From the NCBI GenBank assembly GCA_015063385.1, contig SVUG01000004.1:1-64000 (forward strand): a DNA stretch of 64,000 nt, in the 5' to 3' direction. Origin of the DNA: Oscillospiraceae bacterium (GTDB lineage: Bacteria; Bacillota; Clostridia; Oscillospirales; CAG-272). Of this stretch, positions 1 through 64,000 are shown in pieces. The translations under genes and the position numbers were made by a program. The notes beneath the pieces are model-generated. The model did not search any database. It was not told the origin of the DNA and saw only the letters and a list, made by a program, of their open reading frames with translations. Numbering within the stretch: the stretch's first letter is position 1; every line of letters begins with the position of its first letter.

Positions 1-103
1 ATGTTTTGCACCATCAAATAAGAACGGCTACTCAAGCGGCGAAATACGCGCCATTTTTCATCGGAGGGAGCTTGATTTTCACCGTATGCTCCAAATGTAG
101 CCG
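1..103. other. DNA flanking the interrupted sigK, possibly the end of a skin-like element
   Basis: This stretch lies directly past the point where the minus-strand SigK frame loses similarity to the family and stops. None of the three minus-strand frames here encodes the missing sigma regions 3 and 4. One minus-strand frame is open for about 45 codons from inside sigK out through the window edge, but its translation matches nothing I recognise. The simplest reading is the first bases of an inserted element that continues beyond the window. It could also be ordinary DNA downstream of a broken gene. Confidence 0.4.
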
Positions 104-445
104 TTATGATAGGATAGCATTTTGCACGCATTTCGCACCGTACGTGGCAAATCTCGTGCCGAATCCCGGCTTAAATGAATCGACCGCCTTGATGAGTCCA
201 AGGCTTCCAATGGAGAGTAGCTCGTCGGGATATTCGTATGATGCGTAATATTTTCTGATAATATGCGATACAAGGCGTAAATTGTGCTCGATGATTTTAT
301 CACGGGCGCGAGAATCACCGTTTTGCATTTTTTCAAACAGCTCACTCTCCTCACTGCGCGAGAGCGGCGGGGGAAAGCTCTGATTATCCTCAATTCCCAG
401 AATTAGAGAGATAAATCTTAATAAAATATTCTTTAAATCAAGCAT
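104..445 (-). CDS. sigK: RNA polymerase sigma factor SigK, N-terminal half (interrupted gene)
   Basis: This is the N-terminal 113 residues of the late mother-cell sigma factor. It shows the SigK/SigE-type sequence FPPPLSRSEE near residue 24, then [16 protein letters not shown] (core-binding region 2.1) near residue 52, and LLSIGSLGLIKAVDSF (region 2.2) near 77. The match to the family runs to ATYGAKCVQN (residues 100-109), where relatives read ATYAARCIENE. It then changes abruptly and stops 4 codons later, so sigma regions 3 and 4 are missing. In Bacillus subtilis and Clostridioides difficile this is the place where the skin element splits sigK. The gene is likely rejoined by site-specific excision during sporulation, but that is inferred. 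ATG start with GGAG upstream. Confidence 0.8.
   Translation of the reverse strand: MLDLKNILLRFISLILGIEDNQSFPPPLSRSEESELFEKMQNGDSRARDKIIEHNLRLVSHIIRKYYASYEYPDELLSIGSLGLIKAVDSFKPGFGTRFATYGAKCVQNAILS
118..122 (-). other. candidate recombination core of a skin-like element in sigK
   Basis: On the minus strand the codons for Val-Gln-Asn are followed by divergence right after AAATG. In B. subtilis the skin attachment core is AATGA, in the Asn-Glu codons of CIENE. The last four conserved bases here (AATG) therefore coincide with that core in both sequence and reading frame. The opposite end of the element is outside the window, so a matching direct repeat cannot be confirmed. Confidence 0.4.
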
Positions 446-453
446 TTTTTGCT

Positions 454-490
454 CCGTTTCATAATTACTGCTTTAAATTATATGAAACGG
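454..490. repeat. perfect inverted repeat in the sigK leader
   Basis: CCGTTTCATA at 454-463 and TATGAAACGG at 481-490 form a perfect 10-bp inverted repeat with a 17-bp spacer. It lies between the response-regulator-like gene and the sigK start. On the sense strand of sigK the 3' arm ends in the GG of the GGAG ribosome-binding site. The hairpin could therefore hide the site, or the DNA palindrome could be an operator. No T-run follows, so it is not a normal terminator. Confidence 0.45.
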
Positions 491-503
491 CGGCTTGTAC
501 GCT

Positions 504-1181
504 TTACAACAATTTTCCCTTTGCGGCGTATTCGGGCGTAGAAATAAGATATCCCTCGTGAGGTATAAGTAATATAGCACGCTTTTCCATTATAGCCTCA
601 AGCTTCTTATTCATAAGCGAAATGTGCGTTCTGATGCTTGAAGATTCGGGAGCGCGCGAGCTCTTGAATGCGTATTTTAGTATATCCTTAGCGCCTTTAG
701 GCAGAGGATAGCTGCGAATTAGATAACGCAGAATCATAGCCTCGGTTTTTGTGAGTCTTACCTTTTTGTCAAAATAGGTCACGCCAAGGACGTCCGATGA
801 GGCGTTGATGCCCGCGAGTCTGTAATCGCCGATTCGCGCACGGCTTTGCTCATTTGCAAAAGCAATTATTTTCTCCGCCAGAGCCGGTGAAAAGGTTGGC
901 TTTTTGAACACCGCGTCAAAGCAGGAAAGGGTATCTTTGTCGAATTCCTCGTCCGTCACTGCAAATACGGGCAGATCGAGCTTGTAGCTTTTGAGTCTAT
1001 GTACGAAATCACGGGAATCCGCCAGCAGCTCGGGACTTATAACCAGTGCCGCACGGTAAAGCTCTGATACCTCGGATAGCGCCTCGCCGGGAGTGGCCGC
1101 ATAGGCGAGTATGCTCATATAGCGAAAGGTATCTGCGACGTCAGATGCTGTTTTCTTGTTTTTACTGATAATTAGTAGCAT
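504..1181 (-). CDS. orphan pseudo-receiver protein with C-terminal winged-helix DNA-binding domain
   Basis: 225 residues, built like an OmpR-class response regulator. The N-terminal half (1-115) has a receiver-like alternating pattern, but the acidic pair after strand 1 is absent (LLIISKNKK) and the phospho-acceptor Asp position reads ALVISPE, so Ser stands near residue 49. The FKKP motif near residue 93 keeps the conserved Lys-Pro. Residues 125-220 resemble a winged helix (RLTKTEAMILRYLI, then SSIRTHISLMNKKLE as likely recognition helix). No histidine kinase is adjacent. It probably regulates without phosphorylation. It has its own SigA promoter facing away from the FabG-like gene. Targets are unknown. 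Confidence 0.65.
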   Translation of the reverse strand: MLLIISKNKKTASDVADTFRYMSILAYAATPGEALSEVSELYRAALVISPELLADSRDFVHRLKSYKLDLPVFAVTDEEFDKDTLSCFDAVFKKPTFSPALAEKIIAFANEQSRARIGDYRLAGINASSDVLGVTYFDKKVRLTKTEAMILRYLIRSYPLPKGAKDILKYAFKSSRAPESSSIRTHISLMNKKLEAIMEKRAILLIPHEGYLISTPEYAAKGKLL

Positions 1182-1203
1182 AATTAACTTCCTTCTTTAG
1201 TAA

Positions 1204-1232
1204 ATTATACAATTAAGGTCCTTAAATGTCAA
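1204..1232 (-). promoter_or_regulatory. SigA-type promoter for the pseudo-receiver gene
   Basis: On the minus strand: -35 TTGACA (1227-1232), 17-bp spacer, -10 TATAAT (1204-1209), perfect consensus. It is back to back with the promoter of the FabG-like gene. The two -35 boxes form the arms of TGTCAAG-N10-CTTGACA (1227-1250). Confidence 0.8.
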
Positions 1233-1244
1233 GCGTAAAATTAC

Positions 1245-1273
1245 TTGACATACGAGAGTTAAAGTTGTATAAT
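1245..1273 (+). promoter_or_regulatory. SigA-type promoter for the FabG-like gene
   Basis: -35 TTGACA (1245-1250), 17-bp spacer, -10 TATAAT (1268-1273), 31 bp before the start codon. The -35 is only 12 bp from the -35 of the divergent promoter, so both could answer to one bound regulator. Confidence 0.8.
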
Positions 1274-1303
1274 ATAATAAATTATTTCTTTTACGGGTGA
1301 AAG

Positions 1304-2020
1304 ATGAAGACTGTATTGATTACCGGCGGCTCGCGCGGCATCGGTCGTGCTATGGTAGAGCTATTTTCAAAAAATGGATACGCAGTTGCGTTTACCTATA
1401 AAAATTCTGAAAACGAGGCAAAAAGCCTGGCAGAATCAACCGGAACGCTTGCAATACGCGCTGACAGCGCCAAGGAGGAGGACGTTCTCCGTGCGGTTGA
1501 TACCGCAGTCAAGAGTCTTGGTAAAATTGATTGCCTTATAAATAACGCAGGTATATCCGCCTTTTCGCTTTTCACCGATATTAGTCTTGAAGATTGGAAC
1601 GAAATGCTATCTACCAATCTCACGGGTGTATTCCTTTATTCCAAGGCGGTGATACCCGGTATGGTTTCGAGAAAATACGGCAGAATAATTAACGTCACTT
1701 CAATGTGGGGACTCGTTGGCTCGTCCTGCGAGGTTCACTATTCAACAGCCAAGGCGGGTCTTATCGGCATGACCAAGGCACTTGCTAAGGAGCTGGGTCC
1801 GTCGGGAATAACCGTTAACGCAATAGCACCGGGTGTTATCAACACTGATATGAATAAGGCTATTTCTAGCGAGGATATGGCCGCGCTTATAGACGAAACC
1901 CCTCTTATGCGGATAGGCGAGCCCTCTGACGTAGCAAGCGCTGCGCTATTCTTGGCAAGCGATGAGGCGTCGTTTATTACAGGCGACGTTCTTAACGTCA
2001 GCGGAGGTTATGTAATTTAA
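1304..2020 (+). CDS. short-chain dehydrogenase/reductase, FabG-like 3-oxoacyl-ACP reductase
   Basis: 238 residues, the normal size of a classical SDR. The nucleotide-binding motif TGGSRGIG is at residues 7-14, NNAG near 80, the catalytic Ser in NVTSMWG near 131, and the YSTAK catalytic pair near 146-150. The C-terminal SGGYVI is typical of FabG. It should use NAD(P)H to reduce a 3-keto group, probably on an acyl-ACP. However, it stands alone with its own promoter rather than in a fab cluster, so a role in another ketone reduction is possible. The ribosome-binding site is weak (GGGTGAAAG). Confidence 0.8.
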   Translation: MKTVLITGGSRGIGRAMVELFSKNGYAVAFTYKNSENEAKSLAESTGTLAIRADSAKEEDVLRAVDTAVKSLGKIDCLINNAGISAFSLFTDISLEDWNEMLSTNLTGVFLYSKAVIPGMVSRKYGRIINVTSMWGLVGSSCEVHYSTAKAGLIGMTKALAKELGPSGITVNAIAPGVINTDMNKAISSEDMAALIDETPLMRIGEPSDVASAALFLASDEASFITGDVLNVSGGYVI

Positions 2021-2049
2021 GATATTTTTTTAATATTTTAAAATTTCAC

Positions 2050-2078
2050 TTGCATTTTCTGCTTTATTCTGTTATAAT
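2050..2078 (+). promoter_or_regulatory. promoter for SRP RNA and dnaX operon
   Basis: -35 TTGCAT (2050-2055), 17-bp spacer, -10 TATAAT (2073-2078). It lies about 50 bp before the first paired bases of the SRP RNA, which suggests a 5' precursor that is trimmed. Confidence 0.6.
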
Positions 2079-2130
2079 AATTTCGTTGTGACGTTATACT
2101 TATATATGTGTCGCAATAATGACGTTTCGG

Positions 2131-2425
2131 TGTGTCGGATGGAGTCATACCAGTCGGGGCAGTAGCGGCGCCTTGTACCTGAAATCCGCTATAGCAGGGA
2201 TTCATTCCTGTCCCGAGGATTACCCTTGTGTAGTCTGCACCGCCGTTTACTGTGTTGAGAAACGGGTCTTGCGCAACGTGAGGCTGTGAACCATGTCAGG
2301 TGGGGAACCAAGCAGCATTAAGCGGTTTATCACGTGTGCCGCGAGGCAGCCTGTTTGGAGCAGTGGCGACGGTTACCGTATGTAAGGGTATTTTCGACGG
2401 ACGGGTGTATGGCTCTTTCCGACAT
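2131..2425 (+). ncRNA. ffs: signal recognition particle RNA, large bacterial (scRNA) type
   Basis: About 295 nt. The ends pair (TGTCGGATGGAGTCATACC at the start with GTGTATGGCTCTTTCCGACA at the end) into the long terminal helix of the Firmicutes-type SRP RNA with an Alu domain. The Ffh-binding hairpin is clear: ACCATGTCAGGT, a GGAA tetraloop, then AAGCAGCATTAAGCGG near 2291-2325. The pair next to the tetraloop is GG/CC, where E. coli has CC/GG, a compensatory flip. Location directly in front of dnaX is the usual clostridial arrangement. Exact ends are estimated from the pairing. Confidence 0.93.
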
Positions 2426-2517
2426 ATCGAAGCATCACCGTAAGGTAAGCGCGCAATCGACGTACAGTCGTCGCGTGCTTTTCTTTTTATAAATTACAAA
2501 TTACAAAGGAGAGAGAA

Positions 2518-4080
2518 GTGTCCGATTACAGAGCATTATATAGAAAATGGCGTCCGCGTGATTTCGACGACGTTTGCGGTCAGGACGGTATTACAGATAT
2601 TTTAAAATATGAAGTAGCCGCGGGCAGACTCTCCCACGCTTATCTTTTCTGCGGATCAAGAGGTACCGGAAAGACCAGCTGTGCCAAGATTTTGGCAAAG
2701 GCGGTCAACTGCGAGAATCCGAGAAACGGCAACCCCTGCAACGAATGTGAGGCGTGCAGAAGTATAGATGCGGGAATAGCGACCGACGTTATCGAGATGG
2801 ACGCAGCCAGCAACAACGGTATCAATGACGTGCGTGATATGCAGGACGAGATAGCCTTTACTCCTGCGCTCCTGAAATATCGTGTTTATATTATCGACGA
2901 GGTTCATATGATGTCGGCTCAGGCATTCAACGCGCTTTTAAAAACGCTCGAAGAGCCACCCGAATACGTTATATTTATTCTTGCTACTACAGAATATAAC
3001 AAGCTTCCGACTACAATCGTGTCCAGATGCCAGCGCTTTGATTTTAAGCGTATTGCAACCGACGTTATAATCTCCAGGCTTCTTGCAATCTCGAGTCAAG
3101 AGGAAATAGAAATTACCGAGGATGCCGCAAGAATAATATCAAGAGTATCAAGAGGCGGTATGCGTGATGCCATCAGCCTTTTGGAGCTCTGTGCAGGCGC
3201 GAGAAAGAAAATTGATGATGCGCTCGTTTTTGCCACGGTCGGCAGCGGCAATCGCGAGAGCGCGTATAAAATAATTGAGGCTGTCGTAAAATCGGATTTT
3301 GAAACCGTTTACTCTATAATCAACGATATTGTTATGAAGAGCGGCGATCTTTCGGTGTTCTGGCAGGAAATAATAGATTCTTATCGTGATATTATGGTTG
3401 TCAAAAATAGCGACAGGGCAAAGGTCTATCTTGACCTAACCGACGCCGAATACGCCGCACTTTCGGCTATAGCTTCTGATTTTTCAATGGCGAGGCTTTC
3501 TTATCACGTATCTATTCTTGAGTCTGCTATGGCTGATATGCAAAGGGCGTTTAACTCCAAGCGCAGTATTGCCGAGATAGCGCTCACGCGTATGTGCGAT
3601 GCTCGCCTTTCCGAGAGCAACGAGGCTCTTGCGCTCCGTATAGAAGAGCTTGAGCGAGCTGTAAAAATGATTAAGCTTGGAGTCGCACCCGTATCCCAGC
3701 CTGCTCCCGAGGAAAAAAAGACCGTGTCAGAGGTACAAGCACCCAAAAATGACGCAGCAGTGAAGAAGTCGGAGAAGCCTTCAGCGCTTCAGCTTTATTC
3801 GGGATGGGGCAGTGTAATTAAAAAAATATCGGAGCTTAAGCGCTCGCTTTCAGCGTCTCTTGCCAGCGCGTCGGCTTATACGGATGGGGGCGGCACTTTC
3901 GTTCTCAGAATGAACGATTTCTTCGCTGAAAAGCTTTCCTCAAGTGAAACAGACATTTCCATCGTCCGCGGAACTATTGCTGAAAGCGAAGGAAAAAACG
4001 CAGCAGAAATCAAAATTATCATAGAAAAAAATCAAAAAGCACCGTCGGGCGCATCAGAGCTTGACGAACTTTTCAAATAA
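2518..4080 (+). CDS. dnaX: DNA polymerase III subunit gamma/tau
   Basis: 520 residues. It is the clamp-loader ATPase of the replisome. Walker A GSRGTGKT is at 46-53, zinc ligands Cys65, Cys74, Cys77 and Cys80 are in the usual insert, Walker B IIDEVH is at 125-130, and the SRC sensor motif is near 168. A variable tau tail follows from about residue 370. Start codon is GTG with AAAGGAGAG upstream. It heads the dnaX-ybaB-recR operon after the SRP RNA. A slippery A-AAA-AAG lies in frame at 3714-3720, which could give a shorter gamma form (see separate entry). Confidence 0.97.
   Translation: MSDYRALYRKWRPRDFDDVCGQDGITDILKYEVAAGRLSHAYLFCGSRGTGKTSCAKILAKAVNCENPRNGNPCNECEACRSIDAGIATDVIEMDAASNNGINDVRDMQDEIAFTPALLKYRVYIIDEVHMMSAQAFNALLKTLEEPPEYVIFILATTEYNKLPTTIVSRCQRFDFKRIATDVIISRLLAISSQEEIEITEDAARIISRVSRGGMRDAISLLELCAGARKKIDDALVFATVGSGNRESAYKIIEAVVKSDFETVYSIINDIVMKSGDLSVFWQEIIDSYRDIMVVKNSDRAKVYLDLTDAEYAALSAIASDFSMARLSYHVSILESAMADMQRAFNSKRSIAEIALTRMCDARLSESNEALALRIEELERAVKMIKLGVAPVSQPAPEEKKTVSEVQAPKNDAAVKKSEKPSALQLYSGWGSVIKKISELKRSLSASLASASAYTDGGGTFVLRMNDFFAEKLSSSETDISIVRGTIAESEGKNAAEIKIIIEKNQKAPSGASELDELFK
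3714..3752 (+). other. candidate programmed -1 frameshift site in dnaX
   Basis: The heptamer A AAA AAG (3714-3720) is in the frame needed for simultaneous -1 slippage, the same heptamer and phase as in E. coli dnaX. In the -1 frame ten codons follow before TGA at 3750-3752. This would give a product of about 411 residues, close to the 431-residue E. coli gamma. It sits just after clamp-loader domain III. I see no strong downstream hairpin or upstream Shine-Dalgarno stimulator, so use of the site is uncertain. Confidence 0.4.
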
Positions 4081-4098
4081 TTTTTGGAGGACTTACAA

Positions 4099-4446
4099 AT
4101 GAAGGTAAGATTACCGCAGGGAATGGGCGGCGGCCCTTCCAATATGCAGTCGATGCTCAAGCAGGCGCAAAAAATGCAGGAGGATATGGCTGCACTTCAG
4201 GCAGAGCTTGAAGAAAGAGAATACGACGTTGCCGCTGGTGGCGGAGTGATTAACGTTAAGATAAACGGAAAGAAGGAAATCCTTTCTGTTAAAATAGATC
4301 CCGAGGTTGTAGATCCCGATGATATTGAAACGCTCGAGGATCTGATAGTCGCTGCTGTAAACGAGGGAATTAAAAAGGTTGAGGCAGTTTCCGCTGAAGA
4401 AATGCAGAAAATTACCGGCTCTATGAGCCTTCCCGGAATGTTCTAA
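4099..4446 (+). CDS. ybaB: YbaB/EbfC family nucleoid-associated protein
   Basis: 115 residues from ATG 4099. A TTG lies 15 bases upstream in frame, but it sits over the GGAGG ribosome-binding site (4086-4090), so the ATG is preferred. The sequence has a Met/Gln-rich first helix (SMLKQAQKMQEDMAALQAEL) followed by the conserved core with GGGVINVKINGKKEILSVKIDPEVVDPDD, which binds DNA as a dimer. Its place between dnaX and recR is conserved across bacteria, which suggests a link to replication or repair. Confidence 0.93.
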   Translation: MKVRLPQGMGGGPSNMQSMLKQAQKMQEDMAALQAELEEREYDVAAGGGVINVKINGKKEILSVKIDPEVVDPDDIETLEDLIVAAVNEGIKKVEAVSAEEMQKITGSMSLPGMF

Positions 4447-4449
4447 GCT

Positions 4450-5058
4450 ATGGCGGATTATATTGCACCTATTCAAAGGCTTATTGAGGAGTTCAGACGA
4501 CTCCCCGGTGTAGGCAGCAAAACTGCGGCGCGGTATGCTTTTGCTACTCTTAATCTTACGGAGCAGGAGGCGCAGGGGTTTGCCGATGCAATAAACGGAG
4601 TTAAGCGTGACGTTCATAAGTGCCCTGTGTGCTTTGGACTCTCGGCGTCTCCCGAGACGTGTGAAATATGCAAAAACGACCAGCGCGACCATTCGCTTAT
4701 TTGCGTTGTGGAAAATCCCAAGGACGTAATCGTGATGGAAAAGGTTAGGGGATACAGAGGTACTTACCACGTGCTTGGCGGAGTTCTATCTCCGATTGAT
4801 AACGTCACTCCGGACGAGTTGACAATTCGCGAGCTTATTTCTCGCGTGGAGTCCGGTGAGGTCAAGGAGGTTATTATTGCTACCAATCCCACGCCGCACG
4901 GTGACACGACCGCAGCATATCTGGCAAGAGCGCTCGAGCCTTATGGTATAAGCGTTTCGCGACTTGCCTATGGTATGCCTGTAGGTGGTGATATCGAATA
5001 TGCAGACGAGGTCACCCTCTATCGTGCTATGGAGGGCAGACGTTATTTTAATAATTAA
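4450..5058 (+). CDS. recR: recombination mediator protein RecR
   Basis: 202 residues, full length. An N-terminal helix-hairpin-helix (RRLPGVGSKTAARYAF, about 15-30) is followed by a four-Cys zinc finger (CPVCFG and CEIC, about 57-75). A Toprim domain (residues 80-175, with VVENPKDV and IIATNP) follows. RecR acts with RecF and RecO in loading RecA at gaps. It ends the dnaX-ybaB-recR operon, starting 3 bases after the ybaB stop, and is followed at once by a strong terminator. Confidence 0.97.
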   Translation: MADYIAPIQRLIEEFRRLPGVGSKTAARYAFATLNLTEQEAQGFADAINGVKRDVHKCPVCFGLSASPETCEICKNDQRDHSLICVVENPKDVIVMEKVRGYRGTYHVLGGVLSPIDNVTPDELTIRELISRVESGEVKEVIIATNPTPHGDTTAAYLARALEPYGISVSRLAYGMPVGGDIEYADEVTLYRAMEGRRYFNN

Positions 5059-5068
5059 AAAGGTAAAA

Positions 5069-5097
5069 GGGTGAGCCTTGTCGGCTCACCCTTTTTT
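5069..5097. terminator. bidirectional terminator between recR and spo0A
   Basis: GGGTGAGCC (5069-5077), loop TTGTC, GGCTCACCC (5083-5091), then a T-run on the plus strand. On the minus strand a run of T also follows shortly after the stem. It serves the convergent recR and spo0A, and overlaps the last codons of spo0A. Confidence 0.88.
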
Positions 5098-5869
5098 ATA
5101 TTGCCGCGCATCTGTATTTTAGGCGCAAATTATCTGCTATCATAGCAATAAATTCGGAATTGGTGGGCTTTCCGCGGCTGTTCTGTATGGTATAACCAAA
5201 GTAGGAGTTGAGTGTGTCGACGTCACCTCTGTCCCATGCAACCTCGATTGCATGGCGAATAGCTCTCTCAACGCGCGAGGTGGTAGTGCCGTACTTTTTT
5301 GCAACAGTGGGGTAGAGAACCTTTGTGACAGAGTTTATAATATCGTTATCTTCAATAGTCATAAGAATAGCGGTGCGCAAATACTGGTAGCCCTTAATGT
5401 GTGCAGGCACGCCTATCTGATGTATAATTTTCGTCACCTGTGCTTCCATGTCAGCAGCGGCAGAGAACTCGTGCTTTGCACCGCTTTTACCTCTGAGACG
5501 TAATATAGAATCAATGTGACCCACGAGCGAGGCGGTATCAAAAGGCTTGAGCAGGCAAATATCAGCACCTGCCTCGGAGGCCTCTACAAGCACGCTTTCT
5601 TTATTGATAGGCGACATCAGAATGAACGAAGGCTTTAGCGGCATATTGCTTCTCGATATATTTCTTATAATACCTATACCGTCAACTCCGCTTACCCAAA
5701 GGTCAAGAACGGCAATATCGTATACCCCCTTTGAAAGCTTTTCTATAGCAGCTTCGCCGTTTATTGCCTCATCTATAAATCTGAAGCCGGATTTTGTCAG
5801 AAAATCGATGATTCGCCTTCTTTCCTCGCTATTTTCGTCACAAAGTAGTATTTTTGCGTTGTTTTCCAT
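5096..5869 (-). CDS. spo0A: sporulation transcription factor Spo0A
   Basis: 257 residues, the normal length. The receiver domain (1-125) has the acidic pair Asp11-Glu12, phospho-acceptor Asp56 in AVLDLW, and LLKPFD near 107. The DNA-binding domain (about 140-257) has the Spo0A-specific region [17 protein letters not shown] and the recognition-helix region [21 protein letters not shown]. Spo0A~P commits the cell to sporulation. Unlike most Clostridia it does not follow spoIVB or recN here but sits alone, convergent with recR. Its promoter region carries two 0A-box-like sites and a tandem TTGGTAA motif, consistent with self-regulation. Confidence 0.97.
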
Positions 5870-5897
5870 TTTTCTCTCTCCTTATTTTGATGTAATA

Positions 5898-5918
5898 TTG
5901 GTAAAAATTGGTAATTTT
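5898..5918. promoter_or_regulatory. tandem TTGGTAA operator-like element
   Basis: Two direct copies of TTGGTAA, 11 bp apart, lie about +7 to +27 relative to the predicted spo0A start site. The same half-site forms the palindrome at 6006-6020. The position fits a repressor that blocks spo0A transcription. Confidence 0.4.
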
Positions 5919-5931
5919 CACGAACAACATC

Positions 5932-5960
5932 ATTTTAGCACAAATTGAGCAGAAAATCAA
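5932..5960 (-). promoter_or_regulatory. spo0A promoter
   Basis: On the minus strand: -35 TTGATT (5955-5960), 17-bp spacer, extended -10 TGCTAAAAT (hexamer at 5932-5937). A 0A-box-like TTGTCAAAA abuts the -35 at 5962-5970. Confidence 0.6.
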
Positions 5961-6005
5961 GTTGTCAAAATGCCAAAAATACAGGGGCTTTTACACTCTA
6001 TAAAA

Positions 6006-6020
6006 TGGTAAATTTTACCA
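6006..6020. promoter_or_regulatory. palindromic operator-like site TGGTAAA-T-TTTACCA
   Basis: A perfect 7+1+7 palindrome about 75 bp upstream of the predicted spo0A -10 and 134 bp upstream of the pckG -35. Its half-site matches the tandem element at 5898-5918. Confidence 0.45.
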
Positions 6021-6153
6021 ATTCCAAAATAGAATTTGACAAATCACGACCGCAATAGAGCAGATGTGTCATTTTTTTGAGTCGGAAAAGAAACAAGCGG
6101 TGAACAAATTCTTAATTGGAGTTAAATTTTTCACAAAATATTTGAAAATTCTA

Positions 6154-6182
6154 TTGAAAAGCATGTTTATTTATGATACAAT
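6154..6182 (+). promoter_or_regulatory. pckG promoter
   Basis: -35 TTGAAA (6154-6159), 17-bp spacer, -10 TACAAT (6177-6182), followed by a 60-nt leader and an AAGGAG ribosome-binding site. Confidence 0.65.
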
Positions 6183-6247
6183 GTATTCGTGGAAAAATGG
6201 TCTTTCCGCTTTAATCTATTGATAAATATTTTAAGGAGAATATAACT

Positions 6248-8041
6248 ATGAACACAAATGTGACAAGCAACAAGTTCGTTAATGAGTGGATTGCCGATAT
6301 GGCAAAGCTCGTTAAGCCCGATAACATCGTTCTTATCGATGGCTCCGAGGAGCAGGCAGAGGCGCTCAGAGCCAAGGCTTGCAAGTCCGGTGAGATGATT
6401 AAGCTTAACCAGGATAAGCTTCCCGGTTGCTATCTCCACAGAACCGCAATTAACGACGTTGCAAGAGTAGAGAACAGAACCTTTATTTGCACCTCTAAGA
6501 AAGAGGATGCCGGCAACATCAACAACTGGATGGATCCCAAGGAGTGCTACGCAAAGCTTTCTAAGCTTTATGATGGCTCATACAAGGGTCAGACCATGTA
6601 CGTTATTCCTTATTCAATGTCTGTTGTTGGCTCTGATTTTGCAAAGTACGGAATCGAGCTTACTGACTCTATCTACGTAGTTCTCAATATGCTCATTATG
6701 ACAAGAGTTGGTCTTAACGTGCTTGAGGCACTTGGCGATAGTGCAGACTTTATTAAGGGTCTTCACGCGCGCGCTGATATAGATGAAGAGAACAGATACA
6801 TCTGTCATTTCCCTGAGGACAATACCATCTGGTCTGTTAACTCCGGCTACGGTGGAAACGTTCTTCTTGGTAAGAAGTGCTTTGCACTCCGTATTGCATC
6901 CTACCTCGGCAGAAAAGAGGGCTGGATGGCAGAGCATATGCTTATTCTTGGTGTTGAGTCTCCCGACGGTGAGGTTAAGTACATAAGTGCTGCATTCCCC
7001 TCCGCTTGCGGTAAGACCAACCTTGCCATGCTTATTCCCCCTGAGTTCTACAGAAACAAGGGATATAAGGTATGGTGCGTAGGTGACGATATTGCTTGGC
7101 TTCGTGTCGGCAAGGACGGCAGACTTTGGGCAGTTAACCCCGAGAACGGCTTCTTTGGTGTTGCTCCCGGTACCAACGAGCACTCCAACCCCAACGCTCT
7201 TCACACCTCTATGAAGAACTGCATCTTCACCAACGTTTGTCACAACCTTGACGACAATACTGTTTGGTGGGAAGGCCTTAATGATAATCCTCCCAAGAAC
7301 GCTCTCAACTGGAAGGGTGAGAAGTGGGATTACACTAAGTACGATAAGAAGGATAAGGTCAACACCTCCGGTGCTCACCCCAACTCCAGATTTACTGCTA
7401 TGGCAGAGAACTGCCCCTGCATTTCCGATAAGTTCAACGAGCCTGCAGGCGTTCCGATTTCTGCAATCGTATTCGGCGGCAGACGCGCAAAGACTGCTCC
7501 CCTCGTATATCAGTCTACCTCTTGGCAGCATGGTACCTTCGTTGGTTCTATTATGGCATCCGAGACCACCGCAGCAGCTGCAGGTGCAGTCGGCGTAGTT
7601 CGTCGTGATCCTATGGCTATGCGTCCCTTTGTAGGCTACGATATGGGTGACTATTGGGCACACTGGCTGAATATGGGTAAGGTAATCAAGAATCCTCCCA
7701 AGATCTTCCACGTTAACTGGTTCAGAACCGATGACGAGGGTCACTTCATCTGGCCCGGCTTTGGCGATAATATGAGAGTTCTTATGTGGATTCTCGCTCG
7801 TTGCGAGGGTAAGGTTGATGCTGTTGAAACTCCTATTGGATTCGTTCCCAACGCAGAGGACATCAACATCGACGGTCTTGACATCAGCGTTGATACTATC
7901 AAGGAGCTTCTCTCTGTTGATAAGGAGCTTTGGCTTGAGGATTGCGCTGCAATAAAGGAGTTCTACGCACAGGTTGGCGACAGAGTTCCTGCAGAGCTTT
8001 ATGAAGAGCTTGCAGCACTTGAAGCAAGACTTTCTAAGTAA
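6248..8041 (+). CDS. pckG: phosphoenolpyruvate carboxykinase (GTP)
   Basis: 597 residues, the GTP-type length (the ATP type is about 530 and has different motifs). It interconverts oxaloacetate and PEP with GTP/GDP. The P-loop SACGKTNLAML is near 252-262, the metal/kinase-2 motif VGDDIAWLR near 279, and NPENGFFGVAPGT near 297. FGGRRAKTAPLV near 412 is also a GTP-PEPCK signature. In fermenting anaerobes it often runs towards oxaloacetate and succinate. Codon use is strongly biased (AAG, GGT, AAC, CTC), unlike the neighbours, which suggests very high expression. Single gene with its own promoter and terminator. Confidence 0.97.
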   Translation: MNTNVTSNKFVNEWIADMAKLVKPDNIVLIDGSEEQAEALRAKACKSGEMIKLNQDKLPGCYLHRTAINDVARVENRTFICTSKKEDAGNINNWMDPKECYAKLSKLYDGSYKGQTMYVIPYSMSVVGSDFAKYGIELTDSIYVVLNMLIMTRVGLNVLEALGDSADFIKGLHARADIDEENRYICHFPEDNTIWSVNSGYGGNVLLGKKCFALRIASYLGRKEGWMAEHMLILGVESPDGEVKYISAAFPSACGKTNLAMLIPPEFYRNKGYKVWCVGDDIAWLRVGKDGRLWAVNPENGFFGVAPGTNEHSNPNALHTSMKNCIFTNVCHNLDDNTVWWEGLNDNPPKNALNWKGEKWDYTKYDKKDKVNTSGAHPNSRFTAMAENCPCISDKFNEPAGVPISAIVFGGRRAKTAPLVYQSTSWQHGTFVGSIMASETTAAAAGAVGVVRRDPMAMRPFVGYDMGDYWAHWLNMGKVIKNPPKIFHVNWFRTDDEGHFIWPGFGDNMRVLMWILARCEGKVDAVETPIGFVPNAEDINIDGLDISVDTIKELLSVDKELWLEDCAAIKEFYAQVGDRVPAELYEELAALEARLSK

Positions 8042-8046
8042 AATAC

Positions 8047-8083
8047 AAAATCCCGACTCTGTGCGAGTCGGGATTTTCTTTTA
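8047..8083 (+). terminator. pckG terminator
   Basis: AAAATCCCGACTC (8047-8059), loop TGTGC, GAGTCGGGATTTT (8065-8077), T-rich tail. Strong Rho-independent form. Confidence 0.9.
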
Positions 8084-8150
8084 ACTCATAACCGATTAGG
8101 CGTTAAAAAAGACCGAACAGACAAAAAAACAACAATTCTCCGAGTTTGTT

Positions 8151-8159
8151 TGCTATAAT
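8151..8159 (+). promoter_or_regulatory. extended -10 promoter of the ABC/LytTR cassette
   Basis: TTTGCTATAAT contains an extended -10 (TGC plus TATAAT at 8154-8159). The position 17 bp upstream holds AACAAT, a poor -35, as expected for a promoter that needs an activator such as the LytTR protein encoded in the cassette. Confidence 0.5.
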
Positions 8160-8196
8160 GATATTTGCAACCGATAAATGAAACGGAGAAAAAACA

Positions 8197-8925
8197 ATGC
8201 TAGCCATCAAAACGACTGAGCTTATAAAGCAGTACAAAAATTTAACTGCCGTAGATAAGCTTGATTTAGAAATACAGAGGGGCGAATTATTCTCTCTGCT
8301 TGGTGTAAACGGTGCAGGGAAGACTACGACTATTAAAATGCTTTCCTGCTTGACAAAGCCTACGGGCGGAGACGCCCTTGTAGGCGGATATAGTATTACA
8401 AAGGAATCGGAAAAGATAAAACGGCTTATCAGTGTATCGCCTCAAGAAACCGCCGTTGCTCCTAACCTTTCCGTAAAAGAAAATTTAGAGTTAATCTGCG
8501 GTATTCACGGATTTTCAAAAGAAAAGACCTCTGCGAAAATTCAAGAGATGTCTGTGCAATTTGCTTTAGCTGATGTTCTGAACAGAAAAGCGGGAAAGCT
8601 ATCAGGCGGTTATGGGCGTCGTCTCAGCATCGCAATGGCTTTAATCAGCGAGCCTGAAATTCTGTTTCTGGATGAGCCTACGCTCGGGCTTGATGTTATT
8701 GCAAGGGGGGAGCTTTGGGAAACCATTAGATCAATGAAGGGAAACGTCACTATTATTTTAACAACGCACTATATGAAAGAAGCAGAAGCACTGTCAGATA
8801 GAATCGGTATAATGAAAAACGGTAGACTCCTTGCCGTAGGTACGGTAGAAGAACTGAAAGCGAAGGCAAGTACAAACGATTTTGAAACGGCTTTCGTTTC
8901 CATCGTAAAGGAGAGTGTGGTATGA
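8197..8925 (+). CDS. ABC transporter ATP-binding protein (ABC-2 exporter type)
   Basis: 242 residues. Walker A GVNGAGKTTT is near 36-45, the Q-loop near 87, signature LSGGYGRRLSIA near 137 and Walker B EILFLDEPTLGLD near 156. The ATPase belongs to the class that drives drug, peptide or lipid exporters. Its stop overlaps the start of the permease by 4 bases. Together with the permease, LytTR and DUF3021 genes it forms a compact four-gene cassette widespread in Firmicutes. The substrate is unknown. Confidence 0.9.
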   Translation: MLAIKTTELIKQYKNLTAVDKLDLEIQRGELFSLLGVNGAGKTTTIKMLSCLTKPTGGDALVGGYSITKESEKIKRLISVSPQETAVAPNLSVKENLELICGIHGFSKEKTSAKIQEMSVQFALADVLNRKAGKLSGGYGRRLSIAMALISEPEILFLDEPTLGLDVIARGELWETIRSMKGNVTIILTTHYMKEAEALSDRIGIMKNGRLLAVGTVEELKAKASTNDFETAFVSIVKESVV

Positions 8926-9653
8926 GAATGATGACCTTTGCTAAAAGATGTGCAAAAGAGATTTTGCGTGACCCCATCAATCTCGGGTTTGGCTTGGGGT
9001 TTCCTCTTGTTTTATTAATGCTTCTCAGTGCTATACAAGCAAGCATTCCCGTAAGCCTCTTTGAAATCAACACACTAACCCCGGGCATTACCGTGTTTGG
9101 ACTCTCATTTATGACGTTGTTTTCGGCAACGCTTGTTGCCAAGGACAGAGAAAGTTTGCTTCTCCAAAGACTATACACAACTCCTCTTACAAGCCTTGAC
9201 TTTATCCTTGGATATATGCTTCCGCTTTTGCCAATCGCTCTCGGTCAAACGGTTATCTGCTATCTGGTTGCGATTCCTTTGGGACTTGAGCTCAGTGTGA
9301 ATATTATTTATGCGGTTATCGGTATTGTACCTATGGCAATTTTTAATATTGCACTCGGACTTTTGTGCGGCAGTCTTTTGGGCGTCAAGCAGGTTGGAGG
9401 CATTTGCGGAGCATTACTTACTAACCTATCTGCATGGCTTTCTGGTGTGTGGTTTGATTTAAAGCTTGTAGGTGGCTTCTTTGAAAAAATTGCAAGCCTG
9501 CTCCCATTCTTTCACGCAGTAGAAATGGAAAAGGCGTTGTTTTCTGGAGATTTTAGCCTTGCGGTAAAACATATTATGCCGGTTTTGACTTATAGCACGG
9601 TAGTCGTGCTACTTGCCGTTTTATGCTTCCTCAGACAAATGAAAAAACAGTAA
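8922..9653 (+). CDS. ABC-2 type transporter permease
   Basis: 243 residues with six predicted membrane segments, the first at about 18-40 and the last at about 220-240. It has the ABC-2 pattern of a large extracytoplasmic loop after the first helix, and the sequence RLYTTPLTSLDFILGYMLP, where permeases of this family carry R-x-x-x-x-P-x-S. It pairs with the ATPase encoded just upstream (4-base overlap). Export of a small toxic compound or peptide is the usual guess for this cassette, not something this sequence shows. Confidence 0.87.
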   Translation: MRMMTFAKRCAKEILRDPINLGFGLGFPLVLLMLLSAIQASIPVSLFEINTLTPGITVFGLSFMTLFSATLVAKDRESLLLQRLYTTPLTSLDFILGYMLPLLPIALGQTVICYLVAIPLGLELSVNIIYAVIGIVPMAIFNIALGLLCGSLLGVKQVGGICGALLTNLSAWLSGVWFDLKLVGGFFEKIASLLPFFHAVEMEKALFSGDFSLAVKHIMPVLTYSTVVVLLAVLCFLRQMKKQ

Positions 9654-9665
9654 GGATTTTTAAAA

Positions 9666-10109
9666 ATGAAATACAAACTTATCATTGACAAGGATGCCGA
9701 AGAAGAAATAACTGCGGTAGTCCACGCCCCCTCTGTTCTTACAGAGAAAATAGAAAATCTCGTGCACAGCTTTTCGGGTGCAGACTTTATTTTTGGATAC
9801 AGAGAAGAAGAGATGCGAAAGTTATCCTTTTGTGAAATAGAGTGCATTACAATACTTGAGAGAAAAGTGATTGCTATTGATACAAGAGGGGAGCGCTATA
9901 TACTAAAGGATAGACTCAAAGAGCTTGAGGATATATTGCCCACTTATTTTATACGCATTAATAAATCCGCGCTTGCTAACGAACACCGTATTCAAAGGTT
10001 CAAGGCGGTAATCAGCGGCGGCGTTGATGCTATATTTAATTGCGGCTATCGCGAATACGTTTCAAGGCGCTGCTTTGCCGAAATCAAAAGGAGGTATGAT
10101 GTGGTATGA
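9666..10109 (+). CDS. LytTR family transcriptional regulator
   Basis: 147 residues without a receiver domain. Residues 45-147 form the LytTR DNA-binding domain (ECITILERKVIAIDTRGERYIL, then YFIRINKSALANEHRI), and the first 45 residues are a short lead-in. Stand-alone LytTR proteins of this type are nearly always paired with a DUF3021 membrane protein, as here (4-base overlap). The membrane partner usually controls or inhibits the regulator. It probably regulates its own cassette. The RBS is AAGGA, 12 bp after the permease stop. Confidence 0.9.
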   Translation: MKYKLIIDKDAEEEITAVVHAPSVLTEKIENLVHSFSGADFIFGYREEEMRKLSFCEIECITILERKVIAIDTRGERYILKDRLKELEDILPTYFIRINKSALANEHRIQRFKAVISGGVDAIFNCGYREYVSRRCFAEIKRRYDVV

Positions 10110-10540
10110 AAAGATTCGCTTTGGAATTTTTGCGACGCGGTGTTTTTGCTTGTGGCTTTGGACCTATCGTATTGGCGATAGTTTATCTGATTTTACAAAA
10201 GACATCTGATTTGCGCATTTTAACCGTTAATGAGGTCGCTATCGGTATATTTTCACTATTTGTGCTTGCATTTATTGCTGGAGGTATGAATGCTATTTAT
10301 CAAATTGAGCGTTTGCCACTGATGGCTGCCATTTTGATTCACGGAACCGTTTTATATATCAGCTATCTTATAACGTATCTCATAAACGATTGGCTTGACT
10401 TCGGTATAATACCGATTATAGTATTTTCGGTAATTTTTGTTGTTGGATATATTCTGATTTGGAGTATTATTTATTCTATTATCAGAAAAAACACGGCAAA
10501 GATAAATGCAATTTTAAAGAAAAAACAGGGAAATTTGTAA
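10106..10540 (+). CDS. DUF3021 family membrane protein (LytTR partner)
   Basis: 144 residues with four membrane segments (about 12-32, 45-65, 75-95, 105-128) and a basic C-terminal tail. Length, topology and coupling to a LytTR gene match DUF3021. Such proteins are proposed to hold the LytTR regulator in check at the membrane until a signal arrives. The signal is unknown. It is the last gene of the ABC/LytTR cassette. Confidence 0.85.
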   Translation: MKRFALEFLRRGVFACGFGPIVLAIVYLILQKTSDLRILTVNEVAIGIFSLFVLAFIAGGMNAIYQIERLPLMAAILIHGTVLYISYLITYLINDWLDFGIIPIIVFSVIFVVGYILIWSIIYSIIRKNTAKINAILKKKQGNL

Positions 10541-10565
10541 TCCAAAGTTTACTTTTGTAGTCAAA

Positions 10566-10598
10566 AAAGACACTCTGTATTATTTACAGAGTGTCTTT
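10566..10598. terminator. terminator hairpin, copy 1 of a duplicated stem
   Basis: AAAGACACTCTGTA (10566-10579), loop TTATT, TACAGAGTGTCTTT (10585-10598). Read on the minus strand it is followed by six T, so it mainly ends the acyltransferase gene. It can also stop the DUF3021 transcript. The stem is identical to the terminator at 12083-12112. Confidence 0.85.
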
Positions 10599-10610
10599 GC
10601 TTCATTTTAA

Positions 10611-11921
10611 TTATTCATTTGTTTGAGAGTATTTTTCAAGCCTCCTCGCCTGCTTTTGCTCCTCAAGAATCTTGTATATTTCTTCAACCGCAAGCTTAAC
10701 CTTGCCCACAACCTCTTTTTGCTCCGTAGGGAAAGCAAAATAGAGGGCGCGACTGTTGCCCATACCGATAACGTCGCCTATTTGATACCAATAAGGTGTA
10801 GCCTCGCAGGTGTACATTGACTTTGAACTTTGACGATAGTCGATTTTGCCATCGCATCCTGTCAGGTGGAAGCCGTCCTCCATATTGTGAGAAAGTCTTC
10901 CGAATCCAACCTTGTAGAGCGCTTTCGTGTCCACTATCATCATAATCTCGCAGGGAACGTCAAAGCCGTAAGTACCGTCAAGAATCTCGCGCCTGACACA
11001 TTCGCGCTCCCATTTGTACCAATCGGGAACGTGGTCAAAGTAGGTTTTGCCCTCGGTCGCCTTGAGATAACCAAGCTCAGTGAGCTCCCAGGTTTTACCG
11101 CACGCAGAGCAAGAGAGATGGATGCCGTCGCTCTGCATTTCGCCTTCCTTTTGACAGTGAGGACATTTGTATAGAATCGTGTGAAGACCGTCAGCGCGGA
11201 AAGGCTCGTCGATAACGATGTTGTTTTCTTTTTGCCAACGGAATTCATCATATGAAAATTCTCGGTCGAGTACCTCTTGTATTTCTTCAATGCTCATTCG
11301 TTTTATTTCTTCGGGAGAGAGAACGTAGCGAAGCTCCGCGTGAATCGGAACGTCACGGTTTTCAACATAACCGTAAGCGGGGACGTGAAGATAAACACCA
11401 TTTGTTTTAAGTAAGCAAAGAGGCGCTTCCAGCATTTTAACGAATTTAGCGAGTGTCGAGGGAAGTGTCACGCAGGTTCCGTCCAAAGTATAAACTGCCT
11501 CAGGATACATAAGCACGGAGCTCTTGTTCTTAGTAAGACAATACTTTATATCACGGATAAGCTGGAGATCGGATATATATTTTCTTGTTGAAAAGCATCC
11601 GATTGCCCTCATCAGCCATTCAAGCCCCATAAAGGTTTCATATGCAGCGACCGTATTAAATTTTTTGGGGTAAAGCATGGAATACGCTATCTCAAAATCA
11701 GTGAAACCGGAGTGATTCATAAGAATAAGCGCAGGTTCATTTTTTCCCAGCTTTTCCATACCAATTTCGCTATGCGTGAAATGAGAAGAAATAAGCGCCG
11801 GTTGAGATATAATTTTAGTGAGGGTTTGCCAAAAAATATTAGTTTTCTTCGGTTTTTGATGTTTTGGCGGCTTTATAGCCATTACTTCGTCATAGCTTTT
11901 AGCACGGGTTTTAATTTTCAT
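10611..11921 (-). CDS. PlsC-like acyltransferase with C-terminal zinc ribbon
   Basis: 436 residues, much longer than a plain PlsC (about 240). The acyltransferase motif I NHSGFTDFE is at 69-77 (His70, Asp75), and MYPEAVY near 138 corresponds to the PEG motif. After the catalytic domain a zinc ribbon appears (CPHC near 254 and CSAC near 272), followed by about 150 residues I cannot assign, rich in Trp and Tyr. It probably moves an acyl chain onto a lysophospholipid or similar acceptor. The added domain suggests an unusual substrate or nucleic acid/protein contact. Single gene with its own promoter. Confidence 0.75.
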   Translation of the reverse strand: MKIKTRAKSYDEVMAIKPPKHQKPKKTNIFWQTLTKIISQPALISSHFTHSEIGMEKLGKNEPALILMNHSGFTDFEIAYSMLYPKKFNTVAAYETFMGLEWLMRAIGCFSTRKYISDLQLIRDIKYCLTKNKSSVLMYPEAVYTLDGTCVTLPSTLAKFVKMLEAPLCLLKTNGVYLHVPAYGYVENRDVPIHAELRYVLSPEEIKRMSIEEIQEVLDREFSYDEFRWQKENNIVIDEPFRADGLHTILYKCPHCQKEGEMQSDGIHLSCSACGKTWELTELGYLKATEGKTYFDHVPDWYKWERECVRREILDGTYGFDVPCEIMMIVDTKALYKVGFGRLSHNMEDGFHLTGCDGKIDYRQSSKSMYTCEATPYWYQIGDVIGMGNSRALYFAFPTEQKEVVGKVKLAVEEIYKILEEQKQARRLEKYSQTNE

Positions 11922-11963
11922 GGTTTTTACCTTTCTAGATATAAAATCACAGTTCCCAGAAAT

Positions 11964-11992
11964 AGTTTACCATTTTTCTTGCGCTTTTGCAA
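11964..11992 (-). promoter_or_regulatory. promoter of the zinc-ribbon acyltransferase
   Basis: On the minus strand: -35 TTGCAA (11987-11992), 17-bp spacer, -10 TAAACT (11964-11969). The flanking region 11993-12070 is very AT-rich and holds nothing else I can identify. Confidence 0.5.
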
Positions 11993-12082
11993 TATTTTTT
12001 TCATATATTTTTCACATATTTTTAATAAAATAATTAAAAATACACCTTTTTTCTATATTGGTCATACTAATTAGATATAAAA

Positions 12083-12112
12083 AAGACACTCTGTAGTTTT
12101 ACAGAGTGTCTT
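12083..12112 (-). terminator. rpsR operon terminator, copy 2 of a duplicated stem
   Basis: AAGACACTCTGTA (12083-12095), loop GTTT, TACAGAGTGTCTT (12100-12112). On the minus strand it is followed by a T-run, so it ends rpsF-ssb-rpsR. The 13-bp stem is the same as at 10566-10598, on the other side of the acyltransferase gene. Confidence 0.88.
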
Positions 12113-12128
12113 ACTAAAGCATTTTCTA

Positions 12129-12374
12129 TTAGTTAGAAATGTAGGGGAGAAGTGCCATCTGGCGAGCTCTCTTAATTGCAACGGAGAGCTGTCTCTGGTG
12201 AAGAGCACAGTTGCCGGATACACGTCTGGGGAGGATCTTTGCTCTCTCGGAAATGAACTTTCTGAGCTTTGCAATATCCTTGTAATCAATGTCAGTCACC
12301 TTGTCCTGGCAGAAGATACAAACCTTCTTTCTTCTGTGGTTCTGACGGAATGCGGGACGCTGATTGTTTTCCAT
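12129..12374 (-). CDS. rpsR: 30S ribosomal protein S18
   Basis: 81 residues, full length. The zinc-binding form is visible: CIFC near 19-22 and CALH near 56-59. The conserved core [30 protein letters not shown] follows the CIFC motif. It binds S6 in the platform of the small subunit. Third gene of rpsF-ssb-rpsR, the order found in most bacteria. Confidence 0.97.
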
Positions 12375-12457
12375 GATATCAAATCACCTTTCCGACTCAC
12401 GATTTCTATATTACACTCACCGCAGTGAGCCTAGCGGTAAGCGGACGGTCTGCCTTA

Positions 12458-12913
12458 TTAGAAGGGAAGGCTCTCGTCGTTAGGAATTTCTTCGAAATCA
12501 GCACTTCCTGTGCTGTTAAAAGATGGATTACCGTAAGCTGCAGGGGTATATCCCTGAGACTTTTCACCGGCATTCTGAGATGCCGCAGCAGGGGCGCCGA
12601 AGCTAACTTCGTCAGCAACCACCTCGGTAACGTATCTCTTCTGTCCCTGATTGTCGGTCCAGTTCCTCGTCTGAAGGCTACCGCAAACTATGATGCTCGA
12701 GCCCTTCTTGAAATAACGGGAAACGAATTCAGCCTGCTGTCTCCATGAAACGATGTTAATGAAGTCAACCGACTGCTGACCCTGATCAGCCTTGGAATAG
12801 CGGCGATTTACACCGATAGAGAAGCTGCATACGGAAATGCCGCTGGTAGTCTGCTTTAATTCGGGATCTGCCGTCATGTGGCCCATAAGAATGACCTTGT
12901 TTAAATCTGCCAT
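12458..12913 (-). CDS. ssb: single-stranded DNA-binding protein
   Basis: 151 residues. The OB-fold core (1-105) starts MADLNKVILMGHMTADPEL and includes FINIVSWRQQAEFVSRYFKKG. A Gly/Ser/Pro-rich linker leads to the acidic tip ending DESLPF, the peptide that recruits repair and replication proteins. Located between rpsF and rpsR as is usual in Firmicutes. Confidence 0.97.
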   Translation of the reverse strand: MADLNKVILMGHMTADPELKQTTSGISVCSFSIGVNRRYSKADQGQQSVDFINIVSWRQQAEFVSRYFKKGSSIIVCGSLQTRNWTDNQGQKRYVTEVVADEVSFGAPAAASQNAGEKSQGYTPAAYGNPSFNSTGSADFEEIPNDESLPF

Positions 12914-12974
12914 AGTTATATGACCATCCTTTCCTTTTTAAGTCTTGCGGTACAAGACCGCATAAATTCTAAAA

Positions 12975-13343
12975 TTATTCCTCGGTTGCTTCTGCAACTT
13001 CAGCGGTTTCCTCGGGAGCAACAACTGCTTCCTCAGTCTTAGCTGCCTTCTCGATCTTGGTGGTGGTCATGTAGCGAAGGACACCTTCGGTGATGCCAAG
13101 CACGCGCTCAAGCTCAAGAGGGAAGCTGGGTTCGCTCTTATAGGAAACAAGCGTGTAGTATCCCTCGGTCACGTAGTTGATAGGATACGCGAATCTGCGC
13201 TTGCCCCACTCGTTAACGTCAACGTCACTTGCGTTGTCATTAATGAGATTTACGAACTTCTCGATAACAGCCTTTGCGTCATCTTCTGCAAGATTGCCGC
13301 TAACTGCAAAGAGAGTCTCGTAAGAACAAATCTTCTTTTCCAT
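12975..13343 (-). CDS. rpsF: 30S ribosomal protein S6
   Basis: 122 residues. The S6 fold (1-95) shows YETLFAVSG at the start and WGKRRFAYPINYVTEGYYTLVSYKS, which contacts S18 and 16S rRNA. The last 25 residues are Glu/Ala-rich and acidic, an extension common in S6. First gene of the rpsF-ssb-rpsR operon, with an AGGAGG ribosome-binding site and a structured leader. Confidence 0.96.
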   Translation of the reverse strand: MEKKICSYETLFAVSGNLAEDDAKAVIEKFVNLINDNASDVDVNEWGKRRFAYPINYVTEGYYTLVSYKSEPSFPLELERVLGITEGVLRYMTTTKIEKAAKTEEAVVAPEETAEVAEATEE

Positions 13344-13371
13344 CTGAATTTTACCTCCTTTTGGTCTTTTG

Positions 13372-13391
13372 GCTGCCTTGCGGCAGCAAGG
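13372..13391 (-). promoter_or_regulatory. hairpin in rpsF leader, possible S6:S18 autoregulation site
   Basis: On the minus strand GCTGCC-GCAA-GGCAGC (13372-13387) forms a 6-bp stem with a GNRA tetraloop. An alternative pairing, CCTTGC with GCAAGG, covers 13376-13391 and exposes CCG. S6:S18 complexes bind a CCG-containing leader structure in other bacteria. The match here is only partial. Confidence 0.35.
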
Positions 13392-13422
13392 GGTTGGACA
13401 TATTTGCCCAAACTACCAAAGT

Positions 13423-13451
13423 ATTATATCATAGTCGTTTCACTTTGTCAA
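13423..13451 (-). promoter_or_regulatory. rpsF-ssb-rpsR promoter
   Basis: On the minus strand: -35 TTGACA (13446-13451), 17-bp spacer, -10 TATAAT (13423-13428), full consensus, as expected for a ribosomal protein operon. Confidence 0.85.
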
Positions 13452-13489
13452 TACTTTTTTGCTAATTTAAAATAAAATATATTTATATA

Positions 13490-13518
13490 TTGATTTTTCT
13501 AATGAAATGTAGTATAAT
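13490..13518 (+). promoter_or_regulatory. ispE operon promoter
   Basis: -35 TTGATT (13490-13495), 17-bp spacer, -10 TATAAT (13513-13518). The start codon at 13538 leaves a leader of only about 13 nt, which contains the AGGAGG site. Confidence 0.7.
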
Positions 13519-13537
13519 GCTGTGCAGGAGGTGTCTT

Positions 13538-14404
13538 ATGGTAAGAGAACAGGCTAATGCAAAAATCAACCTTTTTCTCGACGTGCTGTGCCGACGGGAT
13601 GACGGTTTTCATAATATAAAGAGCGTTATGCATTCGATTTCGCTTTCGGATTTTCTTACCGTTTCGGCATCTTGGGCGGAGGAAACTCTGATAAATATAC
13701 GTTCTGATGCGAGCGATTTGCCCAGCGGTAAGGATAATCTGGTTTATCGCGCTGCCGATAAATATCTTTCACGGTTTAATAAAAACGCCGTCGTTGATAT
13801 TTATATAGAAAAGCACATTCCTATAAGTGCAGGTCTTGCAGGCGGCTCCTCCGATGCTGCGGCAACGCTTCGCGCTTTGAATAAAATACTTAAATGTGCA
13901 ACCGAAGAGCAGCTTCTGGAAATTGCTTCCGAGATAGGAAGCGATGTATCATTTTGCCTTGTCGGTGGTACGGCGCTTTGTGAGGGCAGAGGTGAAATTA
14001 TTACACCGCTTACCTCGCCCGAAATTTCCCACATGGTTATTGCCATCGGCAATGAGCGCGTTTCCACCCCCAAGGCATATCAGTCACTTGACGTATTGTA
14101 TAACGACGTTTTCCCGGACAATAGCGAAAAATGCGAGAGCTTGATTTATTCATTTAACAAAGGAATTGACAATAGTTGTTTATATAATGTTTTTGAGGAT
14201 GTCGTAAGGTTGCCTGAAGTTGATAAAATCAAAGAAATCATGAAAAAAAACAGGGCAGAGTCTACTCTGATGAGCGGAAGCGGCCCTGCTGTGTTTGGAA
14301 TTTTTTCATCGTACAAAGAAGCGAAAAACACGCAGAATGAACTTCTAAAATCGGGATTTGATGCATATTACGCCACCTCGGCAATCAATGGAGAATCTAT
14401 ATGA
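13538..14404 (+). CDS. ispE: 4-diphosphocytidyl-2-C-methyl-D-erythritol kinase
   Basis: 288 residues from ATG 13538, chosen because CAGGAGGTG lies 7 bases upstream. An in-frame start at 13490 falls inside the promoter. GHMP kinase motifs are present: ANAKINLFL near residue 6, PISAGLAGGSSDAAATLRALN near 90, and MSGSGPAVFGIF near 245. It phosphorylates CDP-methylerythritol in the MEP isoprenoid pathway. First gene of a run with the methyltransferase and hslO. Confidence 0.95.
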   Translation: MVREQANAKINLFLDVLCRRDDGFHNIKSVMHSISLSDFLTVSASWAEETLINIRSDASDLPSGKDNLVYRAADKYLSRFNKNAVVDIYIEKHIPISAGLAGGSSDAAATLRALNKILKCATEEQLLEIASEIGSDVSFCLVGGTALCEGRGEIITPLTSPEISHMVIAIGNERVSTPKAYQSLDVLYNDVFPDNSEKCESLIYSFNKGIDNSCLYNVFEDVVRLPEVDKIKEIMKKNRAESTLMSGSGPAVFGIFSSYKEAKNTQNELLKSGFDAYYATSAINGESI

Positions 14405-15150
14405 TTTATGATCTTCTTGCCCCTATTTACGATTCTATAAATTCGGATATTGACTATAAAAGCTGGGCAGATTTTATAGAAGAAATACTTAACAAAGAAA
14501 TGAAAATACCTCCCGAGCTTATTCTCGACCTTGCCTGTGGCACGGGTAGGATGACACTAGAGCTTGCTTCTCGCGGATATGATATGACAGGCGTTGACCT
14601 CTCGACCGAGATGCTTGACGTCGCACGTACTCTTGCTGAAGAGGCAGGACACGATATACTATGGCTTTGCCAGGATATGCGCGCGTTTGAGCTTTACGGT
14701 ACTGTGGATGCAGTAGTGAGCTGCCTTGATTCCATAAACCACATCACTGAATACGAAGACCTTGTTAAATGCTTTTCTTTAGTTCATAATTATCTCATAC
14801 CAGAAGGTATTTTCATTTTTGACGTTAATGGTAAATTCAAATTTGAGAATATCTATGCCGACCGTACTTATACTATGGAGGAGGAAGGAGCAGTTTGCAT
14901 CTGGGAGAATGATTACGACTCCGAGAGCCGCCTCTGTGATTTCTATATAACTCTGTTTAAGGAAGACGAAACCGGGAAATATGCTCGATATGATGACCTT
15001 GAAACCGAGCGAATGTATACTTTGGCCGAAATTAAGTCGGCATTATCGGAGACAGGAATGGAGTTTATCGGGGCGTATTCAGATTTTGATTTTCGCGATG
15101 GTGATGACCATAGCGAGCGTATATATATTGTTGCAAAATGCAGAAAGTGA
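14401..15150 (+). CDS. class I SAM-dependent methyltransferase
   Basis: 249 residues. Motif I LDLACGTGRMTLELA is near 41-55, followed by GYDMTGVDLSTEML, the acidic end of strand 2. The part after residue 130 is a small beta-rich region (FIFDVNGKFKFENIY) typical of the Methyltransf_25 type. The substrate is unknown; small molecules are most likely for this family. It overlaps ispE by 4 bases, so the two are translationally coupled. Confidence 0.85.
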   Translation: MIYDLLAPIYDSINSDIDYKSWADFIEEILNKEMKIPPELILDLACGTGRMTLELASRGYDMTGVDLSTEMLDVARTLAEEAGHDILWLCQDMRAFELYGTVDAVVSCLDSINHITEYEDLVKCFSLVHNYLIPEGIFIFDVNGKFKFENIYADRTYTMEEEGAVCIWENDYDSESRLCDFYITLFKEDETGKYARYDDLETERMYTLAEIKSALSETGMEFIGAYSDFDFRDGDDHSERIYIVAKCRK

Positions 15151-15155
15151 AAAAC

Positions 15156-16052
15156 ATGGAAAATAAAAATATTAAAACGTCAAAAATTCTTCGTGCAATG
15201 ACCAGGGATGGTTCTGCCAGACTTTTAGTCATTGATTCGAGGAAAATTGTTAACGATGCTATAGCATTTCATAAGACTACCCCTACAGCGAGCGCAGCAC
15301 TTGGCAGACTTGTCACGGCAACGTCTATGATCGGCACGATGCTTCCTGAACCTAATGACAGCGTGACCGTTAGTATACAGGGTGACGGTGAAGCGGGGAG
15401 AATACTTGCCGTTGGAGATTATTTCGGCAACGTGAAGGGCTACATTCAAAACCCTGCCGCAAATCCTCCAAAGAAGCCGAATGGAAAGCTTGACGTTGGC
15501 GCAGCGGTTGGCAGAGGCACGATTTCTTTTGTGAAGTCTGTTGGCGCGGTAGAGCCGCAGATTGGTACTATTGAGCTTGTTAGCGGAGAAATCGCTGAGG
15601 ACATTGCTACCTATTTTGCAAAAAGCGAGCAGATACCCACAGTGCTTTCTCTCGGAGTTCTCGTGGACACTGATTATACCTGCCTTGCTTCCGGCGGCGT
15701 CCTTATTCAGCTTATGCCTTTCCCGGATGAAGATACCGTTGATCTTATTGAACGCAATGCAGCAGACCTCGTTAACATTTCGCGTCTCTTTGAAAAGGGA
15801 CTGGACCTCAAGGAAATTGCCGATATTGCCATGCGCGATATTCCGTACGACCATTTCGACACACTTGAGGTTTCGTATAAGTGTGACTGCTCCGAGGAGC
15901 GTATGAAAAAGAAAATACAGAGCCTTGGCAGACCTGAAATAGAGAAGATGCTCGATGAGCAGGAGTCGGAGGGCAAGGCGCGCGAGCTTACAGCCATCTG
16001 CCGATTCTGCAACACCGAATATACCTACACCGAAAAAGAATTGCTCAAATAA
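15156..16052 (+). CDS. hslO: Hsp33 family redox-regulated chaperone
   Basis: 298 residues from ATG 15156; an ATG 18 bases earlier overlaps the previous gene. The chaperone domain covers about 1-230. The C-terminal redox switch has four Cys: CDC near 247-249 and CRFC near 281-284, the CxC and CxxC pair that binds zinc when reduced. Oxidation releases zinc and activates holdase function in the cytoplasm. An oxygen-stress role in an anaerobe fits its neighbour, an SOD-fold protein. Confidence 0.95.
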   Translation: MENKNIKTSKILRAMTRDGSARLLVIDSRKIVNDAIAFHKTTPTASAALGRLVTATSMIGTMLPEPNDSVTVSIQGDGEAGRILAVGDYFGNVKGYIQNPAANPPKKPNGKLDVGAAVGRGTISFVKSVGAVEPQIGTIELVSGEIAEDIATYFAKSEQIPTVLSLGVLVDTDYTCLASGGVLIQLMPFPDEDTVDLIERNAADLVNISRLFEKGLDLKEIADIAMRDIPYDHFDTLEVSYKCDCSEERMKKKIQSLGRPEIEKMLDEQESEGKARELTAICRFCNTEYTYTEKELLK

Positions 16053-16058
16053 TTCACG

Positions 16059-16102
16059 AAAGAGTCTTGTCGGCATATTATGCCGATAAAGGCTCTTTTT
16101 TT
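16059..16102 (+). terminator. hslO terminator
   Basis: A long imperfect hairpin: AAAGAGTCTTGTCGGCAT pairs with ATGCCGATAAAGGCTCTTT across an ATT loop, followed by T7. The ribosome-binding site of the next gene begins 4 bases after the T-run. Confidence 0.75.
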
Positions 16103-16115
16103 GTTGGAGGCGCTT

Positions 16116-16655
16116 ATGAATAAATCAATACTTTTAGAATTTCTCTCTGAGGATAACCTAAATTTGCACATTTCACATATGAAAAATGAAGCGAGCAAAT
16201 ATTCAATACTTGAAAAAAGCATTCCAAGGCTTGTAGGTGTACCAATTAGCGAGATTTATCGCCTTGGTTTGAAAAAGGATGAGTGTGAAGATGCACTTGC
16301 TATCCGTTCTTGCGTTGAGGCGCATAAATTATACTTCGATTCTTTTTCTTATTTAAATCAAAAATGTGAAAAAGTGAGGGAATACTTTGGCTCTGTGGAT
16401 AAATTTCTTTACGAGGTGTTTGAGTGCGCAAGAGAAGGAAGTGAGGGCTTTGTTTACGTTTTCCTCGATAATAGAAAAAGGCCTCTGATAGAGTTTTGCA
16501 AAGGCTACGATATACTAATAAACAAAACTCCTATATTGGCGCTTGACCTTTTTGAGCACGCATATTTTTGGGATTACGGCTTTAAAAAAGAAAAATATCT
16601 TCGCGTGGCTATCAGCCGACTGGATATAGAAAAGCTGGAGACGGCATTAACTTAA
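16116..16655 (+). CDS. divergent iron/manganese superoxide dismutase-fold protein
   Basis: 179 residues from ATG 16116 (TTGGAGG just upstream). The C-terminal part reads LALDLFEHAYFWDYGF (about 142-157), close to the SOD metal-binding motif DVWEHAYYLDY, so the Asp and His ligands are kept. VEAHKLYFDSF near 78 fits the helix with another His ligand. The N-terminal HHxxY motif is not recognisable, although HISHMK near 16 could supply a His. It may be a real but divergent Fe-SOD, or a relative with another use. It lies between hslO and the PFK gene with no close partner. Confidence 0.6.
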   Translation: MNKSILLEFLSEDNLNLHISHMKNEASKYSILEKSIPRLVGVPISEIYRLGLKKDECEDALAIRSCVEAHKLYFDSFSYLNQKCEKVREYFGSVDKFLYEVFECAREGSEGFVYVFLDNRKRPLIEFCKGYDILINKTPILALDLFEHAYFWDYGFKKEKYLRVAISRLDIEKLETALT

Positions 16656-16657
16656 TC

Positions 16658-16686
16658 TTGACATCAGCATAAAAAAAGGTTATAAT
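16658..16686 (+). promoter_or_regulatory. PPi-type phosphofructokinase promoter
   Basis: -35 TTGACA (16658-16663), 17-bp spacer, -10 TATAAT (16681-16686). The -35 overlaps the last bases before the end of the SOD-like gene region. Confidence 0.85.
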
Positions 16687-16716
16687 AAGATAACTGAAAT
16701 TTCGGAGGAAAATTAG

Positions 16717-17949
16717 ATGCTGATAGGAAATGCAATAGTAGGACAGTCGGGCGGTCCGACCGCAGCTATAAATGCAACGCTTGCGGGCGTAATACGGGGT
16801 GCAAAGGACGCAGAAAAGAAGGGAATTATACCCACGATTTACGGTATGCGCAACGGCATTGAGGGATTCCTTGCCGAAAATATGGTTAATTTGTCGCAAA
16901 TATTTGACAGTGAGGGCAAGCTCAAGACGCTTGAAGCAACTCCCGCTGCAGCTCTCGGCTCTTGCAGAAAGAAAATGAAATCCCCCGAGGATGATCCCAA
17001 AACGTATGCAAGACTTGTTGAAATATTTAAGAAATATGACATCAGATATTTCTTTTATATCGGCGGAAATGATTCTATGGATACTGTTTCCAAGCTGGCG
17101 AAATACGCCAAGGAACATGATTATGAGATGTGTGTAGTTGGTGTGCCTAAAACGATAGATAACGACCTTACTGCAACAGACCACACCCCCGGATTTGGTT
17201 CTGCCGCGAAATATGTTGCGATTACCATGAAAGAAATACTTCGTGACGTTTCGGTTTATACAATGAAGGCGGTGACGATAGTTGAGATCATGGGCAGAGA
17301 TGCGGGCTGGCTCACTGCCTCGGCTGCTCTTGCAGGAATATCTGACGGAAAGGGCCCCGATCTTATTTATCTTCCCGAGCGCAAATTTGATGTGAATGAG
17401 TTTATCGCTTCTATAAATTCCGCCTTTGAAAAACACCCCGCTGTGCTTGTTGCTGTTTCAGAGGGAATAAAATTTGCTGACGGTAGATACGTTGGCGAAG
17501 GCCTTGGCGGAAGAAAGATTGACGCCTTTGGCCACGTTGCACTTTCGGGTGCGGGCAAGGTGCTTGAAGGGTTAGTCAAGGAAGAAATCGGTTGTAAGGT
17601 GCGCTCTATTGAGCTTAACTTACCGCAAAGATGTGCCTCTCACATCGCTTCTGCTACTGATATTGCCGAGTCGGTAGGCGTTGGATTCGCTGCCGTTCGT
17701 GCGGCAGTTCAGGGCAAAACCGGTGTTATGATGACCATTGATCGTCTTGAATGTGAGGAATATTCGGTCGGCTTTAGCTCTGCTGATATTTCCGCTATTG
17801 CCAATGCAGTAAAACGTGTTCCTGATGAATATATAAATGAAGAAGGCAACGGAGTGACAGATGCTTGCATCAATTATCTCGCACCGCTTATCGTTGGTGA
17901 GATAACTCCCGAGTATGAAAACGGATTGCCCAAACATTTTGTCTTGTAA
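16717..17949 (+). CDS. pfp: 6-phosphofructokinase, pyrophosphate-type signature
   Basis: 410 residues, longer than the 320-residue ATP-dependent bacterial PFK. GQSGGPTAAINATL is at 9-22. The donor-site motif reads GGNDS near 115, where ATP enzymes have GGDGS, and PKTIDND near 143 has Lys where ATP enzymes have Gly. Asp and Lys at these two positions mark the pyrophosphate-using enzymes. It phosphorylates fructose 6-phosphate, probably reversibly and with PPi. The donor should be confirmed by assay. Single gene with strong promoter and terminator. Confidence 0.88.
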   Translation: MLIGNAIVGQSGGPTAAINATLAGVIRGAKDAEKKGIIPTIYGMRNGIEGFLAENMVNLSQIFDSEGKLKTLEATPAAALGSCRKKMKSPEDDPKTYARLVEIFKKYDIRYFFYIGGNDSMDTVSKLAKYAKEHDYEMCVVGVPKTIDNDLTATDHTPGFGSAAKYVAITMKEILRDVSVYTMKAVTIVEIMGRDAGWLTASAALAGISDGKGPDLIYLPERKFDVNEFIASINSAFEKHPAVLVAVSEGIKFADGRYVGEGLGGRKIDAFGHVALSGAGKVLEGLVKEEIGCKVRSIELNLPQRCASHIASATDIAESVGVGFAAVRAAVQGKTGVMMTIDRLECEEYSVGFSSADISAIANAVKRVPDEYINEEGNGVTDACINYLAPLIVGEITPEYENGLPKHFVL

Positions 17950-17953
17950 TATA

Positions 17954-17986
17954 AAAACTGCCGAGAAAATTCTCGGCAGTTTTCTT
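17954..17986. terminator. terminator between pfp and the Gly-rich membrane protein gene
   Basis: AAAACTGCCGAGA (17954-17966), loop AAAT, TCTCGGCAGTTTT (17971-17983), T-rich on both sides. It lies between convergent genes and can act in both directions. Confidence 0.88.
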
Positions 17987-17987
17987 T

Positions 17988-18887
17988 TTATCTATTTTCC
18001 TCGTTGCCTTCTTTATTTGTTTGCTTGCGAATCTTCACTCGCTTTACGATAAGGTAAATACCCACACCTATTATTCCAACTGCCACTACAACCATAACAA
18101 TATCATTGCCGGAGAGCGTTTTATCAAATATTTGCTCCATATCCTCAACAACTATAACCACGGGAATATCGGTTTGCTTTGTGAAATCCAAAAGTGCAAT
18201 ATTCACGGTTTCCGTATTTATCTCTAGGGAAGAAAGATTGCTCAAATGCGATTCTGTCATATTCGTGCGGTCACTTGGCTGTATAAACGAGCTGCCAAGA
18301 TTCAGCTCCACGATTCTATCAGCCATGCCGTCAACAGCGGCAGCAAGATTTTTACTAATCGAATGCTCGTAATAATCAGGCACGTTCTGCAGCATTTCGA
18401 TGCCGAAAGCGGTGTATTGGTTGCCGAACATTGAGTTAATCTCGTTCTTTACGTTGTCACCAATCCAGGCAATCGTGTAATATCCGTCGCGCTTCTCATT
18501 AGCGAGGAAAACTATCAGAAGATTATCCTCATACGCCGAGCTGTCACCGAATTCCTTTGCGTACTGCATATTTGCAAAATTCTGGATTTTTGGCTCGTTG
18601 TAGGTTATATTTCCGCCCTTGGCAACCGTAAATATCGAGCCAAGAGCGTTAAAGAGCAGCATGCCGGCGAGAGAAAAGATAATTAAAGGCATAAACATAA
18701 TGCCGAAAAGTCCCCCAAGGCAACCGCCGCCGTACCCAAAGCCGAACGGCCTAAAGCCCCAGAACATAGGTCTGTAAAAATGATTGTAAGGTCCACCGCC
18801 AAATCCACCGTATCCACCGCTGAAGCCTCCGCCTCGCGAGCCTCCTCCAAATCCGCCGCCTCTTGCGCCACCACCCAGTCCGGGCAT
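17988..18887 (-). CDS. TPM/YgcG-like membrane protein with glycine-rich N-terminus
   Basis: 299 residues from ATG 18887 (GCGAGGA upstream). A TTG start 21 bases earlier is also open but less likely. Residues 1-65 are almost only Gly, Phe, Ser, Arg and Tyr in GGGFGGG-type repeats. A hydrophobic segment follows (about 62-85), then a soluble domain (95-250) with DNLLIVFLANEKRDGYYTIAWIGDNVK that resembles the TPM fold of YgcG-like proteins. A second membrane helix lies near 260-282, with a basic tail. TPM proteins usually have the Gly-rich part at the C-terminus, so the order here is reversed. Function unknown. Confidence 0.6.
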   Translation of the reverse strand: MPGLGGGARGGGFGGGSRGGGFSGGYGGFGGGPYNHFYRPMFWGFRPFGFGYGGGCLGGLFGIMFMPLIIFSLAGMLLFNALGSIFTVAKGGNITYNEPKIQNFANMQYAKEFGDSSAYEDNLLIVFLANEKRDGYYTIAWIGDNVKNEINSMFGNQYTAFGIEMLQNVPDYYEHSISKNLAAAVDGMADRIVELNLGSSFIQPSDRTNMTESHLSNLSSLEINTETVNIALLDFTKQTDIPVVIVVEDMEQIFDKTLSGNDIVMVVVAVGIIGVGIYLIVKRVKIRKQTNKEGNEENR

Positions 18888-19001
18888 AGAAAAAATCCTC
18901 GCTTTCAAATATATTTTTTAATAGTTTTTTCGTTTTGAGTCTTTATATAAGCGAATTTAAACGTTTCTAAAAATTGGTTTTTTAATATTTTACTAAAGGA
19001 C

Positions 19002-19030
19002 TTGATTTTTGTCAAAAAATGTGCTACAAT
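19002..19030 (+). promoter_or_regulatory. metK promoter
   Basis: -35 TTGATT (19002-19007), 17-bp spacer, extended -10 TGCTACAAT (hexamer 19025-19030). Transcription starts a few bases before the SAM riboswitch. Confidence 0.7.
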
Positions 19031-19051
19031 ACAAGAGTAAATTAAATAACA

Positions 19052-19131
19052 CTTATCAAGAGCGGTGGAGGGACTGGCCCTGTGAAGCCCGGCAACCTGT
19101 TTTTTCAAGGTGCTAATTCCTGACAGATGAG
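19052..19131 (+). promoter_or_regulatory. SAM-I (S-box) riboswitch aptamer
   Basis: The aptamer begins CTTATCAAGAGCGGTGGAGG and continues with GGGACTGGCCC, GAAGCCCGGCAACC, AAGGTGCTAATTCC and TGACAGATGAG, all in the order of the S-box consensus. P1 is closed by CTTATC with GATGAG. It binds S-adenosylmethionine and lowers metK expression when SAM is plentiful. Confidence 0.96.
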
Positions 19132-19139
19132 TTATGCTC

Positions 19140-19180
19140 GAGGTTCGGGAAGGCACTGCCGCCCGAACCTCTGCTTTTTT
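19140..19180 (+). terminator. riboswitch expression-platform terminator
   Basis: GAGGTTCGGG (19140-19149), loop, CCCGAACCTC (19162-19171), then T6 at 19175-19180. It lies between the SAM aptamer and metK, so SAM binding should favour termination before the gene. Confidence 0.9.
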
Positions 19181-19198
19181 GAAAACGAAAGGACGTTT

Positions 19199-20380
19199 AT
19201 GAAAAGAGTTCTCTTTACCTCGGAGTCGGTGACCGAAGGACATCCCGACAAAATATGTGACAAGATTTCTGATGCAATTCTCGATGAAATGCTCGCACAG
19301 GACCCTATGTCGCGCGTAGCCTGCGAGAGCTTTGCTACAACAGGTATTATTACCGTTATGGGCGAAATTAGCACGAAGGCAAAGGTTGATATTCAAAAAA
19401 TCGTGCGTGATACCGTTGCTGAAATCGGCTATGACAGAGCAAAGTATGGCTTCGATGCAGGCACTTGCGCTGTTCTTAGCTCGATTCACGAGCAGAGCGC
19501 TGATATTGCACTTGGCGTTGACAAATGCCTTGAGGCTAAGGAGGGAGACCTCTCCGACGACCTCGACACAGGTGCAGGTGACCAGGGCCTTATGTTTGGT
19601 TATGCCTGCGACGAAACTGAGGAGCTTATGCCTCTGCCCATCTCGCTTGCACACAAGCTTGCAAAGCGTCTTACCGAGGTGAGAAAGAACGGCACGCTCT
19701 CATATCTCCGTCCCGACGGAAAAACTCAGGTGACCGTTGAGTATATCGACGGTGAGCCCAAGAGAATTGATACGATAGTCGTGTCCTCGCAGCACTCTGC
19801 AGAAATTGATTCCGCTACTATCCGCAAGGATATTATTGACAAGGTTATTCTCCCTGTAATTCCTAGCGAGCTGCTCGACGGCAAGGTTAATATCTACGTT
19901 AACCCCACCGGCAGATTCGTTATCGGCGGCCCTCAGGGTGATACCGGTCTTACCGGCAGAAAGATAATCGTTGACACCTACGGCGGCTACTCTCGCCACG
20001 GCGGCGGTGCATTCTCGGGTAAGGATCCGACCAAGGTTGACCGTAGCGCATCCTACGCTGCAAGATACGTTGCCAAGAATATCGTCAAGGCAGGCCTTGC
20101 CAAAAAATGCGAGGTGCAGATTGCTTATGCAATAGGTATTGCAAAGCCTGTCTCTGTTATGATTGATACCTTCGGTACTGCAACCGTAGCAGAGGAAAGA
20201 ATTGCTGACGCAGTAAACCAGCTCGTTGACCTTCGCCCTGCAGCGATTATCAAGAAGTTCGACCTCCGCAAGCCTATCTACAAGCAGCTTGCTGCCTATG
20301 GCCACATGGGCAGGGAAGACCTCGGTGTTAAATGGGAAATCTGCGACATCGCAGATAAGCTCGCCGAGCTTTGCAAATAA
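19199..20380 (+). CDS. metK: S-adenosylmethionine synthetase
   Basis: 393 residues from ATG 19199 (GAAAGGACG upstream). The reading frame is open back into the riboswitch, but that part is RNA. Motifs include [19 protein letters not shown] at the start, [12 protein letters not shown] near 120 and the P-loop-like [17 protein letters not shown] near 262. It makes SAM from methionine and ATP, and is controlled by the SAM-I riboswitch in its leader. Codon use is biased, as for highly expressed genes. Confidence 0.97.
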
Positions 20381-20391
20381 TAAGAAATAAG

Positions 20392-20419
20392 AAAGGTGCG
20401 ACACTCGTCGCACCTTTTA
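20392..20419 (+). terminator. metK terminator
   Basis: AAAGGTGCGAC (20392-20402), loop ACTC-like, GTCGCACCTTTT (to 20418). Ends the metK transcript. Confidence 0.82.
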
Positions 20420-20437
20420 ACTTTAGATAAAGAAAGG

Positions 20438-20465
20438 AAAGAGGAACGCTTACGCGTTCCTCTTT
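20438..20465 (-). terminator. terminator of the YwaF-ABC/Ig-like operon
   Basis: AAAGAGGAACGC (20438-20449), loop TTAC, GCGTTCCTCTTT (20454-20465). On the minus strand it lies 15 bp after the stop of the large lipoprotein gene and is followed by a T-rich tract. Confidence 0.8.
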
Positions 20466-20479
20466 AAGTTTAGTTTATA

Positions 20480-23400
20480 TTACTGATTGCTTGTTGCGCC
20501 ATTAAAGGGCTGGTAACCGAATACGAAGCCGAAGCAGCCGTAGTAGATAGCAACCATATCGCCGTCTGCAAGCTTTTGCATATTCTGATACATCTCTGCT
20601 TCAGTGCTGCCGGCGGGAGTAGCAGTCTGGTTTACCTTATCAATTACAAGCGTTCCGTCCGTATAGGTGTTGATGATTACAGGCTCCTTGCCTGCTGCTG
20701 CCTGAGTGCCGAACTGGGTTGCAACGTTGGCGCTGCCGTAGCCGTGTACGCCGTCAGGCAACGTTACAGTATCATTCATATCAAGGTAGGTTTTTTCACC
20801 CACTGTCAGTTTACCGTCAAGGTCGTCGGCAAATGTAAGAACGGTTTGAATGTCGGTGCCCGATACAATGTTAACCATAACCATATTCATAAAGTACTCA
20901 CCGCTTTCGCCGGTAAGGCCGTTTTCACCGGTGGTGCTAACGAAGGTCTTAGGCATACCGCCCTCAGCGAGAAGCAAGCCAAGCCCTGCAAGCTGTGTGG
21001 CGATTGGCTGAGCGCCGATTGCCTTGAACCACGCTTCCTGACCTGTTACCCAGGTCCAGATCTCAGTTTTGTCATCAATAGTAACCTGAGCGCCGGACTT
21101 AGAATGTCTAGCATATCCGGGATTCTCGGTCTGGTTAAGGATAACCGGACCTCCGCACTTGGTTACGCTGGAGTTGGTAATATTGAGGGTAATGGGAACG
21201 TGGTTTGCCGCAGGAGCTGCATCGTCTTCCCCAAGAGGATTCTTGTTGTAGGAGTAAATGAGATTCTGATAGCCGTTGTAGAAGATGGAGTTGTTAACAG
21301 TTGCAACGGTATAGTCATTATCGAGGAAGAAACCGATGTAGTATGCGGTGATATTGATATTTTCAACCTCGATCTGCTGGAACTGTACCTTCATAGCTAT
21401 AATACCAAGCATATCACGGTTAGCTGTAGCCTCGTTGTTCTTGTTGGGGTTGTTATCTCTAAAGGCTACATTCTCAAGTCTGGTCTTGTAATCCTCTACC
21501 CTGAAGTTGGTATCGTTAAGCTCGGCGCAGCTGAATCTGAATAGCTGAGCAGAGGAAACCGAATCGTCGTTGTTCGCAACGTCCTTGCCGACAACGTTAG
21601 GAAGGTCGTAGGAGAGAACGGTGTAGTAGTTACCGTAGAAGGTGAAGGTGGGGTTGTTCTTGTCTGTTGCGTGTGGGAACACGGTGAGGTAATCGTAGAA
21701 ATCACCGCTGGAGTGGAAGAATTCAGAGGGAAGATCGGATTTCTTTACGTCCATATCGTTATGAAGAACGATACCCGCAAGGGACTTGGGAGCATCCAAA
21801 GCAACGCCCTTATTGTTCTTAAGGAAGTCGAGAACTATCTGAACGACAGTTCTGGTTTCACCGCCGTCACCGTCAATCTCATTCGCAAGGTCAAAGTCGT
21901 TGTAGTTGGTGAGATAGTTAAGCTCCCACGCCTCGTAGATATTAAGGCCGTCAACGATCTTTACGGTATGCTCTCTCGTCATATTTTCAGCGTCAGCGTC
22001 GGAAATGCCGTCAGCAGGGCGAGTCTTAATGGTGAAGGTCTGACCTATTGCCGCTGTGGTAAAGTCGATGCTGTTGTTGGCAGGGTCGATTGCCTCAACG
22101 TACTCTGTGTACTGAGCCTCGGTAAGCTCTGCGCCGTTCTGCCAAACCTCAAAGTAGCTCTTGTAACTGTCGAAGGCTTCATTCAGGTTGCCGTTGCCGT
22201 CAAGAACGGTAAGTGTGAGCTTGAAGATATAGGGGTTATCGTCGCCTACTACGTAGGGGTTATCATGAACCTTAAAGGTAGCTCCGCCTCTCTTGGTTTC
22301 CCACGAGCTAAGAGACATAGGAAGGTCAACGTCCAAAATAACGTAAGAGAGGTCGGGGTCGTGAACGGTGATAGTCTGCTGCGCGGAGGTAACGCCTCTA
22401 TAAGAAGCGGTGATATTGTACTGACCAATAGCATCAGTGTTAAGGTTAGATACGTCAACGCTTACTCCGTCTGCAATGCCTTTGCCAAGTAACACGCTGT
22501 CATCGCTGGCGGTTACGTTAACCTTAAGACCGCTGTGGTCGAAGGCAGTTCCCGCAGGGAAGAAGGTGGCTATAGTAGAAGCGTCAATAGTGATAGACTT
22601 AATACCAAGAACGGTTACGTCAACGCTAGCGGTGATAGTGGTATCCGCGTTGTAGCTTACGGTTATCGTATATGTTCCGGGAGCGCTTGTGTCAACGGAG
22701 CTGAAGGTAACGTCGGTGTGAGGAACGTTTTCGCTAAGACCGTTGTTAAGCGTGCCCGTAATGCTGATGGTGGAGGTGTTTACGCTGTCACCAACGAGAA
22801 TCTTGTTAGTAAAGCTTGCGGTGTTAAGGGTCAAGGTAGTTACGGTAGCGTCCTCAACGTTGAGAGTAAGGGTTGTGCTTACGTTGCCGTACGCAACGGT
22901 TACAATATTACCGTTCTGGGTGATGGTAAGCTCGTCAAGGCTGACATTGATTCTTTCACCGTTGTTGAATATCTTGTCAACCTTCATATCGGTGGGATCA
23001 AATTCAGTGCCCTCAATAACGTTAAGGTTTGCCTGAGTTACTGCAAGTCCAACGACCACGATTTCCTGTACGTTGAAAACGTAGCTACAGGATTTACCCA
23101 TAAAGGTAATGGTAAGAGTCTTTTCACCCGCGGTTGCGGTGCTGATATCCGCGCCGTTGTGCTTAACGGCAGTGTTAGAGGCAGTCTTGGTTTCCTCAGA
23201 GCCGTCGCTATAGGTCGCGATAATAACTATGCTGTTGAAGGAGATTTCGTCGCCAACGTAAACGTTCTCGGGAATACCCGAAACGTACTTGATGCTTACA
23301 AGCTCCTTGTTATCGCCTACGATTGATTTGCTCTTGACGTTTACCTCAACGGAGGTAGTGAAGCTTCCGTAGGAAATCTCAAGATCCTTCTTACCGGAGG

Positions 23401-23635
23401 TAGAGGTATCAAGAGCGCCGAAGGTAAGCTCGTCTGCATTAACCTCCTTGGTAGTACCGTCGTTATAAACGATAGTAGCCTTTACGCCGGAGAAATCGGG
23501 CGTTTCGTTAAGCTCGTATTCGTACTTGAAGCCACTTGTGATCTGAATGTCCTTAACCTGCTTTCTGCCGCAGGAGGTCAGAGCCAAGGAAAGCATCAAA
23601 ACGATCATGAGCGCGAGGGATAAAAATCTTTTCAT
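20480..23635 (-). CDS. large lipoprotein with about five bacterial Ig-like repeats
   Basis: 1051 residues from ATG 23635. An ATG 12 bases upstream touches the ribosome-binding site and is less likely. A lipoprotein signal peptide ends in LALTSC near residue 22. Residues 30-425 hold about five Ig-like units of 70-80 residues in the Big_3/Big_4 style: repeated patterns such as FSGVKATIVYNDGTTKEV, then a Gly-x-x-x-x-x-V-S-Y-G strand. Residues 430-1051 are not repetitive and not recognised. There is no LPXTG motif. It should be lipid-anchored outside the cell. Last gene of the operon with the YwaF-ABC fusion. Codon bias suggests high expression. Confidence 0.8.
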   Translation of the reverse strand: MKRFLSLALMIVLMLSLALTSCGRKQVKDIQITSGFKYEYELNETPDFSGVKATIVYNDGTTKEVNADELTFGALDTSTSGKKDLEISYGSFTTSVEVNVKSKSIVGDNKELVSIKYVSGIPENVYVGDEISFNSIVIIATYSDGSEETKTASNTAVKHNGADISTATAGEKTLTITFMGKSCSYVFNVQEIVVVGLAVTQANLNVIEGTEFDPTDMKVDKIFNNGERINVSLDELTITQNGNIVTVAYGNVSTTLTLNVEDATVTTLTLNTASFTNKILVGDSVNTSTISITGTLNNGLSENVPHTDVTFSSVDTSAPGTYTITVSYNADTTITASVDVTVLGIKSITIDASTIATFFPAGTAFDHSGLKVNVTASDDSVLLGKGIADGVSVDVSNLNTDAIGQYNITASYRGVTSAQQTITVHDPDLSYVILDVDLPMSLSSWETKRGGATFKVHDNPYVVGDDNPYIFKLTLTVLDGNGNLNEAFDSYKSYFEVWQNGAELTEAQYTEYVEAIDPANNSIDFTTAAIGQTFTIKTRPADGISDADAENMTREHTVKIVDGLNIYEAWELNYLTNYNDFDLANEIDGDGGETRTVVQIVLDFLKNNKGVALDAPKSLAGIVLHNDMDVKKSDLPSEFFHSSGDFYDYLTVFPHATDKNNPTFTFYGNYYTVLSYDLPNVVGKDVANNDDSVSSAQLFRFSCAELNDTNFRVEDYKTRLENVAFRDNNPNKNNEATANRDMLGIIAMKVQFQQIEVENINITAYYIGFFLDNDYTVATVNNSIFYNGYQNLIYSYNKNPLGEDDAAPAANHVPITLNITNSSVTKCGGPVILNQTENPGYARHSKSGAQVTIDDKTEIWTWVTGQEAWFKAIGAQPIATQLAGLGLLLAEGGMPKTFVSTTGENGLTGESGEYFMNMVMVNIVSGTDIQTVLTFADDLDGKLTVGEKTYLDMNDTVTLPDGVHGYGSANVATQFGTQAAAGKEPVIINTYTDGTLVIDKVNQTATPAGSTEAEMYQNMQKLADGDMVAIYYGCFGFVFGYQPFNGATSNQ

Positions 23636-23668
23636 TTTTGCATCCATCCTTTTTTTAAAATTTTTATA

Positions 23669-24067
23669 TTATTTAAAAATAATTTTTATAGTATCGCTGA
23701 CAGTAGTTCCGTCGGTTGCCATAACCGTAACGTCAACCGAGCCGGAGGCAGTGAAGGTGACTAATCCGTTCTCGTCAATGCTCACGTGCTGCTTCTGCGT
23801 GTCATATACGAAGTCAACGTCGGTGTCGTTCGCATCCTCGGGCGTTACCTTCCACACAAGCTGATATTCGCGTTTTCCGTTTTCATCAGGGGAAAGAACA
23901 ATATATTTCACACCTGAAGCTGTGTAGCTTGCGTTTTTCTCAATGATCTCAATCTGACTTACGTATATAATCTCATTGAAGCTTTTGTGTTTAAGTCCAA
24001 AGAAGGTTACTAAGAAAATGGACAAGGCGTAAATAATTGCGATTGAAATAATTACCGTTTTTTTCAT
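23669..24067 (-). CDS. small membrane-anchored protein with one Ig-like (BIG2-type) domain
   Basis: 132 residues. One N-terminal membrane helix (about 4-24) is followed by an extracytoplasmic part. Residues 60-132 fit a BIG2 domain: LVWKVTPEDANDTDVDFVYD, then VSIDENGLVTFTASGSVDVTVMATD. The cleavage motif for a lipoprotein is missing, so it stays anchored by the helix. It starts directly after the permease stop with no gap and is followed 33 bp later by the large Ig-like lipoprotein, so the three are surely co-expressed. A subunit linking the transporter to the surface protein is a reasonable guess. Confidence 0.7.
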   Translation of the reverse strand: MKKTVIISIAIIYALSIFLVTFFGLKHKSFNEIIYVSQIEIIEKNASYTASGVKYIVLSPDENGKREYQLVWKVTPEDANDTDVDFVYDTQKQHVSIDENGLVTFTASGSVDVTVMATDGTTVSDTIKIIFK

Positions 24068-25771
24068 TTATTTCTCCTTATAATACAGCTTGATTTTGGA
24101 GAAGTACTGCCAGATTCTGTAGATCAGCGCCGCAAGTCCAATCAGGAAAATCTTGATGAAAAGTCCCTCGATTACGTCGCCGTTGGCAAGCGGAATAGTA
24201 TCTACCGCCTCGGTCTTATCAAGCAAGAGCAGCATAGACGCTCCGCCGGTGAGAAAGGCGATAATGAAGGCAGACAGCGTAGCCTTGGTCTCGTTGGGAT
24301 TGCTGTCGGATGCTCCCACGGTGGCGTAAATTTCATACTGCGGATTCATAATATCAAGCTCGGCGCAGTAGAGCAGGTGAGCAAAATATATGAAAATAAG
24401 TCCGAGGGAAAGAATAATTACGTTTATTACTCCAAGTCCCGACGATATGATAAGCACCACGAGGGTTGCCAGAAGTGAAACGAGACAGAACAGAGCGTCG
24501 GGCAAAAGCTTAGAGAAGAGAATAATAGCCGGATTGGTGGGCTGGGTCTTAATAAGATATGCCGAGCGTCCGTCTCTGGAATATATGCTTGCCGCCGTGG
24601 TATTGGCGTTAAGCGCAACGAGAAGTATAATAAGAACGTTGAAGGCAACTATCATATTATTACCCATCTCGTCGGTATTCATTGCGAAGAATACTTTGTT
24701 AAGGAAGAAGGTAAGAAGGGGTATGGAAATCATAATTCCAACGTTAGAGAACATTCTGCTCGGATTTTTTATGGTAATTATCATTTCCGTGAAGAAGGTA
24801 GAGAGCTTTTTATGAGTAACCCTGTTCTTTCTTGGCTTAACCGTCTTTTTAAGATACTCGAAGGGCGTGCTTGCCATTTTGTAGAAGAGAGGAAGCACGA
24901 ATGTCAGACCGAGTGAAAGAAGCACGGCGTCAATTCCAAGAAGAATAAGGAATTTTACTGCTGTTGCTCCGAAGGGGAATAGCGTTCCCATCGTTTTTCC
25001 CGCTAAGCCGAGGAACATCAGTGTGAATTTATGATACGCGCCAAAATTCTCAATATAGGTTACCGCCAGCCATTTTTTGACCCTGTTAAGCGTAACCGGC
25101 ATAGTTGCCAGCAGGTCAAGATTCTCCGGAATAAGAGATATTGCGTAGAATAGCGCGATGACTACCGCCGAAACGATAGCAACCAGAGTGCCGATCTGCA
25201 AAGTTCTGTTCTGCCTGAAGATGTTGGAGATCCACATAGCAGGTATAGAGATAAGCGTTGCGGTGGCAACCGTAAACAGCGAAATAAATACGAAGCATAT
25301 TATCAGCCAAAGGTATGCGAGTAAAGGATAACCGTGCAGGATATAGAATGCAATGAACAGCGGCACGATAAACTCAAAGCTTCTTTTAAGCTCGTATGCA
25401 TAGAAGATAATAAGCTTGGATAGGAAAACCTGTACGGGACGACAAGGGAGAGTCAGTAGTATCGCGTTGTCACGCGAGTAATACATCGAATTAGTGAGAT
25501 TGATGGTGCAGGAAACGAGTGATGCGGCCATCATTATTGCAAATGCGATGGACATTACCGTAGTAGGAGTTGTCTTATCGAAGCTGAAGAGTCCGAGGTA
25601 ATTTACCGCGAAGAGTACAGCTACGAAGATCGCAGTAACCAAAGCAAACTTAAGTACGGCACCGACAACCGACACCAGAATATTGAAGGCACTGACACCC
25701 TCAACCTCAAGTCGCTTGAAGTTCAGCTTTTCCTTAAGCTGCATCTTTACAAGTGTTAATAAGTTTTTCAT
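24068..25771 (-). CDS. large ABC transporter permease (two six-helix halves)
   Basis: 567 residues with about 12-14 membrane segments in two halves. Each half has the ABC-2-like loop sequence after its second helix: SRDNAILLTLPCRPVQVFLSKL near 98 and SRDGRSAYLIKTQPTNPAIILFSKL near 400. A basic cytoplasmic linker (about 300-330, KKTVKPRKNRVTHKK) joins them. This internal repeat suggests one chain does the work of two permeases. It overlaps the YwaF-ABC gene by 4 bases, which supplies the ATPase. The substrate is unknown. Confidence 0.8.
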   Translation of the reverse strand: MKNLLTLVKMQLKEKLNFKRLEVEGVSAFNILVSVVGAVLKFALVTAIFVAVLFAVNYLGLFSFDKTTPTTVMSIAFAIMMAASLVSCTINLTNSMYYSRDNAILLTLPCRPVQVFLSKLIIFYAYELKRSFEFIVPLFIAFYILHGYPLLAYLWLIICFVFISLFTVATATLISIPAMWISNIFRQNRTLQIGTLVAIVSAVVIALFYAISLIPENLDLLATMPVTLNRVKKWLAVTYIENFGAYHKFTLMFLGLAGKTMGTLFPFGATAVKFLILLGIDAVLLSLGLTFVLPLFYKMASTPFEYLKKTVKPRKNRVTHKKLSTFFTEMIITIKNPSRMFSNVGIMISIPLLTFFLNKVFFAMNTDEMGNNMIVAFNVLIILLVALNANTTAASIYSRDGRSAYLIKTQPTNPAIILFSKLLPDALFCLVSLLATLVVLIISSGLGVINVIILSLGLIFIYFAHLLYCAELDIMNPQYEIYATVGASDSNPNETKATLSAFIIAFLTGGASMLLLLDKTEAVDTIPLANGDVIEGLFIKIFLIGLAALIYRIWQYFSKIKLYYKEK

Positions 25772-28065
25772 GCCTCTATAACACCCGCATCGCCGGCATC
25801 TCTTGCCGAGCTGTCAATCATAAGAATATCGTCGCCGTCGATGCTAACCAACGGAGCAGCATCATCGGCATAAATAGTATCGAGATAGAACTGCTCAAGG
25901 TCGATTCCTCTCGCATCAAGCTCGGAAACCTTTGCCGCTGCGCGAATTTTACCTTTTCTTATAATAGCAATCTTATCACAGATTTTTTCAACAACGTCAA
26001 TAATATGGGAGGAGAAGAATACGATGTTGCCCTTTGCAGCATGCTCCTTCATGCACTCCTTAACCTCGAAAATACTGGTGGGGTCAAGACCTGTAAGCGG
26101 CTCGTCAAGAATCCAAACCTTCGGATTGTGAACCAGGGCTGCCATAATAGCAATCTTCTGCTTCATACCGTGGGAGTAGGTCTTCATCTGGTTGTCAAAT
26201 GCGCCAACGAGCTGGAACCTGGAAACGAGTCTTTCAATAGTTTCGTTTCTGTCTTCCTGGCTTACGTTATATAGGTCGGCAATATAGTTGATGTACTCAC
26301 GTCCCGTGAGATTCTCATAAAGTGCGTAATGGTCGGGAACGAATCCGAGGTTAAGCTTAGCCTGCACGGACTGCTTCTCAACGTCATAGCCGCAAATTTC
26401 AATATTACCGGAGGTAATGGTCTGAATACCAACGATGCTCTTGATTATAGTAGATTTACCTGCACCGTTAGGTCCAAGGAAGCCGAAGACCTCACCGCCC
26501 TTAACCTCAAATGATGCGTGGTCGACCGAGTAATGCTTGTTAGCACCGTATTTCTTGGAAAATTCTTTAAGCACTATTCTGGGTGAAGAGTCACCGCTGA
26601 TAGGCTCGTCAATTGATCTTTCGCCAAGATATTCTTTGAAATCCTTTTGCATTTTCTTATAATCTCTTTCTCTAAGTCTTTTATCTTGGGCGTTATCCCA
26701 AGTAGTGAAGAGCAGGGCGTAGAGGAACCACATTCCTGCTGAAATCGCAACGTAAACGAGATAGAACAGTGTTTGGTAGAGGGGATAGAACGTAAGAGTT
26801 ATATCTCCGATACGAAGATCCCATACGAAATCTCTGGTGTTTTCCGCCCACGTACCAAGCTTGTCTACGATAAAGTCACCGTTAATGAAGAAGAAATCGG
26901 GGTTGTGACCGTAATTGGTAAGAAGTGCGTTGAGGAACAACACGAACAGGAAGTAGCCGGCAAAGGCAACCTGCGAATACAGCCATTCCTTGAATTTAGG
27001 ACGTTCAAAGAGTCTGAGTGCTACGAGAACTATCGGCATAAAGAATGCAGGATAGTGGTTGATCCAGAAAATAAATCTCTCTGCCGCCATCGCGTTAACC
27101 GATTCGGGAGTGTTGGGCATTGCCATCGCTAGGAACGCACCCATTACGTTTATGAACAAGCAGAAGTAGAAGACTTTGTCCCATTTGAAGATAAGGCAGA
27201 GAGGAATAACGAACATTGCCGTGTTGCAAAGGTGAAGCGGCCATCTCCAAGGCTGCATGAACATACTCAAATCATAGTATGCAAGGAAGGACCAGAGCCA
27301 AGCGAGAAGCAGATATATCATTGCAAAGCGTCTGACCTCGTAGGACTTGTCCTTAAATATATGAAATATAATGAAGGGAATTATCAGTGTAAAATAGAGA
27401 AGTATTCTGTGTACTTCGGTGAGATCAAAGGTTTTTATGCTTTGATCGACATAACCGAATAGTGCCTGAGGGGCGAAGGCGGGCATAAGAGGAATAATCG
27501 CCAATGGCAGCGCCTGAAGCATTGAAATAACTTGAGACTTGTTCGGCATTTTTCTGTTTTCAAGAAGAATACTTGATAGCGCAAGACCAAGCGCGATAGC
27601 AGTTTCAACTGCAAGGCAGGGAATCCTTGCATCGAAAACCTCAAACGCGTCACTTCCGACAATCGCTATTGAATAAAGCTTGAAGAACGCGATGTCAAGA
27701 ACTAAAATCGGAACAGAGAAGAACTTAACGATGTTCTTAAGTGCATCAAATTTATAAAACTCGTTGAAAGCTATGGTGAATAAAGCCACCCAAGTAAACC
27801 AGACGAGAAGCACCGCAAACGCAGTTGCAACCGTATTGTCACCAAAGGGAACGTTGACGCCTGGTAGGAGAGTCATATTTAAACCTGCAACCCAGTTTAT
27901 AGCCTCTCGCTCCACTTGATAGCGGTAGAAAGCAACTGCGAACATTAAGAAGACAGCGAGCTTTCTGACCAGCGGCATGAACGAGAGCTTACTGTTTGCA
28001 AAATATGCGCCAACGGTAAGCAGTGCTGCCCCAAAAAGAATTGATAGAATGTAAGTAATAACCAT
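25768..28065 (-). CDS. fusion of a YwaF-like membrane domain and an ABC transporter ATPase
   Basis: 765 residues. Residues 1-455 form a membrane region of about 12 helices; the stretch 210-450 resembles the YwaF/TIGR02206 family, with PWRWPLHLCN at 272-281. A charged linker (456-495) leads to a complete ABC ATPase: Walker A GPNGAGKS at 531-538, signature SHGMKQK at 631-637, Walker B WILDEP at 651-656, and an H-loop SSHIID. YwaF proteins are normally separate membrane proteins of unknown role, so this fusion is unusual. It is the first gene of a four-gene operon with a strong promoter. ATP-driven movement of a lipid or surface polymer is possible but not shown. Confidence 0.8.
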   Translation of the reverse strand: MVITYILSILFGAALLTVGAYFANSKLSFMPLVRKLAVFLMFAVAFYRYQVEREAINWVAGLNMTLLPGVNVPFGDNTVATAFAVLLVWFTWVALFTIAFNEFYKFDALKNIVKFFSVPILVLDIAFFKLYSIAIVGSDAFEVFDARIPCLAVETAIALGLALSSILLENRKMPNKSQVISMLQALPLAIIPLMPAFAPQALFGYVDQSIKTFDLTEVHRILLYFTLIIPFIIFHIFKDKSYEVRRFAMIYLLLAWLWSFLAYYDLSMFMQPWRWPLHLCNTAMFVIPLCLIFKWDKVFYFCLFINVMGAFLAMAMPNTPESVNAMAAERFIFWINHYPAFFMPIVLVALRLFERPKFKEWLYSQVAFAGYFLFVLFLNALLTNYGHNPDFFFINGDFIVDKLGTWAENTRDFVWDLRIGDITLTFYPLYQTLFYLVYVAISAGMWFLYALLFTTWDNAQDKRLRERDYKKMQKDFKEYLGERSIDEPISGDSSPRIVLKEFSKKYGANKHYSVDHASFEVKGGEVFGFLGPNGAGKSTIIKSIVGIQTITSGNIEICGYDVEKQSVQAKLNLGFVPDHYALYENLTGREYINYIADLYNVSQEDRNETIERLVSRFQLVGAFDNQMKTYSHGMKQKIAIMAALVHNPKVWILDEPLTGLDPTSIFEVKECMKEHAAKGNIVFFSSHIIDVVEKICDKIAIIRKGKIRAAAKVSELDARGIDLEQFYLDTIYADDAAPLVSIDGDDILMIDSSARDAGDAGVIEA

Positions 28066-28114
28066 GTTAACCTCAAAACAGTTGATTTAGGTATAAAAAA
28101 TAATTTACACACTA

Positions 28115-28143
28115 ATTATACATTAATAATAATAGCAAGTCAA
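28115..28143 (-). promoter_or_regulatory. promoter of the YwaF-ABC/Ig-like operon
   Basis: On the minus strand: -35 TTGACT (28138-28143), 17-bp spacer, -10 TATAAT (28115-28120). About 50 bp of leader precede the start codon. The rest of 28066-28258 is AT-rich and shows no further structure. Confidence 0.8.
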
Positions 28144-28260
28144 TAAGTGAAAGCAAATTCATTTATGAAAAAATATTAACTCATAACCCAAAAAAATGTA
28201 AACGAATTTTAAACAAAACCCTGTTTTTGTACTGTTTTGTAAACCCGCAGTTTGCAAAAA

Positions 28261-28286
28261 AAGAGAGGAGCTTTCACTCCTCTCTT
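28261..28286 (-). terminator. ruvAB operon terminator
   Basis: AAGAGAGGAG (28261-28270), loop CTTTCA with the first C of the arm, CTCCTCTCTT (28277-28286). On the minus strand it is followed by a run of T. It begins 3 bp after the ruvB stop. Confidence 0.88.
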
Positions 28287-28288
28287 GC

Positions 28289-29374
28289 TTAGTTATCTAG
28301 TTCTATGACTTTTTGCCCCGAAAGCTGCGTGCTTCCTGCGTTTCCTCCCGCAACGAACGGAATACCGAGATGGTCGTATGCAAGCTTTGTCACGCATCTG
28401 CCTCTTGGCGTTCTTGCGAGAAATCCGATTTGCATGAGATAAGGCTCGTAGACGTCTTCAATGGTGACGGTTTCCTCTCCGATAGTAGCAGCCAATGTGT
28501 CAAGTCCAACGGGACCTCCGGCGTAGTATTTTATAATTGCTTCAAGCAGTCTGCGGTCTATATTATCAAGACCAAGCTCGTCAATTTCAAGCGCTTCAAG
28601 TGCATATTTTGCAATATCAGAAGTTATAGTTCCGTTGCCTTTAACGAGTGCAAAGTCACGTACGCGCTTCAAGAGTCTGTTTGCAATTCTTGGTGTACCT
28701 CTTGAACGAGATGCAATACTATACGCACCATCATCGGTAATGTCAATTTCCAGAATGCTCGCAGAGCGCTTTACGATAGTTGCAAGCTCTTCGGGTGAAT
28801 AAAGCTCGAGCTTTAAAAGCACGCCGAATCTGTCGCGCAGAGGCGTGGTAAGCTGTCCTGCTCTTGTTGTAGCACCGATAAGTGTGAACTTTGGAATAGG
28901 CATATGAATAGTTCTTGCACTAGGTCCTTTACCTATTATTATGTCTATCGCATAATCCTCCATTGCAGGATAGAGGATTTCCTCTGCAACGCGCGAGAGT
29001 CTGTGTATCTCGTCAATAAATAAGACGTCACCGGGAGCGAGATTGGTAAGTATAGCGGCAAGGTCGCCTGCTTTTTCTATGGCAGGACCGGAGGTGGTGC
29101 GGATATTAACTCCCATTTCGTTGGCAATTATAGCTGAAAGGGTGGTCTTACCCAAACCTGGAGGACCGTAGAGAAGCACGTGGTCAAGCGCTTCTGCACG
29201 CATTTTTGCACTTTCAATATATACTTTAAGGTTAGATTTTGCCTTTTCCTGTCCCACGTACTCCGAAAGAACCTTCGGGCGCAGACAGTTTTCCACCTCT
29301 CCGTCCTCTGAGGAGTCATATTCGTTTGAGAGAATTCGATTTTCAAAATCAAATTCGTTTACTTCTTCCATCAT
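28289..29374 (-). CDS. ruvB: Holliday junction branch migration ATPase RuvB
   Basis: 361 residues. Walker A GPPGLGKT is near 70, Walker [10 protein letters not shown] near 120, and sensor motif GATTRAG near 168. The C-terminal winged helix carries RTPRGR (about 325). RuvB hexamers drive branch migration with RuvA. The start could be either of two adjacent ATG codons. Downstream of ruvA with a 21-bp gap. Confidence 0.97.
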
Positions 29375-29395
29375 AAAAAGTCGTATCCTTTCGGG

Positions 29396-30010
29396 TTATC
29401 TTGCAAGTCTCTTAAGAGCTTGCCTGATGATTTCACCGGAGTCGTTTATCGAGGGGTCAACGCCCTTGAGAGCTGAAAGCACCGTGTTCTTGTCATAGCC
29501 GAGCACCATGAGCGCCTCCATAGCCTCAGAAACGTTGGAATTCGAGGCGTAATTTGCGGCAGAATTCGAGCTTCCTGCATTGAGAATACTTTCGTTGAGC
29601 ATATCCTTTGACATCTTATCCTTAAGCTCAAGGATAATTCTGAGTGCCGATTTTGCACCAATTCCGGGGGCTTTTGCAATAGCCTTTGCGTCGTCGGTGC
29701 AGATGGCAAGAGCAAGCTTTTCAGGGGTGAGAGTGGAAAGTATACTCATGGCAGCCTTTGGACCGATTCCACTGACACTCGTAAGTCTGTTGAAGCACTC
29801 CTTTTCCTCGTAAGAGCCAAACCCAAAAAGCTCGACTCCGTCCTCTCTTACTGCAAGATGCGTGAATAGCTTTATTTCTTTACCAAGCTTTGAAACAAGT
29901 GATTCAGAGGTTATAAGGCTTACGGTCATTTTATACCCCACGCCACCGCAGTCAATAACGCAGGTGCTAATATCTCTGTAGGCAAGCTCGCCCTTTAAAT
30001 AGTAAAACAT
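29396..30010 (-). CDS. ruvA: Holliday junction branch migration protein RuvA
   Basis: 204 residues. The N-terminal OB domain starts MFYYLKGELAYRD, two helix-hairpin-helix motifs read LTSVSGIGPKAAMSIL and IAKAPGIGAKSALRII, and domain III is at the C-terminus (about 155-204), which contacts RuvB. It forms the tetramer that holds the four-way junction. Co-transcribed with ruvB. Confidence 0.97.
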   Translation of the reverse strand: MFYYLKGELAYRDISTCVIDCGGVGYKMTVSLITSESLVSKLGKEIKLFTHLAVREDGVELFGFGSYEEKECFNRLTSVSGIGPKAAMSILSTLTPEKLALAICTDDAKAIAKAPGIGAKSALRIILELKDKMSKDMLNESILNAGSSNSAANYASNSNVSEAMEALMVLGYDKNTVLSALKGVDPSINDSGEIIRQALKRLAR

Positions 30011-30026
30011 AGATGATTCCTTTCGT

Positions 30027-30221
30027 TTAGGATTCTTTTGGGATTACTCTTTTTATCATTTTTTCAGCAGACTCGCGGTTCAAGGTAATGTCGCGTCCGC
30101 AGCCCTTGCAGGATATACGGACGTCACTTCCAACACGAAGAACTGCAAAGAGGTCGGATGAGCAGGGGTGCTTTTTTTTCATCACCAGTGTGTCGCCCAC
30201 GGAAAATTTGATTATTTGCAT
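30027..30221 (-). CDS. DUF951 family protein
   Basis: 64 residues, the usual size for the family. It shows FSVGDTLVMKKKHPCSSDLFAVLRVGSDVRISCKGCGRDI, with a C-x-x-C (CKGC) and an earlier Cys, suggesting zinc binding. The fold is probably a small beta barrel. The function is unknown. In Firmicutes it is often found near ribosome or replication genes; here it precedes ruvA by 16 bp. Confidence 0.85.
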   Translation of the reverse strand: MQIIKFSVGDTLVMKKKHPCSSDLFAVLRVGSDVRISCKGCGRDITLNRESAEKMIKRVIPKES

Positions 30222-30224
30222 AAC

Positions 30225-30692
30225 TTATTCCTCCGTCTTGTAAAGTGGACGGTATTTTTCTTTTTTAGTTTCCTTTTTCAATTCTGCTTTGATTTTTCTA
30301 TCAATTTTTTCATCAACCTTACGTACCGCCATGAGTATACCGTAGCTTATACCAAATATTGTGGCGTAGAGAACGGTAAAAATTATTATAGCAGTGAAAA
30401 CGGCTCCGCCACCGGCAGAGGATATATTGCCGGTCGAAATAAATATTACAGAGAACGCTAAAAGCAGAACTGCGTAATGTATGAGAACGCGGAGTGCGAG
30501 AACAATCTTCTGAGCACTGAATATAAGTCCCGCTGCTGAAATAATAATGCCGAATCCGAGTATAAGCATGAATGTTGGGAAGTCGATATAGGCATCGGTA
30601 AAATCGCTGGCAAGTCCGAAGAGGTAGAATAGTAGCAGTATCAGTACTGTGTATCCGCCTGCGCGAAGAAGTAAATTCTCTATTTTTTTCAT
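30225..30692 (-). CDS. four-helix membrane protein of unknown function
   Basis: 155 residues from ATG 30692, which has GGAG 7 bases upstream; a TTG 15 bases earlier is open but lacks a site. Four membrane segments lie at about 12-32, 38-58, 70-90 and 98-120, followed by a strongly basic and acidic tail (KVDEKIDRKIKAELKKETKKEK). The layout recalls DUF3021 proteins, but no LytTR gene is near and the sequence match is weak. First gene of the run leading to DUF951-ruvA-ruvB, 3 bp before DUF951. Confidence 0.6.
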   Translation of the reverse strand: MKKIENLLLRAGGYTVLILLLFYLFGLASDFTDAYIDFPTFMLILGFGIIISAAGLIFSAQKIVLALRVLIHYAVLLLAFSVIFISTGNISSAGGGAVFTAIIIFTVLYATIFGISYGILMAVRKVDEKIDRKIKAELKKETKKEKYRPLYKTEE

Positions 30693-30736
30693 AATTTGCT
30701 CCGTCAAAATACTTTATAACAAAATAATACCATATA

Positions 30737-30765
30737 ATGATAGCATAATTAACGCAATTTTGCAA
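30737..30765 (-). promoter_or_regulatory. promoter of the membrane protein-DUF951-ruvAB operon
   Basis: On the minus strand: -35 TTGCAA (30760-30765), 17-bp spacer, extended -10 TGCTATCAT (hexamer 30737-30742). No LexA-type SOS box is seen beside it. Confidence 0.6.
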
Positions 30766-30855
30766 GTCGAATTTTGTAAATTAAGAGATTTTTATATTTG
30801 ACGTGGGAGAAATGAATAAAAATGCATAAACAAGGCAAATTATTCTAAAAAATGG

Positions 30856-30884
30856 TTGACAATTTAAAATATTAGATGTATAAT
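30856..30884 (+). promoter_or_regulatory. nusB operon promoter
   Basis: -35 TTGACA (30856-30861), 17-bp spacer, -10 TATAAT (30879-30884), full consensus, 36 bp before the nusB start. Confidence 0.85.
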
Positions 30885-30920
30885 ATAATGTAATTTATAA
30901 ATTTAATGAGGTGCAAAGTA

Positions 30921-31325
30921 ATGCAAAGAAAGCTTGCTAGAGAAAACGCATTTATGCTTATTTTTGAAAGTGTATGCAAGACTGACGAGGTGGCTGAGGA
31001 AATATTCCTTAAGGCTACTGAGCATCGCGGTCTTGAGACTGACGATTACGTAAAGAGCGTGTTCTTTGGCTCTTATGAAAAGAAAGAAGAGCTTGATTCT
31101 GCAATAGAAAAGCATTTGATGGGCTGGAAGAAGAACAGAATTTCTCCCGTATCGATGGCAATTCTTCGTCTTTCCGCGTACGAGATGCTTTATATTACCG
31201 ACGTTCCCGCTAAGGTGTCTATAAACGAGGCGGTTGAGTTGGCAAAGAAGTTTGACGATGAAAAATCCTATTCCTTTGTTAATGGCGTGCTTAACGCTTT
31301 AGCAGATGAGCTTGCGTTAAAATGA
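30921..31325 (+). CDS. nusB: transcription antitermination factor NusB
   Basis: 134 residues from ATG 30921 (GAGGTG 8 bases upstream); the ATG at 30906 overlaps that site. All-helical NusB fold: KLARENAFMLIFE at the start, VFFGSYEKKEELDSAIEKHL in the middle, and the signature ILRLSAYEMLY and INEAVELAKKFDDEKSYSFVNGVL. It acts with NusE (S10) on boxA RNA in rRNA transcription. Followed with a 4-base overlap by a TsaD paralogue. Confidence 0.96.
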   Translation: MQRKLARENAFMLIFESVCKTDEVAEEIFLKATEHRGLETDDYVKSVFFGSYEKKEELDSAIEKHLMGWKKNRISPVSMAILRLSAYEMLYITDVPAKVSINEAVELAKKFDDEKSYSFVNGVLNALADELALK

Positions 31326-32281
31326 GTATCAAAAAAGCAATACTAGGCATAGATACGAGCAATTACACCACGTCGCTTGCTCTTATGACGCTTGATGGCA
31401 AGCTGATATGCAATCTTAAACGCCCGCTTACCGTCAAAGAAGGGGAGCGCGGACTTCGTCAATCCGACGCGGTGTTTGCGCATACAGTGAATATTCCTGC
31501 TTTGATGGAGGAGCTCTCTCAATATCTTGATATGCACAGCATTTGTGCGGTGGGCGTTAGTGAGAGGCCAAGAAACGTCGACGGCTCCTACATGCCGTGC
31601 TTTCTATCCGGTGCTGCAGTGGCACAGAGCATAGCCGTAGCACTCGGTGTGCCGTTATATAAGTTCTCGCATCAGTGCGGTCACGTTATGGCAGCTATTT
31701 ATTCATCGGGCAAGGCGGAGCTTTTATCTGCTCCTTTTGCGGCGTTTCATATTTCGGGCGGTACAACAGAGCTTTTGAGAGTAAGTGCGAACGATTTAGG
31801 CTTTAACGCTCAGCTTATTGGCGGTACGTCTGACCTCAATGCAGGACAGGTGATTGACCGCATTGGCGTACATATGGGACTCAAATTTCCGGCAGGACCT
31901 GCGCTTGAAGAATACGCCTTAAAAAACACTAAAAAAATTCCCAAAAAGAAAATATCCGCGAGCGGTATGACGGTTAATCTGTCAGGTCTTGAGAATTTAG
32001 CAGTCAAGCTCTATTCCGATACTAACGATAAATCTATTACCGCGGCATTCGTTTTTGATTACATCGCTCGCGCTATAGCTTGTATGATTGACTCATATAC
32101 CGAAAGGTTCGGTCGAGGTCCTATAATATGTGCAGGCGGAGTCATGTGCAATTCAATAATTAAAAACATGCTTTCTGAACGTTATGAGGTATATTTTGCC
32201 GAGCCGTCAATGTCCAGTGACAATGCAGTTGGCATCGCGGCACTTGCGCTCAGAGCATTTAAAGCAGAGCAGGTTGTATAA
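31322..32281 (+). CDS. TsaD/Kae1-like protein (peptidase M22 family paralogue)
   Basis: 319 residues with the ASKHA fold of TsaD. LGIDTSNYTTSLAL is at 7-20 where TsaD has GIETSCDETS. The metal ligand pair is kept as HQCGH (about 121-125) instead of HLEGH. ISGGTTEL near 142 and SSDNAVGIAAL near 300 are also conserved. The changed HQCGH motif and first strand mark it as a paralogue, so it may not make t6A. No TsaB or TsaE gene is near. It overlaps nusB by 4 bases. The function is unknown. Confidence 0.75.
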   Translation: MSIKKAILGIDTSNYTTSLALMTLDGKLICNLKRPLTVKEGERGLRQSDAVFAHTVNIPALMEELSQYLDMHSICAVGVSERPRNVDGSYMPCFLSGAAVAQSIAVALGVPLYKFSHQCGHVMAAIYSSGKAELLSAPFAAFHISGGTTELLRVSANDLGFNAQLIGGTSDLNAGQVIDRIGVHMGLKFPAGPALEEYALKNTKKIPKKKISASGMTVNLSGLENLAVKLYSDTNDKSITAAFVFDYIARAIACMIDSYTERFGRGPIICAGGVMCNSIIKNMLSERYEVYFAEPSMSSDNAVGIAALALRAFKAEQVV

Positions 32282-32298
32282 CTGTTCATAGGAGAGGT

Positions 32299-33531
32299 AT
32301 GGATATAAGCTCACTTCGTGAGAGGGACAACGTTAACACCTTTACCGTGTCCGAGCTCAATAACTATATCAAGAATATTTTTGAAAGCAATCGCACCTTG
32401 AGTGCGGTCACCGTGCGCGGAGAAATATCCAATTTCACGAGTCATAGAAGCGGTCACCTTTACTTTTCTTTAAAGGACGCCGAAGGGCAAATACGAGCGG
32501 TTATGTTCCGCTCGCGCGCCATGATGCTGAAATTTATGCCCGAGTCGGGTATGAAGGTCGTGCTTCACGGTTCTGTGACGGTCTATCCGCGTGACGGCTC
32601 TTATCAGATATACGTAAGCTCTATGCAGCCGGATGGAATCGGTGCACTTTATCTGGCTTACGAGCAGCTTAAGGAACGGCTTGCTGCCGAGGGGCTCTTT
32701 TCCGAGGAGCATAAGCGTCTTATTCCTGAGATGCCGAGGCGTGTCGGAGTTATAACGTCGCCCACTGGTGCTGCCGTGCGTGATATTATTAACGTCACAG
32801 GGAGAAGATTTCCTTCTGCTGATATTTACCTTTATCCTGCCTTGGTGCAGGGAGAGGGGGCCGAGCGCATGCTGATTGATGCCGTAGATTATTTTGATAA
32901 AACAAAGCTCTGCGACGTAATTATTATCGGTAGGGGCGGTGGCTCAATCGAGGACCTTTGGGCGTTTAATAGCGAGGCGCTTGCAAGGCGCATTTTTGCT
33001 GCAAGCGTTCCAATAATTTCTGCAGTAGGTCATGAAACCGATTTTACAATTTGTGATTTTGTAGCCGATATGCGAGCCCCGACCCCCTCTGCCGCGGCAG
33101 AGCTTGCCGTCCCGGACAGACGCGAGCTTATGATGCGTCTTGATTCATGCGGAGAACGTGCTTACACAGCGATAATCAATAATATCACACGTCTTAAAGA
33201 GCGCGTTGGCTATCTTACCGATAAAACCGGCGTTAAGGCTACGCTTTCCTTTATAGAAACGAAAAAGGAAACGGTGGAAGCTTATAGGCAAAAGGCGGTT
33301 TTGCTTATACGTTCCGAGCTTCAGCGCTTCCGCGATAAGCTTGCTGTTAATGCATCAAAGGCTGATGCGTTAAGCCCCTTGTCTATACTTTCTCGCGGAT
33401 ATTCCGTAGCAGAAGGAAAACAGGGAATTGTCAAGCGCGCCGATGACGTAAGTGTCGGTGATGAGCTTCGGTTAACTCTTTCTGACGGCAAAATCGTTGC
33501 CGAGGTGACCGAGATAATTAAGGAGAAATAA
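32299..33531 (+). CDS. xseA: exodeoxyribonuclease VII large subunit
   Basis: 410 residues. An N-terminal OB fold (about 15-110, with VRGEISNFTSHRSGHLYFSLKD) binds single-stranded DNA. The nuclease core has RVGVITSPTGAAVRDI, GRGGGSIEDLWAFN and SAVGHETDFTICDFVADMRAPTPSAAAEL. A coiled coil and C-terminal ILSRGYSVAEG follow. It degrades single-stranded DNA in repair together with XseB, encoded 5 bp downstream. Confidence 0.97.
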   Translation: MDISSLRERDNVNTFTVSELNNYIKNIFESNRTLSAVTVRGEISNFTSHRSGHLYFSLKDAEGQIRAVMFRSRAMMLKFMPESGMKVVLHGSVTVYPRDGSYQIYVSSMQPDGIGALYLAYEQLKERLAAEGLFSEEHKRLIPEMPRRVGVITSPTGAAVRDIINVTGRRFPSADIYLYPALVQGEGAERMLIDAVDYFDKTKLCDVIIIGRGGGSIEDLWAFNSEALARRIFAASVPIISAVGHETDFTICDFVADMRAPTPSAAAELAVPDRRELMMRLDSCGERAYTAIINNITRLKERVGYLTDKTGVKATLSFIETKKETVEAYRQKAVLLIRSELQRFRDKLAVNASKADALSPLSILSRGYSVAEGKQGIVKRADDVSVGDELRLTLSDGKIVAEVTEIIKEK

Positions 33532-33536
33532 CCAAA

Positions 33537-33770
33537 ATGAACGATATAAATTTTGAAGAAGCAATAAAGATGCTTGAATCCGAGGTCAAGAAGCTTGAAA
33601 GCGGTAATATGGCTCTTGACGAGTCTATTGATGCCTTTGAGACGGCAATTAAGCTCGTGAAGATATGCAACGAAAAGCTTGAAAATGCCGAGCGTAAGGT
33701 GCGTATTCTAACCGAAAATTCCGACGGCACAATATCAGATATGCCGTTTGACGTTGACAATGAGGCTTGA
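33537..33770 (+). CDS. xseB: exodeoxyribonuclease VII small subunit
   Basis: 77 residues, the normal size. A helical hairpin with the signature FEEAIKMLESEVKKLESGNMALDESIDAFE and a second helix with CNEKLENAERKV. Several copies bind the coiled coil of XseA. Its end overlaps the start of tlyA by 11 bases. Confidence 0.95.
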   Translation: MNDINFEEAIKMLESEVKKLESGNMALDESIDAFETAIKLVKICNEKLENAERKVRILTENSDGTISDMPFDVDNEA

Positions 33771-34491
33771 CGCTTTTCTTGCCGAGCGCTCACTGTGCGA
33801 CAGCCGCACTGATGCTAAGAATTTTATTCTTTCGGGCGCTGTGACGGTAAACGGTAAGATTATAAAAAAGCCCTCGCACGATATTTCGGGCGAGGAGGAT
33901 ATTACCGTTGATAAGAGCGGTAAAAAATACGTTGGCAGAGGCGGTCTAAAGCTGGAGGCGGCACTATCGTTTTTTGACGTTTCCGTAGACGGAAAGCTCG
34001 CTATTGACATAGGTGCTTCGAGCGGAGGCTTCACAGATTGCCTTCTTCAAAACGGTGCGGCACACGTCATAGCCGTTGATTCGGGAAGCGGACAGCTCGC
34101 AGAAGCTTTAAGATGTGATTCTCGCGTGACGGTTATTGAGAACTATAACGCAAGGTATATGAATCGCGAGGATTTTGAATATCTTCCAACTCTTGCAGTA
34201 ATGGACGTTTCATTTATTTCCGCAACCCTGATAATGCCAAGCTTGAAATCCTCTCTTGCACCGAGCGCAGATTTTATTTGCCTAATAAAGCCGCAGTTTG
34301 AGGTCGGAAGAAGGGGACTTGGCAAGGGGGGAATCGTAAAAAACGCGGAAATTAGAAACAGAGCAGTGAATGAGGTAATTGATTTCGCCAAGGCGCTCGG
34401 CTTCGTTTTAATTGACGTTAAGCAGTCACCGATTGTAGGCGGTGACGGAAATATAGAATATCTGGCACATTTTAAAAACAGCGAAGCGTAA
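33760..34491 (+). CDS. tlyA: TlyA family RNA 2'-O-methyltransferase
   Basis: 243 residues from ATG 33760; a TTG 12 bases upstream is also open. An S4 RNA-binding domain (1-60, MRLDAFLAERSLCDSRTDAKNFI) precedes an FtsJ-type Rossmann domain with AIDIGASSGGFTDCLL near 77 and SFISATLIMPSL near 150. The family methylates 16S and 23S rRNA at cytidine 2'-OH. Old database names call it hemolysin. In most Clostridia ispA and dxs lie between xseB and tlyA and an NAD kinase follows; here these are absent. Confidence 0.93.
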   Translation: MRLDAFLAERSLCDSRTDAKNFILSGAVTVNGKIIKKPSHDISGEEDITVDKSGKKYVGRGGLKLEAALSFFDVSVDGKLAIDIGASSGGFTDCLLQNGAAHVIAVDSGSGQLAEALRCDSRVTVIENYNARYMNREDFEYLPTLAVMDVSFISATLIMPSLKSSLAPSADFICLIKPQFEVGRRGLGKGGIVKNAEIRNRAVNEVIDFAKALGFVLIDVKQSPIVGGDGNIEYLAHFKNSEA

Positions 34492-34528
34492 TAGAAAAGA
34501 TTTTTCATAAACGAAAGGAATCTCAATA

Positions 34529-34990
34529 ATGAAAAACGCAAGACAGCAGAAAATACTTGAGCTAATCGAAAAGTATGACATTGATACGCAGGATACTCTA
34601 ATAAAGAAGCTTAAGGAGGCGGGATATAACGTCACGCAGACAACTGCATCCAGAGATATAAGACAGTTGAATCTCGTAAAGGGAACTACCGCAAACGGTA
34701 CGTACAAATATATTGCTCCCGGCGCTCATATAGGAAAAGGCGGAAATAACCCCGTTCTTAATTCTGCTATTACCGATTCGGTAATTAAAATTGAGGCTGC
34801 CGGTAATATCGTTGTTGTTAAGACTTTTTCAGGTATGGCGAATGCTATTGCGGTTTGCGTCGATGCGCTTGCACATGACGATATCGTTGGATGTGTTGCA
34901 GGTGACGATACCATTCTGCTCGTTGTTCGTACTGCTGAAATTGCAATCAAGCTTGAGCACGAGCTTATAGAAATCATCAAAAAAAGATAA
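34529..34990 (+). CDS. argR: arginine repressor ArgR
   Basis: 153 residues. N-terminal winged helix (1-70) with QTTASRDIRQLNLVK as recognition helix. C-terminal hexamer domain (80-150) with GMANAIAVCVDALAHDDIVGCVAGDDTILLVV; the GDDT motif binds arginine. In Firmicutes argR sits between tlyA or NAD kinase and recN, as here. It controls arginine synthesis and breakdown genes, none of which lie in the window. Confidence 0.95.
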   Translation: MKNARQQKILELIEKYDIDTQDTLIKKLKEAGYNVTQTTASRDIRQLNLVKGTTANGTYKYIAPGAHIGKGGNNPVLNSAITDSVIKIEAAGNIVVVKTFSGMANAIAVCVDALAHDDIVGCVAGDDTILLVVRTAEIAIKLEHELIEIIKKR

Positions 34991-35004
34991 ATTCGGGAGA
35001 TATT

Positions 35005-36702
35005 ATGCTACTTTCGTTGCATATAGAAAATATAGCCGTCGTTAAAAAGGTTGATTTTGATTTTACCGCCGGATTCATGGTGCTTACGGGTGAAACGGGC
35101 GCGGGAAAATCTATCATTATTGACGGCATCAATCTCTTGCTTGGTGCAAAGCCGCAAAGGGAGCTGATACGCTCGGGCGAGAGCTCTGCTATGGTCAGCG
35201 GACTTTTTGGCGACCTCTCCGATAGTATGAGAGGGAAGCTTTTGGAGCTTGGGGTTGATTTGTCTGATGACGGTACGATTCTCGTTCAGCGTACGATTAC
35301 GCAGGACGGTAAGGGAAAAATAACGGTAAATGGCAGAAGCGTTAACCTCGCGCTTTTAAAAAGCATAACCCCGAGCCTTGTAAATATACACGGTCAGAGT
35401 GATACGGCGGCGCTCGTTGATTCAAAGAATCATATTGAGATTCTCGACGTTTACGCAGGCTGTACCGAGCTTCTTAATGAATACCGCGCGGCATACGCAG
35501 AGCTTGAGTCTATTCGTCACGAGATAAGGGAAATTACCGAAAAGGCTCGCGAGAGCGAAAGACTTAAAGAAATACTTGAATATCAAATCAAGGATATCGA
35601 CTCCGCCGCTTTACATAGCGGTGAGGAGGAGGAGCTCGTAGAGAAAAAGGTTAAAATTAAAAACAGCGAGAAAATCACTAAAAACTGCGATTTCGTATTC
35701 CGAGCATTAAAGGGAAGCGAAAAGGGTAGCGCGTCTTATCTTTTAGATAGAAGCGCAACTGCACTCTCACAGCTTGGTGACGTAGTACCTAATTTTTCGG
35801 ACTATTCAGAAAGACTTCGCGATATACTTTATCAGGTTGAGGATATAGCAGAGGAGGTATACGCCGTTCTTGATGACGTAGACGAGGACCCAACGCAAAC
35901 TCTCAATAAAATAGAGTCAAGGCTTGATAAGATTTCAAAGCTAAAGCGAAAATACGGACTTACCGTTGATGAAGTTCTTGCGTTCAGAGAGAGAGCATAT
36001 CGTGAATATGAAATGCTTGAAAATTCCGATGCGCTTTTGAATTCTCTACAGCAAAAGGAGCGCGCATCTTATAAAAAAGCGCTTGCTATCGCAGAAACCT
36101 TGCATAGCACGAGAAAAAACGCGGCAGAAAGCCTTGAAGCAAAGGTTAAGGATACGCTTGAGTTCCTTGATATGCCTAAGGTCGTATTTTTTGCCAGCAT
36201 ACGCGAAGGCTTTGACGGCGAGGATAAAGTTCTTACGCGCGACGGCTCGGATACGGTTGAGTTTTATATCAGTGCCAACCTCGGCGCAGATGCACAGCCA
36301 CTGAGTAAAATAGCCTCCGGCGGTGAGCTTTCGAGAATAATGCTTGCGCTTAAGAGTGTAATCGCCGATAAGGACGGAATTCCTACGGTAATCTATGACG
36401 AGATTGACGCCGGCGTTTCGGGAAAAACCGCAAGAAAAATCGGTATAAAAATGCTTTCGCTATCAAAGAACACCCAGATATTTTGCGTCACCCACAGTGC
36501 ACAGATTGCTTCTCTTGGCGACGTACATTTCTTAATCAGCAAGTCCGACGTCAACGGTGCTACCGAAACAAGTGTTTGCGAGTTAGACATAGAGGGAAGA
36601 ATTGCCGAGCTTTCAAGAATTCTTGGCGGAATTGATATTACAGAGGCACAGCGCGCCGCTGCGGTCGATATGCTTAAGGAGCGCGAGGTGTACAAAAAAT
36701 AA
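35005..36702 (+). CDS. recN: DNA repair protein RecN
   Basis: 565 residues. An SMC-like ATPase: Walker A GETGAGKS is near 31-38, followed by a coiled-coil middle with short arms (about 150-370). The signature ASGGELSRIMLALK is near 435 and Walker B VIYDEIDAGVSG near 462. It helps process double-strand breaks. Downstream of argR by 14 bp. In most sporulating Firmicutes spoIVB and spo0A follow recN; here murB and whiA follow. Confidence 0.96.
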   Translation: MLLSLHIENIAVVKKVDFDFTAGFMVLTGETGAGKSIIIDGINLLLGAKPQRELIRSGESSAMVSGLFGDLSDSMRGKLLELGVDLSDDGTILVQRTITQDGKGKITVNGRSVNLALLKSITPSLVNIHGQSDTAALVDSKNHIEILDVYAGCTELLNEYRAAYAELESIRHEIREITEKARESERLKEILEYQIKDIDSAALHSGEEEELVEKKVKIKNSEKITKNCDFVFRALKGSEKGSASYLLDRSATALSQLGDVVPNFSDYSERLRDILYQVEDIAEEVYAVLDDVDEDPTQTLNKIESRLDKISKLKRKYGLTVDEVLAFRERAYREYEMLENSDALLNSLQQKERASYKKALAIAETLHSTRKNAAESLEAKVKDTLEFLDMPKVVFFASIREGFDGEDKVLTRDGSDTVEFYISANLGADAQPLSKIASGGELSRIMLALKSVIADKDGIPTVIYDEIDAGVSGKTARKIGIKMLSLSKNTQIFCVTHSAQIASLGDVHFLISKSDVNGATETSVCELDIEGRIAELSRILGGIDITEAQRAAAVDMLKEREVYKK

Positions 36703-36716
36703 ACAAAGGGGCATTC

Positions 36717-37616
36717 ATGTTTGAGTACGTTAAGGATTTTCTCAAAATGAATGACGTTGAATATAAAGAAAACGCAAGCCTTTCCGTAATGTCACCAATA
36801 CGAATTGGTGGCAGTGCAAGAATAATAGCTTATCCGGATTCTGCCTTGAAATACATTCAGGTTTTGCGCTTTTTGAAGGCGGTAAAAATTAAATACAGAG
36901 TGCTTGGAAGATTTTCCAACATCCTGGTAAACGATATCGGATATGACGGCGTAATAGTTAAAACCGATAGACTTAATAAGTGGTACGTCGACCTTGACTC
37001 GCTTTATGCTTATGCAGGAGCTACTACGGTGAGTATTTCTGCCGAGCTCTGCAAGTTGGGGCTTTCGGGCTTTGAGGAGCTTTCTGGAATACCGGGAAGC
37101 TTTGGGGGTGCGATTTATGGCAACGCCGGTGCTTTTGGCAGGGAAATTTCTGATATTCTAACCGAGGTGACGTTTTACAGTCAGAGTGATGACTGCGTTT
37201 ACACCGCTTCGGTACGTGAGCTTGATTTTTCATATCGTTATTCTGCATTTAAAAAGAATCATGGTCATATTATATCCGCTCGATTTGATATTGTGCCTTC
37301 GGATGCGTCTTCGGTTGCCGCTCGGATGAGAGAGGTGAAGCAAGTTCGCCTGAATACTCAGCCCGTTTCGCATCCTTCTCTGGGCAGCACCTTTAAAAGA
37401 CCAAACGGCAATATACCTGCTGCAAAAATGATAGACGACTGCGGACTCAAGGGCTATCGCATCGGTGGGGCAGAGGTGTCAAAAAAGCACGCGGGATTTA
37501 TTATAAACGTCGGTGGAGCTACGGCAAAGGATTACATTATGCTCTCGGACAGTGTAAGCAAAAGAGTTCACAAAGAATTTGGAGTGATTTTGGAGAGAGA
37601 GGTTGAATTGCTCTAG
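36717..37616 (+). CDS. murB: UDP-N-acetylmuramate dehydrogenase
   Basis: 299 residues, the short type II enzyme. FAD-binding sequences include SPIRIGGSARIIAYPDS near 24 and LSGIPGSFGGAIYGNAGAFG near 120. SYRYSAFKK near 172 and the catalytic Ser in HPSLGSTFKRP near 222 are also present. It reduces enolpyruvyl-UDP-GlcNAc to UDP-MurNAc in cell-wall synthesis. Followed after 8 bp by whiA; the usual rapZ and yvcK between them are missing. Confidence 0.96.
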   Translation: MFEYVKDFLKMNDVEYKENASLSVMSPIRIGGSARIIAYPDSALKYIQVLRFLKAVKIKYRVLGRFSNILVNDIGYDGVIVKTDRLNKWYVDLDSLYAYAGATTVSISAELCKLGLSGFEELSGIPGSFGGAIYGNAGAFGREISDILTEVTFYSQSDDCVYTASVRELDFSYRYSAFKKNHGHIISARFDIVPSDASSVAARMREVKQVRLNTQPVSHPSLGSTFKRPNGNIPAAKMIDDCGLKGYRIGGAEVSKKHAGFIINVGGATAKDYIMLSDSVSKRVHKEFGVILEREVELL

Positions 37617-37624
37617 GAGGGATT

Positions 37625-38530
37625 ATGTCTGTTTCATACGAGTTAAAAAAAGATATAATATCACAGCAGTACAAATCGGCTTGTTGCAGGCGCTCCTTGC
37701 TTATGGGAATACTGTTTGCAAAAGGTAAGATAAAGGAAAAAGAAATTCTCTTGTCTTTTGAAAGAGCTGAATTCGCTGAATTTACAGCATCGCTTATACT
37801 AGAATTTTATAGCAAGGAAGCAAAAATATTCCGTTCAGAAAAAGGAGGAAGATGCGTTCAGCTAACCTTTGACTCTGCATCTGCCTCAAAATATATAGCA
37901 AATTTAAATGATTTGCCTAATGATTTTACCGTTTGTAATCTGATAACTCAAAAATGCAGAGCCTGCCTTTCTTCCTTTCTTCGCGGAGTTTTTATTGCTT
38001 CAGGAAGACTTTCGGACCCCAAAAAACAGTTTTCACTTGAATTTACACTTGGCGAGAGAGCAGACGCTTTTAGTAAGATATTGACAGATTTGACTCTCAC
38101 ACCGCATATTTCAAGACGGCAGAGAGGAGACGTAGTGTATTTCAGAAACAGCTATGAAATAGAGGATTTTTACGGGTACGCTGCGATAAATCACACCGTA
38201 TTCGACATAATTGAAGCGAAGATAAATTCACTTGCACGACGTGAATCTCAAAGATTTTTGAATTGCGTCACGAATAATTATAAAAGAATGGCAGACGTTT
38301 CTGAAAGACAGATTGCCGTGATTGAGAAGCTTGATGAATTGAATCTTCTTTCATCGCTCCCTGATGAGCTTGCCAGGACGGCTCGCTTAAGACTCGATTA
38401 TCCGGATTTGCCACTGTCAGCTCTGGCATCGAAAATGACTCCTGCAATATCCAAGTCGGGACTTTCACACAGACTTAAAAATATAGAGGAGCTTGGCGCA
38501 AAGCTCCTTGGTACTGATACGAAAAAATAA
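37625..38530 (+). CDS. whiA: DNA-binding protein WhiA
   Basis: 301 residues. An N-terminal pair of LAGLIDADG-like units without nuclease residues (about 20-200) has CCRRSLLMGILFAKG and CRACLSSFLRGVFIASGRLSDPKKQFSLEF. The C-terminal helix-turn-helix is at 235-295, LPDELARTARLRLDYPDLPLSALAS. In actinomycetes it drives sporulation; in Firmicutes it affects division and the nucleoid. AGGAGG lies before the ATG. It is followed 16 bp later by dnaE. Confidence 0.95.
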   Translation: MSVSYELKKDIISQQYKSACCRRSLLMGILFAKGKIKEKEILLSFERAEFAEFTASLILEFYSKEAKIFRSEKGGRCVQLTFDSASASKYIANLNDLPNDFTVCNLITQKCRACLSSFLRGVFIASGRLSDPKKQFSLEFTLGERADAFSKILTDLTLTPHISRRQRGDVVYFRNSYEIEDFYGYAAINHTVFDIIEAKINSLARRESQRFLNCVTNNYKRMADVSERQIAVIEKLDELNLLSSLPDELARTARLRLDYPDLPLSALASKMTPAISKSGLSHRLKNIEELGAKLLGTDTKK

Positions 38531-38546
38531 AGGAAAGGGTAAAAAT

Positions 38547-41500
38547 ATGGGAGAATTTGTTCATTTGCATCTTCATACCGAATATAGCCTACTTGACGGC
38601 GCTACGCGAATTTCTTCCATAGCCGATAAGGCGATTTCCCTTGGTCAAGACGCCGTTGCAATTACCGACCACGGTGTTATGTACGGTGCGGTTGAATTTT
38701 ACACGGCACTTAAAGAAAAGGGCGTTAAGCCCATAATAGGCTGCGAGGTATACGTTGCGCCGCGCTCTCGTCATTTTAAGGACGGTAAACAGGATTCTTC
38801 AGGAAATCATTTGATTCTTCTTTGCAAGAACGAAATTGGATATAAAAATCTTTCGTATATGGTTTCTTTAAGCTTCATTGACGGCTTTTATTCAAAGCCC
38901 AGAATAGATATGGAGCTTTTGCGTGAGCACGGCGAAGGACTCGTAGCTCTATCCGGATGTATTGCGGGAAAAATACCGCAGCTTATAATTGCCGGAAGTA
39001 TGGGCGAGGCCGAAGCGACGGCACTTGAATTTAAAGAGATTTTCGGTGATGATTTTTACCTTGAGATACAGAATCACGGACTCGATGATGAGAGAAGAGT
39101 TGCTCACGGAATAAGGCTTATCAGCGAAAAGCTGGGTATCCCCATGGTAGCCACAAATGACGTTCATTATCTTGAGCGCGCTGATGCTAACACGCAAGCA
39201 ACGCTGATGTGCATTCAGACTAATAATCTCGTTTCAGAGGGTAGACCGTTTGGATTTGAAACCGATGAATTTTATTTCAAATCCGCTGATGAGATGAAGG
39301 TTTTGTTTGCGCCCTTCAAGGACGCTGTTGCAAACACGGTTAAAATAGCCGAAAAGTGCAATTTTGATTTTGAATTTGATAAGCTGCATCTGCCGGATTT
39401 CAGGGCGGAGGACGGCTCTTCACATAAAGAAAAATTACGCCATGATGCATATCTTGGATTTAATCGCAAGATAAATGAGGGCAGAATAATATTTGACTCG
39501 CACTCAAAAGAAGAATATGAGGCAAGAATAGAATACGAGCTTTCGGTTATAGATAAAATGGGCTTTAATGCCTACTTCCTTATTGTCAGCGATTTCGTCG
39601 GTTATGCAAAAGGCGCTAATATACCAGTAGGCCCCGGACGTGGCTCGGGCGCAGGTAGCCTTGTAGCATTTCTTACCGGAATCACTGACGTTGATCCTAT
39701 AGCGTTTGATTTGCTTTTTGAGCGATTCTTAAATCCCGAGCGAGTTTCTATGCCCGACTTTGATATAGATTTTTGCTATAACAGACGAGAAGAGGTCATA
39801 GATTACGTCAAACGCAAATACGGTGACGATAAGGTGGCGCAAATTGTCACCTTTGGTACTCTCGCGCCACGTGCGGCGGTTAGAGACGTCGGCCGTGCAC
39901 TTGGCATGCCATATGGCAGAGTGGATACGGTTGCAAAGCTTATTCCATTCAATTCTCCAAGCATAGAGAGTGCGCTCTCCGCCTCTGACCTCAGGGAGCT
40001 TTACACTAAAGAAGAGGACGTCAGAGAGCTACTTGACCTCAGTATGAAGCTTGAGGGAATGCCAAGACACGCATCTACTCACGCGGCGGGTGTCGTTATC
40101 ACAGAAAAACCGACATATGAATACGTTCCGTTATCATATAGCGGTACCGGTGTTGTCACGCAGTTCGATATGAACACCGATGCTAAGCTCGGTCTCGTTA
40201 AATTCGATTTCCTAGGTCTTCGATATCTTACGGTCATTCAGGATGCAGAAGAGGCAATCAGAGATAGAGTTCCCGAGTTTGATATTACGAAGATCCCTTT
40301 TGATGACAAAGCTACCTTTGAGCTTTTGTGCGATGCAAAAACCGACGGAGTATTTCAGCTTGAATCGGGTGGAATGAAGCAGGTTTTATCCAAGCTTTGT
40401 CCCTCGTGTCTTGAGGATATAATTGCTTGCGTTGCTCTTTATCGTCCGGGTCCGATGGACTCAATAGACAGCTTTATTGCCAGAAAGCACGGTAAGGAGA
40501 AGGTATTATACAAGACCGAGCAGCTGAGGTCGATTCTTGACGTCACCTACGGCTGCATAGTATATCAGGAGCAGGTAATGCAGATTTGCAGAAGCCTTGC
40601 GGGATATTCCTACGCTCGCGCGGACATAGTAAGACGAGCAATGTCAAAGAAGAAAACCTCTGCTATGCAGGCAGAACGAGATGATTTTGTTTCCGGATGC
40701 GCTACGCACGGCGTTGATAAAAAGATAGCCGAAGAAATATTCGAGGATATGGTTGGCTTTGCAAAATACGCATTCAATAAGAGCCACGCCACAGCATACG
40801 GCATTATTTCTTATCGCACGGCATATCTTAAGGCGCATTATCCCGCAGAATATTTCTCAGCACTTCTGACAAGCGTTCTTGATAATGCCGGGAAGGTCAG
40901 GGAATACATTGCTGATGCACAGCGCTTTGGCGTTTCGGTTCTTCCGCCTGACATCAATATAAGCGGTGAAACCTTTACTACCGACGGTAAGGATATTCGA
41001 TTTGGACTCTTAGCGATAAAGAACGTCGGTAATACTTTTGCCAAATCGGTCATCAAATGCCGTACTGCCTCAAAATATCTCTCGTTTGACGACTTTGTGT
41101 CCAGAATGATGGATTTTGAACTTAATAAGAGAACGGTGGAATCGCTGATAAAATGCGGTGTTTTTGATAGCCTTGGTGTACCAAGAAGTGCGCTGCTTCA
41201 GTGCTACGAGGGAATACTTGATTCCGAGCACGATAGAGCAAGAAACAATATCAGCGGTCAAATGGATTTGTTCTCGACCTCATCGGTGTCCTCTGCCGCT
41301 CCGTCTTATAAGTATCCCGACGTGCCTGAGATGCCGCTTCGTGAGCTTCTTCTTCTCGAAAAGGAAAGCTCGGGAATGTATTTCTCAGGTCACATGATTG
41401 ATAATTATTCCAAGCATATATCTGCGATTTCTCCCGACAAGATTTCAGATATACTCCTTGATTCAACCGAGGAGACCGATTCGGAAACCAAATATAAGGA

Positions 41501-42008
41501 CAAATCTCAGGTAAAAATCGCAGGAATAATTACGTCAAAAAGGACGAAGGTGACTAAGTCCGGTGACGTTATGGCTTTTCTTACCGTAGAGGATAGATTT
41601 GCGGAAATCGAGGTCATCGTTTTTGCTAAAAACTATAAAAAGTTATCCGAAATATTGACCGAGGAAGCAGCTGTTCTGGTCACGGGCAACGTTTCTGTGG
41701 AGGAGGGAGAATCTGCGAGAATTCTTCTTTCCGATGCTTCGCTTCTTCACTCAGACTCGGAGTCTGCTGATACCAAGGAAGATAGCATATCGCCTACGGT
41801 ATACATTAAGGTGCAAAGCCTTTCTGACGGGAGAATAGCTAATATTCAGCGTATTGCAACCTTGAACCGAGGAAACGCAAAAGTCGTACTTTACGACGAG
41901 AGCACTAAAAAATATTCTGCAATGCGTTCGGTATCACTTGACCTATCAGATAAAGTTATTTCAAGGCTTTACAGTATCTTTTCGGAAAAAGACGTTATAA
42001 TTAAATAG
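38547..42008 (+). CDS. dnaE: DNA polymerase III subunit alpha (DnaE type)
   Basis: 1153 residues from ATG 38547 (AGGAAAGGG upstream); an in-frame start at 38493 lies inside whiA. A PHP domain (1-270) begins VHLHLHTEYSLLDG and includes AITDHGVMYG. The polymerase core has PVGPGRGSGAGSLVAF near 360 and the catalytic Asp pair in PDFDIDF near 404. C-terminal helix-hairpin-helix and an OB fold (about 990-1070, VKIAGIITSKR) follow. In Firmicutes DnaE extends RNA primers for PolC. Confidence 0.97.
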   Translation: MGEFVHLHLHTEYSLLDGATRISSIADKAISLGQDAVAITDHGVMYGAVEFYTALKEKGVKPIIGCEVYVAPRSRHFKDGKQDSSGNHLILLCKNEIGYKNLSYMVSLSFIDGFYSKPRIDMELLREHGEGLVALSGCIAGKIPQLIIAGSMGEAEATALEFKEIFGDDFYLEIQNHGLDDERRVAHGIRLISEKLGIPMVATNDVHYLERADANTQATLMCIQTNNLVSEGRPFGFETDEFYFKSADEMKVLFAPFKDAVANTVKIAEKCNFDFEFDKLHLPDFRAEDGSSHKEKLRHDAYLGFNRKINEGRIIFDSHSKEEYEARIEYELSVIDKMGFNAYFLIVSDFVGYAKGANIPVGPGRGSGAGSLVAFLTGITDVDPIAFDLLFERFLNPERVSMPDFDIDFCYNRREEVIDYVKRKYGDDKVAQIVTFGTLAPRAAVRDVGRALGMPYGRVDTVAKLIPFNSPSIESALSASDLRELYTKEEDVRELLDLSMKLEGMPRHASTHAAGVVITEKPTYEYVPLSYSGTGVVTQFDMNTDAKLGLVKFDFLGLRYLTVIQDAEEAIRDRVPEFDITKIPFDDKATFELLCDAKTDGVFQLESGGMKQVLSKLCPSCLEDIIACVALYRPGPMDSIDSFIARKHGKEKVLYKTEQLRSILDVTYGCIVYQEQVMQICRSLAGYSYARADIVRRAMSKKKTSAMQAERDDFVSGCATHGVDKKIAEEIFEDMVGFAKYAFNKSHATAYGIISYRTAYLKAHYPAEYFSALLTSVLDNAGKVREYIADAQRFGVSVLPPDINISGETFTTDGKDIRFGLLAIKNVGNTFAKSVIKCRTASKYLSFDDFVSRMMDFELNKRTVESLIKCGVFDSLGVPRSALLQCYEGILDSEHDRARNNISGQMDLFSTSSVSSAAPSYKYPDVPEMPLRELLLLEKESSGMYFSGHMIDNYSKHISAISPDKISDILLDSTEETDSETKYKDKSQVKIAGIITSKRTKVTKSGDVMAFLTVEDRFAEIEVIVFAKNYKKLSEILTEEAAVLVTGNVSVEEGESARILLSDASLLHSDSESADTKEDSISPTVYIKVQSLSDGRIANIQRIATLNRGNAKVVLYDESTKKYSAMRSVSLDLSDKVISRLYSIFSEKDVIIK

Positions 42009-42076
42009 CTTTTATCAGTCTTCGCAGTGCGTCATCTTGCATTCACTTTTAATTTTAAAAGGTATGGAGGCGAGAT

Positions 42077-42766
42077 ATGTTTTTACAAATAACGTTTGAG
42101 ATTTTGCTTTTAGTTATTCTGATAGGCGGCTCGTACTACGGCATACGGCTTGGCTTTATCAGAATTGCGGCTAGGCCTATTAAGTTCATTCTTGGTCTTG
42201 TATTTGCATTTTCGCTTTGCAGGACTCTGGGAACTGAAATTATCGCACCGATTATTCAATCGCCGATAACTAACTATATTAAGGATTATATGTACGCAAA
42301 TTGCGCCTCTTTAAGCCAGGAAGACGTGGTTAGGGAAATGCCCACTATTCTGAAAATGGCAGGCGCTGCATTTGACGTAGAGATTACCTCTGTCGGTTCT
42401 GATACGACAGAAGCGCTGATAGATAAAATAATCGTCAGTCTTACTTCGCCGGCAGTTCTCCTCATATCTGTTTTAATTGCCTTTATACTTTTGCTTTTAC
42501 TGTCAAGGATGTTGTTTTCTGTAGCGGTTTTAGTTGTCAATTCGGTATTTGAGGTTGGTATTCTGGCAAAGATAAATAGAGTAATGGGATTTGTTTTAGC
42601 AGGGCTAATGTCACTTTTAATTGCTTGGGCTTTTGTTGGTGTAATCGACTTTTTATTCCATTTGTCGATTTTTGATACGGTGTCGGCTATCAGGCAATTC
42701 AACGGTGGCCCGTTATATAGGCTTTTCAAAAACATCAGCCCTATTGGAATTTTACTAAGCTTTTAG
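42077..42766 (+). CDS. CvpA family membrane protein
   Basis: 229 residues with four membrane segments (about 5-25, 32-50, 120-145, 170-195). The CvpA-like start reads LLVILIGGSYYGIRLGFIRIAARPIKFILGL. Members influence cell envelope processes and colicin V production in E. coli, but the mechanism is not settled. It has a good ribosome-binding site (TATGGAGGCGAG) and stands between dnaE and clpE with gaps of 68 and 50 bp. Confidence 0.8.
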   Translation: MFLQITFEILLLVILIGGSYYGIRLGFIRIAARPIKFILGLVFAFSLCRTLGTEIIAPIIQSPITNYIKDYMYANCASLSQEDVVREMPTILKMAGAAFDVEITSVGSDTTEALIDKIIVSLTSPAVLLISVLIAFILLLLLSRMLFSVAVLVVNSVFEVGILAKINRVMGFVLAGLMSLLIAWAFVGVIDFLFHLSIFDTVSAIRQFNGGPLYRLFKNISPIGILLSF

Positions 42767-42786
42767 GAAATTTTAGTTAAAGACTT

Positions 42787-42800
42787 GCCGCTTTTGCGGC
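42787..42800 (+). promoter_or_regulatory. small GC-rich hairpin in front of clpE
   Basis: GCCGC-TTTT-GCGGC followed directly by GGAATGG, which may serve as the ribosome-binding site. There is no T-run, so it is not a normal terminator. It could weakly affect translation of the next gene. Confidence 0.35.
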
Positions 42801-42816
42801 GGAATGGATATATATA

Positions 42817-45120
42817 ATGAGAATACAGATTTGTGTAAAATGCAAAAAAAGACCCGCGTCGGTCTTTATTACCCGCCATGAGAATGGAAATAGCGTTAAC
42901 GAGGGGCTCTGCTTTCAGTGCGCAGCCGAGCTTGGAATAAAGCCGCCTCCAGTAGCCGAGCTATTCAAGAAAATGGGTATAGACGACGAGGTTATACAGA
43001 ACATGTCCGACGAGATTAGCGGACTCGTAGAGCAGGGGCTCGTTGAGGTTGAGGGTGACGATGCCGAGGGAGGCAAGGCGCCTACCTTAAATCTTGGCGA
43101 AATTTTTGGCATGCCCATGAATCCCTCCGGGGAAAAGGGGGACTCCAAGGGTAAAAAACGCCAGAATCAAAAAGAAGACGACCCCGCCAAGAAGCTCTTG
43201 AATACCTATTGCACCAACCTGAACGAAAAGGCAAGAGCAGGCAAGATTGACAGAATTGTCGGCCGTGACAGAGAAATCGACCGTATGATACAGATTCTTT
43301 GCCGAAGACAGAAAAACAATCCCTGTCTTATAGGAGAGCCCGGTGTTGGTAAAACTGCGATTGTTGAGGAGCTCGCTTCAAGAATCGTTGCAGGCAAGGT
43401 GCCCGAGGCAATAGCTTCGTTTGAGGTATGGCTGCTTGATTTGACTGCGCTAGTTGCAGGTACTCAGTTTAGAGGTCAGTTTGAGTCAAGAATTCTTGGA
43501 CTTCTTAAGGAAATCAAGGCAGCGGGCAATATCATTCTTATGATAGACGAGGTGCATAATATTGCCGGTGCAGGCGAAACATCTGACGGAAGCATGAGCG
43601 CCGCAAATCTTTTAAAACCTGCGCTTTCTCGCGGAGAAATCCGTGTAATCGGTGCAACAACGCTTAAGGAATACAGAAAATGCATAGAGAAGGATAGCGC
43701 GCTTGAGCGACGCTTCCAGCCTGTGAAGATTGAAGAACCGTCTGTTGAGGATACGGTTGAGATAATTAAGGGAATTAAGGGCTACTACGAAAGCTTCCAC
43801 GGTGTTTCGGTATCGGATAACGTGGCGCGATTTGCCGCTACACTCTCCGAGCGATATATAACCGATAGATTTTTGCCTGATAAAGCAATAGACCTTATTG
43901 ACGAGGCTTGCGCTAAGGCAGCGCTTTCCTGTCCCGAGCTTGACGAGAAAAAACGCATTGATAAGCGCATGAAAGAAATAGACGCGCTTACCGCTGAGCT
44001 TGAAGCAAAGGTTGAAGATCCCGAGCAGCAGACCGAATCTAATTATCAAGAGCTTGCAAATCTGAAATCTGAAAAAATAAGACTTGAAACGAGGCAGAAA
44101 ATAATTTTGCCTATTGTTAATGATCTTCATTTAACTACCGACGATCTTTTAAAGGTAATCGAAATATGGACAGGCATTCCTGCTGCAGAGCTTAGCGTTG
44201 GTGAGCTTGGCGAGCTTCAGGGACTCTACGAGAGAATTTCTGCAAAGGTTATCGGTCAAGACGAGGCAGTCAATGCCTTGGTAAGAGCAATAAGGCGTAA
44301 GCGCGCCGGTGTTTCTTACAGACAGAATCCCGTTTCTATGATTTTTGCAGGTCCTACAGGTGTCGGTAAGACTGAGCTTGTAAAGGTGCTTTCGCAGGAC
44401 CTCTTCAAGCAGCCCGAGTCTCTCATAAGGCTTGATATGTCCGAATTTATGGAGAAGCACTCGGTGTCCAGAATAGTTGGAGCTCCTCCCGGATACGTCG
44501 GTTATGACGAAGCAGGTCAGCTTACGGAGAAAATACGCCGCCGTCCGTATTCTGTTGTTTTGTTTGACGAAATTGAAAAAGCACATCCCGACGTGCTTAA
44601 TATTCTCCTTCAGGTGCTCGACGACGGTAAAATTACCGACGCACAGGGCAGACAGGTTAATTTTGAGAACACCGTAATCATTATGACTACAAATGCCGGC
44701 AGCGAAAGCTCCTCCTCTATTTCGGGCTTTGCTGAGAAGCGTGAGCTGAAGTCAAAGGAAAAGACCGAGAAGGCTCTCTCAACCTTCCTTCGCCCTGAGT
44801 TTATCAACAGAATTGACGAGATTATTACCTTCCGTCATCTTGATAAGGACGATTTTAAGAAAATTGCTGAAATTATGCTCGGCAAGCTTCGCGATCATCT
44901 TGCTGATAAAGGCACGAAGCTTTATTGGAATGATGACGTTCTTACACATATTGCAAACGAATCTTATTCGGAAAAATACGGTGCAAGAAATATGAGAAGA
45001 TATATTGAGCGCCAGGTTGAAGACAAGATTGCTTCGGCGGTGCTTGATAATTACTCTACCAAAATAACTGGAATATCGCTCTCTGTTTCAGAGGGTGATA
45101 TCGTATTGGAAACTATTTAA
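42817..45120 (+). CDS. clpE: ClpE-like AAA+ ATPase with N-terminal zinc finger
   Basis: 767 residues. The first 40 residues form a zinc finger (CVKC at 8-11 and CFQC near 34-37), as in ClpE, instead of the two Clp N repeats of ClpC. AAA-1 has GEPGVGKT near 174, a short middle coiled coil lies around 390-425, and AAA-2 has GPTGVGKT near 513, with Walker B VVLFDEIEKAHPD near 584. It unfolds proteins, usually for ClpP. No ctsR or mcsAB genes are beside it and no CtsR box was seen, so heat-shock control is uncertain. Confidence 0.88.
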   Translation: MRIQICVKCKKRPASVFITRHENGNSVNEGLCFQCAAELGIKPPPVAELFKKMGIDDEVIQNMSDEISGLVEQGLVEVEGDDAEGGKAPTLNLGEIFGMPMNPSGEKGDSKGKKRQNQKEDDPAKKLLNTYCTNLNEKARAGKIDRIVGRDREIDRMIQILCRRQKNNPCLIGEPGVGKTAIVEELASRIVAGKVPEAIASFEVWLLDLTALVAGTQFRGQFESRILGLLKEIKAAGNIILMIDEVHNIAGAGETSDGSMSAANLLKPALSRGEIRVIGATTLKEYRKCIEKDSALERRFQPVKIEEPSVEDTVEIIKGIKGYYESFHGVSVSDNVARFAATLSERYITDRFLPDKAIDLIDEACAKAALSCPELDEKKRIDKRMKEIDALTAELEAKVEDPEQQTESNYQELANLKSEKIRLETRQKIILPIVNDLHLTTDDLLKVIEIWTGIPAAELSVGELGELQGLYERISAKVIGQDEAVNALVRAIRRKRAGVSYRQNPVSMIFAGPTGVGKTELVKVLSQDLFKQPESLIRLDMSEFMEKHSVSRIVGAPPGYVGYDEAGQLTEKIRRRPYSVVLFDEIEKAHPDVLNILLQVLDDGKITDAQGRQVNFENTVIIMTTNAGSESSSSISGFAEKRELKSKEKTEKALSTFLRPEFINRIDEIITFRHLDKDDFKKIAEIMLGKLRDHLADKGTKLYWNDDVLTHIANESYSEKYGARNMRRYIERQVEDKIASAVLDNYSTKITGISLSVSEGDIVLETI

Positions 45121-45146
45121 TTATATCTAAAAAGGAGAAATAAATC

Positions 45147-45968
45147 GTGGCAGAATGCACACATGATTGTTCTACATGCTCACAGAAGTGCGATAAAGCA
45201 TCTCTCATTGAGCCGCAGAACAAGGCAAGTAATGTAAAGCATGTTATCGGAGTCGTGAGTGGCAAGGGCGGCGTTGGTAAATCGCTGGTCACATCAATGC
45301 TCGCGGTGACTATGCAAAGGAGAGGATATCAGACTGCAATTCTTGACGCCGATATAACCGGTCCCTCTATTCCCAAGTCATTTGGTCTGAGACACGGTAC
45401 GGTGGAGGGAAGTGAGCTGGGTATGTTTCCCCCTAAAACTAAAACCGGAATTGAGGTTATGAGCGTTAATCTTCTGATAGATGACGAAACAAAGCCTGTC
45501 GTATGGCGCGGACCTGTTATTGCAGGAACTGTAAAGCAGTTCTGGACAGACGTCGTTTGGAACGAGGTTGACTATATGTTCGTAGACATGCCTCCCGGCA
45601 CGGGCGACGTTCCTCTCACTGTCTTCCAGAGCCTGCCTCTTGACGGTATTATAATCGTCAGCAGTCCTCAGGAGCTTGTGTCTATGATAGTTGAAAAGGC
45701 GGTCAATATGGCGGCCCTTATGGACGTAAAGGTGCTTGGTCTTGTTGAAAACTACAGCTATATCCTTTGTCCCGACTGCGGTAAGGTTATAAGACCGTAT
45801 GGCGAGAGCCACATTGAAGAGCTTGCTAAGGCACACGACACTTCAGTTCTTGCACAGCTTCCGATCGATCCCTCGCTCGCATCGCTTTGCGACAAGGGCG
45901 TTATCGAGCTTTTTGAGGGCGATTATCTCGAAAAGGCTGCAGATACTATTGAAAAAAGCCTTTCTTAA
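45147..45968 (+). CDS. mrp: Mrp/NBP35 family ATPase, iron-sulfur cluster carrier
   Basis: 273 residues from GTG 45147 (AAAGGAG upstream). The N-terminus has CTHDCSTCSQKC, a Cys-rich start typical of anaerobe Mrp proteins. The P-loop GKGGVGKS is near 36-43, AILDADITGPSIP near 64, and CPDCGK near 209 supplies the CxxC that bridges the cluster in the dimer. It delivers Fe-S clusters to apoproteins. Ends with a strong terminator before spoIIGA. Confidence 0.94.
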   Translation: MAECTHDCSTCSQKCDKASLIEPQNKASNVKHVIGVVSGKGGVGKSLVTSMLAVTMQRRGYQTAILDADITGPSIPKSFGLRHGTVEGSELGMFPPKTKTGIEVMSVNLLIDDETKPVVWRGPVIAGTVKQFWTDVVWNEVDYMFVDMPPGTGDVPLTVFQSLPLDGIIIVSSPQELVSMIVEKAVNMAALMDVKVLGLVENYSYILCPDCGKVIRPYGESHIEELAKAHDTSVLAQLPIDPSLASLCDKGVIELFEGDYLEKAADTIEKSLS

Positions 45969-45975
45969 AATGTAA

Positions 45976-46033
45976 AAAAATATCCTTGCGTGACGGCAAA
46001 ACATTAAGTCGTTTTCGCAAGGATATTTTTATT
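45976..46033 (+). terminator. mrp terminator
   Basis: AAAAATATCCTTGCG (45976-45990) pairs with CGCAAGGATATTTTT (46016-46030) across a 25-nt loop, followed by a T-rich tail. It isolates spoIIGA from mrp transcription. Confidence 0.85.
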
Positions 46034-46054
46034 TTAAAATTGTTTTTACTTACA

Positions 46055-46092
46055 TTTTTTGACAAGTTATTTAAAAGGCGCTGTGATAGAAT
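46055..46092 (+). promoter_or_regulatory. spoIIGA-sigE promoter with 22-bp spacing and 0A-box-like site
   Basis: -35 TTGACA (46059-46064) and -10 TAGAAT (46087-46092) are separated by 22 bp, too far for ordinary SigA use. The B. subtilis spoIIG promoter has the same spacing and needs Spo0A~P. On the minus strand TTGTCAAAAAA (46055-46065) overlaps the -35 and fits the 0A box TTTGTCRAA in most positions. Confidence 0.65.
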
Positions 46093-46124
46093 ATCAACAG
46101 TACGGCGAACGGGGGGGATAACGA

Positions 46125-46988
46125 ATGACACTATACATAGACGTTTATTTTCTTATCAATTTCACGGTTGACGTACTTTCACTTTATTTCGCTGCTATTT
46201 TTTCAAAGATTCCCACAACCTCGCGTCGCCTTATAATTTCAGCGTTGCTTGGCGCTTTCTTTGCAGTGGGTATAGTTTTTTTACCGGAAATTCCGCTCTT
46301 GAAGCTAATATCCTCTGCTGTATCGTTGTTTATAATAGGATACGCTGCTACAAAACGGGTTAAAATAAAAAGGAAAATAAAATTCATATTCGCTTTCCTG
46401 TTATTTGAAGCTCTTTTTGGAGGAGTAGTTTCATTCTTGTGGGGAATTTTGGACAGTCGTCTTTCAAATTTCTTCAGTAGCGTAGAGGGCGGTGCGGTAA
46501 ACAGAAAAATGCTGTTCTTCTCAATAATAGTTCTTTTATCTATAGGGGTATTTAAAATGCTTGTTTCTTTCTTTTCCAATATTCAAAGCGAGGGAAGCGT
46601 TGAGGTCGAGATAAGCTTCCTCGATAAGTCAGCAAGGCTTGAAGCCTTTATTGACAGCGGTAATTTAGCAGTAGATCCAATGGATATGACCCCCGTGATG
46701 CTTCTGAAGAAGGATGCGGCGGCAAATCTACTGCCCGACAATATAATAAACCTTTCAGATCCTGACACGATAGAAAAAAATGCAAGAAAAAGAATAAGAC
46801 TTATACCTATTTCAAGAGGCGGCGCAACGCACGTTCTCACAGGAGTAAAGCCGGATAGCGTGAAAATATTGAAAGAAGGAAAAACGGAAGAAATAAGTGT
46901 GACGATTGCCATAGATAAGGAAGGGGGAACATACGGCGGATTTGGGGTTCTGATGCCATCTGCCGCACTTGACGATGTGGTTTTATAA
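46125..46988 (+). CDS. spoIIGA: sigma-E processing peptidase SpoIIGA
   Basis: 287 residues. Five membrane segments in the first 150 residues ([21 protein letters not shown] at the start) are followed by a cytoplasmic aspartic protease domain with the active-site motif [11 protein letters not shown] near 175. It removes the pro-sequence of SigE in the mother cell after a signal from the forespore (SpoIIR). Its end overlaps the start of sigE, and both depend on the Spo0A-type promoter at 46059-46092. Confidence 0.94.
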
Positions 46989-47685
46989 GCTGAGGTTGGC
47001 TCTGCTTTCAAAATTCAAGCGGCCACTGTTTTTAAGGAAAAATAATGTTTATTATATAAATGGTAGCGAAACGCTTCCACCTCCGCTTTCAGCAGAGCTG
47101 GAGGAGCAAATGATTAAAAACATATCTTCTCCATATGCTCGCGACCTGCTGATAGAGCACAATTTACGTCTAGTTGCCTATATAGCCAAGCGGTTTGAAA
47201 ACACCGGCGCAAATATTGAGGAGCTTATATCAATAGGTACCGTAGGTCTTATGAAGGCGGTCTCTACGTTCAACTCTGATAAAAACATAAAGCTTGCCAC
47301 ATACGCCTCGCGTTGTATTGAAAACGAGATACTAATGTTTATCAGAAAAAACTCAACGCAGAAGCGTGAGGTGTCAATTGATGAGCCGCTGAGCGTTGAT
47401 TGGGATGGAAACGAGCTTTTGCTCTCTGATATTCTCGGCAGTGACTCCGACGTGGTATTCAAGGATATGGAGGAGGACGAGGAGAGAAGAATGGTAAGGT
47501 CTGCAGTACAGGATTTGTCCGATAGGGAAAGAATAATAGTAGAAATGCGATACGGACTCCTGAGTGGCAGAGAGCTTACGCAAAAGGAGGTCGCAGACGC
47601 TCTTGGAATCAGCCAAAGCTATATCTCAAGACTCGAAAAAAAGATAATGAGCCGCCTTCGCAAAAAAATCGAAGAAAAGATATAA
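46975..47685 (+). CDS. sigE: RNA polymerase sigma factor SigE (early mother cell)
   Basis: 236 residues from ATG 46975, 14 bases inside spoIIGA. A basic pro-sequence ([17 protein letters not shown]) is removed by SpoIIGA. Regions 2.1-2.4 run from [16 protein letters not shown] through [30 protein letters not shown] and [13 protein letters not shown]. Region 4 has [19 protein letters not shown]. It directs mother-cell genes, including sigK. The usual sigG after it is absent; rpmE follows. Its uninterrupted [12 protein letters not shown] shows what the split SigK at 104-445 lacks. Confidence 0.95.
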
Positions 47686-47701
47686 TTTTTTAAAAAAACT
47701 A

Positions 47702-47730
47702 TTGCAAAACTAAAATTTATGTGTTATAAT
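47702..47730 (+). promoter_or_regulatory. rpmE promoter
   Basis: -35 TTGCAA (47702-47707), 17-bp spacer, -10 TATAAT (47725-47730), 42 bp before the start codon. Confidence 0.75.
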
Positions 47731-47771
47731 ATAGCGTATTAAAATGACTATATCGCAAAAGAGGTGTTAAA

Positions 47772-47981
47772 ATGAAGGCAGGATTACATCCCGAATACAA
47801 GGAAGCTACTATCAAGTGTGCTTGCGGCGCTACCGTTGCTACTCACTCGGTTAAGGGTGATATGAACGTGGAAATTTGCTCCAAGTGCCACCCCTTCTAT
47901 ACCGGTAAGCAGAAGTTTGTTGATGCCGGTGGACGTCTTGACAAGTTCAAGAAGCGTCTTGCAATGGTTAACAACAAGTAA
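47772..47981 (+). CDS. rpmE: 50S ribosomal protein L31 (zinc-binding type)
   Basis: 69 residues. The first Cys pair reads KCACG near 16-19, and the second [16 protein letters not shown] near 38-53, so the four-Cys zinc-containing form is present. It binds at the central protuberance and bridges the subunits. Monocistronic, with its own SigA promoter and a terminator. Confidence 0.96.
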
Positions 47982-47994
47982 TCATTGGTATCAT

Positions 47995-48033
47995 AAAAGA
48001 GCGTAGGATTTTGTTGTCCCTCGCTCTTTTTGT
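47995..48033 (+). terminator. rpmE terminator
   Basis: AAAAGAGCG (47995-48003) pairs with CGCTCTTTT (48022-48030) and T continues after it; an inner AGG/CCT pairing extends the stem. Confidence 0.78.
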
Positions 48034-48052
48034 TTCTTAAAAGGAAGTTGGT

Positions 48053-49318
48053 ATGAAAGAAACTGAAATTGTTAAAAGTCAGGCTATAATAGTCGGAATT
48101 GCCGAGCGTGGCTCGGATGTTCCTGAGTGCGAGCGCTCGCTTGATGAGCTCGAGCGACTGCTCGATACAGCGGGCGGTGAGGCTTTTGCGAGGGTAATAC
48201 AGGTTAAGGAATCCTTTGACCCACGCACCTGTATCGGAAGCGGTAAGGTTGCTGAAATATCCGAACTGTGCCGAGACAATGAAATAGAACTCGTTATTTT
48301 TGACTTTGAGCTCACTCCCGCGCAGATACGAAATCTCGAGGGAGATATCGGCGGTGACGTTCACGTAATAGATAGGAGCATGCTTATCCTCGACATCTTT
48401 GCCTTACATGCGACGAGCGGTGAGGGTAAGCTCCAGGTAGAGCTTGCGCAGCTGCGCTATAGTGCCCCCAGACTTATGGGACGGGGCACTGAGCTTTCGC
48501 GCCTTGGCGGCGGTATTGGAACGAGAGGCCCCGGTGAGACGAAGCTTGAGAGTGATCGCCGTCACATGAAGGAAAAGGTTATTACGCTTGAGCGCAGACT
48601 TGCTGAAATGGAGCATAACAGAGCGGTTATGCGTGCGCAGAGAGATAGAAGTGGATTGCCGAAAATTGCGCTCGTTGGATATACAAATGCAGGAAAATCC
48701 ACGCTTTTAAACGCACTGACAGGTGCCGGTGTGCTCTCGGAGGACAAGCTTTTTGCTACACTTGACCCAACGACGAGAAAGCTCCTTTTGCCTTGTGGTG
48801 AGAGTGTTCTTCTCACAGATACCGTAGGGTTTATAAGAAAGCTTCCTCACCATTTGGTCAAGGCATTTAAGTCTACGCTTGACGAGGTCGCATATGCTGA
48901 TATTCTTCTCATAGTCTCGGATATTAACGACCCGGAGGTAAAGGAGCATATAGACGTGACGAAAGGTGTCATTGATGAGCTTGGCGCTTCGGATAAGCCT
49001 GTAATTTACGTTTATAATAAGTGTGATATGCTGTCCGAGCCATTAAGTGCAGACGACTCCGAGGACTCGGTTATCGTTTCCGGCATCACGGGACACGGCA
49101 TAGATGTTTTGCTTGAGAAAATAGAAGAAACCATACACAAATTCAAGAAAAAATACACGCTTTTGATTCCTTATTCCAAGCAGTCCGTGGTAAGTGCGCT
49201 ATACAACGGATATACCGTTGAAAAGGTTGAATATATTGACGACGGAATTTTGGCAGAGGTTATTCTTGACGAGCGTGGAAAGGGTGTTTACGGACAGTAT
49301 ATTTCCGTACAGAACTAA
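48053..49318 (+). CDS. hflX: GTPase HflX
   Basis: 421 residues. The N-terminal HflX domain (about 30-195) ends with PRLMGRGTELSRLGGGIGTRGPGETKLE. The G domain has GYTNAGKS near 206-213, TLDPTTR as switch I, DTVGF near 262, and NKCD near 321. It splits stalled ribosomes under stress, binding the 50S subunit. Followed 3 bp later by yigZ. Confidence 0.96.
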   Translation: MKETEIVKSQAIIVGIAERGSDVPECERSLDELERLLDTAGGEAFARVIQVKESFDPRTCIGSGKVAEISELCRDNEIELVIFDFELTPAQIRNLEGDIGGDVHVIDRSMLILDIFALHATSGEGKLQVELAQLRYSAPRLMGRGTELSRLGGGIGTRGPGETKLESDRRHMKEKVITLERRLAEMEHNRAVMRAQRDRSGLPKIALVGYTNAGKSTLLNALTGAGVLSEDKLFATLDPTTRKLLLPCGESVLLTDTVGFIRKLPHHLVKAFKSTLDEVAYADILLIVSDINDPEVKEHIDVTKGVIDELGASDKPVIYVYNKCDMLSEPLSADDSEDSVIVSGITGHGIDVLLEKIEETIHKFKKKYTLLIPYSKQSVVSALYNGYTVEKVEYIDDGILAEVILDERGKGVYGQYISVQN

Positions 49319-49321
49319 GAT

Positions 49322-49939
49322 ATGCAGAGCTATATTACCGTAAAAAATCCCTCAGTTTTTGAGTATGAGGACAGAAAGTCTGTATTCATAGGAATGGCAA
49401 TGCCGGTTTCCACCGAGGCTGAAGCAATCGCATTTATAGACTCTGTAAAGAAGCAGTATCCCGATGCCCGCCATCACGTTTACGCTTATGCTTTGAGAGA
49501 AAACTCAACGATGCGCTTTACTGATGACAGAGAACCGCAGGGAACCGCAGGTATGCCGGTACTTGATGTTATACGCAAGAACGGTTGTACAGACGTTGTG
49601 ATAGTTGTCACCCGTTATTTTGGCGGAACTCTTTTGGGTACAGGCGGACTCGTGCGCGCATATACCGCAGCCGCTATCGGTGCGCTTGAAAATGCAGAAA
49701 TTATCAGATATGATATTTATTCCTCGGCAGAATTTGAGATTAACTATTCTGACTATGGTAAAATTTCTCCAATTTTATCCGAGGTTGGATTTAGGATTTC
49801 CGACACAATTTTCGAAGAAAACGTTAAAATTTCAGGTAGTATTTTATCAAGCAATTTCGATGTTTTGCGTGAAAAAATGACCGAGATAACGTCAGGAAGA
49901 GTTGAAATCAAGCTGCTTGGCGAAAAATTTGAATGTTAA
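49322..49939 (+). CDS. yigZ: YigZ/IMPACT family protein
   Basis: 205 residues. The IMPACT domain (about 1-125) has KSVFIGMAMPVSTEAEA, ARHHVYAYALRENSTMRFTDDREPQGTAGMPVL and VTRYFGGTLLGTGGLVRAY. The C-terminal ferredoxin-like domain (DUF1949) covers about 135-200. The family is linked to translation stress, and the eukaryotic member inhibits Gcn2. Encoded right after hflX, which fits a ribosome-related role, but the bacterial function is not established. Confidence 0.9.
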   Translation: MQSYITVKNPSVFEYEDRKSVFIGMAMPVSTEAEAIAFIDSVKKQYPDARHHVYAYALRENSTMRFTDDREPQGTAGMPVLDVIRKNGCTDVVIVVTRYFGGTLLGTGGLVRAYTAAAIGALENAEIIRYDIYSSAEFEINYSDYGKISPILSEVGFRISDTIFEENVKISGSILSSNFDVLREKMTEITSGRVEIKLLGEKFEC

Positions 49940-49963
49940 TTTTAAAAAATAAAAAGTGTTTTT

Positions 49964-49992
49964 TTGACAAATCGCGTATATTAAAGTAAATT
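49964..49992 (+). promoter_or_regulatory. dnaG-sigA operon promoter
   Basis: -35 TTGACA (49964-49969), 17-bp spacer, -10 TAAATT (49987-49992), 20 bp before the likely start codon. Confidence 0.6.
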
Positions 49993-50012
49993 CAGCAAAG
50001 GAGGTGCTCTTT

Positions 50013-51782
50013 TTGATAAGCAAGGAAACTATTGAACAGGTTCTAATGCGCAATGATATTGAAACTCTTATTGGCAGTTATATTTCTCTAAAAAGAGCAG
50101 GCTCCAATCTTAAGGGCCTTTGTCCTTTCCACAGTGAAAAAACACCGTCGTTTACCGTATATCCACAGGATAATAGTTTTTATTGCTTTGGCTGCGGAGT
50201 TGGCGGTGATGCAATTTCATTTATCAGAAAAAAGGAAAATCTGGATTATCCCGATGCGGTTGAGTTCCTCGCAAACAGAGCAGGAATAACGATAGTTCGC
50301 GATGAGCGCGCTGACCAAAGGCGAGGAGAACCGAAATTTGACCGCGCAAAAATGTTCAAAATGAACGTTGATGCCGCAAAATATTTCAACAAGTGTCTTT
50401 TCTCGGACAATCCCGATGCAAAGGCAGCGCTTGCATATTTTACAGACAAACGAGGGCTCTCTGTTGCGACCATAAAGCATTTCGGTCTTGGATACGCTCC
50501 CAACAGCTTTGATGCATTCTCAAAATATATGCTTGCTCGCGGATATACCTATGAGGAGCTTGTTGCAGGCTTCCTGTGCGGTAAGAGTGATAAGGGCAGA
50601 TATTACGACGCATTCCGAAACAGAATTATGTTCCCGATTATCGACGTTTCGGGCAACGTCATTGCGTTCGGCGGAAGAGTAATGGATGACTCCAAGCCGA
50701 AGTATAAAAACTCATCGGATACGCCCGTTTTTAAAAAATCCAGAAATCTTTTTGCGCTTAATTTTGCGCGTCACACCTGCTCGGAATCTATGATTCTCTG
50801 CGAGGGGTATATGGACGTTATTGCTATGCATGCTGCGGGATTTGAAAATGCGGTCGCAACTCTTGGCACGGCAATTACTTCAGAGCAGGCGCGCCTTATG
50901 AGCCGATATACCAAGAAGGTTATTATTTCCTACGATGCCGACGAGGCAGGGCAAAAGGCGGCAATGCGTGCTATTAAGCTGCTCTCAGAGGTGGGACTTG
51001 ACGTCACTATTCTTAAAGTTCCCGGTGCAAAGGACCCTGACGAGTACATCAAAAATTACGGTGCTGATAAGTTTAGGGCGCTATTAATCGAGTCAAAAAC
51101 AAAGTTCGATTACAATCTCGAGAACATACTTTCAAAGTATGATATAAACGTATCACAGCAGAAAATCAAGGCGTTGCACGAGAGCGAAAAACTAATTTCC
51201 GAAACTTATTCTTCGGCAGAACGCGATATTTACATTCAGACGATTTCCAAAATTTTCGACGTTGATTCAAAGAGCATCAAGAGTGACGTGGACCGAATTA
51301 TCAGTCGCGCCGCTTTTGTAAGGAAAAAAGAAGAAGCTCAAAAGGTTAAGCAGGATGCCATCGGATACTCAGACAGAGTAAATCCCGATTTTGTGAAAGC
51401 TCCTGCCGTGGCAAAAAATGAGGAAGCGCTTCTCGGACTTTTGCTCCTTTATCCAGAGCATCGAAAAAAGGTGTTTGAGGAGCAGCTCGTTTCGGACGAC
51501 GATTTCTTCACCGAGCTTAACCGACGCGTGTTTGATTATCTTCGTGAGGCTTATTTCGAGCGCGAGGATTCTCACACGGATATGAATGAATTTTTCTCAG
51601 CAGATGAAACGGGAAGAATAACTCGCATGAAGCTCTCGAGAATGGGACTTACCGAAAATGGAAATGCTGTTTTGCTTGATAGCATAACAACCCTTAAAAA
51701 TTCGGTGAGAAAAAAGAAGGCAGAAAAGAATTCATCTCTTGAAGGCCTTGAAAAATTACTTATAGATAAAAGAAAATCTTAA
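50013..51782 (+). CDS. dnaG: DNA primase
   Basis: 589 residues from TTG 50013, chosen because AAAGGAGGTG lies 6 bases upstream; a GTG at 50004 is inside that site. The zinc-binding domain has CPFHSEKTPSFTV near 37 and FYCFGCG near 57. The Toprim core has LCEGYMDVIAMHAAGF near 260 and ISYDADEAG near 304. The C-terminal DnaB-binding part starts near 460. It makes RNA primers. Followed by sigA, the macromolecular-synthesis operon order. Confidence 0.96.
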   Translation: MISKETIEQVLMRNDIETLIGSYISLKRAGSNLKGLCPFHSEKTPSFTVYPQDNSFYCFGCGVGGDAISFIRKKENLDYPDAVEFLANRAGITIVRDERADQRRGEPKFDRAKMFKMNVDAAKYFNKCLFSDNPDAKAALAYFTDKRGLSVATIKHFGLGYAPNSFDAFSKYMLARGYTYEELVAGFLCGKSDKGRYYDAFRNRIMFPIIDVSGNVIAFGGRVMDDSKPKYKNSSDTPVFKKSRNLFALNFARHTCSESMILCEGYMDVIAMHAAGFENAVATLGTAITSEQARLMSRYTKKVIISYDADEAGQKAAMRAIKLLSEVGLDVTILKVPGAKDPDEYIKNYGADKFRALLIESKTKFDYNLENILSKYDINVSQQKIKALHESEKLISETYSSAERDIYIQTISKIFDVDSKSIKSDVDRIISRAAFVRKKEEAQKVKQDAIGYSDRVNPDFVKAPAVAKNEEALLGLLLLYPEHRKKVFEEQLVSDDDFFTELNRRVFDYLREAYFEREDSHTDMNEFFSADETGRITRMKLSRMGLTENGNAVLLDSITTLKNSVRKKKAEKNSSLEGLEKLLIDKRKS

Positions 51783-51821
51783 AAATCGATCAATATCAAC
51801 CATAAAAGTGAGGTACTTTAA

Positions 51822-52889
51822 ATGAGCAGAGATAAGATTGACGTAAATGAATTCGTTGATTCCAAGAACGATGGAGGTATCGGCGGATCTGATATTATGA
51901 AGGCGCTTGAGGATATCGAATACGATATTTCTCAGAGCGATATTGATTCCGCAAGTCCGGACGAGTTGGAAAACGAGGAGCTCAAGGAAATAGAGCAGGA
52001 CGCAAGAGCATATGACTCCACCGAGCACATGGACAAGCTCTTCTCGCAGGAGGGCGTGGCTATTGACGATCCCGTCCGCATGTATCTTAAGGAAATCGGC
52101 AAGATTCCGCTTCTCAGCCCTGAGCGCGAGATGTATCTTGCGGAGCAGATTTCACTTGGTAATAAAGATGCAAAGGACGAGCTTATAGAGGCAAACCTTC
52201 GTCTTGTCGTAAGCATTGCGAAGCGTCACGTAGGTAAGGGTATGTATTTCCTTGATCTTATTCAGGAGGGCAACCTCGGTCTCATTAAAGCGGTTGAAAA
52301 ATTCGATTATAGCAAGGGATACAAGTTCTCTACTTATGCTACATGGTGGATTCGTCAGGCAATAACCAGAGCTATTGCAGACCAGGCCAGAACTATAAGA
52401 ATCCCTGTTCATATGGTTGAAACGATACATAAGGTATCAAGAACAGCCCGTCAGCTTCTACAGGAGCTTGGCAGAGAGCCTACCACCGATGAAATTGCTG
52501 AGGCACTCGGTATGACCGCGGATAAGGTACGCGAGATTATGAAGATAGCGCAGGATCCCGTATCTCTTGAAACTCCTATTGGCGAAGAAGAGGACAGCCA
52601 TCTTGGCGATTTCGTTGAGGATAACGATTCTCCCGCACCCTCTGACAGCGCTTCCTATTCCTTGCTTCGTGAGCAGCTTTGTAATATTCTTCATACTCTT
52701 ACTCCCAGAGAAGAGCAGGTTATTAAGCTTCGATTTGGTCTTGAGGACGGCAGACCTCGCACTCTCGAGGAGGTCGGTAAGAAGTTTGAGATTACCAGAG
52801 AGCGTATAAGACAGATTGAGGCAAAGGCTCTGCGCAAGCTCAGACACCCCTCACGCTCAAAGACACTTAAGGATTATCTTTCTAATTAA
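51822..52889 (+). CDS. sigA: housekeeping sigma factor SigA (RpoD)
   Basis: 355 residues. A shortened region 1.1 rich in Asp and Ser (1-80) is followed by [21 protein letters not shown] and region 2 [40 protein letters not shown], then [27 protein letters not shown]. Region 4.2 is [27 protein letters not shown]. It reads the TTGACA/TATAAT promoters found throughout this window. Co-transcribed with dnaG (39-bp gap). Confidence 0.97.
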
Positions 52890-52912
52890 TGCGTATATTA
52901 ATAAAATAATAC

Positions 52913-52941
52913 TTGACTTTTTGCGCGTAATATAGTAAACT
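52913..52941 (+). promoter_or_regulatory. promoter of the SBP-like lipoprotein and capsule-regulator genes
   Basis: -35 TTGACT (52913-52918), 17-bp spacer, -10 TAAACT (52936-52941), 34 bp before the ATG. Confidence 0.65.
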
Positions 52942-52975
52942 AATTTAGTAATAACATTTTGGGGGAATTCTTATT

Positions 52976-54136
52976 ATGAGAACTAAAAGGTTGATTGCCG
53001 CTATTCTTTGCATTGTTTTAGCTTGCTTTACGCTTGCAGGTTGCGAGGAGACTATAGGTGATTTTAAGTATGACGATTGGGAGCCCGAGGTTATCGTAAA
53101 GCTCGAGTTTGACCTTTATATAATTGGTGAGTCTACCGACAAGGAGGTGCTTGAGGCACAGCGTACAGTACAGTCGAAGATGAACCAGTATCTTGATGAA
53201 AAATTCAACACCACAGTAAACATTAAATACATTCTTGAGGATGATTACGCTGCCGCAATCGACGGTGTGGTTGATAGCATCAACACTGAAAAGAGAACGG
53301 TACAAAACGCTGACAGCCGTCAGTTCGGCGGTTCGATAATCCTTATTGTTGGTAAGGATATGCACGATGCGCTGATCGAAGATTCTGCACTCGTTGACCT
53401 TTCCTCATTCCTTGCAGGCAGAGATCACGGTAAGCTTAAGAGTCAGATTACACGCAATCTTCTTACCGCAGCAACCGTTAAGGGTGAAGGCGGCGAGAGC
53501 TACCTTTATTGTATTCCCAACGATCACGTTGTAGGCGAATATCAGTATACCGTTATTAATAGAAGCGTTGCAGAGGGAACTCTTAATTTCAGTGCGCAGA
53601 CCGAGCTTCTTGAAATGCTAATAGTTGACGGTGTTGCTAACGAAAAGGCGGCTGAGCTTATTGCTGCTGCAGGCGAGAACGCTGATAGCGTAATCTGGAC
53701 TGTAAATGGCAATTACGACCTGAAGGCTAAACTTGAATCCGAGGGATATATTTGCAACGTATCCAAGTATCCCGAGGTTACGGCAGAAGAAGCCCTCAAG
53801 GCATCCTTCGGTATTGTAAAGAGCAGTGACATCTACGTCGGTGACGAGCTTCTTATCGGTGCTGATGCAATCCACGCACGCGCGATGGATATAGTTTACT
53901 CCATTAACGCTGATAAGACTGTCAGAAATCTTCTTCAGTACGGAGTAGAGAACACCCATTACAAACTTGTGGAAGAGGGCGGATATACATACGCACAAAT
54001 CCTTGAAAGCAGCGATTATCACATGAATCTCCTTTACACCGGTGATATTTTCAACGCATATTACTGCAAGGACACTTGGACACACGAAATGGCTCTTAGT
54101 GGAGATAAGCAGAACGAGGAGTCTATTGTTAAATAA
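52976..54136 (+). CDS. extracellular solute-binding-like lipoprotein
   Basis: 386 residues. The lipoprotein signal peptide ends in LAGC at about 19-22. The C-terminal part VYSINADKTVRNLLQYGVENTHYKLV and the first lobe with MNQYLDEKFNTTVNIKYI resemble sugar-type solute-binding proteins (family 1), but no ABC permease genes are near. Length is shorter than the usual 450-550. It lies between sigA and the Wzz/kinase genes, so it may serve the cell-surface polymer system rather than import. This is a low-certainty guess. Confidence 0.6.
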   Translation: MRTKRLIAAILCIVLACFTLAGCEETIGDFKYDDWEPEVIVKLEFDLYIIGESTDKEVLEAQRTVQSKMNQYLDEKFNTTVNIKYILEDDYAAAIDGVVDSINTEKRTVQNADSRQFGGSIILIVGKDMHDALIEDSALVDLSSFLAGRDHGKLKSQITRNLLTAATVKGEGGESYLYCIPNDHVVGEYQYTVINRSVAEGTLNFSAQTELLEMLIVDGVANEKAAELIAAAGENADSVIWTVNGNYDLKAKLESEGYICNVSKYPEVTAEEALKASFGIVKSSDIYVGDELLIGADAIHARAMDIVYSINADKTVRNLLQYGVENTHYKLVEEGGYTYAQILESSDYHMNLLYTGDIFNAYYCKDTWTHEMALSGDKQNEESIVK

Positions 54137-54140
54137 CATT

Positions 54141-54176
54141 TTTTAAGAGTTGTCGCACATGCGGCAACTCTTAAAA
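54141..54176 (+). terminator. hairpin between the lipoprotein and wzz genes, possible attenuator
   Basis: TTTTAAGAGTTGTCGC (54141-54156), loop ACAT, GCGGCAACTCTTAAAA (54161-54176) with one G-T pair. No T-run follows, so it is probably leaky and lets some transcription reach wzz. Confidence 0.55.
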
Positions 54177-54237
54177 TGCTATTCTGCCTTAAATTTAATC
54201 CTGAAAAACACATCATTTTGTCAGAACGGAGAAATAA

Positions 54238-54978
54238 ATGAAGAAGCAACGTGAAGAGATTACCATAAAGTATCTCATTGATATTTTTCTTCCGAAAATA
54301 TGGATTATTGCTATCGTATCCATTCTTTTCGGTGCTTTGCTTGGAGGATATTCAATTTTTATTCAAGAGGACCAATATACCTCCGAGGCTAGCTTCGTAA
54401 TGGTTAAGGTACCTACCAAGTATTCCGATGAGGGAGCTACCACCGCAGTAAATACAGGCCTTAATCAAAATGAGATTTTAGCTATGCAGAATATGATTGG
54501 TATGTCTGAACAGATTTTAAAGACTACCGCTTTTGCTATTAATATTAAAGAGCATCTTGTTGAAATAAATCCTGAATACGCTGACGTAAAAATAGAGCAG
54601 ATTAAATCCATGCTTTCTATAGATCTGCAGGGCGATGGTACTTTCTTTACACTTTCTGCAATTTCTAACGATCCTCGCTTGGCGTATGACGTTGCCGACG
54701 TTGTATATACGATTCTTCCGGATGAGATTGAGGACGTTTTTGATAGATATGCTATCAACGTTAAGGATATTGACCCGCCGCTTCTTGCATCTGCGCCTAA
54801 CAGCAAGAACGTAGTCAGAAATACTCTTATCGGTCTTGTCGGCGGTATGCTTCTTTCTATGCTCGTTGTACTTATTATCACCAAGGTTGACGTCGTAGTG
54901 CGCTCCAAGGAGCAGATTGAGAATAATTTTGAAATTCCTATTATTGGTATTATACCTAGAAAAGAGCTTGACGATTAA
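54238..54978 (+). CDS. Wzz/YveK-type chain-length determinant protein
   Basis: 246 residues. The first membrane helix (about 19-40, IWIIAIVSILFGALLGGYS) and the second (about 200-222, LIGLVGGMLLSMLVVLIIT) flank an extracytoplasmic part with a coiled tendency. PPLLASAPNSKNVVRN before helix 2 matches the Pro-rich motif of Wzz proteins. In Gram-positives this chain activates the partner BY-kinase, encoded 36 bp downstream. It controls polysaccharide length or export. Confidence 0.88.
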   Translation: MKKQREEITIKYLIDIFLPKIWIIAIVSILFGALLGGYSIFIQEDQYTSEASFVMVKVPTKYSDEGATTAVNTGLNQNEILAMQNMIGMSEQILKTTAFAINIKEHLVEINPEYADVKIEQIKSMLSIDLQGDGTFFTLSAISNDPRLAYDVADVVYTILPDEIEDVFDRYAINVKDIDPPLLASAPNSKNVVRNTLIGLVGGMLLSMLVVLIITKVDVVVRSKEQIENNFEIPIIGIIPRKELDD

Positions 54979-55014
54979 TCAGGCTTTAAAAAATTAGGAA
55001 GGTAGACGGATTTT

Positions 55015-55725
55015 ATGAAATTAAAAAAGAAAGCTGTTGTAGAATTTGGTGTCGTCGATGACAATACCCCCTTCGCAATACGTGAGGCCTACAGAGCGTT
55101 ATATACGAATATACTTTATCTTAACATAGAGGATAAGTGCAAGAAAATTGCAGTCACAAGCGCAGTGTCGGGTGAGGGTAAGACGAGTGTTTCCACTAAT
55201 CTTGCTATTACTCTTGCTATGAACCTTGAGGGAAAGCGCGTGCTTCTTATTGATGCAGATATGCGTCAGCCCACCGTTGCTAAAATGCTTTCGATTGAGC
55301 AGAAGCGTCACGGTCTCAGTGAGTATCTCGCGGGCATTGACGATGACCCTAATTTCGATTACATTCCTCAGTATAAACTTATGGTGCTTACCTCGGGAAG
55401 CAGAAACGTAAATCCTACGAAGCTAATTGGTTCGGAGAGAATGAAGAAGCTTATTGAGGCGTGTGAGGAGGAGTTCGATTACGTAATCATTGATACTCCG
55501 CCCGTAAACGTCGTCACAGACGCAAATCTTCTTAACGGCAACGTTAACGGCTTCGTTATTGCTACTATGGCAGAGCATTCCAATCTTAACGGTGTTTCGG
55601 AGTGTATCTCCAAGCTTGAGCATATCGGTGCTGAAATTTTCGGTATCGTTCTGTCGGGAGTGAAGTCCAAGGCATACGAGGGAAAGTATTCTAAGTATAA
55701 CAGAAAATACGTTTCAGGCTCTTAA
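55015..55725 (+). CDS. CpsD/CapB family tyrosine-protein kinase (BY-kinase)
   Basis: 236 residues. Walker A SAVSGEGKTSVS is near 44-55, Walker A' VLLIDADMRQP near 78-88, and Walker B YVIIDTPPV near 156. The C-terminal tail is Tyr-rich (YEGKYSKYNRKYVSGS), the site of autophosphorylation in this family. It controls capsule or exopolysaccharide synthesis with the Wzz-like partner and the phosphatase encoded next. No glycosyltransferase or polymerase genes lie nearby, so its targets are elsewhere. Confidence 0.92.
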   Translation: MKLKKKAVVEFGVVDDNTPFAIREAYRALYTNILYLNIEDKCKKIAVTSAVSGEGKTSVSTNLAITLAMNLEGKRVLLIDADMRQPTVAKMLSIEQKRHGLSEYLAGIDDDPNFDYIPQYKLMVLTSGSRNVNPTKLIGSERMKKLIEACEEEFDYVIIDTPPVNVVTDANLLNGNVNGFVIATMAEHSNLNGVSECISKLEHIGAEIFGIVLSGVKSKAYEGKYSKYNRKYVSGS

Positions 55726-55728
55726 ACT

Positions 55729-56421
55729 ATGAAAAACCGCTTTGAAATAATAGATTTTCATTCACATATTTTACCCGGTGCAGACCATGGCTCTGCTTCT
55801 CTTGAAATTTCAAACAAGCAGCTTGCACTTGCTAAGGAATCCGGAGTAAATCGAGTGATTTCTACGTCCCATTTTTATCCGCACGTTCATACTGTTGACA
55901 CTTTTTTGGAGAAACGCAACAACGCGTATTCAGCGCTTTTGCCTCATATTCCAAAGGATATGGAGATAAGACTTGGTGCTGAGGTGCTTATTTGCAACGG
56001 CATAGAAAATCTACCGGGGCTTGAAAGGTTGTTCGTTAACGGCACTAACACCTTGCTTCTTGAGCTCTCATTTTCGGATTTTCGGAGCGAATATGCCGAA
56101 TCGGTAAGCACGATGGTTAAAAATGGTGTAAACGTTGTTTTAGCCCACGCAGATAGGTATAATCCTGCGTTCATCGAGGAGATGCTTGCATGCGGTGCAA
56201 AAATTCAGCTTAACGCAAAAGCTCTTAATACGCTCTTCAAAAGGAAAGTCCTTTATGATTGGCTTTCGCGCGGAGTCGTCGTTGCTCTTGGCAGTGATAT
56301 ACACGGTGTAGATAAGACAGCTTATTCCTCCTTGCTTAAGGCTTACGGTAAGATAGGAAAATACGCTGAAAGCGTTTGTCGTGAATCGGCTGAAATATGG
56401 AATAAATCAGTAAAATTTTAA
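55729..56421 (+). CDS. CpsB/YwqE-type tyrosine phosphatase (PHP domain)
   Basis: 230 residues. PHP-type metal motifs: IDFHSHILPGADHGSASLEIS near 8-28, STSHFYPHVH near 44, LGAEVLI near 84, VVLAHADRY near 140 and LGSDIHGV near 185. These His and Asp residues hold the manganese cluster. It removes phosphate from the BY-kinase Tyr tail and so reverses its signal. It starts 3 bases after the kinase stop, and a bidirectional terminator follows. Confidence 0.92.
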   Translation: MKNRFEIIDFHSHILPGADHGSASLEISNKQLALAKESGVNRVISTSHFYPHVHTVDTFLEKRNNAYSALLPHIPKDMEIRLGAEVLICNGIENLPGLERLFVNGTNTLLLELSFSDFRSEYAESVSTMVKNGVNVVLAHADRYNPAFIEEMLACGAKIQLNAKALNTLFKRKVLYDWLSRGVVVALGSDIHGVDKTAYSSLLKAYGKIGKYAESVCRESAEIWNKSVKF

Positions 56422-56429
56422 TGAAATGA

Positions 56430-56463
56430 AAAAAGAGGTACTGCCAAAACAATACCTCTTTTT
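56430..56463. terminator. bidirectional terminator between the phosphatase gene and spoVT
   Basis: AAAAAGAGGTA (56430-56440), loop CTGCCAAAACAA, TACCTCTTTTT (56453-56463). Symmetric A/T arms allow it to end both convergent transcripts. Confidence 0.85.
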
Positions 56464-56467
56464 ATAT

Positions 56468-57022
56468 TTAACTTTCCATCTGCTTACCTAAAAACATTCC
56501 TGCAGTTTGGACAAGCTTTGACTCAATCTCATCAGAAATTTTACCCGATGTTGACATATCGTACTGCCAAGCAGAAACGACGCATCCTACGATATCACCC
56601 TCGCTCAGTATCGGCATTGCACAGTTCACGTAATGAGCGCCACCATCGTTGATTACTGCTATAGGCTCTTTGCCGTTCCCCCTGACGTAAAGCGAACGTG
56701 ATTCTACGATTTCTTCAAGACCTCTTGAAATTTTTCTTTCCAGATAGTCGCGCTTTGAAGCGCCGGATACTGCAATCACCGCATCTCTGTCGCAAATGAA
56801 AATTGGTGATGCGGAGGTTTTTTGAAGCGTTTCGGCATATTCATTGGCAAAGGTCTGCATCTCACCGATAGGGGAGTATTTTTTAAAAATCACCTCTCCC
56901 TCGCGGTCGGTGTATATCTCAAGCGGGTCTCCCTCGCGGATTTTCATAGTTCGGCGTATTTCTTTAGGTATAACTACACGACCAAGGTCGTCTATTCTTC
57001 TAACAATTCCTGTTGCTTTCAT
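56468..57022 (-). CDS. spoVT: stage V sporulation protein T (SpoVT)
   Basis: 184 residues, the normal length. An AbrB-type swapped-hairpin DNA-binding domain (1-50) reads GIVRRIDDLGRVVIPKEIRRTMKIREGDPLEIY, and a GAF-like domain (55-180) contains ISRGLEEIVESRS and GDIVGCVVSAW. It regulates SigG-dependent genes in the forespore in B. subtilis. The length and GAF domain separate it from AbrB and Abh. I could not find a convincing SigG promoter upstream. Confidence 0.93.
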   Translation of the reverse strand: MKATGIVRRIDDLGRVVIPKEIRRTMKIREGDPLEIYTDREGEVIFKKYSPIGEMQTFANEYAETLQKTSASPIFICDRDAVIAVSGASKRDYLERKISRGLEEIVESRSLYVRGNGKEPIAVINDGGAHYVNCAMPILSEGDIVGCVVSAWQYDMSTSGKISDEIESKLVQTAGMFLGKQMES

Positions 57023-57147
57023 ATAACTCCGTTCCGTGTCAATGACACATACAATTTATATTTTAATGTTGATTTTATCAGGTCAAAATTATTGTTTGTA
57101 AAAGAACGGAAAATATTCTAATAAATGCGCTTAAAATTTAATATGCG

Positions 57148-57175
57148 AAAAGGGTTGGATTAGACCAACCCTTTT
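57148..57175 (-). terminator. terminator of the DUF3048 gene
   Basis: AAAAGGGTTGG (57148-57158), loop ATTAGA, CCAACCCTTTT (57165-57175), beside the stop codon at 57177 on the minus strand. The minus strand then continues with T and TTTCGC. Confidence 0.8.
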
Positions 57176-57176
57176 C

Positions 57177-58301
57177 TTATTTAAAGCTCACGCTTTGTAT
57201 TCTGGTGGATTTGACGTATCCAATATAAGTGTTTCCTCGATTTATGGCAAGCTTATTCCCACCATCGTCGAACAGCGTCATATTGCCATCGGTATCTGCA
57301 GACCAGGAAATAGTGAATGCAGAGCCATTTGTAAAGTAATATCCCGTACCGCCGCTTGCCGTGCTCATAATCATTTGCGAACCGTTCGCGCTCTCATAAG
57401 TGATAGAATCGGCAAATAAAACAAGGCAGTTTGCGAATTCTACATTTTTTCCATTCAGCATATCTTTCTTTTCCTCACCGTTTTTATGCATAGTATATTT
57501 TAGAGAGTCGGCAGAATAATGGAACTCTGTATCGGAAGAGTCCGAATATTGAATAGATATGCTAGTAGCCTCGGTGCTTGAGCAAATAGGTGCAGCACCG
57601 AACTCGTTAAAAACGTAGGGAAGCGCCTTGTCATTTTTAACAGTCGAGAGCCCGACGTTTTTTAATCCCGCATTCAGCAAATCGGGGTTAGTGTATTGAT
57701 AATGAGTAAACTCGCTGTAGTGATATCCCGAATGCTTGCTTAAATCAAAATGAGAGCCGCTGAAGTCACATGCCTTGTAAAATACGCTATCGTCAATTCC
57801 GTTTGAAAGCGTCAGAGCGTCAAAATAACAGGCGAGATTGGAAATGTAGCTTCGTGTTGGTAAAATCGCTCCAATTTTTCCTGCGGAAGACCAGTCGGTA
57901 ATAAACGCGAGAAATCTCGTGCTGCCATCCTCAATCGGAAACTCTGCTACAAGCTCTGCGCTTGAAATGGCATACGACGAGCCGCTTGGATTCATAACTA
58001 TTGCCGTCGCTTTTTTGTTTGAAATTTCTTCACTTACCTCAAGCCCTGTAATATAGCTCGTAAATTTAGGTATGTAGATTTCGGGTGTGGTGGTATCCTG
58101 ACTCTCATCCTCTTTAGTGTCGTTCTTATCCAAATCGGTTGAGTCCTGATTTTGTTCAGGATTTTTACCACTCGGTTTATTTTCAGTGTCATCCTTGACA
58201 CTCCAGCCGTCCACCGCAAAGCCAAAAGTGCATATAAGCATTACGGCCACGAGAAAAAAAGCAATCAGTCTGATAGGACTGGTTGACTTTAAAATATTCA
58301 T
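57177..58301 (-). CDS. DUF3048 (YerB-like) domain protein, secreted or membrane-anchored
   Basis: 374 residues. One N-terminal membrane helix or signal (about 9-29) with no lipobox is followed by a low-complexity Asp/Thr/Lys linker (33-75). The DUF3048 domain then follows: KKATAIVMNPSGSSYAISSAELVAEFPIEDGSTRFLAFITDWSSAGKIGAILPTRSYI near 95-152. Canonical members have the Asn-Pro and the R-x-x-A/S motif; here the first part is altered. The function is unknown for the family. It has AGGAGG upstream and follows the 97-residue gene after a structured 70-bp gap. Confidence 0.8.
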   Translation of the reverse strand: MNILKSTSPIRLIAFFLVAVMLICTFGFAVDGWSVKDDTENKPSGKNPEQNQDSTDLDKNDTKEDESQDTTTPEIYIPKFTSYITGLEVSEEISNKKATAIVMNPSGSSYAISSAELVAEFPIEDGSTRFLAFITDWSSAGKIGAILPTRSYISNLACYFDALTLSNGIDDSVFYKACDFSGSHFDLSKHSGYHYSEFTHYQYTNPDLLNAGLKNVGLSTVKNDKALPYVFNEFGAAPICSSTEATSISIQYSDSSDTEFHYSADSLKYTMHKNGEEKKDMLNGKNVEFANCLVLFADSITYESANGSQMIMSTASGGTGYYFTNGSAFTISWSADTDGNMTLFDDGGNKLAINRGNTYIGYVKSTRIQSVSFK

Positions 58302-58305
58302 TTTT

Positions 58306-58371
58306 ATACCTCCTTACGCGACCTTGCGCGTACGATAAGGTGAGCTGCCGGGGCAGACTTACCTTAAACGA
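58306..58371 (-). promoter_or_regulatory. two-hairpin intergenic leader before the DUF3048 gene
   Basis: On the minus strand a first hairpin has TAAGGT and ACCTTA outside CTGC-CCCG-GCAG, and a second has ACGCG-CAAGGT-CGCGT. The second ends 4 bases before AGGAGGT, the ribosome-binding site. There is no T-run. It could be a processing site or a translation control element between the two genes. Confidence 0.4.
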
Positions 58372-58665
58372 TTAATCTTTGTCGTTATAACGCATCCAAG
58401 CTTCAGCGAATTCAAACGCCTCAGCGAGTCCGTTAGTAATTTTCTGTTTTTCTGGTTTTTTGGTCTGGCTGTCGAGCAGCTGAACCATAATAGTTCCGGG
58501 AACGTTTTCATCGCCCTTGGGAGATTTCTTGTCAGACATTATCATCATGTATACGTAATATTTTTCTGACAAATCACCGTAGAAAATATCATCGCCCTGA
58601 CGAACTATGGGTCTGCCCTTGTACTCGACAAACTCATCCATGCCTATTCCTTCTGTATTAAGCAT
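58372..58665 (-). CDS. uncharacterised 97-residue protein, likely Spo0A-controlled
   Basis: 97 residues from ATG 58665 (AAAGGAG upstream). It has no membrane segment or signal. Sequence features are DEFVEYKGRPIVRQGDDIFYGDLSEKYYVYMMI, then VPGTIMVQLLDSQT, and an acidic helical end AEAFEFAEAWMRYNDKD. The first part looks like a small beta sheet. I do not recognise the family. Its promoter has a 0A-box, and the DUF3048 gene is downstream, so a role early in sporulation or stationary phase is possible. Confidence 0.7.
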   Translation of the reverse strand: MLNTEGIGMDEFVEYKGRPIVRQGDDIFYGDLSEKYYVYMMIMSDKKSPKGDENVPGTIMVQLLDSQTKKPEKQKITNGLAEAFEFAEAWMRYNDKD

Positions 58666-58723
58666 ATTATTGCTCCTTTCGTTTTATTTGAAAATGACGG
58701 CTTGCTTGTCCACGTTCAAGACT

Positions 58724-58767
58724 ATCATATCAAAGCCGATTACGTATGTAAATGGCTTCGACAAAAA
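58724..58767 (-). promoter_or_regulatory. promoter with upstream 0A box
   Basis: On the minus strand: 0A box TTTTTGTCGAAG (58756-58767, with the exact core TGTCGAA), 3 bp, -35 TTTACA (58747-58752), 17-bp spacer, -10 TATGAT (58724-58729). The box next to the -35 is where Spo0A~P activates SigA promoters in Bacillus. Confidence 0.6.
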
Positions 58768-58795
58768 TAGCGGTGTGAACTTTTCGCACAAATGG

Positions 58796-60013
58796 CTATC
58801 TTTTTACATAAGGCGTAAATTTAAGCGCAAAACGGCCAGAGTTCGGCACGTCAAGCGTCAGTGCATAGACTGAATCCGCCTTATTTGAGAGCTCTTTTTG
58901 CGAAATTACATCGAAATCGTAGTCACGGAATGACGACGGTTTAGTAATAACGGGGAAGTCGCTCATTTTCTTGATTTCCCTCAGCACCGTTTGACCGACA
59001 GTATCCATCGCTAAAACCTGAGTGTATCGGGGAAGACCTTTAACATCGGAGGAGGTAACGCCGAAGTAGGTATTCCATATTGCACGTCTGATTCTTGCTT
59101 TGGTGTACTTTTTTGTTTCGGCAAGCGATACCAAGTCTGATATGCTTGTTGCCTCTGCGCTAATATCGCAAAGGCGATTATATAAACCGCCGCCGGCATC
59201 GTGTATATCAACCCAATCCGATGGCGAATTTAATCTAAGTGATGAGATTACCGCAAGGTCAAGCCTTGCAGAATTTGACGGCATCTTGCCTTCCAGTATT
59301 GCTTCTACAAACACTTCTTTTGCATTTTTTGGGATATAATCAAAGGCAGAATGTTGTTTGCCGATAATAGCACTTCTAATGGAGGTTGCGCTTTGGAACT
59401 GCAGGTCATCGTTGTGTGAGTCGAGATATCCCGCACCCTTGCGCTTGATGGTGTATGCAATTATGCCACTGTTTTCTTTTTTTAGCGCCTTAATATATTC
59501 AATCGCAAGTATATTATTTGGAGAATAGAAGTCGCGTGAGACTTCCTTGCCGTAAATATTGTTCAAGGCTATAGAGCAAAGCTCGGGGTATCCAAATTCC
59601 TTTAAGAGAGGGTCTGAAGACAAAGAATCAAGCATCAGAGAATATTCCACTGACATCATAACCTCTGCGATGGAAGCAAGCTCATCTATATCTCCACATT
59701 CACTGCCGAAAACCAGATAATCTACTACACCGAGAGCGTTAGCAATGCGCACACCGCTTTGCGCGAACAACTCCGCAGAGGACATGGAAAAGGGAAAGGG
59801 CAGTTCAAGAACTAGGTTTACACCACTATCAATCGCAGCGCGTGCCCGAACCGTCTTATCAGCTATCGCAAGCTCGCCTCTCTGCGTAAAATTTCCGCTC
59901 ATTATCGCAACTATAGCAGTGTCGTCGCCAAGCTGCTCTCGAATGGCATCAACCTGATATTTATGGCCAAGGTGGAACGGATTATATTCTGCTATTATAG
60001 CGGCGATTTTCAT
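58796..60013 (-). CDS. tmcAL: tRNA(Met) cytidine acetate ligase TmcAL
   Basis: 405 residues. The nucleotidyltransferase domain (1-200) begins AAIIAEYNPFHLGHKYQ, the HxGH motif, followed by AIMSGNFTQRGELAIADK and LELPFPFSMSSAELFA. The C-terminal helical domain binds tRNA. It activates acetate with ATP and makes N4-acetylcytidine at position 34 of elongator tRNA-Met. It uses free acetate, and the next gene, divergent, is acetate kinase. The intergenic region is 102 bp. Confidence 0.93.
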   Translation of the reverse strand: MKIAAIIAEYNPFHLGHKYQVDAIREQLGDDTAIVAIMSGNFTQRGELAIADKTVRARAAIDSGVNLVLELPFPFSMSSAELFAQSGVRIANALGVVDYLVFGSECGDIDELASIAEVMMSVEYSLMLDSLSSDPLLKEFGYPELCSIALNNIYGKEVSRDFYSPNNILAIEYIKALKKENSGIIAYTIKRKGAGYLDSHNDDLQFQSATSIRSAIIGKQHSAFDYIPKNAKEVFVEAILEGKMPSNSARLDLAVISSLRLNSPSDWVDIHDAGGGLYNRLCDISAEATSISDLVSLAETKKYTKARIRRAIWNTYFGVTSSDVKGLPRYTQVLAMDTVGQTVLREIKKMSDFPVITKPSSFRDYDFDVISQKELSNKADSVYALTLDVPNSGRFALKFTPYVKR

Positions 60014-60054
60014 AGTCCGCTCCTTTCAAAGATATAAAAAAGTTAAAAACACTG

Positions 60055-60083
60055 TTGCTAAATTGAAATTATTGTTGTATAAT
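60055..60083 (+). promoter_or_regulatory. ackA promoter
   Basis: -35 TTGCTA (60055-60060), 17-bp spacer, -10 TATAAT (60078-60083), 32 bp before the GTG start. A weaker minus-strand promoter for tmcAL overlaps it. Confidence 0.75.
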
Positions 60084-60115
60084 ATCTCTGTAAATTAACG
60101 ATAGGAGAAATTACA

Positions 60116-61324
60116 GTGAAAGTATTAGTTGTAAATGCAGGCTCAAGCTCGCTAAAATATCAGCTTTTTGATACCGAGAGCGAAGCAGTGCTTGCAAAAG
60201 GAAATTGCGAAAGAATCGGCATAGACGGCTCTCGCATCATTCACAAGACGTCAGGCAAGGAGGAGATTTCACGCCCTGCGGATATCCCCAATCATTCCGT
60301 GGCAATGGAGCTCGTCGTAGAGATGCTTGTAGACGGTGACACAGGTTGCATCGGCAGCGTTGACGAAATCGAGGCAATAGGTCACAGAGTAGTGCACGGA
60401 GGCCCGTATTTCGCAGAATCAGTACTTCTTACCGACGAGGTGCTCGCAGTGCTTGAAAAATGCAATTCCTATGCGCCTCTTCATACACCTGCACACATCA
60501 TGGGTATAAAGGGATGCAAGGCGGCAATGCCCGAAGTGCCCGAGGTTTTAGTCTTCGATACCGCTTTCCATCAGACGATGGAACAAAAGGCGTATATGTA
60601 CGGCGTTTCCTACGATATGTATGAGGATTACGGCATTCGACGCTACGGTGCGCACGGTACTTCTCACAGATACGTAAGCGGTGAAATGATAAATATTATG
60701 GGTGGTAAAGCAGAGGGAACTAAGATAATCACCTGTCACATCGGAAACGGCTCGTCCATCACTGCAATAAAGGATGGAAGATGCGTTGATACGTCAATGG
60801 GCTTTACACCCCTTGACGGCATTATGATGGGCACCAGATGCGGTGCTATAGACCCTGCTATCGTTCCTTTTATCATGGATAAAAAGGGATTTTCCCCTGC
60901 TGAAGCCGAGACCTATCTTAATAAAAAATGCGGCCTTGACGGCATAGGCGGTGTAGGATCTGACTCGCGCGACGTTGAGCGTGCTATGCGTGAGGGCAAC
61001 GAGCGTGCAAAGCTTGCCTTTGATATGCTGTGCTATCAGATAAAGAAATTTATTGGCTCTTATTCTGCAGCCATGGGAGGCTTGGATGCAATCGTATTTA
61101 CTGCAGGTATCGGCGAGCATACGCCGTATATCAGAGAAAATTCGCTCGCAGGCCTTGAATACCTTGGCGTAAAGCTTGATAAGGAGCGCAACACGTTCGG
61201 CCATTCTAACACACCGGTCAAGCTTTCAAGCGACGACTCTCGAGTTTTAGTATATATGATTCCCACCAACGAGGAGCTCGTAATCGCAAGAGATACGGCA
61301 AAAATCGTCAGCGAGACGAAATGA
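60116..61324 (+). CDS. ackA: acetate kinase
   Basis: 402 residues from GTG 60116 (AGGAG 6 bases upstream). ASKHA-fold motifs include VVNAGSSSLKYQL at 4-16, GHRVVHGGPYF near 88, FDTAFHQTM near 147, and HIGNGSSITAIKDG near 208. It turns acetyl phosphate and ADP into acetate and ATP, the last step of acetate fermentation. Phosphotransacetylase is not adjacent. Single gene with its own promoter and terminator. Confidence 0.97.
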   Translation: MKVLVVNAGSSSLKYQLFDTESEAVLAKGNCERIGIDGSRIIHKTSGKEEISRPADIPNHSVAMELVVEMLVDGDTGCIGSVDEIEAIGHRVVHGGPYFAESVLLTDEVLAVLEKCNSYAPLHTPAHIMGIKGCKAAMPEVPEVLVFDTAFHQTMEQKAYMYGVSYDMYEDYGIRRYGAHGTSHRYVSGEMINIMGGKAEGTKIITCHIGNGSSITAIKDGRCVDTSMGFTPLDGIMMGTRCGAIDPAIVPFIMDKKGFSPAEAETYLNKKCGLDGIGGVGSDSRDVERAMREGNERAKLAFDMLCYQIKKFIGSYSAAMGGLDAIVFTAGIGEHTPYIRENSLAGLEYLGVKLDKERNTFGHSNTPVKLSSDDSRVLVYMIPTNEELVIARDTAKIVSETK

Positions 61325-61334
61325 TTTTCTTAAA

Positions 61335-61369
61335 CAAGGTGCAGGGCACAGCCTGCACCTTGCTTTTTT
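61335..61369 (+). terminator. ackA terminator
   Basis: CAAGGTGCAGG (61335-61345), loop GCACAG, CCTGCACCTTG (61352-61362), then CTTTTTT. Confidence 0.9.
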
Positions 61370-61427
61370 GTCAACTTATATAATAACATAAATATTTTAA
61401 TAAGTCAACATTTCGTGAGAAAATAAC

Positions 61428-62489
61428 CTAAACTTCGAGTATATTCTCCATCTCAGAAAGCTTCAAAGAAAGTAATTCGTTAATCTTTTCAAAATCCATA
61501 GCCACAGAATAAATTGCTTCAAGTCTGAAGTGCATATCGGATGCTATGCCAAACCAACGCTTTGCCTCTGCAAGAGAAATTTCTCTGATGTAAGAGGCAT
61601 TTTTAATTCTTTCGGAGTTGTATTCGTAGCCGCCCTTTATCATTTCATCGACATTTATATTGCCGCCGTCTCCAGCCATAATTGTCATGCTTGACTCTTC
61701 AAGACAGATAGCATCAAGAAATTCGGGATTGAGTGCATTTGGGAAACGAATAGCCGTAATATTAAGCGCAAAAAGTATATTAGACAATTCATTTAAAAAT
61801 AGAAAAACAGGGAACTCATCTCCTGAAATTTTTACCAGTTTTTTACTTTTATTTTCGAGCGTTTCAAGCTTTATGCTGCCATTTTTTCCAAATGCTGATA
61901 TAAGTCTTATTTGGTCTCGATTACAATTTTCGGAATTAAATTCGTGGCAGAATTCTATTATTTTCTTTCTCGCTTTGCAAAAATCAAATGAATCGCGCGC
62001 AAGGCTCATAATAAAATCAAATGCTTTTCCTGCAATCTTTAAATAGGAATATGCTGTTTTATAAGCCTCGCTTTTTTCTTTATTAAGCTCGCAAATTTCA
62101 GTTCTTTTTGAGGATAGCCACCTTGTGTCCCACATATCGCCAAGATTTAATATTTCGTCGATAGCTCCCGGAATTTTCGCATCTGTTTCGTGTGGTGCAG
62201 TACCATCGATAACCGCTATTTTTTTGTCACCGTTTTTTACAACAACACCGTCGAGTGATTTTGGATCGGATGAGCAAAATATTTCTTCAACAGTGCAGCC
62301 CTTTTTCAAAAAGTGCGAAGAAATCTGCTTCATCATACTGCTTTTTCCTGTGCCCGGACCGCCCTTAATAACGTATAATCTGCTGTAATCAGCAGGGGAG
62401 AAAATCTCGGGGAAATAACTTTTGAATCCGTGATAAGTATTTGCAGCGCCAAAATAGCACTCTTTTTCTGCCATGCTTTTTTCTTCCAT
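61428..62489 (-). CDS. P-loop ATPase of the PRK06851-like group
   Basis: 353 residues from ATG 62489 (GAGAGG 8 bases upstream); an earlier start is open but lacks a site. Walker A KGGPGTGKSSMMKQI is near 43-57. CSSDPKSLDGVVV near 73 and IAVIDGTAPHETDAK near 92 are typical of a group of clostridial ATPases of about 360 residues, whose two halves often repeat the P-loop fold. The second P-loop is not obvious here. The function is not known. Single gene; no partner can be inferred. Confidence 0.65.
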   Translation of the reverse strand: MEEKSMAEKECYFGAANTYHGFKSYFPEIFSPADYSRLYVIKGGPGTGKSSMMKQISSHFLKKGCTVEEIFCSSDPKSLDGVVVKNGDKKIAVIDGTAPHETDAKIPGAIDEILNLGDMWDTRWLSSKRTEICELNKEKSEAYKTAYSYLKIAGKAFDFIMSLARDSFDFCKARKKIIEFCHEFNSENCNRDQIRLISAFGKNGSIKLETLENKSKKLVKISGDEFPVFLFLNELSNILFALNITAIRFPNALNPEFLDAICLEESSMTIMAGDGGNINVDEMIKGGYEYNSERIKNASYIREISLAEAKRWFGIASDMHFRLEAIYSVAMDFEKINELLSLKLSEMENILEV

Positions 62490-62556
62490 AATCGAACCTC
62501 TCTTTCGTTTTTTCACTATATATTATTCTTTTTTTAAAAATCTGTTATTTTAAAAC

Positions 62557-62585
62557 TTGACATTATAAATATTTTAATGTATAAT
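62557..62585 (+). promoter_or_regulatory. coaE promoter
   Basis: -35 TTGACA (62557-62562), 17-bp spacer, -10 TATAAT (62580-62585), 26 bp before the start codon. Confidence 0.85.
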
Positions 62586-62611
62586 TATGTGTTAGATTGG
62601 AGATTTATGCT

Positions 62612-63238
62612 ATGAAGATAATTGGTCTTACAGGCGGCAGTGGAAGTGGTAAGGGCGCTGTCTCAAAAATCCTTGCTGATCTTAATATCCCCTCGATTGA
62701 TACAGATTTGATTTACCGCGAGCTTACTGCTAATGCAGGACCGTGCTTATCAGCACTATCGCAAGCTTTCGGTAATGAAATTATAGCAACTGACGGATCT
62801 TTGCATCGCAAAAGGCTTTCAGAGCTTGTATTTTCAGGCGAGGGAGCGGAATATCGACTTAAAAAGCTAAATGAGATTTCTCATAGCTTTATACTCGCAG
62901 AGACGGAGAGAAGGCTTTCTATCTTAGAAGACGCGGGATATGATTTAGCAGTTGTCGATGCCCCCGTGCTTTTTGAATCGGGATTTGACAAAAGGTGCGA
63001 TGCCATCGTTGCCGTTGTTGCAGACAGAAATATCCGTATTGAAAGAATAATTTCGCGAGACGGATTAACGGTCGATATGGCTGAAAAGAGAATTGATGCA
63101 CAGCTCTCGGACGAGGAGCTTCGTAGCCTTTGTGACTATATTATTGTTAACAACATGGATCTTGATGCATTAAAATCAGATGTTATAGATACCGTGAATA
63201 AGATAAAAATGAATTATAATTTGAAAGGTGATAAATAA
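62612..63238 (+). CDS. coaE: dephospho-CoA kinase
   Basis: 208 residues from ATG 62612 (TTGGAG upstream); a TTG 15 bases earlier overlaps that site. P-loop GLTGGSGSGKGAVS is at 4-17, PSIDTDLIYREL near 29, and VVDAPVLFESG near 114. The LID-like RIISRDGLTVDMAEKRIDAQ is near 140. It phosphorylates dephospho-CoA, the last step of CoA synthesis. The next gene starts 2 bases after its stop. Confidence 0.94.
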   Translation: MKIIGLTGGSGSGKGAVSKILADLNIPSIDTDLIYRELTANAGPCLSALSQAFGNEIIATDGSLHRKRLSELVFSGEGAEYRLKKLNEISHSFILAETERRLSILEDAGYDLAVVDAPVLFESGFDKRCDAIVAVVADRNIRIERIISRDGLTVDMAEKRIDAQLSDEELRSLCDYIIVNNMDLDALKSDVIDTVNKIKMNYNLKGDK

Positions 63239-63240
63239 AA

Positions 63241-64000
63241 TGAGTGAAAAGACAATCGGACAGGAAATGCTTGACAAGCTTTCCTACAAGAGAAGAAACA
63301 TCTACGAGGAGGCAACTCCCGAAAAAATCAAGGCGATCTACGACTATTCCGAGGGCTATAAAAAGTTCCTCGACGATGCTAAGACCGAGCGTGAGGCTAC
63401 CGAGGCTGCTATTGCACTTGTAAAGGCAAAAGGCTTTAGCGAATATAAGCTTGGTGATAAAATTTCCGTAGGCGACAAGAAGTATCTCAATCACCACGGA
63501 AAGAGCCTTATCGTCTTCAAGGTCGGCGAAAAGGATATCGAGCGTGAGGGAATTAAGATTCTCGCGGCTCATATCGACTCTCCCAGACTTGATCTCAAGC
63601 AGGTTCCCATGTACGAGGATTCAGGCATGGGCTTCCTTAAGACTCACTATTACGGCGGCGTTAAGAAGTATCAGTGGACTGCTATTCCTCTCGCACTTCA
63701 CGGCGTTATGGTAAAGGCAGACGGTGAGGTTGTTAACGTTTGTATCGGAGAGGACGACAGTGACCCCGTCTTCTATATCAACGACCTTCTTCCTCACCTC
63801 GGCGCAAAGCAGGCACAGGAGACTCTCGGCAATGCAATTAGCGGCGAAACTCTCAACATTCTTATCGGTGGTCTTCCTTACGATGATAAGGAGGTTTCTG
63901 ATAAGATTAAGCTTACGGCACTTTCTATTCTCAATGAAAAGTACGGAGTGACGGAAGAGGACTTTATCAGCGCAGAGCTTTCGCTCGTTCCCGCATTCAA
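63241..64000 (+). CDS. M18 family aminopeptidase (partial, runs off the window)
   Basis: The first 253 residues of a metallo-aminopeptidase that has no stop before the window edge. ILAAHIDSPRLDLKQVPMYED (about 101-121) contains the first zinc ligand motif HxD of the M18 family, and YYGGVKKYQWTAIPLALHG follows. The family removes N-terminal residues, often acidic or hydrophobic ones, as a large cytoplasmic oligomer. Codon bias suggests high expression. It starts 2 bases after the coaE stop. The remaining ligands lie outside the window. Confidence 0.9.

Follow-up and report, generated by a model that had tools for sequence, protein, structure and literature searches.

The stretch of DNA analysed here (the window, 64,000 nucleotides) begins inside a sporulation gene. 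Base 1 of the window is base 1 of a contig of 109,207 bp (C18), so the edge of the window is also the edge of the contig, which belongs to a genome bin (G000) of 28 contigs and 1.69 Mb that is 88% complete. A minus-strand open reading frame at 104-445 encodes 113 amino acids and follows SigK through ATYGAKCVQN, then reads AILS and stops at a TAA codon (106-104). The top-scoring model for residues 1-109 is SigK (TIGR02846, positions 9-111 of 227), and residues 1-112 align at 85% identity with an intact SigK from another genome, G051. A first-pass annotation of the window had described a sigK that is normal to ATYGAKCVQN, stops within four codons and has no regions 3 and 4 in the adjoining 103 bases; the stop was borne out, and translation of those bases confirmed the missing regions. 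The features that concern us are these:

1-119, minus strand: left end of the intervening element, 94% identical to the element end in genome G245
112-121, minus strand: attL, with the Asn codon AAT at 121-119, the AA centre at 121-120 and the element arm TGCTATCC at 119-112
122-445, minus strand: 5' part of sigK, codons 1-108, intact to CVQ, with its ATG at 445, from the model and the G051 match
446-490, minus strand: sigK leader, with a CATATAAT box 39 bases 5' of the ATG
5096-5869, minus strand: spo0A, encoding the sporulation master regulator (PF08769, E 1.1e-47)

The CATATAAT box is of the -10 type used by the mother-cell sigma factors, and in C. difficile, according to the excerpted text of PMC3789822, a promoter of sigK that is read by sigma-K has the same box; the leader here lacks the full ATA-spacer-CATA pattern. 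On the other side of the cut, the frame at 119-3 on the minus strand is the start of an Xre-type tail (CYPIITATFGAYGENQAPSDEKWRVFRRLSSRSYLMVQN) that is truncated by the contig end. Elsewhere in the window, on the plus strand, are a bacterial large SRP RNA (2145-2412; Rfam RF01854), directly upstream of an open reading frame at 2518 that is dnaX-like by reading of its translation, and a SAM riboswitch (19050-19133; Rfam RF00162).

The rest of SigK lies on another contig of the same bin. A family search of the genome returned an orphan sigma-70 region 4 at C24:16455-16604, the first sign of a C-terminal half of 125 amino acids (C24:16419-16793, minus strand) that reads NEILMFFRSKKKHG...PFFED (NEILMFFR...PFFED). 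It begins at position 111 of TIGR02846, where the N-terminal half stops, and covers positions 111-223. Foreign DNA precedes it, with the contig end 122 bases away, and it is cut at the same codon as the N-terminal half, by way of an AACGA junction. The two parts of sigK in G000 complement each other and are parted at a single site, as is expected of a skin element, and the C-terminal part that the first-pass annotation had predicted is present. The same annotation had proposed a core of AATG or AATGA; the codon proved correct, and the bases can now be refined to an Asn codon that is AAT at attL and AAC at attR in G000. No second sigK was found among six sigma-70 region-2 matches or three C-half matches in the 88% complete bin, and we rejected the idea of a decayed second copy, since the bin gave no other copy. 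These results support the skin-like interpretation of the split gene. The G000 bin does not contain the body of the element and has no match to the Resolvase domain (PF00239); of the large serine recombinase that had also been predicted, G000 has no more than the final 41 residues of the reading frame, on C24, and the complete enzyme comes from related genomes.

Unrelated contig ends that happened to break in sigK could imitate such a pair through an error of assembly or binning, and the contigs of all six known carriers in the genus do end 70-140 bases into the element. We regard this account as very improbable, and for the relatives it is already refuted. The cut in sigK is not a matter of chance, because the same cut, at the identical base, recurs with homologous foreign sequence in three further genomes (G045, G028 and G024), which confirms that intervening DNA splits the gene. 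The same structure is also found within single contigs in L143, L163, L165, L170, An867 and S. ovata, and contig breaks would be expected where near-identical ends occur across species or where two forms coexist. An explanation of the contig ends by k-mer length was set aside: it is exact only for G018 (where it is the overlap of two contigs) and G026, at 126 bases each, with the others at 71-204. Repeats shared between species account for the breaks equally well.

A search with the N-terminal half covered 98 genomes, 60 of them of the same genus including G000, and in 40 of these 60 the SigK frame is uninterrupted over at least 233 amino acids. An uninterrupted sigK of the same genus (G053:C19:7995-8690) has a single in-frame TAG and is either a pseudogene or a sequencing error. 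The left end of the element is present in four of 69 same-genus genomes (G000, G045, G028, G024), each time at a contig end, and right ends were found at the sigK C-half in G000, G024, G018 and G026 among the 20 genomes examined for C-halves; at least six of the 69 genomes carry the element. The frame that is open from the left junction encodes, in relatives, a protein of about 205 amino acids with HTH_3 domains. We aligned five such tails (one was truncated) and used the alignment as a query: GTDB genomes yielded 65 loci and IMG/VR one more. The tail starts at the sigK cut in 60 of the 66.

The sigK cut is not seen at six loci. L142 lies in a permease-like gene and L173 in a MATE-type gene (names from reading the translations), L132, L134 and L156 are located elsewhere than sigK, and L172 begins within the tail. 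The element left end occupies 10001-10192 of L173 (CAMEZQ010000006.1) and 10001-10594 of L142. Among the five copies that lie outside sigK, those of L132 and L134 (Hominifimenecus and Agathobaculum) match the tail as far as about codon 140-148, and the small open reading frame described below was not detected in them; the recombinase frame of L134 is also broken, and in the Hominifimenecus genome a SigK-like gene (L195) is uninterrupted. Carriers with the element in sigK include isolates titled Oscillibacter, Flavonifractor, Pseudoflavonifractor and Anaeromassilibacillus, a Faecalibacterium strain and Sporomusa ovata. Where both ends lie in sigK on one contig (n=7), the elements measure 7.9, 8.5, 8.6, 9.2, 9.2, 15.3 and 25.2 kb; at one of them, L146, the left end follows just a stub of sigK. 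In AP018533 (AP018533.1), a complete genome, about 140 kb separate the ends (from about 3055489 to about 3195227), and the element there is either an unusually large intervener or one with later insertions or rearrangement. These distances from relatives stand beside the 5-60 kb that the first-pass annotation had predicted for G000, where each of the two contigs stops within the element.

The elements that we compared share few genes besides the end genes and the small open reading frame. Element-end patterns and an 84-residue query gave no confirmed locus in viral contigs, where the tail alignment gave one (L181); the 84-residue query had no match among phage or plasmid records, and the whole tail matched seven phage and eight plasmid records over at most 75% and 53% of its length respectively. 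On these searches we rejected a known phage as the identity of the element.

The first recombinase came from a peptide search of 394 genomes of the order, which had matches in ten. In G312 an open frame of 523 amino acids, its start lost at the contig end, has Resolvase, Recombinase and Zn_ribbon domains and runs as far as the point where the C-half of sigK begins; the three complete recombinases that we scanned all have the same three domains. A large serine recombinase is the right-end gene wherever that end was seen in relatives, its 3' end meeting the 3' half of sigK and its transcription running in the sigK direction. We assembled 26 right junctions, 21 of them from a set of 34 loci (the other 13 had uninterrupted sigma-factor sequence) and five more. 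At all 26 the recombinase is open to the Asn codon of sigK, always in the frame two bases in. The next codon is TGA, from the AATGA of sigK, in 20; in the remaining six, G000 among them, it derives from AACGA and the frame reads on. At the left junctions the tail is in the same frame as the recombinase, and the two share one frame through attP in all 24 genomes with both ends. The tail of these joined frames is full length (195-234 codons) in 18, runs off the contig in three and is interrupted in three (G312, S. ovata and ER4). The att site lies within the recombinase gene, as in the suicidal integrases of archaea, provided that the joined frame is translated as a single gene. On excision the recombinase would acquire, in frame, an Xre-type helix-turn-helix tail, and insertion would cut the tail off again, usually by means of a TGA supplied by sigK.

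When rebuilt, attP reads GGATAGCG-AA-TGCTATCC, with seven of eight arm positions symmetric about the AA; across ten genomes checked the symmetry ranges from four to seven of eight. The ten bases of attL are identical at the cut in G045, G028, G024, G245 and G312. A palindrome search gave matches in 21 of 69 genomes, and every site but one has a mismatch. Six one-mismatch matches to attP among the 394 genomes were dismissed, having no adjacent recombinase or tail, and the attP junction was not found in viral contigs.

Comparison of the cargo brought out a small open reading frame in 44 of the 66 loci; some of the 22 that yielded none end shortly past the tail. It encodes about 55-65 amino acids where the start is clear (5' ends are uncertain in some rows, where the alignment opens on a codon other than a start) with the consensus MxVIVHYPK...HAQAV...KLSC..KEQK. 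In 42 of the 44 loci the small frame and the tail are on opposite strands, and the distance between them ranges from none to several kilobases. The protein has no match in PHROGs, only sub-cutoff matches in Pfam, one weak match among phage records (E 0.07) and none among plasmid records. The pattern ATA-N15-18-CATA-N3-T stands upstream of 23 of the 41 copies that had 120 upstream bases. This sigma-E-type promoter pattern is present in nine of 18 cluster representatives, compared with 1.4% of random windows from the same loci and 1.2% of shuffles; it was framed after these upstream regions had been viewed, and the other nine representatives are without the strict pattern. The pattern nevertheless agrees with what the excerpted PMC3789822 describes for C. 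difficile, where sigma-E has an ATA motif at -35 and uses -10 boxes, CATATAAT for example, in common with sigma-K, at a classical spacing of 16-18. The pattern is also upstream of one of five recombinases checked (L143). The product of the small frame is a likely candidate for the directionality factor of the element.

Between some genomes the ends of the element are far better conserved than is the gene that they interrupt. G000 and G245, which belongs to another family, have element ends that are 94% identical (111/118), and their sigK sequences are 60% identical over 239 bases. The element is identical at 95 of 95 bases in G028 and G024, with sigK at 64%, and at 121 of 122 bases in G026 and G024, with sigK at 65%. 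For the remaining pairs among the eight genomes compared the figures are 59-97% for the element ends and 50-67% for sigK. Because the ends can be 94-100% identical while sigK is only 60-65% identical, the element moves between species by transfer and has not been inherited along with sigK. One bin, G018, holds sigK in both joined and interrupted form. Its N-half contig continues for 40 codons into the C-half, as an intact gene would, up to the contig end; its C-half contig runs into the element. These contigs overlap, without a mismatch, by exactly 126 bases, as expected of an assembly-graph fork at k = 127. Either excision or a mixture of strains would produce this pair of forms.

We interpret the locus as a skin-like mobile element, inserted between CVQ and N in sigK, that keeps sigma-K off until it is removed in the mother cell, and we give this reading a probability of about 0.8. 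Sigma-E would transcribe sigK and the small open reading frame in the mother cell, and the small protein, acting as directionality factor, would let the recombinase recombine attL with attR. The circle would then leave, sigK would be rejoined to encode a protein of 233 amino acids, and sigma-K would start the late spore genes, with the chromosome of the spore retaining the element. If the insertion were instead permanent, sigma-K function would be abolished and the hosts would no longer complete spores. Excision is here read from sequence and not from observation, and broken tails or recombinases occur in L134, S. ovata and ER4, both of which accord with permanence. That outcome is nevertheless unlikely: both halves in G000 are open and match SigK models, of 20 carrier genomes searched, 15 have the C-half with its junction and an open frame, the insertion keeps to one codon, with ends that would rejoin in frame, and a joined form is present in G018, albeit one that could come from a strain mixture.

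To the skin-like reading we add a more tentative proposal about the enzyme. On the circle attP would lie inside one frame, and the recombinase would gain the Xre-type tail. Because attP is inside the recombinase gene, the circle would give rise to a fusion and the inserted element to a tailless enzyme; integration removes the tail, so the enzyme of the inserted element would differ from that of the circle. The recombinase may in this way sense its own state: the tail would control or favour integration, perhaps in a new host, or repress the circle by regulating its own recombinase gene, and the tailless enzyme would excise with the small protein that sigma-E drives. We consider this proposal a little less likely than not, and it has to be weighed against another account, in which the shared frame has no function, the recombinase ends at the att core and the tail is an independent Xre regulator translated from an internal GTG, TTG or ATG.

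The tails themselves bear on both accounts. At 43 of the 66 left junctions (60 loci and six of the bins) the tail stays open for 190 codons or more; at 15 it runs off the contig, and at eight, of the 51 not cut by a contig end, it is interrupted. A Trp at codon 20, 23, 26 or 29 is present in 64 of the 66, and this residue and 19 other columns are invariant across 23 aligned tails. Over 246 pairs of sequences pN/pS is 1.22 for codons 1-10, 0.56-0.75 for codons 11-40, 0.06-0.27 for codons 41-130 and 0.14-0.38 beyond, so that clear protein constraint begins at about codon 41. For codons 4-46 dN/dS in the coding frame is indistinguishable from that in the other two (medians 0.77, 0.76 and 0.84). 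Constraint at the level of DNA is to be expected in codons 1-10, because they double as an arm of attP. An internal start would be in keeping with the weak protein constraint before codon 41, with the 38 of 64 tails that have an ATG, GTG or TTG between the junction and the conserved Trp and with the eight interrupted tails; Xre regulators are also common on mobile elements. The other 26 of the 64 have no such codon before the Trp, and L120, L163 and L165 have none within their first 48 codons, which counts against it, as do the invariant columns and the single frame shared in every genome with both ends. We judge the internal start to be possible yet somewhat doubtful. The weak constraint over codons 1-40 and the interrupted copies imply that some elements can do without the tail or are losing it. 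Our reading of the sequences is that the fusion made by the circle is probably real, with a weakly constrained linker, and that an internal start is the alternative to it.

By its expected function the element would be a skin element. It resembles skinBs of Bacillus subtilis and skinCd of Clostridioides difficile in splitting sigK and in having a large serine recombinase, which in our case is seen in relatives. The C. difficile element has a directionality factor of 72 amino acids, CD1234, under the control of sigma-E and SpoIIID (PMC5025042, in excerpt), and the small open reading frame here is a candidate factor with a sigma-E-type promoter in part of the loci. The same excerpt places skinBs and skinCd at different sites in sigK and in opposite orientation. 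The recombinase gene is at the 5' part of sigK in B. subtilis (excerpted PMC10747680) and also in C. difficile, where the attL primer is in the 3' part of CD1231 (excerpted PMC5025042). As far as these excerpted descriptions go, our element differs from both in that the 3' end of the recombinase is at the 3' half of sigK, with transcription in the sigK direction, and in that attP lies inside the frame of the recombinase and its tail. SPbeta in spsM, yin in yabG and gin in gerE likewise rebuild a sporulation gene, with a recombinase and a proven or putative small factor; their targets are different, and the excerpts of their descriptions make no mention of an attP in frame.

The suicidal integrases of archaea (SSV1, pTN3 and pT26-2) have an att site in the recombinase gene, which is split by integration; in the excerpted account they are stated to be confined to archaea, are tyrosine enzymes, and leave two fragments that are described as inactive (PMC8371274). 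The enzyme here is a serine recombinase with a Resolvase domain, and it keeps its catalytic, Recombinase and zinc-ribbon domains, losing only the C-terminal Xre-type tail. In engineered fusions of serine integrases to directionality factors the added part could alter the direction of recombination (PMC5737554, in excerpt); in our element the corresponding part occurs naturally, resembles Xre and is predicted in the excised form only. The attP in frame would be the serine-recombinase counterpart of the self-splitting integrases of archaea. Interveners in sigK have been described so far, in the excerpted literature, from Bacillus, C. difficile, some other clostridia and Alicyclobacillus. Neither this family nor an in-frame attP in a serine recombinase appeared in earlier reports that we could find, in a literature consulted partly as excerpts and mostly outside the subscription journals.

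A single codon of sigK is hit across Oscillospirales, Sporomusa and others, including cultured isolates from the gut. This spread, together with the movement of the element between species, suggests that the regulated splitting of sporulation genes may be common in gut anaerobes, and pipelines for gene calling may score the carriers as lacking sigK. The attP in frame makes it testable whether the direction in which a recombinase acts depends on its own state of integration. If that is true, one enzyme would act differently according to whether its own DNA is inserted or excised, and would do so within a spore gene of many gut Clostridia.
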